The position numbers and the translations under genes are program-made. This document shows, in pieces, positions 1-42,774 of a stretch of DNA of 42,774 nt. The notes below the pieces were generated by a model that was not told the DNA's origin, did no database searches, and saw only the letters and a program-made list of their open reading frames with translations. Source of the DNA: Candidatus Saccharimonadota bacterium (GTDB lineage Bacteria > Patescibacteriota > Saccharimonadia > Saccharimonadales > Saccharimonadaceae); assembly GCA_030530425.1 (NCBI GenBank), contig JAUMVA010000004.1, positions 1-42,774 on the forward strand, given 5' to 3'. Each line of letters starts with the position of its first letter. Position 1 is the stretch's first letter.

Positions 1-2
1 AA

Positions 3-874
3 GAAATTGATGCAAATAAACGTAAAACTTGGCTAATTATGCTGGTGTTTTTGGGGCTGATTGCCGGACTATCGGTACTCATTGCTGATTTAATGGGGGA
101 AGTTTATATTTCGTTGTACGTGATTCTAGCCGCACTAATTTATGCGTTCATTCAATATTTTATCGCTTCAAAAATGGCGCTGTTTATGGCTGGTGCCAAA
201 CCGATTGAACTGCGCGATAATCCACGCTTTTATCGGATTGTTGAGAATCTGTCGATTTCTACTGGTCTGCCAATGCCAAAAGTCTATGTGATTGATGATT
301 CATCACCGAATGCCTTTGCGACTGGTCGCGATCCTCAGCACGCTGCCGTGGCGGCGACCACTGGGTTAATTGATATGATGACCGATCGCGAGTTAGAAGG
401 TGTGATGGCGCATGAAATGGCACATGTCGGTAATTATGATATTAAAGTTAGTATGATTGCTTTTGGGCTGGTAGCGGCGATTTCGGTATTGTGCGATATT
501 GGCTTACGGATTGCGATTCGCGGAGCGGGCGATTCGGATGATGACGGAGCAGGAGTTATCTTGCTGGTAGTGGCAATTGTGGCTGCAGTTTTTGGACCAA
601 TTATTGCGATGATGGTACAGATGGCTGTTAGTCGCAATCGGGAATATCTGGCCGATGCAACCGCAGCACTGACTACGCGCGATCCGGAATCACTAGCCAG
701 CGCTTTAACAAAATTATCCGAGAATAAAACGATTTTACGCAACCAAAATCCATCAATGGCTAATATGTACATCAATAATCCACTTAAAAAAGGCTGGTTG
801 TCGAAGATGACCAGTACCCATCCGCCGATCGAGGAGCGTATTGCACGGTTACGACAAATGGCAGGGCAATTCTA

Positions 875-875
<1 letters not shown>
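3..875 (+). CDS. htpX: HtpX-like membrane zinc metalloprotease, 5' end missing
   Basis: This is an M48-family membrane endopeptidase that degrades damaged membrane proteins, probably with its active site facing the cytoplasm. Counting from the Met at base 39, the zinc motif HEMAH is at residues 125-129 and the third ligand is the Glu of NREYLADA (residue 202). Hydrophobic segments lie at the N-terminus, around 28-50, 140-160 and 170-195. The reading frame stays open to the window edge, and the residues before that Met (EIDANKRKTWLI) match the normal HtpX N-terminus. The ATG at 39 is therefore internal and the real start lies upstream of the window. Its TAA overlaps the next ATG by one base, which suggests coupling. 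The family call is firm. Confidence 0.93.
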
Positions 876-4073
<3,198 letters not shown>

Positions 4074-4101
4074 TGTGCTTTACGAAACGTAAGTCGCGAT
4101 A

Positions 4102-4141
4102 AATTAATATCGCCCGACTAATACAGTGGGCGATATTAATT
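4102..4141. terminator. Bidirectional hairpin terminator between ligA and eno
   Basis: A perfect 14-bp inverted repeat (4102-4115 with 4128-4141; arm core ATTAATATCGCCC) has a 12-base loop. It lies between the convergent ends of ligA and eno. The A/T-rich outer ends of the arms give a short U run in either direction, so it can stop transcription from both sides. Confidence 0.7.
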
Positions 4142-4155
4142 AAAGATTCAAATGA

Positions 4156-5436
4156 CTATTTATTAAACGGACAAGCTAATTTTAACTCTGGATGAGCTTC
4201 GGAAATGCGCATTAGCTCGTTGTATTTAGCGATTCGATCAGTTCGTGAAAGTGAGCCGGTTTTGATCTGTCCACAACCTAGACCAACTGCCAAGTGGGCT
4301 ATGGTAACATCTTCGGTCTCGCCAGAACGGTGACTCATAATAGTATTGTAGCCATTATTTTGTGCTAATTTAACTGCATTTATGGTTTCAGATAATGTTC
4401 CAATTTGATTTGGCTTAATCAAAATTGCATTAGCGGCATGCTGATTAATGGCTTGTTGCAATAGTTCAACATTAGTGACTAATAAATCATCGCCAACTAA
4501 TTGTGTGCTTGCGCCAAATTTAGCAGTGAGAGCTTGCCAACCATTCCAATCGTATTCTGCCAGTCCGTCTTCAATTGATACTAGTGGGTATTTAATCATT
4601 AAATCAGCATAGAAATCTGACATTTGGGCGCTAGTTAGTTGTTTGCGATCGGCTTTTAAATGATATAGTCCATCGTGATAAAATTCACTACTTGCCGCGT
4701 CGATAGCGATGACGACATCTTTCCCGATTTGATAGCCTGCAGCAGTGATTGCTTCAGCTATTAATTGTGGTGGCTCTTGATTGCCTTCGACGACACGTGG
4801 TGCATAACCGCCTTCATCGCCAACAGTAGTTGGGTAGTTTTTATTTTTCAGAACTTTTGCTAATGCGTGAAAAACTTCAGCACCAATTTGAACAGCCTGA
4901 AAAATATCTTTAGTACCAATTGGTATAATCATATATTCTTGAATATCGGTCGCCCAACCTGCATGCGCGCCACCGTTCATCACGTTCATCATTGGCAATG
5001 GCAAGTTCGGCTGAGAGTTAGTTTTTTCGGCGATATACTGCCACAACTCTAGGTGTTTAGCTTGGGCGGCGGCTTTAGCGGTGGCAAGTGAAACTGCAAG
5101 AATCGCATTAGCTCCGAGGCGCGATTTATTGGCTGTTCCGTCTAAATCAATCATAATTTGGTCGATTTTTGCCTGGTCTATAGCGTCATGCCCTAGTAGG
5201 GCTTGGCGAATTTCTTCATTAATATTAGTAACAGCTCGATAGACAGATTTGCCATTGTAAGCTCGATCATTGTCACGTAGCTCTAAAGCTTCGCCAGAAC
5301 CGGTTGAGGCTCCGCTTGGCACAGCGGCGCGACCAAAAGATCCGTCAGCTAATATTACATCAGCCTCAACAGTCGGGTTGCCTCGTGAATCTAAAATTTG
5401 TCGACCAATAATATTTTTAATTGTCCAATTATCCAT
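4156..5436 (-). CDS. eno: Enolase
   Basis: Converts 2-phosphoglycerate to phosphoenolpyruvate in glycolysis, in the cytoplasm. The 426 residues match the usual enolase length. Visible signatures are MNVMNGGAH (152-158), the acid Glu208 in VGDEGGYAP, the metal ligands Asp246, Glu289 (SIEDGL) and Asp316 (GDDL), the base Lys341 in LIKPNQ, and SHRSGETED (368-376). The start ATG at 5436 is preceded by GGAG four bases away. A TGC-TAAAAT box at 5478-5470 predicts a leader of about 26 bases, so this gene has a conventional ribosome binding site, unlike most first genes here. It is divergent from the histidine phosphatase gene. Confidence 0.97.
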   Translation of the reverse strand: MDNWTIKNIIGRQILDSRGNPTVEADVILADGSFGRAAVPSGASTGSGEALELRDNDRAYNGKSVYRAVTNINEEIRQALLGHDAIDQAKIDQIMIDLDGTANKSRLGANAILAVSLATAKAAAQAKHLELWQYIAEKTNSQPNLPLPMMNVMNGGAHAGWATDIQEYMIIPIGTKDIFQAVQIGAEVFHALAKVLKNKNYPTTVGDEGGYAPRVVEGNQEPPQLIAEAITAAGYQIGKDVVIAIDAASSEFYHDGLYHLKADRKQLTSAQMSDFYADLMIKYPLVSIEDGLAEYDWNGWQALTAKFGASTQLVGDDLLVTNVELLQQAINQHAANAILIKPNQIGTLSETINAVKLAQNNGYNTIMSHRSGETEDVTIAHLAVGLGCGQIKTGSLSRTDRIAKYNELMRISEAHPELKLACPFNK

Positions 5437-5469
5437 AAAACTCCGTTTTTTATTCAGTAATACAAGTTT

Positions 5470-5478
5470 ATTTTAGCA
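5470..5478 (-). promoter_or_regulatory. Extended -10 promoter of eno
   Basis: TGC-TAAAAT on the minus strand, with its last base 33 bases before the eno ATG. The predicted mRNA has a short leader carrying GGAG. No -35 box is evident. Confidence 0.55.
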
Positions 5479-5493
5479 CAAATAATATGTTTA

Positions 5494-5502
5494 TGTTAAA
5501 AT
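5494..5502 (+). promoter_or_regulatory. Extended -10 promoter placing the start site at the ATG of the phosphatase gene
   Basis: TGT-TAAAAT, with six bases between the hexamer and the ATG at 5509. Normal spacing puts the first transcribed base at or next to the A of ATG, giving a leaderless mRNA. Confidence 0.6.
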
Positions 5503-5508
5503 ATCGAC

Positions 5509-6354
5509 ATGAATAATTACGACTTTAAACAAAATGAGTATCGTGAAATGCCGGATCATTTTGTGTTTGTGCGACATGGAGAAAGTGAATCGAATATAGT
5601 CCAACTGGCTGAATATCAAGGACGAATTCATGAAAAGTACGAAGAAATTGCTTCTCGACCAGATTGGGAACAACGACTAACAACTGATGGTATTAAACAA
5701 GCTCAGTTAGCTGGTTATTGGTTGAGTAAAGAATTTGGTAACATTGATAATTTTGATGGCTGTTTTGTGTCGCCATTTTTACGAGCACGAGAAACAGCAG
5801 CTCAATTTGGCGGTGACAATTGGATTGTAGATGATCGAATCGTTGAGCGCTTTCGTGGGGTCTATGGTGTAGTATCTTATCAACAAAATTATGAGGATGA
5901 GAACCATACTCGGCGTTTAAAAGGCATTTTTGATGCTTCTCCATGGTATGCGCGTTTAGATGGAGCTGAAAGTTTACAAGATGTATTTGGTCGTTATCGT
6001 GCATTTCAAGATTCGATCAAACGTCATTATGCTAGACAAAAGGTATTGGTAGTATCACATGGTGATTTTATCAAGACGGCGCGATATTCTATTGAATGGA
6101 TGATGCCCGAGCAATGGCATCGTGATCGTGAAAAATTTCGCTTGCCAAATTGTGCAATTGTTCATTACACCAGGATTAATCCATTAAATCCGACTGAACG
6201 AATGGATGGCTTGAGCTGGGTTCGAATAATCTATCCTGACGATCTGCAAAATTCGCCCAATGGTGGTCGTTGGCAAAAGATGAACATTAAGCGAGTTTTC
6301 AAGGCTGAAGAATTGCTTGATGGTATGGCAAAGTTTCCTCCAATTCTGCGTTAA
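5509..6354 (+). CDS. Histidine phosphatase superfamily protein (phosphoglycerate mutase-like)
   Basis: A phosphohydrolase or mutase with a phospho-histidine intermediate. The 281 residues open with VRHGESESN (nucleophile His22 in the RHG motif). They continue with the conserved VSPFLRARETA segment near 84-94 and the second catalytic His in VVSHGDF near 182-188. Divergence from eno over a 72-base shared promoter region could hint at a glycolytic phosphoglycerate mutase. However, the length and the divergent C-terminal half (rich in Arg, Trp and Pro) fit a broad-specificity phosphatase equally well, so no gene symbol is given. There is no Shine-Dalgarno sequence, and translation is probably leaderless. 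Confidence 0.85.
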   Translation: MNNYDFKQNEYREMPDHFVFVRHGESESNIVQLAEYQGRIHEKYEEIASRPDWEQRLTTDGIKQAQLAGYWLSKEFGNIDNFDGCFVSPFLRARETAAQFGGDNWIVDDRIVERFRGVYGVVSYQQNYEDENHTRRLKGIFDASPWYARLDGAESLQDVFGRYRAFQDSIKRHYARQKVLVVSHGDFIKTARYSIEWMMPEQWHRDREKFRLPNCAIVHYTRINPLNPTERMDGLSWVRIIYPDDLQNSPNGGRWQKMNIKRVFKAEELLDGMAKFPPILR

Positions 6355-6399
6355 GTTTAAGAAGCTTGCCTGACTAAAGCTTGGCAAAATGGTTTAATT

Positions 6400-6408
6400 T
6401 GATACAAT
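6400..6408 (+). promoter_or_regulatory. Extended -10 promoter of the G5-domain lysin gene
   Basis: TGA-TACAAT with 13 bases before the ATG at 6422. It predicts a leader of about seven bases with no room for a Shine-Dalgarno sequence. Confidence 0.5.
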
Positions 6409-6421
6409 AGTAGTAATAATT

Positions 6422-7705
6422 ATGCGAAAAATCAGGACTTGGTGCATAGGAATTAGCTTAATCTTTGGCAGTTTGGCGATTTTAAATGGCATTGATTTAT
6501 TGCGTCATAATATCAATCAACTAGCTTCCGCAACTAGTCAACAAAAAATCGTAACAATTCATGACCAAACAACCAAACGAACTATTTTAACTGAAGCTGC
6601 GACAGTCGAGGCGGTTTTGAAGGAGGCTAATATAGAAATCAGTGAGGTTGACTTGGTCGAACCAGGTCTTAAAACTGAAGTATCTGATGGCTTTTTTATT
6701 AACATTTTTCGGGCAAAACCATTAACTATCATCGATGGTAATCGACAGTTTCGGATCAGAACACCGTATCGTTTAGTGGCTGATATTATCAAACATGCTG
6801 GGATCGAGTTTTATGATGAAGATCAGGCTGATTTCGTGGTTGACCAATTTAGTGTCGGTTCAGGGATTGGTGTCCAATTAAAAATTAAACGCTCAACAGC
6901 TTTTGAATTAAACTTTTTTGGTAAAATTAGCCAGGTTCGAACTCAGGCGACAACGATTGACCAATTTTTGGATCAAAAGCAGATTAAATTAACTGAGAAT
7001 GATCATATGAATTTAGCAAAGACGGCTGAAATAAGACCGGATATGAAATTAGAGATTTGGCGTGAAGGTGAACAGGAAGTCGCTGTTGAAGAGGAAATTG
7101 CTTTTTCGGAGCATAAAGTGATGAATTATGAAAAACCAGCTGGCTTTAAAGAAGTTCAGCAAGCTGGTGTGAAGGGTAAGCGTCTAGTTACTTATAAAAT
7201 TGAGATAAAAAATGGAGTTGAGGTTTCGCGTGTTGAAACTAACAGCGTAACGATTGTTGAGCCAAAAGAACAGGTTATAACGGTCGGTGCTAAAGGTCGT
7301 TTCACAACGCCATCTGAAAACGAAAATAAAACTTGGGATTTTTTGATTAGTAATGGTTTTAGTCGAGTTCAGACTGCTGGTATTATGGGTAATTTAAAAC
7401 AGGAGCATGGTTTTAGTACAACTGACACGTCAGGTGGTTTGGGAATTGTGCAATGGACTGGTGGTCGTCGAACTAGATTGATTAACACATATCCAGATAG
7501 TTGGGATACGATTGATAGTCAATTAAACTTTTTGATGAGTGAATTAAATGGTGGTTATAGTAAAGTTAAACAGGCAATTCTAGCGAGTGGTGATCTGACT
7601 GAAGTGGTACGAATTTTTCAAAATCAATATGAACGCTGTAATCCACGCTATTGCATGGAAGGTCGTCGAATCCAATATGCGTCAGATATTTTAGCGAGTC
7701 ATTAA
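6422..7705 (+). CDS. Secreted wall lysin with DUF348 repeats, G5 domain and phage-tail-type lysozyme domain
   Basis: A probable exported peptidoglycan hydrolase resembling the domain layout of resuscitation-promoting factors. A signal-anchor helix (about 7-25) is followed by two ubiquitin-like DUF348-type units (about 42-82 and 150-200), with a related stretch between them near 100-140. A G5 domain follows (about 222-283), then a lysozyme-like domain (about 302-420). In that last domain GIMGNLKQEHGF contains the presumed catalytic Glu328, followed by GGLGIVQWTGGRR, the usual pattern of phage tail lysozymes. Saccharibacteria live on the surface of actinobacterial hosts, so the enzyme could remodel its own or the host's wall. 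The rsmA start overlaps its stop. Confidence 0.85.
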   Translation: MRKIRTWCIGISLIFGSLAILNGIDLLRHNINQLASATSQQKIVTIHDQTTKRTILTEAATVEAVLKEANIEISEVDLVEPGLKTEVSDGFFINIFRAKPLTIIDGNRQFRIRTPYRLVADIIKHAGIEFYDEDQADFVVDQFSVGSGIGVQLKIKRSTAFELNFFGKISQVRTQATTIDQFLDQKQIKLTENDHMNLAKTAEIRPDMKLEIWREGEQEVAVEEEIAFSEHKVMNYEKPAGFKEVQQAGVKGKRLVTYKIEIKNGVEVSRVETNSVTIVEPKEQVITVGAKGRFTTPSENENKTWDFLISNGFSRVQTAGIMGNLKQEHGFSTTDTSGGLGIVQWTGGRRTRLINTYPDSWDTIDSQLNFLMSELNGGYSKVKQAILASGDLTEVVRIFQNQYERCNPRYCMEGRRIQYASDILASH

Positions 7706-8493
7706 TGCCGACTAATAAATCTTTAGGTCAACATTGGCTGCGTGACCGAACGGCGCTTGATGATATTGTAAAATTTGCTGGTGTTAATTCTAATGATGCG
7801 GTGTTAGAAATTGGGCCTGGTTTAGGAACACTAACTAGTGCAATCCTTCGCCAGGCTAAATCAGTAACGGCGGTCGAGTTTGATAGCGAATTGGCTCGTA
7901 AATTGCCAGCTCAATTTCCTGGCAAAAATCTCGAAGTGATTCATAGTGATATTCTGCAATTTGATTTAAATCAATTGCCAAAAGGCTATAAAGTGGTGGC
8001 AAATTTACCGTATTATATTACGGCTAAAATCGTTAATCACTTAATTTCGGCCGATAATAAACCAGCGAGTATTACAATTTTGATTCAAAAAGAAGTTGCT
8101 GAACGAATTGCTCAGGTTGATGGAAATAGTATTTTGGCTTTGGCGGTTGAAAATCAGGCGATGGTTGAATTAGGAAAAATTGTACCGCCTGAACTGTTCA
8201 CTCCGCCGCCAAAAGTTGATTCACAAGTAATTAGACTTGACGTAAGATCAACCCCATTGCTTAATAAAAATAAAGAAGCTGCGTTTTTTCGTGTGTTAAA
8301 AGCGGCTTTTTCAGCTAAACGTAAGAAAATCCGCTCTAGTTTGGCGGGTGGTCTAATACTCGATAAAAAAGTGATCGAGCAGCTATTACAACGAGCTAAT
8401 ATTAACCCCGATATTCGAGCTGAACGTTTAACGTTTTCTGATTTTGAGCGTTTAGCCGAAGCTTATATCTATTTTAATGAAGGTGATTATTGA
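7705..8493 (+). CDS. rsmA: 16S rRNA dimethyladenosine transferase RsmA (KsgA)
   Basis: Dimethylates the two adjacent adenines near the 3' end of 16S rRNA during 30S assembly. I chose the ATG at 7705 (262 residues), which shares a base with the upstream TAA. A possible 18-residue extension from 7651 lies inside the lysin gene and is not family-like. From this start the protein opens MPTNKSLGQHWL, the normal KsgA N-terminus. The SAM motif VLEIGPGLGTLT is near 37-48, the catalytic NLPYYI near 99-104, and PPPKVDSQVI near 168-177. A C-terminal helical domain follows. There is no clear Shine-Dalgarno sequence, so coupling with the upstream gene is likely. Confidence 0.95.
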   Translation: MPTNKSLGQHWLRDRTALDDIVKFAGVNSNDAVLEIGPGLGTLTSAILRQAKSVTAVEFDSELARKLPAQFPGKNLEVIHSDILQFDLNQLPKGYKVVANLPYYITAKIVNHLISADNKPASITILIQKEVAERIAQVDGNSILALAVENQAMVELGKIVPPELFTPPPKVDSQVIRLDVRSTPLLNKNKEAAFFRVLKAAFSAKRKKIRSSLAGGLILDKKVIEQLLQRANINPDIRAERLTFSDFERLAEAYIYFNEGDY

Positions 8494-8497
8494 TAAG

Positions 8498-8695
8498 ATG
8501 GAAGATGATTTAAGGGGTATGCCTTATTTTATGGAAAACGACGCTTGGTATTATACTGATCTTGAACTTTGTAACGAATATGGTGGAAATATTCACTTAA
8601 CTGAACTAGGTAAGTCAATCCCGTCTGTTGTGGCGAGCTATGATGAGTTTTATACTCCTGAATACGACGAAGATGGCAATATTGTTGATTTGTAA
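8498..8695 (+). CDS. Small acidic hypothetical protein
   Basis: Function not recognised. It has 65 residues and is rich in Asp, Glu and Tyr, ending in an acidic stretch (EYDEDGNIVDL), with no membrane segment or known motif. The ATG at 8498 is preferred because AAGGTGAT lies just upstream. An in-frame ATG at 8477 would add seven residues and overlap rsmA by 17 bases. The spacing suggests co-transcription with rsmA. Confidence 0.55.
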   Translation: MEDDLRGMPYFMENDAWYYTDLELCNEYGGNIHLTELGKSIPSVVASYDEFYTPEYDEDGNIVDL

Positions 8696-8768
8696 GAATA
8701 TTATCTTTATAATTATATCATATTTATGCTAAAAAGTCAATGGCAGGCTTTAAAAACCGGCTGTTTTT

Positions 8769-8777
8769 TGGTATAAT
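8769..8777 (+). promoter_or_regulatory. Extended -10 promoter at the metG start
   Basis: TGG-TATAAT, a perfect -10 hexamer with the TG extension, six bases before the metG ATG at 8784. It predicts a leaderless mRNA for the metG-to-mnmA operon. No -35 box is visible. Confidence 0.65.
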
Positions 8778-8783
8778 TTAAGC

Positions 8784-10277
8784 ATGAAATTAAAATCCTA
8801 CATTACAACTGCTATTCCCTATGTTAATGCCAAACCACATATTGGTAATGCGATGGATTATTTGATTGCTGATATTTGGGCGCGATACCAACGTAAACTT
8901 GATAAACAAGTAGTGTTTCAGGTTGGAACTGATGAACACGGTAATAAAATCGCCAAAAAAGCTCAAGAAAACGGATTGTCAGCACAGGCTTATGTTGATC
9001 AGAATGTGGGTTTTTTTAAAGAGTTGATTACTAAAATGCAAATTACTAACACAGACTTTGTGCGAACAACTGACGTGCGACATATGGCGGCGGTACAATA
9101 TATTTGGAAACAATTGACGCCTTATATTTATAAAAAATCATATGAAGGTTGGTATTGTAGTGGTTGTGAGGCCTTTGTGACCGATAAGGAAGCTGCTGAT
9201 AACAATGGTGTTTGCCCAGATCATAAAATTGCTTATCAGCGCCTGCAGGAAGAAAACTATTTCTTGCGAGTAAGTAAATTTACTGAAAAGATTCATGAAG
9301 CGATTACTAGTGGCAAGATGAGGATTTTGCCAGAAAAGCGGGCTAAAGAATTTTTAAATTTAATAAAAGACGGTTTGGAGGATGTATCAATTTCTCGTCC
9401 GAAAAAAACTGTATCTTGGGGTGTGCCAGTGCCAGACGATCCAACACAAGTGATGTATGTTTGGATTGATGCGCTAGCGAATTATTTGACAGTGATTGGC
9501 TATCCAGAAAAAACAGAATGGAAAGAAATTTGGCCGGCTGATGTACAGGTGGTTGGTAAAGATATTTTACGATTTCATGCTGGAATTTGGCCAGCTATGC
9601 TAATGATGTTAGATCTACCGTTACCAAAAATCTTGTTAGTTCATGGCCATGTGCAGGTGAGCGGTGTAAAAATGAGTAAGTCGGTTGGTAATGTAGTCGA
9701 TCCGATAGAATTAATTGATGACTATGGTGTTGATGCGGTGCGTTATTATTTTTCACGTCACATTCCAACGCAAGATGATGGTGATTTTACCTGGGAACGA
9801 TTCGAGGCGGCTTATAATAATGAGCTTGGCAATGATTTAGGTAATTTAGTCGGCCGAATTGCTAGTATGATTCAAAAATATCAAGCTGGTGTAGTCGGTG
9901 AGATTACGGCAGCTCATCATGACGAAACGGTTTATTTTGAGGCAATGCGAGAGTTAAAGTTTAACGAGGCCTTGGATGAGATTTGGGCTAATGTTCGAGC
10001 TTTAAATCAGTATATTGATACAGTTAAACCTTGGGCAGTTGCTAAAGAAAGAGAAAGTGACCCAGAAGCTGATAAGCATTTGACAGAGATCTTGGATTAT
10101 TTAACTCGATCAATTTGGCATGTGTCAGAATTATTAGAACCATTTATGCCAGAAACTTCGACTAAAATGCAGCAGATTTTTAAACCAGGTGCAATGGGTG
10201 AAGAAGCAAAACAGCCGCTTTTCCCAAAGATCTATCTTCATACCGAGGATCCGCGAGGAAAATATGCTAGTCGATAG
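8784..10277 (+). CDS. metG: Methionyl-tRNA synthetase
   Basis: Charges tRNA-Met, a class I synthetase. The 497 residues contain the HIGH-type motif HIGN (19-22) and the zinc knuckle with CSGC and a distal CPDH. The KMSKS motif appears as KMSKSVGN near 297-304, followed by the helical anticodon-binding domain. The C-terminal tRNA-binding extension of longer MetRS forms is absent. It is the first gene of the unit metG-tatD-cysteine desulfurase-ydcF-mnmA, which is packed with overlaps or gaps of at most 15 bases. Translation probably starts on a leaderless message. Confidence 0.96.
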   Translation: MKLKSYITTAIPYVNAKPHIGNAMDYLIADIWARYQRKLDKQVVFQVGTDEHGNKIAKKAQENGLSAQAYVDQNVGFFKELITKMQITNTDFVRTTDVRHMAAVQYIWKQLTPYIYKKSYEGWYCSGCEAFVTDKEAADNNGVCPDHKIAYQRLQEENYFLRVSKFTEKIHEAITSGKMRILPEKRAKEFLNLIKDGLEDVSISRPKKTVSWGVPVPDDPTQVMYVWIDALANYLTVIGYPEKTEWKEIWPADVQVVGKDILRFHAGIWPAMLMMLDLPLPKILLVHGHVQVSGVKMSKSVGNVVDPIELIDDYGVDAVRYYFSRHIPTQDDGDFTWERFEAAYNNELGNDLGNLVGRIASMIQKYQAGVVGEITAAHHDETVYFEAMRELKFNEALDEIWANVRALNQYIDTVKPWAVAKERESDPEADKHLTEILDYLTRSIWHVSELLEPFMPETSTKMQQIFKPGAMGEEAKQPLFPKIYLHTEDPRGKYASR

Positions 10278-11040
10278 TCACTGTCATATTCACGAAGCTG
10301 ATTTTCCGATTGGTCTTGATGAAGTCTTAAATGCGGCTAAAGCGGCTGATGTTCAGAAAATGATTACAATTGGCACTGATGAATCAAGTTCACGGCGAGC
10401 GATAGATTTAGCTGTGCAACAAGATAATATTTGGGCAACGGTTGGTGTGCATCCGCATAGCGCAAGTTCTGGTTGTGAATTTTTGGACAGTATTGATTTT
10501 ACTGCCAATCCTAAAATTGTGGCAATTGGTGAAACTGGGCTAGATTATCACTATGATTTTTCTCCCCATAAAATCCAGCAGGAACTGTTGAGACAGCAGT
10601 TGATAATCGCAATAAAGGTAGATTTACCAGTCGTATTTCATGTGCGTGAAGCCTTCGATGATTTTTGGATGATTTTTGACGAAATGGCTGATGTGGCACA
10701 AAAACAAGGTCAGAAGTTGCGAGGTGTAATTCATAGTTTTTCGGACAATTTAGATAATTTGCAAAAGGCTTTAAAACGAGGGCTGTATATTGGGGTAAAT
10801 GGCATTGCAACTTTTACAAAAGATGAAACACAGTTGGGCGCTTTTCGAGCAGTGCCGTTGGAGAAACTGTTGATTGAAACTGATGCACCATATTTAGCTC
10901 CAAAAGGCAAGCGTGGGCAAATTAATCAGCCAGCTTATGTACGTGATGTAGCGAAATGGTTAGCAGAATTTTACAAAATTGATTTTAATGAATTAGTGAC
11001 GCAGACAACGAAAAATGCGCATAAATTATTCGGAGTTTAA
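10264..11040 (+). CDS. tatD: TatD family metal-dependent hydrolase/DNase
   Basis: A TIM-barrel metallohydrolase; characterised members are 3'-5' exonucleases or DNA-repair nucleases. The ATG at 10264 (258 residues) overlaps metG by 14 bases and has GAGGAAA just upstream. A longer frame from 10189 would add a non-homologous stretch. Motifs are DSHCHI (4-9), GETGLDYHYD, HVREA, HSFS and ETDAPYLAP, which supply the expected metal ligands. tatD next to metG is a common bacterial gene order. Confidence 0.92.
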   Translation: MLVDSHCHIHEADFPIGLDEVLNAAKAADVQKMITIGTDESSSRRAIDLAVQQDNIWATVGVHPHSASSGCEFLDSIDFTANPKIVAIGETGLDYHYDFSPHKIQQELLRQQLIIAIKVDLPVVFHVREAFDDFWMIFDEMADVAQKQGQKLRGVIHSFSDNLDNLQKALKRGLYIGVNGIATFTKDETQLGAFRAVPLEKLLIETDAPYLAPKGKRGQINQPAYVRDVAKWLAEFYKIDFNELVTQTTKNAHKLFGV

Positions 11041-11042
11041 AA

Positions 11043-12182
11043 GTGAAAGTTTATTTAGACTATGCGGCGGCAACGCCAGCTGACGAACGAGTTGTTAAGG
11101 CAATGCTGCCGTATTTTTCGGATAAGTTTTTTAATCCAAGCGCGCCGTATTTACCAGCAGTGCGAGTACGAGCCGATTACCAGCTAGCAAAAGCGACCAT
11201 TGCGCACACTATTGGTGCAAAAGCTGATCAGTTAGTGATGACAGCTGGGGCGACTGAGTCACTGAATTTAGCATTTTCTAGTGCGAAAAATGTAGTTATT
11301 AGTGGGGTTGAGCATCCAGCCGTAATAAAGTTGGCTCAAAATAAGCAGTCTTACTCAGTTGCAAATATCAGTTCTGGTGGGATTGTAGAAGTTGATGATT
11401 TGATTGATAAAATTACCGATGAAACTGATTTAGTGAGTGTTAGTCTCGTTAGTAGTGATTTAGGTACGGTTCAGCCAATTGCAAAGATCGCTGCTGAAAT
11501 TCGGAAAATTCGTGAAAATCGCGAATTACGGGGCTTAAAACAGCCGCTTTATTTGCACTGTGATGCGTCACAAGGCTTGGGTTATTTAACAATCAATGTT
11601 AGTCGTTTAGGAATTGATTTACTGACGTTGTCTGGTGCAAAAATCTATGGTCCAAAGCAAATTGGTTGCTTATGGATCCGACCTGGCGTTAAATTGCAAC
11701 CGTTGGTGATTGGCGGCGGTCAAGAAATGAATTTACGCAGCGGTACAGAGAATGTGCCGTTTGTGATTGGTTTTGCTAAAGCAATTGATTTAACACGCAA
11801 GTTTAAAACTAAAGAAGTAGTCTTGTTGCGAAATGAACTTGAAAAATATTTGCTAGATAATATCAGTGATGTTCGGGTTCTAGGTTCAATTAAAAAGCGT
11901 TTACCAAATTATTTAGTAGTAAGTTTTGCGGGAATTGAAGCTGAGCGCTTGATTTATCGTTTGGAAAATTATGACATTTATGTTTCAACTGGGGCGGCTT
12001 GTGCGGCTAACCGCGGTAGTGGTTCGCAGACTTTAAAGAACTTAAAACTGAGTGAAGCTGAACAAATTGCGAGTTTGCGTTTGACACTTGGTCAACACAC
12101 GACGCGTGAACAGATTGATTATGCAAAAAAAATAATCGTTAGAGAAGTTCTAGCAGAAAGAGAGTGGGTAAAAAATGTTTAA
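11043..12182 (+). CDS. Cysteine desulfurase (NifS/IscS family)
   Basis: A PLP enzyme that takes sulfur from cysteine as an enzyme-bound persulfide. The 379 residues show VYLDYAAATP at the N-terminus, His91, Asp174 in the DASQ segment, PLP Lys200 in SGAK and the RSGTENVP motif. The persulfide Cys320 lies in STGAACAANRG. The start is GTG at 11043 with GGAG eight bases upstream. MnmA is encoded two genes downstream and no Fe-S scaffold gene is nearby, so its likely role is feeding sulfur for tRNA 2-thiouridine; Fe-S assembly elsewhere in the genome cannot be excluded. Whether it is IscS, SufS or NifS proper is not settled. Confidence 0.93.
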   Translation: MKVYLDYAAATPADERVVKAMLPYFSDKFFNPSAPYLPAVRVRADYQLAKATIAHTIGAKADQLVMTAGATESLNLAFSSAKNVVISGVEHPAVIKLAQNKQSYSVANISSGGIVEVDDLIDKITDETDLVSVSLVSSDLGTVQPIAKIAAEIRKIRENRELRGLKQPLYLHCDASQGLGYLTINVSRLGIDLLTLSGAKIYGPKQIGCLWIRPGVKLQPLVIGGGQEMNLRSGTENVPFVIGFAKAIDLTRKFKTKEVVLLRNELEKYLLDNISDVRVLGSIKKRLPNYLVVSFAGIEAERLIYRLENYDIYVSTGAACAANRGSGSQTLKNLKLSEAEQIASLRLTLGQHTTREQIDYAKKIIVREVLAEREWVKNV

Positions 12183-12804
12183 ATTTATAATTAAAAAAGT
12201 TCTAGTGGTCGTATTAATAGTTAGTTTGGTTGGTTTTGGTTTAGATCGTCTACTTGATGTTAATGATTATCGCCAATGTGATTTGAATAATACTAGTTTA
12301 AAAACTTGCCATGCGGCTGATGCAGTAATAGTTATTTCTGGCGGTGATACGTCAGCTCGAACTCGACATGCAATTAAAATTGTTAAAAAGGAGTTGGCTT
12401 CAGTTCTGATTGTGTCTGGAGCTTCACAACAGTCTGGTGTGCCAAGCAATGCTGAAGAAATGCGAGATATTGCTTTTAGTGAGGGGCTGTCGGAATCGCA
12501 AGTGCTGATGGACAAACAAGCTCGTAATACCAATCAGAACGCTAGTTACGTACGAGAATTAATTAATGAATATAATGCTAAAAATCAGTACAATCAAATT
12601 AAATCAGTGATTTTAGTTACTTCAGCTTATCATCAAAACCGTGCTTATAAAGAGTTTCGAGCAAGTTTAGATCCAGAAATGCCAATTTATAACGCGCCGC
12701 TGTTAAAAGATCGAGACTGGTCAGACCGATGGTTTTTGTCAGCAAAAGCTTGGAAATTAGCATTGACGGAAGCGGTCGGTATTTTATTAGCACCGCGTGG
12801 TTAA
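12175..12804 (+). CDS. YdcF/SanA-like DUF218 membrane-anchored protein
   Basis: The 209 residues carry an N-terminal signal-anchor helix (about 5-24), so the DUF218 domain is probably outside the membrane. Family hallmarks are ADAVIVISGG, LIVSGAS, the NTNQNASY segment and LVTSAYHQNRA. DUF218 proteins are linked to envelope functions, but their substrate is poorly defined. The gene overlaps the cysteine desulfurase by eight bases and lies 15 bases before mnmA. Sitting between two sulfur-transfer genes is probably operon packing and not evidence of a shared pathway. Confidence 0.82.
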   Translation: MFKFIIKKVLVVVLIVSLVGFGLDRLLDVNDYRQCDLNNTSLKTCHAADAVIVISGGDTSARTRHAIKIVKKELASVLIVSGASQQSGVPSNAEEMRDIAFSEGLSESQVLMDKQARNTNQNASYVRELINEYNAKNQYNQIKSVILVTSAYHQNRAYKEFRASLDPEMPIYNAPLLKDRDWSDRWFLSAKAWKLALTEAVGILLAPRG

Positions 12805-12819
12805 TGTCGAGGTAAAAAG

Positions 12820-13875
12820 ATGACAAAAGTTTTTGTAGGAATGAGTGGTGGTGTTGATAGCAGTGTAACGGCTGGGCTGTTAGTTCGCGCTGGCCATCAG
12901 GTAACTGGCGTTTATATGAAAAACTGGTCGCAAGATTTACCGGGAATGCGTTGTCCATGGGCAGATGATTTAGCCGACGCTAAACGAGTGGCTGTGCGAC
13001 TCGGGATAGATTTAAAAGTTTATGATTTTGAAACAGATTATAAACAAAAAGTAGTTGATTATATGTTGACAGAATATCAAGCTGGTCGAACTCCAAATCC
13101 TGATATTATGTGCAATCAAGAGATTAAATTTAAACTATTCTTAAATACAGCTCTTGAGAACGGAGCGGAGATGATTGCGACTGGGCATTATGCTCGCAAA
13201 ATTGAACGTAATAATCAGGCTTATCTTGGTTTAGCAATCGACCAAAGTAAAGATCAGACTTATTTTTTATATCGAGTGACTAATGAGGCGTTACAGCGGA
13301 CACTATTTCCATTGGGTGAGTTACATAAAACAGAAGTGCGTGAGTTGGCGAAAAAAATGAAATTAATTACGGCGCAAAAAAAAGATTCGCAAGGTATTTG
13401 CTTTGTTGGGCAAGTTGGAATAGAAGAATTTTTGCGAGAATATATTGATTTAACACCTGGTGAAATTATTGATCGAGAAAGTGGCTTGGTGCTTGGTCAT
13501 CACAAGGGCGCAATTTTGTACACAATTGGACAACGTCATGGCTTGGAACTTGGTGGTGGCTTACCATATTTTGTAGTCGGCAAAGATATGTCTAAAAATC
13601 AAGTTTTTGTATCGCGCAATATTAATCAAACTGGTTTATGGACTAAAGAAATTAAACTAGTTGATGTATTTTGGACGCACGAAAAGCCAGTGCTTGGTCA
13701 AAAATATCAAGTACGCTTGCGCCATTTAGCTCGGTTAATTGAGGCAGAAATAGTGGTCGGCGAGAACGATACGGCAACGATCCAGTTTGCTACTGATCAA
13801 AAATCAATTGCTAGTGGGCAGTCAGTAGTGGTTTATGATGGCGAATTATGCTTGGGTGGTGGGGTTGCTAGATAA
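12820..13875 (+). CDS. mnmA: tRNA 2-thiouridylase MnmA
   Basis: Uses ATP and relayed persulfide sulfur to make s2U at position 34 of tRNAs for Glu, Gln and Lys. The 351 residues contain the PP-loop SGGVDSS (9-15), Cys98 in PDIMCNQEIKF and Cys194 in DSQGICFVG, the pair needed for thiolation. TGHYAR and the C-terminal beta-barrel region are also present. GAGG lies upstream of the ATG. The cysteine desulfurase in the same operon is the obvious sulfur source. A terminator follows directly. Confidence 0.95.
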   Translation: MTKVFVGMSGGVDSSVTAGLLVRAGHQVTGVYMKNWSQDLPGMRCPWADDLADAKRVAVRLGIDLKVYDFETDYKQKVVDYMLTEYQAGRTPNPDIMCNQEIKFKLFLNTALENGAEMIATGHYARKIERNNQAYLGLAIDQSKDQTYFLYRVTNEALQRTLFPLGELHKTEVRELAKKMKLITAQKKDSQGICFVGQVGIEEFLREYIDLTPGEIIDRESGLVLGHHKGAILYTIGQRHGLELGGGLPYFVVGKDMSKNQVFVSRNINQTGLWTKEIKLVDVFWTHEKPVLGQKYQVRLRHLARLIEAEIVVGENDTATIQFATDQKSIASGQSVVVYDGELCLGGGVAR

Positions 13876-13889
13876 TTTAAATATTTTAA

Positions 13890-13913
13890 AAAACACCCAT
13901 AGTTGGGTGTTTT
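13890..13913. terminator. Bidirectional terminator after mnmA
   Basis: A perfect 10-bp stem (AAAACACCCA with TGGGTGTTTT) has a four-base loop and A and T runs on either side. It serves mnmA and the convergent orphan gene. Confidence 0.8.
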
Positions 13914-13916
13914 AAT

Positions 13917-14357
13917 TTAGTATATCTTTTTAAGATTAATGATTTTTAGGTTGTCGTCGAAACTAATAACTTCTTGCTTTATCAAGACGTCTCTTATCCA
14001 ACTAGTTTGTTTATCAACATTAAGAGCTTCGTTAGCTTGATCGTGAAATTGTTTAAAAAATAAGTAACCTTCGTTGGTCAGAGAATCAAAGTTGTTTCCA
14101 GCTCTCCAGTGAAGAAAATAATAATTAAAATCTTGTTCTTCTAAAGAGTTTATTTCAACTTCAATATTCGTAATGACAACTCGCCAATCCCATTGATTTT
14201 GTTTTGAAGATAAGACGTGATAATTTAAAGCCGACTTGAGTTTACTAATGCTATCTTCGAAAGATGATGACTCGTCGTCTATGTACTCAAAGCTACATTT
14301 TTTAGCTTGACAATAACTTGATGTAAAAATACTGTAAAGAACTTTATATTTACGCAT
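13917..14357 (-). CDS. Orphan hypothetical protein
   Basis: Function not recognised. The 146-residue product appears cytoplasmic and acidic, rich in aromatics, Ser and Asn, with no signal peptide, membrane segment or catalytic motif that I can name. It stands alone on the minus strand between the mnmA operon and alaS. It has the strongest Shine-Dalgarno sequence in the window (AGGAGGGAG, a few bases before the ATG), whereas most first genes here have none. The Cys-bearing N-terminus (SYCQAKKCSFEY) is not a metal-site pattern I recognise. Isolation plus an atypical start signal makes horizontal acquisition possible. Confidence 0.7.
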   Translation of the reverse strand: MRKYKVLYSIFTSSYCQAKKCSFEYIDDESSSFEDSISKLKSALNYHVLSSKQNQWDWRVVITNIEVEINSLEEQDFNYYFLHWRAGNNFDSLTNEGYLFFKQFHDQANEALNVDKQTSWIRDVLIKQEVISFDDNLKIINLKKIY

Positions 14358-14397
14358 ATTCTCCCTCCTAAAATAATAAATAATTTTTAAAATACAA

Positions 14398-14449
14398 CAG
14401 CGTTGCTATATTATGGCATTTAATTTGTATTAAGTCAATAACAACGCTG
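14398..14449. repeat. 8-bp inverted repeat in the divergent promoter region
   Basis: CAGCGTTG (14398-14405) and CAACGCTG (14442-14449) are exact inverted copies 36 bases apart. They flank the probable minus-strand -10 of the orphan gene (TGC-CATAAT at 14418-14410) and lie upstream of the alaS promoter. This could be an operator or a chance repeat. Confidence 0.3.
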
Positions 14450-14477
14450 AAACAAACTGGCTTTTTTAGTAAAAAAC

Positions 14478-14486
14478 TGCTAAAAT
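14478..14486 (+). promoter_or_regulatory. Extended -10 promoter at the alaS start
   Basis: TGC-TAAAAT, seven bases before the alaS ATG at 14494. It predicts a leaderless transcript. Confidence 0.6.
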
Positions 14487-14493
14487 ATCTCTT

Positions 14494-16374
14494 ATGAATG
14501 CACAACAAATCCGTCAGAAATATCTAGAGTTTTTTGCAGCACGCGGCCACCAAATTCTTCGTCGCGCTCCGCTGATATTGCAAAACGATCCCACAACGTT
14601 GTTTACAGGAGCTGGAATGCAACCATTGCTACCGTATTTACTTGGGCAGCCTCATCCAGCTGGTTGTCGGTTAGCTGATAGTCAAACTTGTTTACGCTCC
14701 CAGGATATTGAGGATGTTGGTGATAATCGACACACGACTTTTTTTGAGATGTTGGGTAATTGGAGTTTGGGCGATTACTTTAAAGAACAACAAATCCGTT
14801 GGTTTTTTGAATTTTTGACAAAAGAAGTTGGGCTCGATCCGCATAAAATCTACGTAACATGTTTTATTGGTGATACTGAGCATGATATTCCGCGTGATGA
14901 TGAAGCTGCGGCTGTTTGGCAAAAGGTATTTGCCGAAGTTGGTATAGACGCAAAAATTGTTGAATTAGGGACTGTTGAGAATGGTGATAAGCTGGGCATG
15001 CAGGGCGGACGAATTTTCTTTTACGATGACAACGAAAACTGGTGGAGCCGAGGTGGTGGCTTGGCTAGAACGCCAATTGGCGACCCGTGTGGGCCAGATT
15101 CTGAAGTTTTTTATGATTTTGGCGAAGAAAATCACGACCCAAGCTATGGTCAAGCTCATCCAGCCAGCGACAGTGGTCGTTTTATGGAAATTGGTAATCA
15201 AGTGTTTATGGAATATCGTCGCATGGAAGATGGTGGTTTTAAGACTCTTGAAAAGAAAAATGTTGATTTTGGTGCTGGTCTTGAACGAATTGCGGCAGCA
15301 CAACTTGGCAGCGCGGATGTGTTTAAGAATAGCTTATTGTGGCCAATTGTAGAGGCTCTAGAGCATATTAGTGGCAAAGCTTATACTGAACATACAGCAT
15401 CAATGCGAGTGATCGCTGATCATTTGCGGAGTGCGGTGTTTTTGGCGGTTGATGGCTGTAAGCCTAGCAATAAAGAGCACGGTTATGTAATGCGTCGCTT
15501 GTTGCGTCGAGCTTTAGTTAAGGCTTTTGATTTAGGAATTGAACAAAACTTTTTACAACAAATCATACCAGTAGTGATCGAAATCTATGCTAATGACTAT
15601 CCAGAAACAAGTCAAGCTCAAGATGAAATATTAGTGATTTTAACCAAGGAAGAAAAGGCTTTTCGACAGACGTTAAGAAAAGGCTTGCGACAATTAGAGC
15701 GTCTAAAAGATCTAAAATTATCTGGTGAAGAAATATTTATGTTACATGATACTTTTGGTTTTCCGGCTGAATTATCACTTGAGGAAGCTAAACGTCAAGG
15801 AATAGAGGTAGACAAAAATTGGAGACAATCTTTTGACGCTAAAATGCTCGAGCAACGTCAACGTTCGCAAACTGCTTCGAAAGGTATGTTTAAAGGTGGA
15901 CTTGAGGGTAAGACTGATGCTCAAACGCGACTACATACTTCAGCACACCTGCTGTTAGCAGCTTTGAAACAGGTTTTGGGCAGTAAGGTTGAGCAAAAAG
16001 GCTCAAATATTACCGATGAACGCTTGCGATTTGATTTTAATTACGATCAAAAAATGATGCCAGAACAAATTGCAGAAGTGGAACGATTAGTTAATCAAGC
16101 GATTTCGGCTAAATTACCAGTTTCTTGGAGAGAAATGACGCTTGACGAGGCAAAACAGGCTGGCGCTCATGGCAGCTTTGAAGACCGCTATGGCGATCGA
16201 GTTAAAGTTTATCAAATTGGTGAAGCCGAACAGTGTTTTAGTCATGAGATTTGTGGTGGTCCGCATGTTCAAAATACTGCCGAAATTGCGCCAAATGGTG
16301 AGAAATTTGTTATCACAAAGGAACAATCATCAGCAGCTGGTATTCGCAGAATCAAAGCAATCTTGAGAGCTTAA
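14494..16374 (+). CDS. alaS: Alanyl-tRNA synthetase, short form without C-Ala domain
   Basis: Charges tRNA-Ala and clears mischarged Ser or Gly. The 626 residues carry the class II catalytic core (FFEMLGNWSLGDYF near 88-101; GDPCGPDSE). The tRNA-recognition helices follow, then the editing domain with metal ligands in HTSAH (481-485) and CGGPH (587-591). The protein stops right after the editing domain, so the coiled coil and C-terminal C-Ala domain of the usual roughly 870-residue enzyme are missing. The gene ends cleanly with TAA, so this looks like a genuine short form, as expected in reduced CPR genomes, and not a frameshift. Confidence 0.95.
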   Translation: MNAQQIRQKYLEFFAARGHQILRRAPLILQNDPTTLFTGAGMQPLLPYLLGQPHPAGCRLADSQTCLRSQDIEDVGDNRHTTFFEMLGNWSLGDYFKEQQIRWFFEFLTKEVGLDPHKIYVTCFIGDTEHDIPRDDEAAAVWQKVFAEVGIDAKIVELGTVENGDKLGMQGGRIFFYDDNENWWSRGGGLARTPIGDPCGPDSEVFYDFGEENHDPSYGQAHPASDSGRFMEIGNQVFMEYRRMEDGGFKTLEKKNVDFGAGLERIAAAQLGSADVFKNSLLWPIVEALEHISGKAYTEHTASMRVIADHLRSAVFLAVDGCKPSNKEHGYVMRRLLRRALVKAFDLGIEQNFLQQIIPVVIEIYANDYPETSQAQDEILVILTKEEKAFRQTLRKGLRQLERLKDLKLSGEEIFMLHDTFGFPAELSLEEAKRQGIEVDKNWRQSFDAKMLEQRQRSQTASKGMFKGGLEGKTDAQTRLHTSAHLLLAALKQVLGSKVEQKGSNITDERLRFDFNYDQKMMPEQIAEVERLVNQAISAKLPVSWREMTLDEAKQAGAHGSFEDRYGDRVKVYQIGEAEQCFSHEICGGPHVQNTAEIAPNGEKFVITKEQSSAAGIRRIKAILRA

Positions 16375-16404
16375 AAAGATATTTTAAATTAAACATAATT
16401 GTTA

Positions 16405-16410
16405 TATAAT
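16405..16410 (+). promoter_or_regulatory. -10 box at the FtsA-like gene start
   Basis: TATAAT, six bases before the ATG at 16417. It predicts a leaderless transcript for the FtsA-like to mltG unit. Confidence 0.6.
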
Positions 16411-16416
16411 AAAATC

Positions 16417-17712
16417 ATGATTTTAAACAAATTGACTGGCAAACTGGCCAGCAAACTGTCAAAAAGAGCGGACGAAATTGACACTCCGGATAATTTAATT
16501 TTGGCGCTTGATGTTGGAACTGAATGCGTAAAAACTTTATTAGCGAGAATTGATGGAGAGCAAATTACAGTTCTTGGAATTGGTCGTCAGCAGCAGCAGC
16601 CAAATGATATGCATGCTGGAGCGATCGCCGATATTGCTAACGTGGTAAAAAACTGTGAGGCGGCTGTTAGTGAGGCTGAGTCGCAAGCTGGGATGCAAGC
16701 GTCAAAAGTTGTAATGGGAATTGCTGGTGAGCTAGTTAAGGGTATTACACATACTATTCGTTATCGCCGTCCGCAACCCGATAAAGTCTTGGACGAAGCT
16801 GAGATGGATTTTATTATTGATAAGGTTCAAGAACGAGCACTGGAAAAAGCTCAACGACAAATCGCTTTAGAAACCGGGAATGATAATGTTGAGGTTAAGT
16901 TAGTTAACTCAGCTTTGGTTGGAATTCATATTGATGGATATAAAGTATCGAATCCGCTTGGATTTCAGGGGCGTGATGTGGCAATTCAAATTTATACAGC
17001 TTGTGCACCAATGGTACATATTGGCGCTCTGGAGAGTGTTGCTCAGGAGTTAAATCTTGACTTGATAGCCGTGTCGGCCGAACCGTTTGCAGTATCGAGA
17101 TCAGTGATTGGTGACGATTCAGCAAGTCATTTTTCGTCAGTTCTAATTGATGTCGGGGGTGGCACTACTGATATTGCAATAGTCAATGACGGCGGTGTCG
17201 AAGGCACAAAGATGTTTGGAATTGGTGGTCGAAGTTTTACAAAGAATCTGGCTAATCAATTAAATCTTGGCTATAAAGAAGCGGAAAAGTTGAAATTAAA
17301 TCTTGATGATGAGCGAATTAAACAAACATTAAAACAAGATGCTTTTCGGGTTATTGATAAGACATTACAAATCTGGTTGTCTGGTGTTGAGCTGGCATTA
17401 AGTGAATTTGATTCGATTGATCAGTTACCAAACCAAATTTTACTATGTGGTGGCGGGTCTAGTTTAATTGGACTAGTAGGTAAATTATCTGATCATGTTT
17501 GGGCGGATAATTTACCTTTTACTAAACAGCCAACTGTAAAACATATTTCACTAAAAGATGTTGTTGGAGTAAAAGATGAAACTGATGAGTTAAATGACCA
17601 TACTTTAATTACGGCAGTTGGTTTATTGCGTGTCGGTTGTGATACAATTCAAGTTGAAACCGATGAAATAACAGGCTTGAAGGAAAAAATCAATAAGTTT
17701 TTGAGGATTTAA
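16417..17712 (+). CDS. FtsA-like actin-family ATPase
   Basis: A probable membrane-associated actin-fold ATPase of cell division. The ATG at 16417 (431 residues) is chosen over an upstream TTG because a TATAAT box ends six bases before it. Motifs are the phosphate-1 loop LALDVGTECVK, an SHS2/1C-type insertion (about 70-180), the phosphate-2 loop DVGGGTTDIAI and the adenosine motif LLCGGGSSLIG. The C-terminus (TGLKEKINKFLRI) looks like an amphipathic membrane-targeting helix, as in FtsA. PilM is an alternative, but the N-terminal pattern, including HAGAIADI, fits FtsA better. Downstream wall genes fit a division or growth role. Confidence 0.82.
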   Translation: MILNKLTGKLASKLSKRADEIDTPDNLILALDVGTECVKTLLARIDGEQITVLGIGRQQQQPNDMHAGAIADIANVVKNCEAAVSEAESQAGMQASKVVMGIAGELVKGITHTIRYRRPQPDKVLDEAEMDFIIDKVQERALEKAQRQIALETGNDNVEVKLVNSALVGIHIDGYKVSNPLGFQGRDVAIQIYTACAPMVHIGALESVAQELNLDLIAVSAEPFAVSRSVIGDDSASHFSSVLIDVGGGTTDIAIVNDGGVEGTKMFGIGGRSFTKNLANQLNLGYKEAEKLKLNLDDERIKQTLKQDAFRVIDKTLQIWLSGVELALSEFDSIDQLPNQILLCGGGSSLIGLVGKLSDHVWADNLPFTKQPTVKHISLKDVVGVKDETDELNDHTLITAVGLLRVGCDTIQVETDEITGLKEKINKFLRI

Positions 17713-17713
17713 A

Positions 17714-19282
17714 ATGGCAAAAGATGTTGTTTATATAGACGCAAAAGACGATATTACGTCGATTATCGATAAAGTTAAGCAATCAAGTCAAAAAATTGTA
17801 GCACTAGTTCCGCCAAAACAGGTTGGTGTGTTGCAGAGTGCTGTAAATTTACAATTATTAGTTCATGAAGCAAAGCGGAATCAAAAAGTATTAGTCATTA
17901 TTACTGGACAGGAGACGTTAATTCGCTTGGCAGCTGTTGCTGGTGTACCAATAGCAAAAACTTTGACCTCAAAACCAGAAATGCCAGAAGTTCCAGCCTT
18001 AAAAGTTGACGGCGAAGATGATATTATTGACGGGGCCAAAATCAGTATTGGCGAATTATCCGGATTGCCAACTGAAGAAAAAGAAGCAAGCTCTGATTTT
18101 GAGGCAAAGGAAGAGGTTCCAAAATTAGCCCCAGCGAAGATTAAAGTTCCGAATTATGATAAATTTCGCAAACGACTACTGATTGGCGGTGCTTGTGGTG
18201 TAGTCTTAATAACTTTCTTAATATGGGCATTGGTGTTTGCTCCAAAAGCCGAGATCGTAATTTCTACTACCTCCAAGGCGATTAATATTTCATCAGGAGC
18301 GACTTTAGTTGAAAAAACCGATGAACAAAATTATGCTGAAAATATTCTAGCGGCTCAGACTCAAAAAATCACCAAGAAACGTGTTTACGAGTTCCAAGTT
18401 ACTGGCGAAAAGGATTTGAAAGTTGCTGCTAGTGGCAGCTTAAGTTTAGAAAATTATCGTACGACAAGCGTTGCCATTAAGGCCGGTACGAAATTTACTA
18501 AAGGTAGCTGCACATTTGCTACTCAGGCTGATGTAACAGTCCCGGCAGCGGTTGGTAGCTTTTTAGGTAATCATACTACTGGCAAAGCTAAGGTCGGTGT
18601 TCAAGCAACCGTGACTGGCGAGAGTTGCAATATTGAAGCTGGTGACTACAGTTCGTCAGTTAGTGACATTTTAGCGAAAGGCACGGTAATGACTGGTGGT
18701 ACAGAGCGCAAGGTTAAAGTCATGACTCAAAGTGATTATGATAAGGCAAAGGCGGAATTGACAAAAGAAGGCAACGAAACTGCATTGAAGGAATTGCGTA
18801 ATAAATTTGATTCATCAACAACTTTAATTAACGATAGTTTAGCAGTCAAAGAGGGCGAGATAAAAACTAATTTTAAAATCGATGAAGAAGTTGCCGATGG
18901 CAAAATAAAAATGGAGCAAGAGAATAACTATCAAATTACTGGTTTGACGAATAAGGTTTTGACAGAGTATCTTTCTCATATAGCGCTTCGTGATAATAAA
19001 GATTCAAAAGTTTACGATACTGGCATCAATGATGTTGTGTTTAAGGATTTTGTAATTACTGGCGGTAAAACGACTGTGCGAATCTCTTCGCAGGTTAAAA
19101 TTGGACCAAATATTGATGTCCAAAAAGTCAAAGAGGTCGTTAAAGGCAAGCCACAAAGCGAAATTCGCAATCATTATCTGACCGTGGATGGTATAAAAGA
19201 TGTGCGAGTTAGTTTTTCACCTTTTTGGGTTAGTTCAGCTCCAAATAATATTGAAAAAATTTCGGTTGTGGTTGAAAATTAA
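17714..19282 (+). CDS. Bitopic membrane protein with baseplate-J-like extracellular region
   Basis: Function unknown. The 522 residues have a cytoplasmic N-terminal alpha/beta domain (about 1-90), a Pro/Glu-rich linker and a single membrane helix near 155-175. An extracytoplasmic part of about 345 residues follows. That part contains a stretch with the feel of phage baseplate J/gp47 proteins (IKAGTKFT, a TVPA strand, then a Gly-rich strand). The Cys pair near 264 and 306 could form a disulfide. GAGG precedes the ATG, and the gene lies directly after the FtsA-like gene and one base before ruvX. I infer an envelope scaffold coupled to the FtsA-like protein; the baseplate link rests on pattern similarity only. 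Confidence 0.6.
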   Translation: MAKDVVYIDAKDDITSIIDKVKQSSQKIVALVPPKQVGVLQSAVNLQLLVHEAKRNQKVLVIITGQETLIRLAAVAGVPIAKTLTSKPEMPEVPALKVDGEDDIIDGAKISIGELSGLPTEEKEASSDFEAKEEVPKLAPAKIKVPNYDKFRKRLLIGGACGVVLITFLIWALVFAPKAEIVISTTSKAINISSGATLVEKTDEQNYAENILAAQTQKITKKRVYEFQVTGEKDLKVAASGSLSLENYRTTSVAIKAGTKFTKGSCTFATQADVTVPAAVGSFLGNHTTGKAKVGVQATVTGESCNIEAGDYSSSVSDILAKGTVMTGGTERKVKVMTQSDYDKAKAELTKEGNETALKELRNKFDSSTTLINDSLAVKEGEIKTNFKIDEEVADGKIKMEQENNYQITGLTNKVLTEYLSHIALRDNKDSKVYDTGINDVVFKDFVITGGKTTVRISSQVKIGPNIDVQKVKEVVKGKPQSEIRNHYLTVDGIKDVRVSFSPFWVSSAPNNIEKISVVVEN

Positions 19283-19686
19283 TGGCTGTTAAACAGATCA
19301 TGGCGCTAGATTATGGTGATGTGCGGGTTGGAGTTGCTCTAGCGGATGCACAAGTTAAGATTGCCTTGCCTCATACAACTTTGGATAATAATGAACAGTT
19401 GCTTACAAATATTTTAAAAATAACACTTGAAAATGATATTGATTTGATTGTGGTTGGTTATCCGCGCAATCAATCTGGAGAGCCGACTGAACAGACTCAT
19501 AAAGTTGAAGCTTTTGTAAAAAAATTGCGAGAAATTTATGACGGGGAGATAAACTTTAAGGATGAATCATTAACTAGTGTTTTAGCTGAAGAAAGACTAA
19601 AATCTTATAAAAAGCCTTATGTTAAAGCGGATATTGATGCTTATGCGGCGGCAATAATTTTAGAAGATTACTTAGAAGGAAGATAA
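19282..19686 (+). CDS. ruvX: YqgF/RuvX putative Holliday-junction resolvase
   Basis: An RNase H-fold protein implicated in 16S rRNA 5'-end processing and possibly Holliday-junction resolution. The 134 residues match the family length. They contain ALDYGDVRVGVA at the N-terminus, GYPRNQSGEPT, the KDESLTS segment and ADIDAYAAAIIL, which supply the acidic active-site residues. TAATG overlaps link it to both neighbours, and ruvX before mltG is a frequent gene order. Confidence 0.92.
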   Translation: MAVKQIMALDYGDVRVGVALADAQVKIALPHTTLDNNEQLLTNILKITLENDIDLIVVGYPRNQSGEPTEQTHKVEAFVKKLREIYDGEINFKDESLTSVLAEERLKSYKKPYVKADIDAYAAAIILEDYLEGR

Positions 19687-20798
19687 TGGGTGGAGATTTT
19701 GAGATTCAAGACAATAATCAATTAACACTCGGTGATGAGTCGGGGTTAAAAATAGCAGCTGGATTTAAGCGAAAACGAAAGAAAGTCATTGCTGCATTTG
19801 GTGTTTTTTTAATAATCGTTATTATTGTTGCTTTTATTTGGCAATCGCTTCAGCCGGCTAATAGTCAAACGGTAATAATCACTATTAAAAATGGCGATTC
19901 GGTTTCTGATATTATCGATCAATTGGTTGAAAAAAAAGTGTTTTCAAACGCTCCAATTATTAAAATGTATTTAAAATTAACAAACAAAAAACTAGCCTTG
20001 CAAATTGGCGAACATCAAATTAAACCAAGACTGGCAAACATCGATGCTGTTTTTGAACTTTTTACCAAGGAAAGCGATAATACACGTAACATTAGTTTTT
20101 TCCCTGGTGCAACCATTAATTTTCGTCATAGTGAAACCGACACCGTCCCATCGCATCGAGAAGTCTTACGCAACGCTGGATATGATGATGAGATGATTGA
20201 TAGGGCTTTTGAAAGTTATCGTAGTCATCAGTTATTCAAGATGATGCCAGACGCTAAAAATCTTGAAGGGCTAATTTTTGCTGATCAATTTAACGTTTAT
20301 AAACATGATACAGCTGAACAAATTTTGAAATATAGTTTTGACGAGTTTGTTCAGAAGATTAAAGATAATAATTTAGAAGCTGCATTTGAAAAACAAGGAT
20401 TGACTCTGTACCAGGGGATAATTTTAGCGTCAATTGTCGAACGCGAAGTTTATAAAAGTGAGGATCGTCCAATAGTGGCTCAAGTATTTTTAAAACGTTG
20501 GTATTCTGGGCAAAATCTTGGGTCTGATGTAACTTATCAATATGCTTGTCGACGAATTGGTGTTGAAAATAATTTATATATCAATTCACCGTATAATACC
20601 CGACAGAATAAAGGATTGCCACCAACACCAATCGCTTCGCCTAGTTTGGAGTCATTACTGGCTGTTGCTAATCCAGCAAAAACTAACTACTTGTATTTTG
20701 TGGCTGGTGATGATGAAAAAACTTATTTTGCTGAAAATTACGAACAACATTCGCAAAATGTCAGTAATTATTGCATCAAGAAATGCGCAGTACATTAA
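19686..20798 (+). CDS. mltG: Endolytic murein transglycosylase MltG (YceG-like)
   Basis: Cuts nascent glycan strands at the membrane to set their length. The 370 residues have a charged cytoplasmic N-terminus, one membrane helix (about 36-54) and a LysM-like segment (IKNGDSVSDIIDQLVEKKVF). The YceG domain carries the catalytic Glu in ASIVEREV, followed by DVTYQYA, SPYNTR and GLPPTPIASPSLESL. AAGGAAG precedes the ATG, which overlaps the ruvX stop. Its presence with the FtsA-like protein and the LysM-CHAP hydrolase suggests a wall-growth module. Confidence 0.93.
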   Translation: MGGDFEIQDNNQLTLGDESGLKIAAGFKRKRKKVIAAFGVFLIIVIIVAFIWQSLQPANSQTVIITIKNGDSVSDIIDQLVEKKVFSNAPIIKMYLKLTNKKLALQIGEHQIKPRLANIDAVFELFTKESDNTRNISFFPGATINFRHSETDTVPSHREVLRNAGYDDEMIDRAFESYRSHQLFKMMPDAKNLEGLIFADQFNVYKHDTAEQILKYSFDEFVQKIKDNNLEAAFEKQGLTLYQGIILASIVEREVYKSEDRPIVAQVFLKRWYSGQNLGSDVTYQYACRRIGVENNLYINSPYNTRQNKGLPPTPIASPSLESLLAVANPAKTNYLYFVAGDDEKTYFAENYEQHSQNVSNYCIKKCAVH

Positions 20799-20825
20799 GC
20801 TTTGTTTGTTTAAAACATCACAATA

Positions 20826-20834
20826 TGCTAAAAT
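20826..20834 (+). promoter_or_regulatory. Extended -10 promoter upstream of the LysM-CHAP gene
   Basis: TGC-TAAAAT. The next ATG (20839) starts an 11-codon reading frame in frame with the main gene but closed by TGA. The CDS ATG is at 20878, so the main gene would have a leader of about 35-40 bases with no Shine-Dalgarno sequence. Confidence 0.5.
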
Positions 20835-20838
20835 ATAA

Positions 20839-20874
20839 ATGTTGTTTGACAGTCGCAACCGAAACAACAACTGA
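20839..20874 (+). other. Possible leaderless upstream reading frame
   Basis: ATG then ten codons and TGA, ending three bases before the ATG of the LysM-CHAP gene and in the same frame. The encoded peptide would be MLFDSRNRNNN. It may pass ribosomes to the main gene, which lacks a ribosome binding site, or it may be untranslated leader. Confidence 0.3.
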
Positions 20875-20877
20875 TAT

Positions 20878-22089
20878 ATGAAGAATCGAATTAACAATTT
20901 TTATCTCACAGTTAAGGCTGGCATTGATGATTTTCGTAAGCGCCGGCTGATTTCAAAGCGCGTTATCCTGGAGCAACGTCGTGTGCTATGGAATTTTTCT
21001 CCGTGGCGCTATATTTTAGTTAGTGTTGGGCTTCTGGCTTTTTTTATGACTAGAAATGTCGGTGTCACAACTAAAGCTAGTTCGAGCGAGCTTTCTCGAC
21101 TTAAGTCATCATCGAATGCTATTTTGTTGCGGTCAATCACTGGTAGCGATGAGGCTATTAATCTGGCAGTTAAAGTTGCTCAGCAATCAAGATTGCCAGT
21201 TGAAGAAAACGTTGTTTGGTTGGCTGAATCAAATACTTTACAAAAGGAAACAGCTTCGCAGAGTACGGAATTGACTGTTGCTCGTGCCGTTCCAGTATTT
21301 GACTTAAAAACAATAAATCGTTCAATTAAAACCCACGTTGTTAAAAATGGTGAATCGATTCAGCAAATAGCTGATAGCTATGGTATTTCGATCAACACTA
21401 TCAAGTGGGCAAATAATATGTCAAAAGATACTTTAGAAGTTGGCAAGAGCCTCAATATATTGCCTCTAGATGGAATTATCTATAAAGTTAAAGATGGTGA
21501 TACTCTAGAATCGTTGGCGGAAAAATATAAAAGTACAGTTCAGCGAATCCAGATTTTTAACGATTTAGAGATAACTGGCATAAAAACTGGTCAAGAAATT
21601 ATTATTCCTGAAGGTATTTTACCGACTGAAGAGCGGCCTGGCTACGTAGCACCAGTAACTGTTACCTACTACACTACTTATAATTATAGTTATGGTGGTA
21701 ATATGAGCGGTGATATACTCAGTCGTAGCTACGGATATTCTGGTCCGACCGCTGGAAATAAATATGTTTTTGGTAACTGTACATGGTATGCTTATGAGCG
21801 AAGAGCTCAGATTGGACGCTCAATCAATACAGGTGGTACTTGGGGGCATGCTTATTCTTGGGCGGCAAGTGCTCGTAATTTAGGCTATGCTGTAAATAAA
21901 AGCCCTGCTGTTGGCGCAATTATTCAAACTAACTATGGTGGCGGTGGTTATGGTCACGTTGGTGTGGTTGAGCGAATCGAAGAAAACGGCGATATTATCA
22001 TCAGTGATATGAATTATGCTGGTTATAATGTCGTAACCTGGCGTCGGATATCATCATCAGCCGTTGGCAATTATAATTATATTCATTAA
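20878..22089 (+). CDS. Membrane-anchored LysM-CHAP peptidoglycan hydrolase
   Basis: A probable amidase or endopeptidase acting on peptidoglycan outside the cell. The 403 residues comprise a basic cytoplasmic tail, a membrane helix near 42-58, two LysM domains (about 150-195 and 200-245, each with an NGES or DGDT turn) and a Tyr-rich linker. A CHAP domain (about 295-400) follows with the nucleophile Cys in GNCTWYAY and the His in GYGHVGVVE. It follows mltG but has its own promoter. Possible roles are daughter-cell separation or attack on the host wall. The stop overlaps the convergent SpoU gene. Confidence 0.9.
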   Translation: MKNRINNFYLTVKAGIDDFRKRRLISKRVILEQRRVLWNFSPWRYILVSVGLLAFFMTRNVGVTTKASSSELSRLKSSSNAILLRSITGSDEAINLAVKVAQQSRLPVEENVVWLAESNTLQKETASQSTELTVARAVPVFDLKTINRSIKTHVVKNGESIQQIADSYGISINTIKWANNMSKDTLEVGKSLNILPLDGIIYKVKDGDTLESLAEKYKSTVQRIQIFNDLEITGIKTGQEIIIPEGILPTEERPGYVAPVTVTYYTTYNYSYGGNMSGDILSRSYGYSGPTAGNKYVFGNCTWYAYERRAQIGRSINTGGTWGHAYSWAASARNLGYAVNKSPAVGAIIQTNYGGGGYGHVGVVERIEENGDIIISDMNYAGYNVVTWRRISSSAVGNYNYIH

Positions 22090-22577
22090 AACTGTGTTAA
22101 TTGATATAGACAAATTCCAGTCGCTACACTAACATTAAAAGATTCTTTTTGGCCGGCCATTGAAATCTCAAGAATGGTGTCGGCTTTGCTAATTAATTCT
22201 GATGTAATGCCATGAACTTCCTCACCAAGAATAACCAATGCCTTATTTGTTAAGTGAAAATCTTTGAGATTGATGCTTTGTTTGTTCTGTTCAAGCGCAA
22301 TAATTTGATAATTGTGCTGTTTGTAGTGGGTTATTGCGTCTAGTGGGTCTTGATAATATTCAATTTCAAGAATCTTTTCGGCATCTAGGGCAGTTTTATG
22401 AAGCTCTTTTTCGATTTTATCAGTAATATGTGGCAAACGACTGTCATTCGTCAGTCGAGGATGTGGTGTGTAACCTGATGTAATAATCTTTTTCAAACCA
22501 AAACCTTCAGCAGTACGCATGATCGAGCCAACGTTATGAATTGAGCGAATATTGTGTAGTAACAAGATAATTTCCAT
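22086..22577 (-). CDS. SpoU/TrmH family RNA methyltransferase
   Basis: A SPOUT-fold SAM-dependent 2'-O-methyltransferase acting on tRNA or rRNA. The 163 residues contain motif 1 (NIRSIHNVGSIMRTAEGFG), motif 2 (LVILGEEVHGIT) and motif 3 (ESFNVSVATGICLYQL). It lacks the N-terminal substrate-binding domain of TrmH or RlmB, so the target base cannot be assigned. A second SpoU enzyme lies at 37624. The gene ends with a four-base convergent overlap. Confidence 0.9.
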   Translation of the reverse strand: MEIILLLHNIRSIHNVGSIMRTAEGFGLKKIITSGYTPHPRLTNDSRLPHITDKIEKELHKTALDAEKILEIEYYQDPLDAITHYKQHNYQIIALEQNKQSINLKDFHLTNKALVILGEEVHGITSELISKADTILEISMAGQKESFNVSVATGICLYQLTQF

Positions 22578-22583
22578 GACATT

Positions 22584-22592
22584 ATTTTAACA
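22584..22592 (-). promoter_or_regulatory. Extended -10 promoter at the minus-strand SpoU gene
   Basis: TGT-TAAAAT on the minus strand, six bases before the ATG at 22577. It predicts a leaderless transcript. Confidence 0.6.
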
Positions 22593-22643
22593 GAAAAGGT
22601 TAACTTTGGCGATTTGGGACTAGAAAAAAGCATAAAAGTTTTG

Positions 22644-22649
22644 TAAAAT
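22644..22649 (+). promoter_or_regulatory. -10 box at the PilB-like gene start
   Basis: TAAAAT, seven bases before the ATG at 22657. No Shine-Dalgarno sequence lies in between, so it is probably leaderless. Confidence 0.5.
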
Positions 22650-22656
22650 AAATGCA

Positions 22657-24285
22657 ATGGACGAGCAACAACTTCAAGAAAAACATCGAGCTGATGAAGA
22701 AAATGCTACGCGTATGCGAGCTGGAGTCTTAGGTCTGCAGTACTTTGATATGCGACCAATCGAGCAGAGTCTAGCTTTGTTTAAAGAAATTATGACAGTC
22801 GAGGAGATTAAGGCTGAGCGGGCAATTCCTTTAGCGACTGGTGAACAGCGAACTGTGCCATATCGATTTGGCGTTACTTCTCAAACGCCTCAATCGTTTA
22901 TGAAGCGTAAATTAAAATTCTATAACGACCAAGGTTTAAATGCGGCATTTGTATTAATTAGTGAATCTGGTTATAAGAACATGTTGCGGCGCTATGACCC
23001 ACCTGTCACTCCAAAATATGATGATATTACTATTGCAAAAGAAGGTGATAGCAATACTATCAATGAAGTGTCAAATGTTTTGAATAATGTCCGAGTTGAT
23101 CAATTATTTGACTATCTGATTACTCAGGCTGAAAAATTAGGTGCTAGCGATATTCATATTGAAAATATGCGCGATACAATTAGAGTGCGTATGCGTGTTG
23201 ACGGTGCCTTACATCCTGTAGCTATGATAAATCGTGATCGCTATCGAATTTTAATTGGTGAGCTATCAAGCCGAGCTGGTCTATCAGTTGCGGCATCTAA
23301 ACCTCAATCTGGGAGCATGAATATGGATTTAATTCGTGAAGATGGCAGTAAATTTATGCTCAATTTACGTGTTGAGGTTGTGCCAACGCTTTATGGAATG
23401 GATGCAGTTATGCGCTTGTTTAACTTTGACGAGTCGTTGTTAAATCTTGATTTATTAGGTTTGGATGAAAAATCTCGGGCAGAAATTAATGAAATCGTAT
23501 CTCATCCACGCGGTTTAGTGCTGTTAGTTGGTCCGACCGGGTCTGGTAAATCAACTACTTTGTATTCGATTTTGAATGCCTTAAACACTACTGATAAGAA
23601 AATTATTACTTTAGAGGATCCGATTGAATATAGCATCACGGGTGTAGCACAGATACCTGTTCAATCATCTGACGGCGGTAGCTTTTCAACGGGTTTACGC
23701 TCAATTTTGCGTTTAGATCCCGACGTGGTAATGGTCGGCGAGATACGTGATGAGGATACTGCACGAACAGCTATTCAGGCGTCTATTACTGGGCATTTGG
23801 TGATGAGTTCATTTCATGCTAATTCGGCGGTTTCGGCATTTACACGCATGATCGATATGATTGGTTTTAATCCTATTTTTGCATCTTCGGTTCGTTTGAT
23901 TATTGCTCAACGCTTGCTGCGTAAATTAGTCCCACAAACTCGCCAAGCTTATGCGCCGAGTGAGGCTGAACGAGCCTGGATCATAAAAACACTAGAAAAG
24001 GTTCCAGATCAGATAAAGTTACCGTTAATTAACAACATGACTCTTTATAAACCAGTACCAACTAGTGAGTTTCCATTTGGCTATAAGGGGCGTATGGTAA
24101 TTATGGAACAACTGATAATTGATGATAAGATTCAACAATTCTTGCAACAGTCGAGTACTGGATTTGATGCTGCTAAAATTGAGGATTTGGCGCGACAGAA
24201 TGGCATGTTGACAATGGTTGAAAAAGCAACTTTGGCAGCACTCCGAGGTGAAACTACCTTAGAAGAAATAAATCGTGTACTTTAA
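22657..24285 (+). CDS. PilB/GspE-type secretion ATPase lacking the zinc-binding cysteines
   Basis: A hexameric ATPase powering type IV pilus assembly or type II-like secretion at the inner face of the membrane. The 542 residues have a divergent N-terminal domain, the N2 domain (ASDIHIE near 165), Walker A GPTGSGKS (292-299), the Asp box LEDPIEY, Walker B DPDVVMVGEIRD and the His box GHLVMSSFHANSA. Typical PilB has a tetracysteine zinc site after the His box (CPHC-like, then GCxxC before GYxGR). Here RKLVPQTRQAY and SEFPFGYKGR hold no Cys, and the whole protein contains none. Pili are thought to help Saccharibacteria attach to and move on hosts. Confidence 0.9.
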   Translation: MDEQQLQEKHRADEENATRMRAGVLGLQYFDMRPIEQSLALFKEIMTVEEIKAERAIPLATGEQRTVPYRFGVTSQTPQSFMKRKLKFYNDQGLNAAFVLISESGYKNMLRRYDPPVTPKYDDITIAKEGDSNTINEVSNVLNNVRVDQLFDYLITQAEKLGASDIHIENMRDTIRVRMRVDGALHPVAMINRDRYRILIGELSSRAGLSVAASKPQSGSMNMDLIREDGSKFMLNLRVEVVPTLYGMDAVMRLFNFDESLLNLDLLGLDEKSRAEINEIVSHPRGLVLLVGPTGSGKSTTLYSILNALNTTDKKIITLEDPIEYSITGVAQIPVQSSDGGSFSTGLRSILRLDPDVVMVGEIRDEDTARTAIQASITGHLVMSSFHANSAVSAFTRMIDMIGFNPIFASSVRLIIAQRLLRKLVPQTRQAYAPSEAERAWIIKTLEKVPDQIKLPLINNMTLYKPVPTSEFPFGYKGRMVIMEQLIIDDKIQQFLQQSSTGFDAAKIEDLARQNGMLTMVEKATLAALRGETTLEEINRVL

Positions 24286-24308
24286 CTCTTTATTTTTAAC
24301 AATAATTG

Positions 24309-24317
24309 TGATATAAT
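24309..24317 (+). promoter_or_regulatory. Extended -10 promoter of rplS
   Basis: TGA-TATAAT followed by about 33 bases of leader. The leader carries AAAGGA six bases before the rplS ATG, so this message is leadered and has a Shine-Dalgarno sequence. Confidence 0.65.
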
Positions 24318-24356
24318 ACTCGATCAGTAGAACTAATAATAATTTAAAGGAATAAA

Positions 24357-24737
24357 ATGAGTTTTGAATTAATTAAGAAAGTGAACGAGGCTCAAAAGAA
24401 AGCTGATGCGATGCTTGACATCAAAAGCGGTGACAAGGTCCGTGTTCATCAGAAAATCAAAGAAGGAGATAAAACTCGTACTCAGATTTTTGAAGGTATG
24501 GTTATTCGAGTAACCCGTCAACAATCACATACGGCTCGCATTGTAGTTCGTAAAGTTACTTCTGGTGTTGGTGTCGAAAAAAGCTTTTTATTGCACAGTC
24601 CATTAGTTGAAAAAATTGAGGTTGTGCGTGGCTCAAAGGTTCGCCGCAATTATCTATCTTACATGCGTGAACGTAGTGGTAAAAGCGCTCGTCTAAAATC
24701 TGTTGATCGCAAAATTAATGCCCCAGCTGAAGCTTAA
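24357..24737 (+). CDS. rplS: 50S ribosomal protein L19
   Basis: A large-subunit protein at the interface with the 30S subunit. The 126 residues align well, with KSGDKVRVH, KEGDKTRTQIFEGMVI, GVGVEKSFLLHSPLVEKIEV and the basic end RGSKVRRNYLSYMRERSGKSARL. The gene is monocistronic, with its own promoter, a Shine-Dalgarno sequence and a terminator. The C-terminal tail after the conserved core is a few residues longer than in compact homologues. Confidence 0.97.
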   Translation: MSFELIKKVNEAQKKADAMLDIKSGDKVRVHQKIKEGDKTRTQIFEGMVIRVTRQQSHTARIVVRKVTSGVGVEKSFLLHSPLVEKIEVVRGSKVRRNYLSYMRERSGKSARLKSVDRKINAPAEA

Positions 24738-24750
24738 TTGCCCTAAAACT

Positions 24751-24782
24751 AAAATCCCGACTTATCATAAGCGGGATTTTTT
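24751..24782 (+). terminator. Rho-independent terminator of rplS
   Basis: A nine-bp stem (AAAATCCCG with CGGGATTTT) is extended inward by CTTA/TAAG after one unpaired base, and is followed by a T run. The T run merges into the next promoter. Confidence 0.85.
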
Positions 24783-24790
24783 GATATAAT
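24782..24790 (+). promoter_or_regulatory. Extended -10 promoter downstream of the rplS terminator
   Basis: TGA-TATAAT. The predicted start site is near 24797, about 105 bases upstream of the next clear gene. A second TATAAT lies at 24879-24884, so the stretch between may be a long leader or a separate short transcript. Confidence 0.5.
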
Positions 24791-24900
24791 ATGGGTATGT
24801 GAGAGTTGAAGGCGTGGCTTTCTTGTTCGAGCAACGAAGATCGATAATCAATAATGTCGAGCTGGCGTGAGTTTAATATATAATTAAGGTAAGGAAGTGA
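24791..24900 (+). other. Unexplained leader region before the thiol protein gene
   Basis: This stretch is less AT-rich than nearby spacers. It contains a possible 7-bp hairpin with one bulged base (TCTTGTT with AACGAAGA, near 24820-24841). A GTG-started frame of 23 codons runs from 24799 to 24870, and the predicted first ATG (24797) is followed at once by TGA. It could be a small RNA, a regulatory leader or a tiny peptide gene. Confidence 0.3.
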
Positions 24901-25482
24901 ATGAAATCAGAAAAAATAGCACAAACAATATTAGGCGGCTTAATGTTAATAACGATTATCGCGATTGCTTGGTTTTTTATTCAATCTGATAAGCAGGCAG
25001 CTGTTGAGCAAGCTTTAGCTAAGGGTGGCCAAACTAATCAACGAGCCACTGCAAAAGGAACTGCTACGAAAACCGCTAAAAATGAAAAATTTAGTATTGA
25101 CAATGCTGAAGATCCATTCAAAACATTGAGTTTGAACGAGGTCGACGAGATACTGACTTCGGGTCGTAAGCAAATGTTGTTCATCGGCTGCCGTTATTGT
25201 CCACATTGTCAATCATTTGAGCCAACTATTAAAAAGTTCATTACCAAACATAATTTTGATCGTAATGCTATTCAGAAATGGGAGGCTGGTTATCAATGTT
25301 ATGTTAAAGAAGGCGAAGATGGGCACGAACAATATATGCGTCTTGCTGATAAACTAATTGATGGTGGTGTGCCACAAGTCTTATATATCGAAAATGGCAA
25401 GATTGTTGATACTTTTGCTGATAATCGAACTGTCGAGGGTCTAGAAAACTTCTTCAAAAAGCATAATTATTTATTACAGTAA
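24901..25482 (+). CDS. Membrane-tethered thioredoxin-fold protein with CPHC motif
   Basis: A probable extracytoplasmic thiol-disulfide protein. The 193 residues have a membrane anchor (about 9-28), a Lys/Thr/Ala-rich linker to about 62, and a thioredoxin-like domain. That domain contains CRYCPHC (Cys97, Cys100, Cys103) and a cis-Pro segment GGVPQVLYIENGKIVD. CPHC is the DsbA active-site motif and favours an oxidising role; the extra Cys97 is unusual. Secreted proteins in this window contain paired cysteines that could be clients. AAGGAAG precedes the ATG. The rnhB fusion gene starts on its stop codon. Confidence 0.8.
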   Translation: MKSEKIAQTILGGLMLITIIAIAWFFIQSDKQAAVEQALAKGGQTNQRATAKGTATKTAKNEKFSIDNAEDPFKTLSLNEVDEILTSGRKQMLFIGCRYCPHCQSFEPTIKKFITKHNFDRNAIQKWEAGYQCYVKEGEDGHEQYMRLADKLIDGGVPQVLYIENGKIVDTFADNRTVEGLENFFKKHNYLLQ

Positions 25483-26471
25483 TGATTTTAGGACTGGATG
25501 AGGTTGGTCGTGGATCGTGGGCTGGACCTCTGGTGATTGGTCTTTGTGCATTGCCAAATGATTGTCAGATTGATGGTTTAACTGACAGTAAGAAGCTGAC
25601 CGCCAAGCGACGAGAAGAGCTAAATCTACAAATCAAAGATCTAGCGCTTGGCATTGGTTTGGGCTGGGTCGAAGCAAACGAGCTAGACAAAATTGGCATG
25701 ACAGCGGCTTTAAAATTAGCTGCCAAGCGGGCATTGTCTGATTTTATGATTAATTATTCAAAAAAACATCACGGTGCTACGGCCGAGCCTTCAATTGAAC
25801 GAATTGTGATTGATGGGACAATCAAATTATTAGACGACCCGCGAGTCATGACTTTAGTTAAAGCTGATGCGTTAGTTCCTAGTGTGTCAGCGGCCTCAAT
25901 CATTGCGAAGGTAGCGCGTGATCGTTTTATGGTCGAGTTGAGCCAGCAAAAAGATTACCAATATTATCATTTTGAAAAAAATGTTGGTTATGGGACTAAA
26001 GGTCATCATCAGGCAATTCTAAAATATGGTGTAACTGATCAGCACCGATTAAGCTTTCGTCCAATTTCGGAACTGGTTAATTACGATCAAGTAATCAGCT
26101 CCGAAAAAACAAAAACTAATGCAATAACTACTAAAAATATTGGTGATTGGGGTGAACGTGAGGTTGTGAACCACCTACAGCATCAAGGATTTACAATTTT
26201 AGCACAAAACTGGCGGACTAAAAGTTTTGAAATTGATATAGTAGCACAAAAATCGGACGAAATTTATTTAATTGAGGTAAAAACTCGCAAGAATAGTGAT
26301 TTTGGCGGTGGTGAGGCGGCAATTAATACGCACAAGAAGCATAAATTAAAACTCGCCGCTGAAGCAATTCTGTCAAAATATCCAGATGCAACAATAAAAA
26401 TCTATGCTATTTTTGTAACTGGCAATGTTAGTAACTTTGTGATCAGTGAACTAATTGAACTCGAATTTTGA
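25482..26471 (+). CDS. rnhB: Ribonuclease HII fused to a YraN/UPF0102 nuclease-like domain
   Basis: Residues 1-200 are RNase HII, which removes ribonucleotides and primers from DNA. The DEDD residues are Asp6-Glu7 (GLDEVGRG), Asp111 (IVIDG) and Asp129 (KADALVPSVSAASIIAK). After a short linker, residues 218-329 form a YraN domain with GEREV (224-228), EIDIVA (250-255) and EVKTR (265-269). That is the E-D-ExK pattern of a restriction-nuclease-like fold. In many bacteria rnhB and yraN are separate neighbouring genes; here one frame covers both with no stop or frameshift. YraN's role is unknown, and the fusion supports joint action on RNA-DNA hybrids or repair sites. The start overlaps the previous TAA. 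Confidence 0.92.
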   Translation: MILGLDEVGRGSWAGPLVIGLCALPNDCQIDGLTDSKKLTAKRREELNLQIKDLALGIGLGWVEANELDKIGMTAALKLAAKRALSDFMINYSKKHHGATAEPSIERIVIDGTIKLLDDPRVMTLVKADALVPSVSAASIIAKVARDRFMVELSQQKDYQYYHFEKNVGYGTKGHHQAILKYGVTDQHRLSFRPISELVNYDQVISSEKTKTNAITTKNIGDWGEREVVNHLQHQGFTILAQNWRTKSFEIDIVAQKSDEIYLIEVKTRKNSDFGGGEAAINTHKKHKLKLAAEAILSKYPDATIKIYAIFVTGNVSNFVISELIELEF

Positions 26472-26503
26472 GGCTTGAATTAGACTCTTGTAAAAGTAAC
26501 AGT

Positions 26504-28975
26504 TCAAAGAAGTGATAATTTTTTAATAACGCCATCAGCATCACTCTTAAAAAGTTTATTACGTAATTTAATTTCGCTAATACCAACTTTTATTGTTCGA
26601 GTCATTGCTAAATCATCGTAATACGGGCTAAATAATTCTTTAAACTCGGCTAATTCTTGATCGGTATAAAGGATTGATCCGGCATAGCGTGCAAAATCAG
26701 CATAATCTTTATTTTCGCTAAAAATTTGTCGTAAATTGGTAAAATTATCTTTCAACCACTGCCAAGCCAGGTTTTTAAGCTGGCGATTACGTAAAATCAT
26801 CAGAAACCATGATGCTAAATCCTGATTTTTTATTAAGCTATTGTCATTAAGTTTATTTATTAATTTTTGCCCCGCATTTAAGTTTTTTGCAGAAGTTAAA
26901 GCCAATTGTAAATCGTGTTTAAAGTCTGGGTTGTGTGTAGTCTGATAAAGATTAAGCAGTTGTTCAAATACACTCTCGGAAAAATCATACTTGATTTTTG
27001 TAATCAAAACCGTTGCGCGCAAATCAGGATTAATTGTAAGTAAATCAGACTGAAAATTAGTGAAGGTTTGTAATAAAAATTCATGAGTATCAGAATCTTC
27101 AGCATAACTTAATAAATCAATCAATAAACTTCTCAACTCAATTTGATTAAATGAGTCGCTGGTTCTTGCGTGATAACCCAATTTAATCAATTGTGGCTTG
27201 GCGAGGCTTATAACTAACTGTTTTAGCTTGTTTTCGCTAGGTGCCCGGTCGACAAAAAAGCGCAAATAAGTAATAATTCGTGATAAATTATTCCACACCA
27301 AGAGAGTTGTTTCTTGCCCGATGAAGCTCTGTAAATCACTTATTAATTCATCTGATTTAATATAATTATGTTTTGCTAGCAAAATTTGATTAGATAAAAA
27401 GTAAAATTGATCAAGTGTGGAAGCTTCGTCAGATGCAAGAAAATGGCGAACTTTAGCCTTGTTAGAGTTGTTATAGTTAGTGATCACAAAGCTAGTGATA
27501 TCTTTATTAATAACAGTAAAATTATTAGTTATGGTTAATGCGTGTTGATCGAAAATGTCCGGCAGATTTTTTGCCGCTATAGGAATTGACCACATTTGAT
27601 CAGTTTGATAGCCGAATTGTTGTTGACTAATTTTATGGTCAGTAATTTCTAAAAGCGGGAAGCCACTTTGGTGTAGCCAATTATCCATAAATCGACTAAT
27701 ATTTTGGCCAGACGCTCTGTCAAAATGATGCAAAAAATCAGCGGTAGTAGGATTTTGATAAGCAAATTCCTGCAAGAAGCTGCTCAAAGCTTTTTGAAAA
27801 GTTTTCAGTCCAAGAAAGTTCTGCAGCATTTTCATAATGCAAGCACCTTTAGCATAAACGATTGCTCCGTCAAAAATTGTGCTGATTTCATCTGGATGAT
27901 TAATTGGCGTTAAGATCGCTTGAACGCCTGGTAATGCATCTCGTGCTTGAGCGTATTGGTAATTGAGGCTATAAAAATCATCCCAAATTTGATATTCTGG
28001 GTAAATTGCGTCGATCGCGAAATGTTCAAGTAATGTTGCTAAACTTTCATTCAACCATAATTCATCCCACCATTTCATGGTTACTAAATTACCAAACCAC
28101 ATGTGTGCTAATTCGTGAGCGATAGTTGTTGCAATCTGTTTTCTAGCGTCAATGGCGGTATTTTGATCGGCTAACATCATTGATTCACGATAAGTAATTA
28201 AACCCCAGTTTTCCATTGCTCCAGCTGCAAAATCCGGCAAAGCTACCTGGTCACACTTTTTTAATGGATAGTTTACTCCAAGAAAATGTTCGTAAAAATC
28301 AATTGACTTAACTGCCGTATCTAGTGCAAAGTCTAGAGCTTCTGAACTATGAGCTGGTGTCGCAAAGACATTGATCTGTACACCAGATTTAGTAAAGGCT
28401 GTTTTTTTATTAAAGTCACCAATCACAAAGGCTAATGTATAACAGCTCATTTTTGGCGTGCTTGCAAAAACAGTGGTCATTTGTTGGTTTTCGATATCTT
28501 GGCTAATGATGTCTGTATTCGCTAGGACTGTTTTGTTCGGTTCGGTAATTAAAGTCAGATCAAAGCTGGCTTTGGCTTCTGGCTCGTCAACGCAGGGGAA
28601 GACTTCTCGTGCATAATGACTTTCAAATTGAGTAGCAATTAGTTCTTGTGGCTCGCCATTTAGTCGATAATAGCAGGGATAAATACCATTCATTTGATTG
28701 GTAATGATACCTGAATAAATAATCGTGATTGGCTGATTGTTGTGACCATGTAGAGTCAAAACATTGTCTTGATATTCAAAATCAACTGCTTGTTGATCAA
28801 TAAGAACTTGTGTGATATTCAAATAATTAGCATGAAGTTTTATTAGTTGATCAGGTTTTTTAGTCCTTCCTGTTAAAATCAATTTTCCATTAAAAGTTCT
28901 AGCTTGGCGATTGATATCTAATGTTAAACGATAGTTTTCTGGCTCAAAATAAGTAAAAAAATGTTCCAATTTCAT
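26504..28975 (-). CDS. M1 family aminopeptidase (PepN-like)
   Basis: A zinc aminopeptidase that trims N-terminal residues from peptides, useful to an organism that must import amino acids. The 823 residues show the exopeptidase motif GAMEN (252-256) and HELAH (287-291) with the third zinc ligand Glu310 in WLNES. The active-site Tyr is probably in the conserved segment near 370-380 (IVYAKGACIM). A C-terminal ERAP-like helical domain completes the family architecture. No signal peptide is visible, so it is probably cytoplasmic. It is a single-gene unit with a -10 box six bases before its ATG. Confidence 0.95.
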   Translation of the reverse strand: MKLEHFFTYFEPENYRLTLDINRQARTFNGKLILTGRTKKPDQLIKLHANYLNITQVLIDQQAVDFEYQDNVLTLHGHNNQPITIIYSGIITNQMNGIYPCYYRLNGEPQELIATQFESHYAREVFPCVDEPEAKASFDLTLITEPNKTVLANTDIISQDIENQQMTTVFASTPKMSCYTLAFVIGDFNKKTAFTKSGVQINVFATPAHSSEALDFALDTAVKSIDFYEHFLGVNYPLKKCDQVALPDFAAGAMENWGLITYRESMMLADQNTAIDARKQIATTIAHELAHMWFGNLVTMKWWDELWLNESLATLLEHFAIDAIYPEYQIWDDFYSLNYQYAQARDALPGVQAILTPINHPDEISTIFDGAIVYAKGACIMKMLQNFLGLKTFQKALSSFLQEFAYQNPTTADFLHHFDRASGQNISRFMDNWLHQSGFPLLEITDHKISQQQFGYQTDQMWSIPIAAKNLPDIFDQHALTITNNFTVINKDITSFVITNYNNSNKAKVRHFLASDEASTLDQFYFLSNQILLAKHNYIKSDELISDLQSFIGQETTLLVWNNLSRIITYLRFFVDRAPSENKLKQLVISLAKPQLIKLGYHARTSDSFNQIELRSLLIDLLSYAEDSDTHEFLLQTFTNFQSDLLTINPDLRATVLITKIKYDFSESVFEQLLNLYQTTHNPDFKHDLQLALTSAKNLNAGQKLINKLNDNSLIKNQDLASWFLMILRNRQLKNLAWQWLKDNFTNLRQIFSENKDYADFARYAGSILYTDQELAEFKELFSPYYDDLAMTRTIKVGISEIKLRNKLFKSDADGVIKKLSLL

Positions 28976-28981
28976 GAGTAT

Positions 28982-28987
28982 ATTTTA
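28982..28987 (-). promoter_or_regulatory. -10 box at the aminopeptidase start
   Basis: TAAAAT on the minus strand, six bases before the ATG at 28975. It predicts a leaderless transcript. Confidence 0.55.
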
Positions 28988-29047
28988 AACAAAAAAACGG
29001 TCAATGGCAAACCTATTTAGCAATAGTAATCAACAGGTTTGTCGTAG

Positions 29048-29053
29048 TATAAT
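29048..29053 (+). promoter_or_regulatory. -10 box at the HNH nuclease start
   Basis: TATAAT, six bases before the ATG at 29060. It predicts a leaderless transcript. Confidence 0.55.
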
Positions 29054-29059
29054 ATTCTT

Positions 29060-29767
29060 ATGACAAAAACGATCTTTCAACGTCGCAGGTTACTAGCACT
29101 GGCGATAATGCTAATAACGACGACTATCGCGTTATCGCAGTCTAGTTCTGAACAATGGCAAAAATATATTCAAGATTGGCGTGAATTTTTGGGCTACGAT
29201 CTAGGTCTAGCTAAAACTGAGACAAATCAAAATACAGTAGCACTATTAGAAAGTCTTGAGGTTAAAGGGCGCGCACCTAAAACGGGTTATTCTCGTGAAC
29301 AGTTTAGTGATGGCTGGGCAAGAATTGATGGCTGCGATATGCGCAATCGAATCTTACAACGTGATCTAGTTGATGTGAAAATTGATCAAAAATGTAATGT
29401 TGTGTCTGGTAAACTTAACGATCAATACACGGGAAAAACGATCAATTTTGAGCGCGGACAAGCGACTAGCTCAGCAGTTCAGATTGATCACATTGTAGCA
29501 GTTAGTGATGCTTGGCAAAAAGGTGCTCAGCAACTAACTTATGAACAACGTCACGCTTTTTATAATGATCCAGATAATTTAATCGCCTCAGACGGTCCAG
29601 CTAACCAGCAAAAAGGTGATAGTGATGCCGCTTCGTGGCTACCACCGAACAAATCTTTTCGTTGTCAATATGTAACGCGCCAAATCATCATCAAAGCCCG
29701 TTATCAATTATGGGTGACGGCAGCGGAAAAAGAGGCAATGGTGCGTGAGTTAAATAAATGCGTATGA
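29060..29767 (+). CDS. Secreted HNH (DUF1524-type) nuclease
   Basis: A probable extracellular nuclease. The 235 residues begin with an Arg-rich n-region and hydrophobic helix (about 4-26), then an extracytoplasmic HNH domain. That domain has QIDHIVAVSDAW (Asp143, His144), DPDNLIASDGPANQQKGD (Asn173, Lys185) and WLPP, typical of the DUF1524/GmrSD C-terminal family as seen in actinobacterial secreted nucleases. Four Cys (92, 112, 202, 234) could form two disulfides. In a host-dependent bacterium with little nucleotide synthesis it may release nucleotides from external DNA, or act as a toxin. The role is inferred; the domain call is strong. Confidence 0.88.
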   Translation: MTKTIFQRRRLLALAIMLITTTIALSQSSSEQWQKYIQDWREFLGYDLGLAKTETNQNTVALLESLEVKGRAPKTGYSREQFSDGWARIDGCDMRNRILQRDLVDVKIDQKCNVVSGKLNDQYTGKTINFERGQATSSAVQIDHIVAVSDAWQKGAQQLTYEQRHAFYNDPDNLIASDGPANQQKGDSDAASWLPPNKSFRCQYVTRQIIIKARYQLWVTAAEKEAMVRELNKCV

Positions 29768-29830
29768 CTTGATTATATAATTATTCTAGCGGGAACTGAT
29801 TTGCATGCACGCCTCAGGATAATATGGTGC

Positions 29831-29878
29831 TATATCAATTTACCAGGGCTTTTATGGTTAATGCTAAATTGAGATATA
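29831..29878 (+). repeat. Imperfect inverted repeat downstream of the nuclease gene
   Basis: TATATCAATTTA (29831-29842) can pair with TAAATTGAGATATA (29865-29878) over 12 bp with bulged bases in the second arm, closing a 22-base loop. No clear U tract follows. It may be a weak terminator or a structured 3' end. I see nothing else in 29768-29930. Confidence 0.35.
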
Positions 29879-29934
29879 AAAAATAATGTATTAACAAAAC
29901 TGATGAGTGATATAAAACGACCGAAGTTTTAATA

Positions 29935-29963
29935 TTGACAATTAAACATAAGTATGATATAAT
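29935..29963 (+). promoter_or_regulatory. Full-consensus orphan promoter
   Basis: TTGACA, a 17-base spacer and TATAAT, with TGA directly before the -10. It is the best promoter seen in the window. No gene on the plus strand follows: the next gene is trigger factor on the opposite strand. Confidence 0.75.
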
Positions 29964-29969
29964 GAAAAT

Positions 29970-30044
29970 ATTAGTTGATAATAAATCACTAAAAATATTT
30001 TTTGTTTCAAAAAATCGCCCTTAGTCGAAGAGCGATTTTTTCTT
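29970..30044 (+). ncRNA. Candidate small RNA of about 75 nt
   Basis: The consensus promoter predicts a start near 29970. Transcription would meet a strong hairpin-plus-T-run terminator ending near 30041-30044. The transcript contains a small 5' hairpin (TGAT with ATCA at 29976-29988), an A/U-rich middle and the terminator stem. A 20-codon frame from the ATG at 29962 would start inside the -10 box, so the RNA is probably noncoding. I recognise no known RNA family in it. Confidence 0.5.
30009..30041. terminator. Bidirectional terminator shared by the small RNA and trigger factor
   Basis: A ten-bp stem (AAAAAATCGC with GCGATTTTTT), extended inward by CTT/AAG, has A and T runs that work in both directions. 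Confidence 0.8.
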
Positions 30045-30058
30045 TGGGTTAATTTAAA

Positions 30059-31342
30059 TTATTTACTATTTAATTCAACAATTCGATCAATCGTTTTGTT
30101 GGTTAATAAATTATTGCGTAAGTCGCGCCAAACTAACGGATTTTCGAGTTGCTTTATAGCATCTTTATTGTTTGCATATTGCGTACGTAATTCGGTCAAT
30201 TTTTGATCAACTTCTTCTTCGGTAACATCAATTTTTTCTAATTTTGAGATCTCAGCAATTGCTAGGCCAGCTTTAACACGAATCTCAGCCGCTGGCTCGA
30301 GCTCGGTTTTTTGCCAATCTTCTTCGGTTTTGTTGATTGTTTCTAAATATTGCTCAAGATTCATGCCTTGGTAAGCTAGATTTTGTGTCAAATCATGTTT
30401 TAAGGAGTTAATTTGATCTTGGATTAAGACTTCTGGCAAGGCAGATTTGGTGTTTTTTGCAAGTTCGTCAACCAAATCATCACGAAACTTATTGTCAGCT
30501 TCTTCTTGTTTTTGAACAATGAGATTTTTGCGGATGTCGGCTTTAAAATCTGTTAGTTTTTCGAATTGACCAGTTTTTTTAGCTAAATCATCATTGATAT
30601 CTGGCAACTTGACTTCCAAGACTTTCTTCAGTTCGGTTGTAAAAACAACTGGTTTGCCAGCTAATTTTTTAGCATGATAATCTTTTGGAAACTTAAGTTT
30701 AAGATCAAATCGTTCACCAGCTTTTTTACCGACTACGCCGTCTTCAAATCCAGGAATAAACTGACCAGAACCAAGTTCGAGCGTAAAATCTTTAGCCGCA
30801 CCACCGTCAAACGGTTGATCGTCAATATAGCCAGTAAAATCAATAACTACTTTGTCGCCAAGTTTTGCCTCACGATCAACTAATTCTTCGTTAGCAAAGC
30901 CTTTTTGCAATCGTTCTAAAATGTCAGTTACGTCTTTATCAGTTACTTTAGGCTCAGTTTTTTTAACTTTTAAGCTTTTGTAATTTGGTAACTTAACTGG
31001 CGGTACAATGCTAATTACGGCAGTAAACTCCAATTCTTGTTCTGGCACAAATTTAGTAATATCAATACGTGGTTGATCCAGTGGATGAATATCTTCTTGC
31101 TCAAAGGCATCAACTAGAGCGTAATTAATCGCTAGCTCGATGATTCGATTTGACAACACTGACGGATCAAGTTGCTTTTTAGCAACGTTGGTTGGAACTT
31201 TGCCTTTACGAAAACCTTTAATGCTAACAGTTGGAGCTAATTCCTTCAGGGCTTTGACTTCAGCCGCGTCAAGTAAGCTTTTTTCAAGTTTAATTATTAA
31301 TTTAGTTTCAGTTTCTGATAATTGTTGCTTCTCTATATTCAT
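30059..31342 (-). CDS. tig: Trigger factor chaperone/prolyl isomerase
   Basis: A ribosome-bound chaperone that meets nascent chains at the exit tunnel. The 427 residues contain the ribosome-binding signature GFRKGKVP (residues 38-45), an FKBP-type isomerase domain (about 150-240, GDKVVIDFTGYIDDQPFDGG) and the helical C-terminal arm domain. The gene stands alone, with its -10 box placed for leaderless transcription. clpP, often beside tig in other bacteria, lies about 7 kb away here. Confidence 0.96.
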   Translation of the reverse strand: MNIEKQQLSETETKLIIKLEKSLLDAAEVKALKELAPTVSIKGFRKGKVPTNVAKKQLDPSVLSNRIIELAINYALVDAFEQEDIHPLDQPRIDITKFVPEQELEFTAVISIVPPVKLPNYKSLKVKKTEPKVTDKDVTDILERLQKGFANEELVDREAKLGDKVVIDFTGYIDDQPFDGGAAKDFTLELGSGQFIPGFEDGVVGKKAGERFDLKLKFPKDYHAKKLAGKPVVFTTELKKVLEVKLPDINDDLAKKTGQFEKLTDFKADIRKNLIVQKQEEADNKFRDDLVDELAKNTKSALPEVLIQDQINSLKHDLTQNLAYQGMNLEQYLETINKTEEDWQKTELEPAAEIRVKAGLAIAEISKLEKIDVTEEEVDQKLTELRTQYANNKDAIKQLENPLVWRDLRNNLLTNKTIDRIVELNSK

Positions 31343-31349
31343 GGTCGCT

Positions 31350-31358
31350 ATTATAGCA
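31350..31358 (-). promoter_or_regulatory. Extended -10 promoter at the tig start
   Basis: TGC-TATAAT on the minus strand, seven bases before the ATG at 31342. It predicts a leaderless transcript. Confidence 0.65.
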
Positions 31359-31477
31359 TTTTTTGGTGATTATTCCAACTTAAGTTCACTAGCGTGCAGC
31401 CAGAAATAAATGTATAAAATGCATTTAAACAATAAATCTTCAATTAACTGTTTCACATTGCTGGCGTTAGACTATTC

Positions 31478-31494
31478 GTTTTTATCATAAAAAC
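31478..31494. repeat. 17-bp perfect palindrome upstream of the surface protein gene
   Basis: GTTTTTAT and ATAAAAAC flank a single central C. It lies about 30 bases upstream of the surface protein -10 box, so an operator role is possible. It could equally be a short hairpin or chance in AT-rich DNA. Confidence 0.3.
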
Positions 31495-31524
31495 AGAAAA
31501 ACTATAGCCAAACTTAACCATAAC

Positions 31525-31533
31525 TGCTATAAT
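31525..31533 (+). promoter_or_regulatory. Extended -10 promoter of the surface protein gene
   Basis: TGC-TATAAT followed by a leader of about 28 bases carrying AAAGGGAAG just before the GTG start. This is a leadered message with a Shine-Dalgarno sequence. Confidence 0.65.
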
Positions 31534-31568
31534 TAACAAGTTAAAACTAAAACAAAGAAAGGGAAGAT

Positions 31569-34007
31569 GTGTTTCTACAAAAATTGAAGCATAAGTTTCG
31601 AGTGAAGATAACTCACGGCTTGCTGATTTTAGCATTGCTAATCAGTGGCGTGGGTGTATTTTTTACTCAAAACAGCGCATATGCGGAAGGATTAGCTCAT
31701 AACATTATTGTGAATGATACTCCATATGCGATTAACACCAACCCGAGTGGAACGGGGTGGAAAATTCAAGGAGGGGATTTGACCTTGAATAACTTCGATG
31801 GTCAGAGTATTGAGGTCGATGGCGCAATCCGAATTACTTTAAAGGGTAATAATAAGATTACGCAAAAAATTAAAGCCGATGGTGGCAAAGTGATTATCGC
31901 TGGAGATGGTACTTTGACCGTTGATCATCAGCAAAGGACTGACGTAGCAGCCTTATTCAAGAATGGTTTGCTTGTGGAATCGGGTAAGCTAGTGGTAACA
32001 AATGCTAACTATCAAGTTAATATTAAGGATTCTTACACTGCATTATCAGTGGACGGCGGTTTGGAGATCAACTCGGGTGCGACAGTTGAAACTAAAGTTG
32101 TAATTCCGAATAATAAAGGTAATTACCAAAAAGCGCTTTCATACTCTGGTTTATTAAAAGTTGCTGGTAGTCTAACTACTGAAGTTGTTTATAATACTAC
32201 TATTGCTGGTAATTTACATGCAATTCATGCTTTTGGTGATATGGAAGTTACAGCAACGGGTGCGATTAAGGCTAGCTCTCCAGATAAGGCAATAACCATG
32301 ACTCCGGGCAAACAATTTTTGCTAGCGGATGGTGTACGAATTGCTTCACCAAAAACTCATAGGGTGTCTGATAATAAGCAGACTATCGTGCCATATGTAC
32401 CAAATAGTCTCGAAATCAAACAAGCTCCAGAACCGACTTTTACTATCAGTAAAGATTCATCAATGATCAATGGCGATATTCAAATTAGCCCAACTCAAGC
32501 TCAGGAAGGTCAGGAAGTGCAAATTACTGCTCAACCGCAACCTGGCTATAAGCTGAAGACCTTGTCGTATCTACCGGATATGCCAAATGCACTTGAGGAA
32601 ACAATCAACGGTGACAAGTTTAATATGCCACGCAGTGATGTTAAAGTAAAAGCTGAATTTAAAAAAGAAGAATATACTGTAACGGTTGGCGTCGAAGGTG
32701 CAGTACTTGGTGGTATTGTTGTGACCCCAGTCAAGCCAAAATACGACTATAATGAGCCGATAAAAATTGAAATCGCGGCCGACCCACATCACGTGATTAA
32801 ATCACTCAAAAAAAATGGTCAAACTATTGCCGAAGCGGTTGGTAAAGAAAACCATACTGTTGATGCTAATGTGACTGAAAATCTCGATTATAAAGTTGAG
32901 TTTGAGTCAGCTCCAACAGTTCAATATCAGCTGACTGTCAACTGTGGTGTAGGCGGAACTTGCACTCCAAATGGTGTTTCACAGTATAATGCGGGCGCAG
33001 TGGTAACAATAACTCTGACGCCAGAAACTGGCAAGCGTGTTAAAACCGTCACTGGCGCAACTAAAGTTAATGATACGACTTATACGGTGGTGATGAATTC
33101 AGCGAAAACTGTTGCAGTGGAATTTGAGCTAATTTCAACTCCGCCGACGACTTATAATATCACCAAAGGGGCGATGACACATGGTGATATAACACTCAGC
33201 AAAACCCAAGCTGCTAAAGACGAAGAAATTACGATTGCACCTCAACCAGCTCTAGGTTATAAGTTGAAAAAACTAACTTACACGCCAGTTGGTGAAAGTG
33301 CGGTGGATATCACCAGTACTTTGAAATTCACTATGCCAGAGAAGGCTGTCGAGGTTAATGCTGAGTTTGAGCCACGAACTTTTACCTTGACGATTAACTG
33401 TGGTGCTGGTGGTGCTTGTACACCATCAGCAACTGGTCCGCATACTTACGGTACCGAAGTGACGATCACTTTAACTCCTGAAGCTGACAAAAAAGTTAAA
33501 AACGTTACTGGTGCTACCAAAATTACTGATACAACCTATAAAGTAACTATGGATTCAGATAAGACTGTTGCGGTAGAATTTGAGAATAAAACCTCGACTC
33601 CACTTTCACCAGTTCCAGGGATTAAAGTTAATAAAACTATAATTGATCAAGACCAAGAAATTACCGTTTCGGTAGAGAATTTGACTACTTATGAAGGTCA
33701 AGAGCTAGATGTCTGGCTACAATCTAACCCGAGATTAGTCGGCAAAATGACGGTTTTGGCGGGCAAAGCAAGCTTGAAGTTCAAAATTCCTTGTGATGTG
33801 ACTGCTGGCGCGCATACTATTTATGTCAAATCCGGCAATACTAACGTACTATCACGAGGTATTACGGTTTCGGCTGGTAGAACTTGCTCTCGATTTGGTG
33901 CTCCAAATACTGGCTATCGCCCAGCTCAAATATCAGCAGTGGCTATCATCGCTGGTTGTTTAGCTAGTTTAACTGGCGTAGTTATTTTTATTAAAAAACG
34001 CGCTTAA
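31569..34007 (+). CDS. Large repeat-containing surface protein with PNTG sorting-like tail
   Basis: A probable adhesin or wall-attached protein. The 812 residues start at GTG with a good ribosome binding site. They have a signal peptide (about 1-38, ending SAYA), then a beta-strand-rich region with carbohydrate-dockerin or pectate-lyase-like feel (about 40-270). Alternating Ig-like InlB-B/bacterial-repeat units follow (about 280-680). Two units share YNI/TIS...GDI...GYKLK, and two others share NCGxGGxCTP with a Cys pair each. The tail has APNTG (778-782), a hydrophobic helix and KKRA, resembling an LPxTG sorting signal with Leu replaced. No sortase is encoded in the window. Confidence 0.82.
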   Translation: MFLQKLKHKFRVKITHGLLILALLISGVGVFFTQNSAYAEGLAHNIIVNDTPYAINTNPSGTGWKIQGGDLTLNNFDGQSIEVDGAIRITLKGNNKITQKIKADGGKVIIAGDGTLTVDHQQRTDVAALFKNGLLVESGKLVVTNANYQVNIKDSYTALSVDGGLEINSGATVETKVVIPNNKGNYQKALSYSGLLKVAGSLTTEVVYNTTIAGNLHAIHAFGDMEVTATGAIKASSPDKAITMTPGKQFLLADGVRIASPKTHRVSDNKQTIVPYVPNSLEIKQAPEPTFTISKDSSMINGDIQISPTQAQEGQEVQITAQPQPGYKLKTLSYLPDMPNALEETINGDKFNMPRSDVKVKAEFKKEEYTVTVGVEGAVLGGIVVTPVKPKYDYNEPIKIEIAADPHHVIKSLKKNGQTIAEAVGKENHTVDANVTENLDYKVEFESAPTVQYQLTVNCGVGGTCTPNGVSQYNAGAVVTITLTPETGKRVKTVTGATKVNDTTYTVVMNSAKTVAVEFELISTPPTTYNITKGAMTHGDITLSKTQAAKDEEITIAPQPALGYKLKKLTYTPVGESAVDITSTLKFTMPEKAVEVNAEFEPRTFTLTINCGAGGACTPSATGPHTYGTEVTITLTPEADKKVKNVTGATKITDTTYKVTMDSDKTVAVEFENKTSTPLSPVPGIKVNKTIIDQDQEITVSVENLTTYEGQELDVWLQSNPRLVGKMTVLAGKASLKFKIPCDVTAGAHTIYVKSGNTNVLSRGITVSAGRTCSRFGAPNTGYRPAQISAVAIIAGCLASLTGVVIFIKKRA

Positions 34008-34034
34008 AACGTTGCTTTTCAGCCAAAAGTCAGA

Positions 34035-34065
34035 AAACCCACCCTGTTGTATTCAGGGTGGGTTT
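34035..34065 (+). terminator. Rho-independent terminator of the surface protein gene
   Basis: A perfect 12-bp G/C-rich stem (AAACCCACCCTG with CAGGGTGGGTTT) with a seven-base loop, flanked by A and T runs. It may also stop hisS transcription, whose stop codon is about 115 bases away. Confidence 0.85.
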
Positions 34066-34181
34066 GTTATTTGTGTAATGCTGTTATTAGAAAAATAGGT
34101 AGAATATATTATAAACTTAAGAAACTATAATAAGCTTCTTTGTTCTCGCCAGAGCTGATTATTAAAATGCTTTAATGTTGA

Positions 34182-35465
34182 CTATTTTAAAGTTTTGATT
34201 AAGTCTTCGATGGTGAGTTCGGCAGACCGATTAGTTTTAATGTTTTTGAGGCTATATCGCCCAGTGGAAACTTCTCGCTCGCCAACGATAATTATGCCTG
34301 ACAGGGCTTTTTTGTCAGCTGATTTGATTTTTTTGGCCAATTTACGGTCAGTAAAGTCGGTTTCAATATTAATGCCGGCTTGGCGTAATTTTTGTGCTAA
34401 ATCAAGGGCAGCTATTTCCTGATGATCGAGCGATAGAATAATGTATTGAGTTAATGGTTTATATTCTGGAATAAGATTATGTGATTTAATAAACTCCAAA
34501 CAAGTCGAAGCACCAGGTGCCACGCCAACTGCCGAAATCGGTTCGGTGCCAAACATCCCAACTAGACCGTCGTAGCGTCCACCACCGAATAATGAGCGAT
34601 TATTATCCGGATCTGTGTCAAAAATCTCGAACACAGTTCCAGTGTAATAGTCTAATCCCCGCATCAATAACAGATCAAATTGAGCATTGGTGACTCCTTG
34701 AGCTTGCAAAATTGTCAAAATTTGTTGAATATTTTGATAGTATGGAGTTTGCTTTAGTTCGGTTGGTAATTTATCAAAATCAGAATTATTCAGCAGTTCA
34801 GTCAATTTAGTGACAGCCTCTTGACTGCTGTTTAATAGTTCAGCTAGTTTTTGCTCAAAAGTTTCCGACAGCAGCTTATCTTTTTGATCAAGCAATTTGA
34901 CTAGTTGATAACTTGTTTCATCATCAAGTTTCAAATATTGTTTGGTCATTGCGTTGATTAAACGTCGGTCATTGATTCTGATTTTAAACATGCTTTGATT
35001 AGCACCAAAATTTATTAACACCTGCCAAGCGAACAATAAAATTTCAGTATCAGCAAAAATTGAATCATCACCAAACAGATCAGCGTTTAACTGCCAAAAC
35101 TCACGCTCGCGACCTTTTTGTGGTCGTTCATAGCGCATAAAATTGGCAATTGAATACATTCTAGCTGGATAGGCTAATTCTTGACGTCGAGCAGCAATCA
35201 TTCGACAAATTGTTGGTGTCATTTCTGGGCGAATAGCCACTTCTCGCTTACCTCGGTCAGTAAAAGCGTAGGTTTGTTGGTTGGCAAGTTCATCACCTGA
35301 TTTGGCACGATAAATTTCAATTGGTTCGAGCAAGGGTGCGCCATATTCTTGAAAACCAAAACTTTGAGCCGTTTTGTGCCAATTGTTAAAAATTACATTT
35401 TGTAAAAACTTATCTTCTGGGTATAAATCACGGGTACCTTTATAGCTTTGGTTAGATAATTTCAT
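34182..35465 (-). CDS. hisS: Histidyl-tRNA synthetase
   Basis: A class II synthetase for tRNA-His. The 427 residues have GTRDLYPED near the N-terminus, motif 2 (RYERPQKGREREFWQLNADLFG) and the HisA motif LLMRGLDYYTGTVFEIF. Motif 3 is SLFGGGRYDGLVGMFG, and an anticodon-binding domain completes the C-terminus. AGGAA precedes the ATG, which overlaps the upstream gene's TGA by four bases (ATGA). Confidence 0.96.
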   Translation of the reverse strand: MKLSNQSYKGTRDLYPEDKFLQNVIFNNWHKTAQSFGFQEYGAPLLEPIEIYRAKSGDELANQQTYAFTDRGKREVAIRPEMTPTICRMIAARRQELAYPARMYSIANFMRYERPQKGREREFWQLNADLFGDDSIFADTEILLFAWQVLINFGANQSMFKIRINDRRLINAMTKQYLKLDDETSYQLVKLLDQKDKLLSETFEQKLAELLNSSQEAVTKLTELLNNSDFDKLPTELKQTPYYQNIQQILTILQAQGVTNAQFDLLLMRGLDYYTGTVFEIFDTDPDNNRSLFGGGRYDGLVGMFGTEPISAVGVAPGASTCLEFIKSHNLIPEYKPLTQYIILSLDHQEIAALDLAQKLRQAGINIETDFTDRKLAKKIKSADKKALSGIIIVGEREVSTGRYSLKNIKTNRSAELTIEDLIKTLK

Positions 35466-35716
35466 AAAATTTCCTGCTTGTTAGTTTCTGTCTTGTGGTT
35501 AGATTTGTGTCGTCGTTCCATGAATTTTAGAGTAATGAAACATATAATGTCAATAAAAGTGATAATTCCCAAGAAAATGAAATTTGGTTTATCAAAACCA
35601 TACTCTGTTTGCGGAATAATAAATGAACTGGCTGCAGTAATAAAAACTACTGCACTTAGAATGATAATAAAATACTCTAAAGTTTTTTGATTTAGAAAAG
35701 GTTTTTTATGCGTCAT
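35462..35716 (-). CDS. Small two-helix membrane protein
   Basis: Function not recognised. The 84 residues hold two hydrophobic helices (about 14-34 and 44-64), a short acidic loop between them and a Lys/His/Asn-rich tail. ATGA overlap with hisS makes co-transcription and translational coupling likely. A TGC-TATAAT box lies ten bases before the start ATG. It could simply supply the leader for hisS expression. Confidence 0.65.
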   Translation of the reverse strand: MTHKKPFLNQKTLEYFIIILSAVVFITAASSFIIPQTEYGFDKPNFIFLGIITFIDIICFITLKFMERRHKSNHKTETNKQEIL

Positions 35717-35726
35717 AACTGATTGT

Positions 35727-35735
35727 ATTATAGCA
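35727..35735 (-). promoter_or_regulatory. Extended -10 promoter of the small membrane protein-hisS unit
   Basis: TGC-TATAAT on the minus strand, ten bases before the ATG at 35716. The predicted leader is only a few bases long. Confidence 0.55.
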
Positions 35736-35815
35736 TAAGGTTGCTTAAACTAAAATAAATCTAGATAATGTGATGACTTAAATATAGTATTTAGCTGTAT
35801 TATAAAACAAAAAAC

Positions 35816-35832
35816 CACGATCATTGATCGCG
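35816..35832 (-). terminator. Terminator of tRNA-Leu
   Basis: On the minus strand a seven-bp stem (CGCGATC with GATCGTG, one G-U pair) with a three-base loop is followed by GTTTTTT. It lies 15 bases past the tRNA 3' end. I see nothing else in 35736-35807. Confidence 0.65.
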
Positions 35833-35847
35833 ATTTAACTACATACG

Positions 35848-35932
35848 TGGTGCCGCGGAAAAGACTCGAACTTTCACATCTTGCGATACTAGCTCCTAAG
35901 GCTAGCGTGTCTACCAATTCCACCACCGCGGC
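35848..35932 (-). tRNA. tRNA-Leu (anticodon UAG)
   Basis: A class II tRNA read on the minus strand. The acceptor stem is GCCGCGG/CCGCGGC, and the D-arm contains TGGTAGACA. The anticodon stem is CTAGC/GCTAG with loop CTTAGGA, giving anticodon UAG, which reads CUA and other CUN codons. A long variable arm typical of tRNA-Leu is present, and the T loop is TTCGAGT. The discriminator is A73, and the CCA end is encoded. The gene has its own promoter and terminator. Confidence 0.95.
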
Positions 35933-35946
35933 AAAATTGTGTTCTT

Positions 35947-35975
35947 ATTATATCAAAAATCTATGGAAATGCCAA
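35947..35975 (-). promoter_or_regulatory. Promoter of tRNA-Leu
   Basis: On the minus strand TTGGCA (35975-35970), a 17-base spacer and TATAAT (35952-35947) with TGA before it, ending 14 bases before the tRNA 5' end. It is one of only two promoters here with a recognisable -35 box. Confidence 0.75.
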
Positions 35976-35976
35976 T

Positions 35977-36018
35977 AATTTATAGAATAATATTTGTAAA
36001 AACTTTATTCTATAAATT
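35977..36018. repeat. Perfect 14-bp inverted repeat in the FAD oxidase promoter region
   Basis: Arms 35977-35990 (AATTTATAGAATAA) and 36005-36018 are exact inverted copies separated by 14 bases. The right arm covers the -35 region of the FAD oxidase promoter, and the left arm abuts the tRNA -35 box. This is the position of an operator for a dimeric regulator; a hairpin in AT-rich DNA is the alternative. Confidence 0.5.
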
Positions 36019-36023
36019 GTTTA

Positions 36024-36032
36024 TGGTATTAT
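36024..36032 (+). promoter_or_regulatory. Extended -10 promoter at the FAD oxidase start
   Basis: TGG-TATTAT, six bases before the ATG at 36039. It predicts a leaderless transcript. Confidence 0.55.
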
Positions 36033-36038
36033 TAAAGT

Positions 36039-37640
36039 ATGGATCGAATTGCTAATTATTTGAATAGTCATTTAACCGGAGAGGTCGTTGCTCAGGAAAC
36101 TATTCTAGAGGCTTTTAGCCAAGATCGTGGCGCTTTTAAATCGCGACCAAACAGTATAGTTTTTGCTCAAAATTCAGCTGATATTTGTAAAACTGTTTGT
36201 TTGTGTTCACAGCTAGCTGAGCGTGGAAAGTCTCTGACGGTTAGTGTTCGTGGAAATGGTAATGATTTTACTGGCTCAACTTTAACTAGTGAAATCATAA
36301 TCAACACTAGTAGGCGGTTTAATGAAATTATTGATTTTGATCCAGACCAGGCTTTAATTCATGTTCAGTCTGGTGCTGATTTATCAATGATAAATATACT
36401 AGCCAAAACTCAAGGTTTGAGCCTGCCGGTAACATCTACTGCGATCAAACACACAATCGGTGGGGTGATTGGCAATAATTTAATCTATCCATTAGCCAAT
36501 AAGTCTAATTTAATTCATCGAATGATTAACCAACTAGAGGTGGTTCTAGCTGATGGAACGACTTTGCAAACTAAACGCTTAACAAAGCGTGAATTAAATC
36601 GTAAAATCGGTTTACAAACAACCGAGGGACGAATTTATCGTGAAATTGATAAATTGATTGAGGATAATCAAGATTTAATAAACAAAATTGATGCAGAAGC
36701 TGTGGATAATGGAGGTTATGCAATGATTTCGCGAGTTAAAACCGCTAATTCATTTGACCTGTCGCCATTATTTGTTGGAGCTCAAGGCACATTAGGTGTT
36801 ATCACTGAAGCAATTTTAAACTTGCAAGATTACCAACCGGGTTCAGTTAAAATCTGGGCAAGTTTCTCTAGTTTAGTTGATGCGATGGATGCAACAGACA
36901 ATTTATTAAAATTAAAGCCGACTGCTTTGGATATTTATGAGCATAAATTGTTTCAACAGGCGGCAAGAAGAGGGCGTAGTTTTACTACTATTGATGAGGC
37001 TAATAAGCAGTTTGAAAATAAAGCAGCTTTTCATTTGCTGATTGAGCTTCCATTAAAAAGTAACTTTTCTGCCAAAAAAATAAGTAAGAAAATAAAAAAT
37101 ATCATCAAGGCCGCTCATGGTATAAGCTTTGAAGATCCGGCTGATTTACGAACAGTGCGCGACCTGCCTCAATCATTTGATTTTAGCGATAACTTATACC
37201 AAAATATTGAATTAGCGCATGGTGCAATGATTCCACGGGTGCGTTGGCGTGATTTTACTGAATCAGTAGCAAAGATTGAAACTACACTTGGAATAACTTT
37301 ACCTATTTATGGTTCGGCATTAACTAATATTTTAAATCTACAGACTTTACTTAATTTAAGTAATATGGCTGATAAACAAAAAGTTATAAAACTTAGTGAC
37401 AGTTACTGTCGGTTGGCGACTGATTTGAACGGAGTAGTATGTGCTAGCGGTGGTGAAGGCTTGGCGAAAGGAATGTTCGTTCATAAACAAATGTCACCAG
37501 AATTGGCTCAATTGTATAACCAAATTAAACAGATTTTTGATCCACAAGCAATTTTTAGTCCCGAGATTAAAAAACCACTTGATTTACGAAATGTGGCAGG
37601 ACGGATTGCTAGTCAAGCAAAAAATGATTTCTCAATCTAG
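36039..37640 (+). CDS. FAD-linked oxidase (GlcD/D-lactate dehydrogenase-like)
   Basis: A probable FAD-dependent 2-hydroxyacid dehydrogenase. The 533 residues have a PCMH-type FAD domain (about 20-270: SVRGNGNDFTGSTL, SLPVTSTAIKHTIGGVIGNN, VGAQGTLGVITEA) and a C-terminal oxidase cap. The C-terminus has the usual IFDPQAIFSP. There is no Fe-S domain of the longer GlpC-fused forms. The substrate (lactate, glycolate or another 2-hydroxyacid) and the electron acceptor cannot be read from sequence. It overlaps the SpoU gene by 17 bases. The inverted repeat in its promoter suggests regulated expression. Confidence 0.88.
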   Translation: MDRIANYLNSHLTGEVVAQETILEAFSQDRGAFKSRPNSIVFAQNSADICKTVCLCSQLAERGKSLTVSVRGNGNDFTGSTLTSEIIINTSRRFNEIIDFDPDQALIHVQSGADLSMINILAKTQGLSLPVTSTAIKHTIGGVIGNNLIYPLANKSNLIHRMINQLEVVLADGTTLQTKRLTKRELNRKIGLQTTEGRIYREIDKLIEDNQDLINKIDAEAVDNGGYAMISRVKTANSFDLSPLFVGAQGTLGVITEAILNLQDYQPGSVKIWASFSSLVDAMDATDNLLKLKPTALDIYEHKLFQQAARRGRSFTTIDEANKQFENKAAFHLLIELPLKSNFSAKKISKKIKNIIKAAHGISFEDPADLRTVRDLPQSFDFSDNLYQNIELAHGAMIPRVRWRDFTESVAKIETTLGITLPIYGSALTNILNLQTLLNLSNMADKQKVIKLSDSYCRLATDLNGVVCASGGEGLAKGMFVHKQMSPELAQLYNQIKQIFDPQAIFSPEIKKPLDLRNVAGRIASQAKNDFSI

Positions 37641-38217
37641 TAAAGCACTAAAACCAGACGATCCGCGAATCGATCAAGAATTGTTACAAAATGGTGATCG
37701 GCGTAATGTTGTTGATAAGTATCGTTTTTGGAGCAACGAGGCAATTAAAGCTGATATGCAATCGCATGCAACTGACCTGGAGGTTGCGATTGAAAATTTA
37801 ACTCATGATTTTAATATCGGCACAGTGGTTCGTAATGCTAACGCTTTTAATGTTCGGAAAGTCCACATTATCGGTCGCAAACAGTGGAATAAACGCGGAG
37901 CTATGGTAACTAATCGTTATTTAGAAATTGAACATCATGCAACAATCGATGATTTTTTACAGAGCATAGATGCTGACTATCAGCTAATTGCGATCGATAA
38001 CCAGGATGGTGCGCAAAATTTGACACAGTTCAATTTACCGCAAAAAAGTATTTTGATTTTTGGCAGCGAATCAGATGGAATCTCACCAGAATCATTATCT
38101 AAAACTTCAGCTATGGTTCAAATCGAACAACTTGGTTCAACTCGTTCTGTTAATGTGGGTGTGGCATCAGGAATTGCAATGTATGAGTGGACTAGGCGTC
38201 ATATTTTTACGAAATAG
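37624..38217 (+). CDS. SpoU/TrmH family RNA methyltransferase, second copy
   Basis: A 2'-O-methyltransferase of the SPOUT fold. The ATG at 37624 gives 197 residues that start just before the family domain; an in-frame start at 37441 would add 61 residues lying inside the oxidase gene. Motifs are HDFNIGTVVRNANAFNVRKV, IFGSESDGIS and GSTRSVNVGVASGIAMYEW. An N-terminal extension (about 45 residues, basic and acidic) precedes the domain. It is not closely similar to the copy at 22086-22577 outside the motifs, so the two probably have different RNA targets. Confidence 0.88.
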   Translation: MISQSSKALKPDDPRIDQELLQNGDRRNVVDKYRFWSNEAIKADMQSHATDLEVAIENLTHDFNIGTVVRNANAFNVRKVHIIGRKQWNKRGAMVTNRYLEIEHHATIDDFLQSIDADYQLIAIDNQDGAQNLTQFNLPQKSILIFGSESDGISPESLSKTSAMVQIEQLGSTRSVNVGVASGIAMYEWTRRHIFTK

Positions 38218-38225
38218 TGATAATA

Positions 38226-38234
38226 TGTTAGAAT
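38226..38234 (+). promoter_or_regulatory. Extended -10 promoter at the clpP start
   Basis: TGT-TAGAAT, six bases before the clpP ATG at 38241. It predicts a leaderless transcript. Confidence 0.5.
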
Positions 38235-38240
38235 ATCTTT

Positions 38241-38843
38241 ATGAATAATTTTTTAGTGCCAACCGTTATTGAAGAAACCAATCGAGGTGAACGAGCTTTT
38301 GATATTTATTCCAGATTATTAAAAGAACGAATTGTTTTTTTGGGCGAAGATGTAAATTATCATACAGCCAACATTATCGTTGCACAATTATTACACTTGG
38401 CTTATGAAAATCCAGATGAAGATATTAAATTTTACATTAATTCACCAGGCGGTTCAGTCTATGACGGTTTGGCAATTTATGACACTATGCAATATATAAA
38501 ACCAGATGTACAAACGATTGGCATTGGTTTGCAAGCAAGCATGGGTGCTTTTTTGCTATCAAGTGGTGCAAAAGGTAAACGCTTTGTTTTACCGAGTAGC
38601 AGAATTATGATTCATCAACCATCTTCTGGAACGCGTGGTAAGATTACTGATCAAGAAATTGATTTGCGTGAGAGTGTCTTTTTGAAAAATGAATTAAATC
38701 GGATTCTGGCAAAAAATACTGGTCAAAAAATATCAAAAATCGAAAAAGACGTTGATCGTGATTATTGGATGAGTGCTAAAGAAGCTGTCGAATACGGTTT
38801 GATTGATCAAATATTGACTTTTGATAAAACTAAAACCAGATAA
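38241..38843 (+). CDS. clpP: ATP-dependent Clp protease proteolytic subunit
   Basis: A barrel-shaped serine protease that works with Clp ATPases. The 200 residues match the family length and contain the catalytic triad Ser100 ([11 protein letters not shown]), His125 (MIHQP) and Asp174 (DVDRDYWM). The N-terminal [20 protein letters not shown] and [13 protein letters not shown] segments are typical. No Clp ATPase gene lies in the window. Confidence 0.97.
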
Positions 38844-38872
38844 GTTTTACTTAAATAATTGTTGAAACTTAT
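38840..38872. terminator. Weak hairpin between convergent clpP and sugar transferase genes
   Basis: An eight-bp AT-rich stem (ATAAGTTT with AAACTTAT) with a 17-base loop spans both stop codons. A short T run follows on the plus side. It may be a weak bidirectional terminator. Confidence 0.35.
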
Positions 38873-40284
38873 TTTGCGCCTTTTCGCGTCAGGACGTGGG
38901 CGATAGTTTTTAAGATAATTTTAAAATCAAGTGCCAATGACCAATTTTGAACATAATAGATATCAATTGCTCGTCTTTCTTCAAAACTAATATCGCGCCG
39001 GCCAGAAACTTGCGCCAGTCCAGTTAGGCCTGATTTGACCGCCAAAATAAGGTCCTTGTCGCTACGATTTTCCAGTTCGTTTAGTGGTAAAGCTCTTGGA
39101 CCAACTAGGCTAATATCCCCCTTAAGAATATTGACTAATTGTGGTAATTCATCAAGAGAGGTGGCTCGCAAAAAAGCTCCTAATTTTGTAATTCGAGGGT
39201 CGTTGTCAATAAACTGGCCATTATCGTAATATATCTTGGTTAACTCTGGTTTGCCAAGTTTTTCAAACGCGTCTTCCGCTGGCATACCGCAACAATCTTG
39301 TCTCATAGAGCGAAACTTATATATATAAACAACTTTGCCATGCAGAGTAAATCGTTTTTGCTTGAAGAAAATTGGTGCGTACGGTTCGGTTATTTTTTGT
39401 AATAAAATTACAATTAAAAAGAGTGATGAGCTTAAAATTAGACCTAATACACTAGCGAAGATATCAGTTATGCGTTTTAGGATTTTTCCATAGCCGTATA
39501 GACTAGTCGTTTGGACAAAAATAACTGGTATTGTATCAAAAAGGCTAGTACGATGTTCGGCGCTTTCGAGCGCTGTCAAGTTCGGAATAAAAGCATATTG
39601 AATATAATGTTTAATGGTAGCGTTGTAAATAGACTCGTCGGCTTTAGCATTAGTGTCAATTACTAGATCAAAATTACCATACTTTAAAGCAGAATTAATG
39701 TTTTTATAATTTTTAACGCCAAATTTTTTTGCTAGTATACTATTGTCGTCAATAAATCCTGTTAACATATAGCCTTGGAGTGGATGCTGTTCAAAATATT
39801 CAGCTAGATCTAACGCGCTCGTCGTATTGCCGATGATTAAAACTCGTTGACAGCCATAACCATGTTTGAAAATAACCGTTGACGATAGGCGAATTAACCA
39901 GCGATAAATTGTTAAAAATACAAAAATAGCAACCAGAGACAATAGTGCAACGAGTTTAGCTGGGAAAAATGGCTTGTCGGTAAAATATGACCAAGAAATC
40001 ATCAGACAAATACCTAAAATCGAGGCTAATAAAATCTTGCTTATTTCGGTTCGGTTTTGGATTACTCGATTTTTATATAAGCCAAGCGATTTTAAGAGCA
40101 ATAGCCAAATTGGCATAAAAAGAAAAATTAACCAAATAAAATCAATAGCACCAATAAAAATAGCTGGTGGTCGATCTATAATCTTCAAACGAATAATATA
40201 AGCAACGGTAAAGGCTGCAATCAAAGATATAATGTCGCCAAGCACAAGAAAAACCGTAAATAGTATTCTAAAGTTATTTTTCAT
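38869..40284 (-). CDS. Polyprenyl-phosphate sugar-1-phosphate transferase (WbaP/exopolysaccharide type)
   Basis: A membrane enzyme that starts surface polysaccharide synthesis by moving a sugar phosphate onto a polyprenyl lipid. The 471 residues have about four or five N-terminal membrane helices (to about 130), a Rossmann-like CoA-binding-type domain (about 145-250) and another membrane helix near 275-300. The conserved bacterial sugar transferase domain follows: YKFRSM, LGAFLRATSLDELPQLVNILKGDISLVGPR and SGLTGLAQVSGRRD. No other polysaccharide genes are seen in the window. The -10 box suggests leaderless transcription. Confidence 0.92.
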   Translation of the reverse strand: MKNNFRILFTVFLVLGDIISLIAAFTVAYIIRLKIIDRPPAIFIGAIDFIWLIFLFMPIWLLLLKSLGLYKNRVIQNRTEISKILLASILGICLMISWSYFTDKPFFPAKLVALLSLVAIFVFLTIYRWLIRLSSTVIFKHGYGCQRVLIIGNTTSALDLAEYFEQHPLQGYMLTGFIDDNSILAKKFGVKNYKNINSALKYGNFDLVIDTNAKADESIYNATIKHYIQYAFIPNLTALESAEHRTSLFDTIPVIFVQTTSLYGYGKILKRITDIFASVLGLILSSSLFLIVILLQKITEPYAPIFFKQKRFTLHGKVVYIYKFRSMRQDCCGMPAEDAFEKLGKPELTKIYYDNGQFIDNDPRITKLGAFLRATSLDELPQLVNILKGDISLVGPRALPLNELENRSDKDLILAVKSGLTGLAQVSGRRDISFEERRAIDIYYVQNWSLALDFKIILKTIAHVLTRKGAK

Positions 40285-40291
40285 GAGGTGT

Positions 40292-40297
40292 ATTATA
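40292..40297 (-). promoter_or_regulatory. -10 box at the sugar transferase start
   Basis: TATAAT on the minus strand, seven bases before the ATG at 40284. It predicts a leaderless transcript. Confidence 0.55.
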
Positions 40298-40353
40298 ATA
40301 TATTATAGGTTTAAATGCAATAACGGTTGTTCCTTGTGAATAAAAAGCTTAAG

Positions 40354-40362
40354 TGCTATAAT
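40354..40362 (+). promoter_or_regulatory. Extended -10 promoter at the small anchored protein start
   Basis: TGC-TATAAT, six bases before the ATG at 40369. It settles that ATG as the start instead of the TTG at 40327, which lies upstream of the promoter. Confidence 0.65.
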
Positions 40363-40368
40363 GATAGC

Positions 40369-40923
40369 ATGAAGCGTAAAAATAAACGATTATTTAAAAT
40401 AATATCTGCGATTGCTTTTGTTGTTATTGGGTATTTAGTTGCTGCAGTGTTTTTTTCGTTACCACCATTTGCAAAAAAAATAAATAATTATAAAGATAAC
40501 ACGCTAATTACGACTGAAAACAATAAGACGAACCAAAATCAACCAACGAAGCAAGATGATTCATCTCAACAAAATAGTGACAACAAAACACCAGTTCAAA
40601 ACGAAGGTACTAACCCTAATAAATCAGAAACCGTAACTGGTTATATTAGCGCCAAAAACTTAAATAGTGAACAACAGATTTTGAGTATACGTGTTGTGAT
40701 TAATCAATTTTTAGATAATCATGGTCAGTGTGAATTGATTTTAACTAAGGCTGATAAAAAATATACCGAGTCGGCAAAAATAATCAATAATCCTTCTTCA
40801 TCAACTTGTGAAGGTTTTGATATATCATTAGAAAAATTATCAAAAGGTGAATGGGATATAAAAATAAAAATAGAAACTAAAGACAAGACCGGGACGATTG
40901 ACGGCGAAAAAGTAGAGATATAA
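40369..40923 (+). CDS. Membrane-anchored protein with Asn/Gln/Thr-rich linker
   Basis: Function not recognised. The 184 residues have a basic N-terminus, a membrane helix (about 9-30) and a low-complexity linker rich in Asn, Gln, Thr and Lys (about 40-90). A small beta-rich extracytoplasmic domain (about 95-184) follows with two Cys that could pair. The fold resembles small Ig-like or carbohydrate-binding modules only in general character. The next gene begins within two bases of its stop, so the two are probably co-expressed surface proteins. Confidence 0.7.
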   Translation: MKRKNKRLFKIISAIAFVVIGYLVAAVFFSLPPFAKKINNYKDNTLITTENNKTNQNQPTKQDDSSQQNSDNKTPVQNEGTNPNKSETVTGYISAKNLNSEQQILSIRVVINQFLDNHGQCELILTKADKKYTESAKIINNPSSSTCEGFDISLEKLSKGEWDIKIKIETKDKTGTIDGEKVEI

Positions 40924-40924
40924 T

Positions 40925-42774
40925 ATGATGCATTTACAACACAGAGTTAAACGAACGAGAAAACTCAAGCTATTATTATTTTTTTTGCCAATAATTATAT
41001 TATTGAGCGGATTTATAGCTTATCAAGTATTTTTGAAAAATCCGGCACAAGCGGTTGAACCATTTAATCCGGGAAATATTATGAGTGATCATGTCATGAG
41101 TGATTATAATTCAATGACGGAGTCTGAAATTCAAGCTTTTTTAAAATCAAAAAATCATTGCAATGATCGTGGTATCGAACGAGCGAAACTATATCCAAAG
41201 GTTCATTATAATATTCGCGATGGTCATTTCGTTTGCATGGCTGATGATACATTTAATGGTGAAACAGCAGCGCATATAATTTGGCAAGCTGCTCAAGATT
41301 TTAAAATTAATCCACGTGTAATTATTGTTTTGCTGCAGAAGGAACAAGGGCTAATCACGGATACTTGGCCTCACAGTGGTCAATACCAGGCGGCAACTGG
41401 CTACGGTTGCCCTGACACAGCCGCTTGTGATGAGCAATATTATGGGCTTAAAAACCAAATTCGCAATGCTGCCAAATTATTTCGAACTGTGTTAAATGGC
41501 GGTTGGACAAATTACCCAGTTGGCAATAATTATATTCAGTATAACCCGAATCCAGCCTGTGGCGGATCAAATGTATATATTGAGAACCGTGCGACATCAG
41601 CTTTGTATCGTTACACACCATATCAACCAAACGCTGGAGCTCTAGCGGCCGGTTGGGGAACGGCACATTGTGGTGCTTATGGCAATCGTAACTTTTATTT
41701 GTATTACACAAATTGGTTTGGTAGTGCACAATCTGATGTTGTGATTACGTCCCCACTAAAGATAGAAGAAGATGACACTTCACTTGTGAGCAATGGTCGT
41801 AAGGTTACTGTATCGTTCACTATTAAGAATAATACCAATGCAAAAAAGAATATCGGTAAAATGGCTGTCATAGTCAGAAATTCGGATGGTAAGAATTATG
41901 ATTTTGTTCCTCAGGCGATAACTCTATCTCCTTATAGTGAATATAAGTATAGTAGTTCGCAAATAATAAGTGAGGCTGGCGTGTATAATTTTTCGATTGG
42001 TAATTTTAGAGATAATGTTGGTTGGAGTTATGATTATCCAGAATCGTACGGAGAGTCTATTATTAGAAATGCACGCAAGACAATTATTGATAACTTAACA
42101 ATCAGTAATCAACAGGCGCTCGATGTCTATGAAAATGAACAGCAGACGGTAAGCTTTAATATAGTTAATAACACGGCTTATGACAGTGAAATCTCTGGCT
42201 ATGTGATTCGTGACGGAAGTAAAATTGTTAAAACAGTAGAGAAGACAATAAAGATACCGCCTCATCAAAACAGTGTTGTTGCTGAGAAAATAAATACCGG
42301 TAACGCTGTTGGCAAGAGAAAAATAACCATAAAATACCTGAAAGACAAAAAGGAATATTCTTTTATTAAATCTACTTCACTGACTTTTGAAGTAAAGCCA
42401 GCTGTTCTAATCACTCAAGGTTTAACTTTCGACAAGGAGAAAGTTGGTGAAAAGGCAATAGCTAGCTTCAAGATTAAAAACTTTAGCTCTGTGGTTCAAC
42501 CACTTCAAGAAAGACTATGTTTTATCTTGCGTGGTCCACGTGGTCAAAACCTAGACCTAGGTTGCCTCGATGCTAAAACTATTGCCCCTCAACAAGAGTT
42601 GGTTTTCAATGAATCATTCACTCCTCAAGAAACTGGTAATCACTATGCTACATTACAAATGTATTCTCCAGCAAAAGGATGGCGTAATGCTGAAAGTCTA
42701 CCAAAACTAACTAACAAGGAATCTACTTCACTGACTTTTGAAGTAAAGCCAGCTGTTCTAATCACTCAAGGTTT
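40925..42774 (+). CDS. Lysozyme-like surface protein with tandem C-terminal repeats, 3' end missing
   Basis: The frame is open from ATG 40925 (or 40928) to the window edge: 616 codons are visible and no stop is seen. The protein has a signal-anchor (about 13-35), then a lysozyme-like domain (about 60-290). There LLQKEQGL carries a candidate catalytic Glu140, followed by AATGYGCPDTAACDEQYYG and an ALYRYTPYQPNAGAL segment. This layout is shared with secreted proteins of Gram-positive bacteria that are often loosely labelled hemagglutinin. From about 295 on, Ig/CARDB-like beta domains follow. STSLTFEVKPAVLITQG occurs at residues 483 and 600, exactly 117 residues apart. Probable roles are wall binding or host contact. 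Confidence 0.82.
   Translation, partial: MMHLQHRVKRTRKLKLLLFFLPIIILLSGFIAYQVFLKNPAQAVEPFNPGNIMSDHVMSDYNSMTESEIQAFLKSKNHCNDRGIERAKLYPKVHYNIRDGHFVCMADDTFNGETAAHIIWQAAQDFKINPRVIIVLLQKEQGLITDTWPHSGQYQAATGYGCPDTAACDEQYYGLKNQIRNAAKLFRTVLNGGWTNYPVGNNYIQYNPNPACGGSNVYIENRATSALYRYTPYQPNAGALAAGWGTAHCGAYGNRNFYLYYTNWFGSAQSDVVITSPLKIEEDDTSLVSNGRKVTVSFTIKNNTNAKKNIGKMAVIVRNSDGKNYDFVPQAITLSPYSEYKYSSSQIISEAGVYNFSIGNFRDNVGWSYDYPESYGESIIRNARKTIIDNLTISNQQALDVYENEQQTVSFNIVNNTAYDSEISGYVIRDGSKIVKTVEKTIKIPPHQNSVVAEKINTGNAVGKRKITIKYLKDKKEYSFIKSTSLTFEVKPAVLITQGLTFDKEKVGEKAIASFKIKNFSSVVQPLQERLCFILRGPRGQNLDLGCLDAKTIAPQQELVFNESFTPQETGNHYATLQMYSPAKGWRNAESLPKLTNKESTSLTFEVKPAVLITQG
42369..42423 (+). repeat. 55-bp exact direct repeat, copy 1
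   Basis: Identical over 55 bases to 42720-42774, with a mismatch at the base before. The 351-base offset (117 codons) keeps frame, so it marks the junction between tandem surface domains. Confidence 0.95.
42720..42774 (+). repeat. 55-bp exact direct repeat, copy 2, at the window end
   Basis: Second copy of the repeat at 42369-42423, ending precisely at the last base of the window. The match may continue beyond it. Confidence 0.95.

Follow-up and report, generated by a model that had tools for sequence, protein, structure and literature searches.

A perfect promoter without a gene beside tig in a Candidatus Saccharimonadota bacterium, probably orphaned by a local rearrangement

In a 42,774-nucleotide stretch of Candidatus Saccharimonadota DNA (hereafter the window), a perfect promoter with no gene behind it is followed at short distance by an intrinsic terminator next to tig, in an unusual gene order. 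We think it probable that this intact promoter was orphaned by a local rearrangement, and that it would give rise to a short, probably functionless RNA ending at the terminator of tig. A functional, lineage-specific regulatory RNA of about 72 nt, acting in trans or on the convergent tig gene of this reduced-genome bacterium, appears unlikely to us.

Results

The promoter

The promoter lies on the forward strand at 29935-29963 and is of the sigma-70 extended -10 type. The two hexamers, TTGACA (29935-29940) and TATAAT (29958-29963), are 17 nt apart, within the 16-18 nt of this class, and match the consensus at 12/12 positions; TG is found at 29955-29956, one base 5' of the -10 box. An earlier note on this DNA had called the site the best promoter in the window. 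It is indeed the sole 12/12 site there, for 0.021 expected by chance (first-order Markov simulation, spacers of 16-18 nt), and 6 Mb of sequence simulated with a first-order Markov model contained no TG-extended perfect site. Genome-wide counts were obtained by pattern searches and by examining individual stretches. Over the 661 kb of the genome, 8 perfect sites were counted against 1 with a reversed control pattern, and TG-extended sites with at most two mismatches numbered 88 against 10. Because these frequencies are far above both simulation and control, the site is no chance match; judged by its sequence, it is a genuine promoter of the housekeeping type.

The -10 box is followed by the discriminator GAAAATAT (29964-29971, forward strand), similar to the GAAAGTAT present after many promoters of the same genome, and transcription is predicted to start near 29970. 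Upstream of the promoter lies the gene of a 235-aa protein with a GmrSD_C (HNH-type nuclease) domain assigned by Pfam (29060-29767, forward strand). Downstream, no open reading frame is found on the same strand, which bears out the earlier statement that the promoter points at no gene.

Three further sites in the window score 11/12: 8740-8712 (-), 35553-35524 (-) and 35975-35947 (-), the last being the promoter of tRNA-Leu. The tRNA-Leu promoter had been described as the only other one with a clear -35 box. This is not the case, since the first of these sites reads TTGACT-17-TATAAT with TG and the second contains TTGACA. The near-perfect, TG-extended site at 8740-8712 has no gene start ahead of it and points antisense into the neighbouring reading frames.

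Genes served by this promoter class

The 29 near-perfect sites of this genome (perfect or with one mismatch) were classified. In twenty-two cases a protein-sized reading frame follows, with a hairpin in the leader in two of them. One precedes tRNA-Leu, one precedes a structured non-coding RNA, and the remaining five (the 29935-29963 site and loci L068, L074, L076 and L078) have no gene; two of the five run antisense into reading frames. Promoters without a gene are not rare here, as they represent about one in six near-perfect sites.

The 29935-29963 site also matches, with 0 mismatches, a longer consensus, TTGACWWTTWARCAYAARTRTGATATAATG, that describes the ordinary extended -10 sigma-70 promoters of the family: the -35 box, spacer, TG, -10 box and following G are all the same. 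With up to two mismatches, TTGACWWTTWARCAYAARTRTGATATAATG is present in 39 of 198 family genomes, for 0 control matches. Among 29 such loci in relatives, about 27 lie before a reading frame, one before tRNA-Ser and one before a short terminator. By this comparison, the site is the group's ordinary strong promoter, which mostly serves protein genes. It differs in what comes next, since the ordinary family promoters are mostly followed by coding sequence or a tRNA, and this one by a terminator. The view that its design matches that of stable-RNA genes did not survive the census: protein genes predominate both here and in relatives, RNase P has TTGCTT as its -35 box, and tmRNA has TTTACA, only at 19-nt spacing. 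A stable-RNA promoter design was ruled out on these counts.

The spacer, about TTGACTTTTWAGCAYAARTRTGATATAATGAAAGTAT, is conserved family-wide, for example in G009 (35 sites) and in the present genome (G000) at C1:8870, C9:4844, C10:69219 and C14:8712. A conserved spacer is unusual among sigma-70 promoters, and this one may reflect either an overlapping regulator site or a sigma factor preference particular to the lineage. At two loci of G000, L063 (C1:8870) and L066 (C9:4844), a hairpin and a T-run lie at most 50 nt past the strong promoter, before the coding sequence; these hairpins are possible attenuators. In two relatives, a strong promoter stands directly before a terminator (L002 in G009, L174 in G198), and the product would be little beyond the hairpin. 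Both pairs have tRNA genes just upstream.

In many promoters of this kind, an ATG stands 7-10 nt past the -10 box (L169-L171, L176, L177, L189-L192 and L196; L065, L070 and L073 in G000), a spacing that suggests common use of leaderless mRNAs in this group. The promoter at 29935-29963 might likewise serve a very small gene, leaderless or encoding a short peptide, and a 20-codon frame, MKILVDNKSLKIFFVSKNRP, does overlap it. However, the ATG of this frame begins within the -10 box, at 29962, and precedes every plausible transcription start; no start codon is present 7-10 nt past the box. The sequence past the predicted start lacks an ATG, its TTG frame has 5 codons, and no family match was obtained. 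With no credible frame and no family match, a small peptide was ruled out, and we regard this explanation as extremely improbable.

The terminator

A hairpin followed by a T-run was found at 30009-30041 by direct folding; it was unlisted by a simple terminator scan. Transcription from near 29970 would end there after about 72 nt, in agreement with the strong terminator previously placed about 70 bases downstream. The hairpin is a bidirectional intrinsic terminator, common to the predicted RNA (forward strand) and to tig (reverse strand). The tig gene (30059-31342, reverse strand) encodes trigger factor (427 aa; Pfam Trigger_N, Trigger_C and FKBP_C) and converges on the promoter. The terminator had been described as lying opposite the tail of tig. 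It is in fact outside the reading frame, just past the stop codon (30059), from which the end of the hairpin is separated by 17 nt.

The hairpin has 14 consecutive pairs and -15.4 kcal/mol on the tig strand, against about -11 kcal/mol on the forward strand, where a G-U pair of the reverse strand becomes a C/A mismatch. A U-run follows the hairpin on the tig strand, as expected of a tig terminator, and in many relatives the tig terminator is found 15-30 nt past the stop. Because of its short distance to the tig stop and its better pairing on that strand, it was assigned to tig. The parsimonious reading is that 30009-30041 is tig's own terminator, which would end the forward transcript by being bidirectional.

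This convergent layout around a common bidirectional terminator would also suit a device acting in cis. Polymerases from the promoter could collide with, or read into, the 3' end of tig and lower its expression, or the convergent transcript could insulate tig from transcription of the nuclease gene. Bacteria are known to form antisense RNA by reading through terminators (PMC8745188). Strong promoters just before terminators also occur elsewhere, at L068 in the same genome and, in relatives, at L002 and L174. Nevertheless, a tig-facing promoter of this kind is present in no relative (89 loci), and the terminator looks good on the forward strand, so low read-through is expected. A cis-acting device is, in our opinion, improbable.

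The predicted RNA

The predicted transcript would extend from near 29970 to the hairpin at 30009-30041. Its body (29970-30008, forward strand) is A+T-rich, with a weak hairpin only and no usable open reading frame. The layout of a small-RNA gene, with a promoter, an intrinsic terminator and no reading frame between them, is present, the terminator being common with tig. Folding of the 40-nt body (29970-30009) revealed no excess structure over shuffled sequence (z -0.64), and the z of -3.42 for the whole predicted RNA is owed to the terminator hairpin.

An Rfam search of the predicted RNA gave no family over the gathering threshold. A known RNA family was therefore ruled out, as the earlier note had anticipated. 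Weak alignments over the A+T-rich body and the terminator hairpin were obtained with MCS4 (RF02713; 21.6 bits, E 0.55, gathering threshold 56 bits) and NsiR4 (RF02677; 15.7 bits, E 0.39, gathering threshold 40 bits); the common part is mainly a terminator-like hairpin, and both were treated as chance. When a 161-bp stretch was compared by BLAST with 60 relatives from other genera, the matches examined corresponded to the promoter core or to A+T-rich chance similarity. A search for a phage origin gave no match, and the exact promoter-plus-body pattern was absent from viral contigs. In the literature searched, neither a small-RNA survey of Saccharibacteria nor any published small RNA of this group was found.

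If the site encoded a trans-acting small RNA specific to this lineage, the RNA, about 72 nt long, would have its own promoter and a terminator hairpin common with tig, and would pair with target mRNAs via its mostly unpaired, A+T-rich 40-nt body. The isolated perfect promoter, the discrete predicted size, the intrinsic-terminator end and the lack of a reading frame are consistent with such an RNA, and a promoter of the same class does drive a real, conserved non-coding RNA at another place in the genome (see below). On the other hand, the body is low-complexity A/T sequence with no more structure than shuffled sequence, no homologue in the 60 relatives and no Rfam match, and the terminator pairs better for tig. 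A structured body is not found in every real small RNA, so the z of the body lowers the case for a small RNA without excluding it. On balance, we consider a trans-acting small RNA rather doubtful. Thus, of the candidate new small RNA proposed earlier, the promoter, a plausible transcript of about 72 nt and the lack of a known family are retained, but its body shows neither structure beyond chance nor homologues in the relatives compared.

Orphan promoters and short intergenic transcripts of other bacteria likewise combine a strong promoter without a gene and a short, terminated non-coding product. Compared with these, the promoter at 29935-29963 is unusually perfect, and transcription here is a prediction from sequence.

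Gene order and conservation

In relatives, tig is usually followed by clpP, which was found downstream of it in 60 of 89 tig loci (within the stretch examined). Here, clpP (38241-38843, forward strand) is 8.2 kb from tig and on the opposite strand. The tig-clpP interval of relatives often contains a CIRCE-like CTAGCACTC-GAGTGCTAG element; here (30059-38843) the pair is split and mutually inverted. Homologues of the GmrSD_C nuclease were detected in 87 of 100 relatives, and the nuclease gene was beside tig in none of the 89 tig loci. A single inversion of the tig block, broken within the promoter-bearing intergenic stretch, would account for the order nuclease - tig - clpP, yet it does not tell which gene the promoter formerly served. 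Six-frame pieces of 29768-30058 gave no match to Pfam, and a decayed-gene remnant in this interval is unsupported.

By comparison with these loci, the gene arrangement is peculiar to this lineage, and non-conservation is accordingly expected whether the promoter is an orphan or belongs to a young small RNA. Moreover, the relatives compared were from other genera only, the nearest tig proteins being about 50% identical, and non-conservation is therefore weak evidence. At the 89 tig loci of these other genera, no antisense promoter better than 10/12 was found in the approximately 400 nt downstream of tig. The earlier note had named lack of conservation in relatives as a ground for abandoning the small RNA. 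Such a lack was observed for the promoter at these loci and for the body in all 60 genomes, but with none from the same genus it makes a weak test. After the nuclease gene, a promoter of at least 10/12 with TG was found in 0/29 relatives, and the promoter as a conserved companion of this gene was ruled out.

A conserved structured RNA with the same promoter class

A perfect promoter of the same class at C10:51091-51063 of G000 is followed by about 240 nt of non-coding sequence. This locus, L058 (C10:50797-51091, reverse strand), has a consensus promoter and a terminator of its own, and specifies a structured non-coding RNA whose length is about 240-330 nt. Rfam gave no match to this RNA even at E 0.5. 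Homologues were found by BLAST in 17 of 24 family relatives; the loci recorded in relatives are L090-L106 and L198-L208.

Ten sequences were aligned over the 3' half of the RNA. The consensus structure has 38 pairs, with 98.2% of cells paired, against 44-53% for slid structures. Thirteen pairs are changed on both sides, against 4.4 in shuffles, and 0/500 shuffles equalled that number. A covariance model detected one copy each in 7/7 family genomes sampled and in 4/6 of the order's other families; across the rest of the phylum sample it gave no match. Copies of known extent have a promoter of this general type at their start, and the loop of their end hairpin is GAUGCCCACCCUU or close to it.

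RNase P and tmRNA were found in the G000 genome, and the small bacterial SRP RNA model gave no match over the whole of it. The missing SRP RNA may be either very divergent or in an assembly gap. By eye, the L058 RNA does not contain the SRP motif GGAAGGAAGCAG. Altogether, these comparisons make it a candidate new RNA family.

Discussion

Most likely, RNA polymerase would start near 29970, copy about 72 bases and stop at tig's bidirectional terminator, which would block transcription from entering tig as antisense. The resulting A+T-rich, non-coding RNA would probably have no function of its own. The promoter probably became separated from its gene by the same event, a rearrangement or a loss of genes, that parted tig from clpP in this lineage.

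We favour an orphaned promoter because its class serves protein genes, because 5/29 near-perfect sites of this genome have no gene, and because the terminator is assigned to tig. The body has no structure beyond chance, no homologue and no Rfam match, the gene order is private, and no equally strong promoter exists at the 89 tig loci or after the 29 nuclease genes of relatives, all of which argue in the same direction. Two points stand against it. A useless promoter should decay, but this one has perfect hexamers, the TG and a discriminator close to consensus; the site was therefore either orphaned recently or is under selection. Furthermore, the analysis recognised no gene remnant in 29768-30058 and identified no candidate for the lost gene.

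With about one near-perfect promoter in six lacking a gene in this genome, the presence of such an orphan, even a perfect one, is not enough to infer a small RNA in this lineage. The L058 RNA deserves more attention than the finding at 29935-30044, and would genuinely extend what is known of RNA biology in this group of reduced-genome bacteria.
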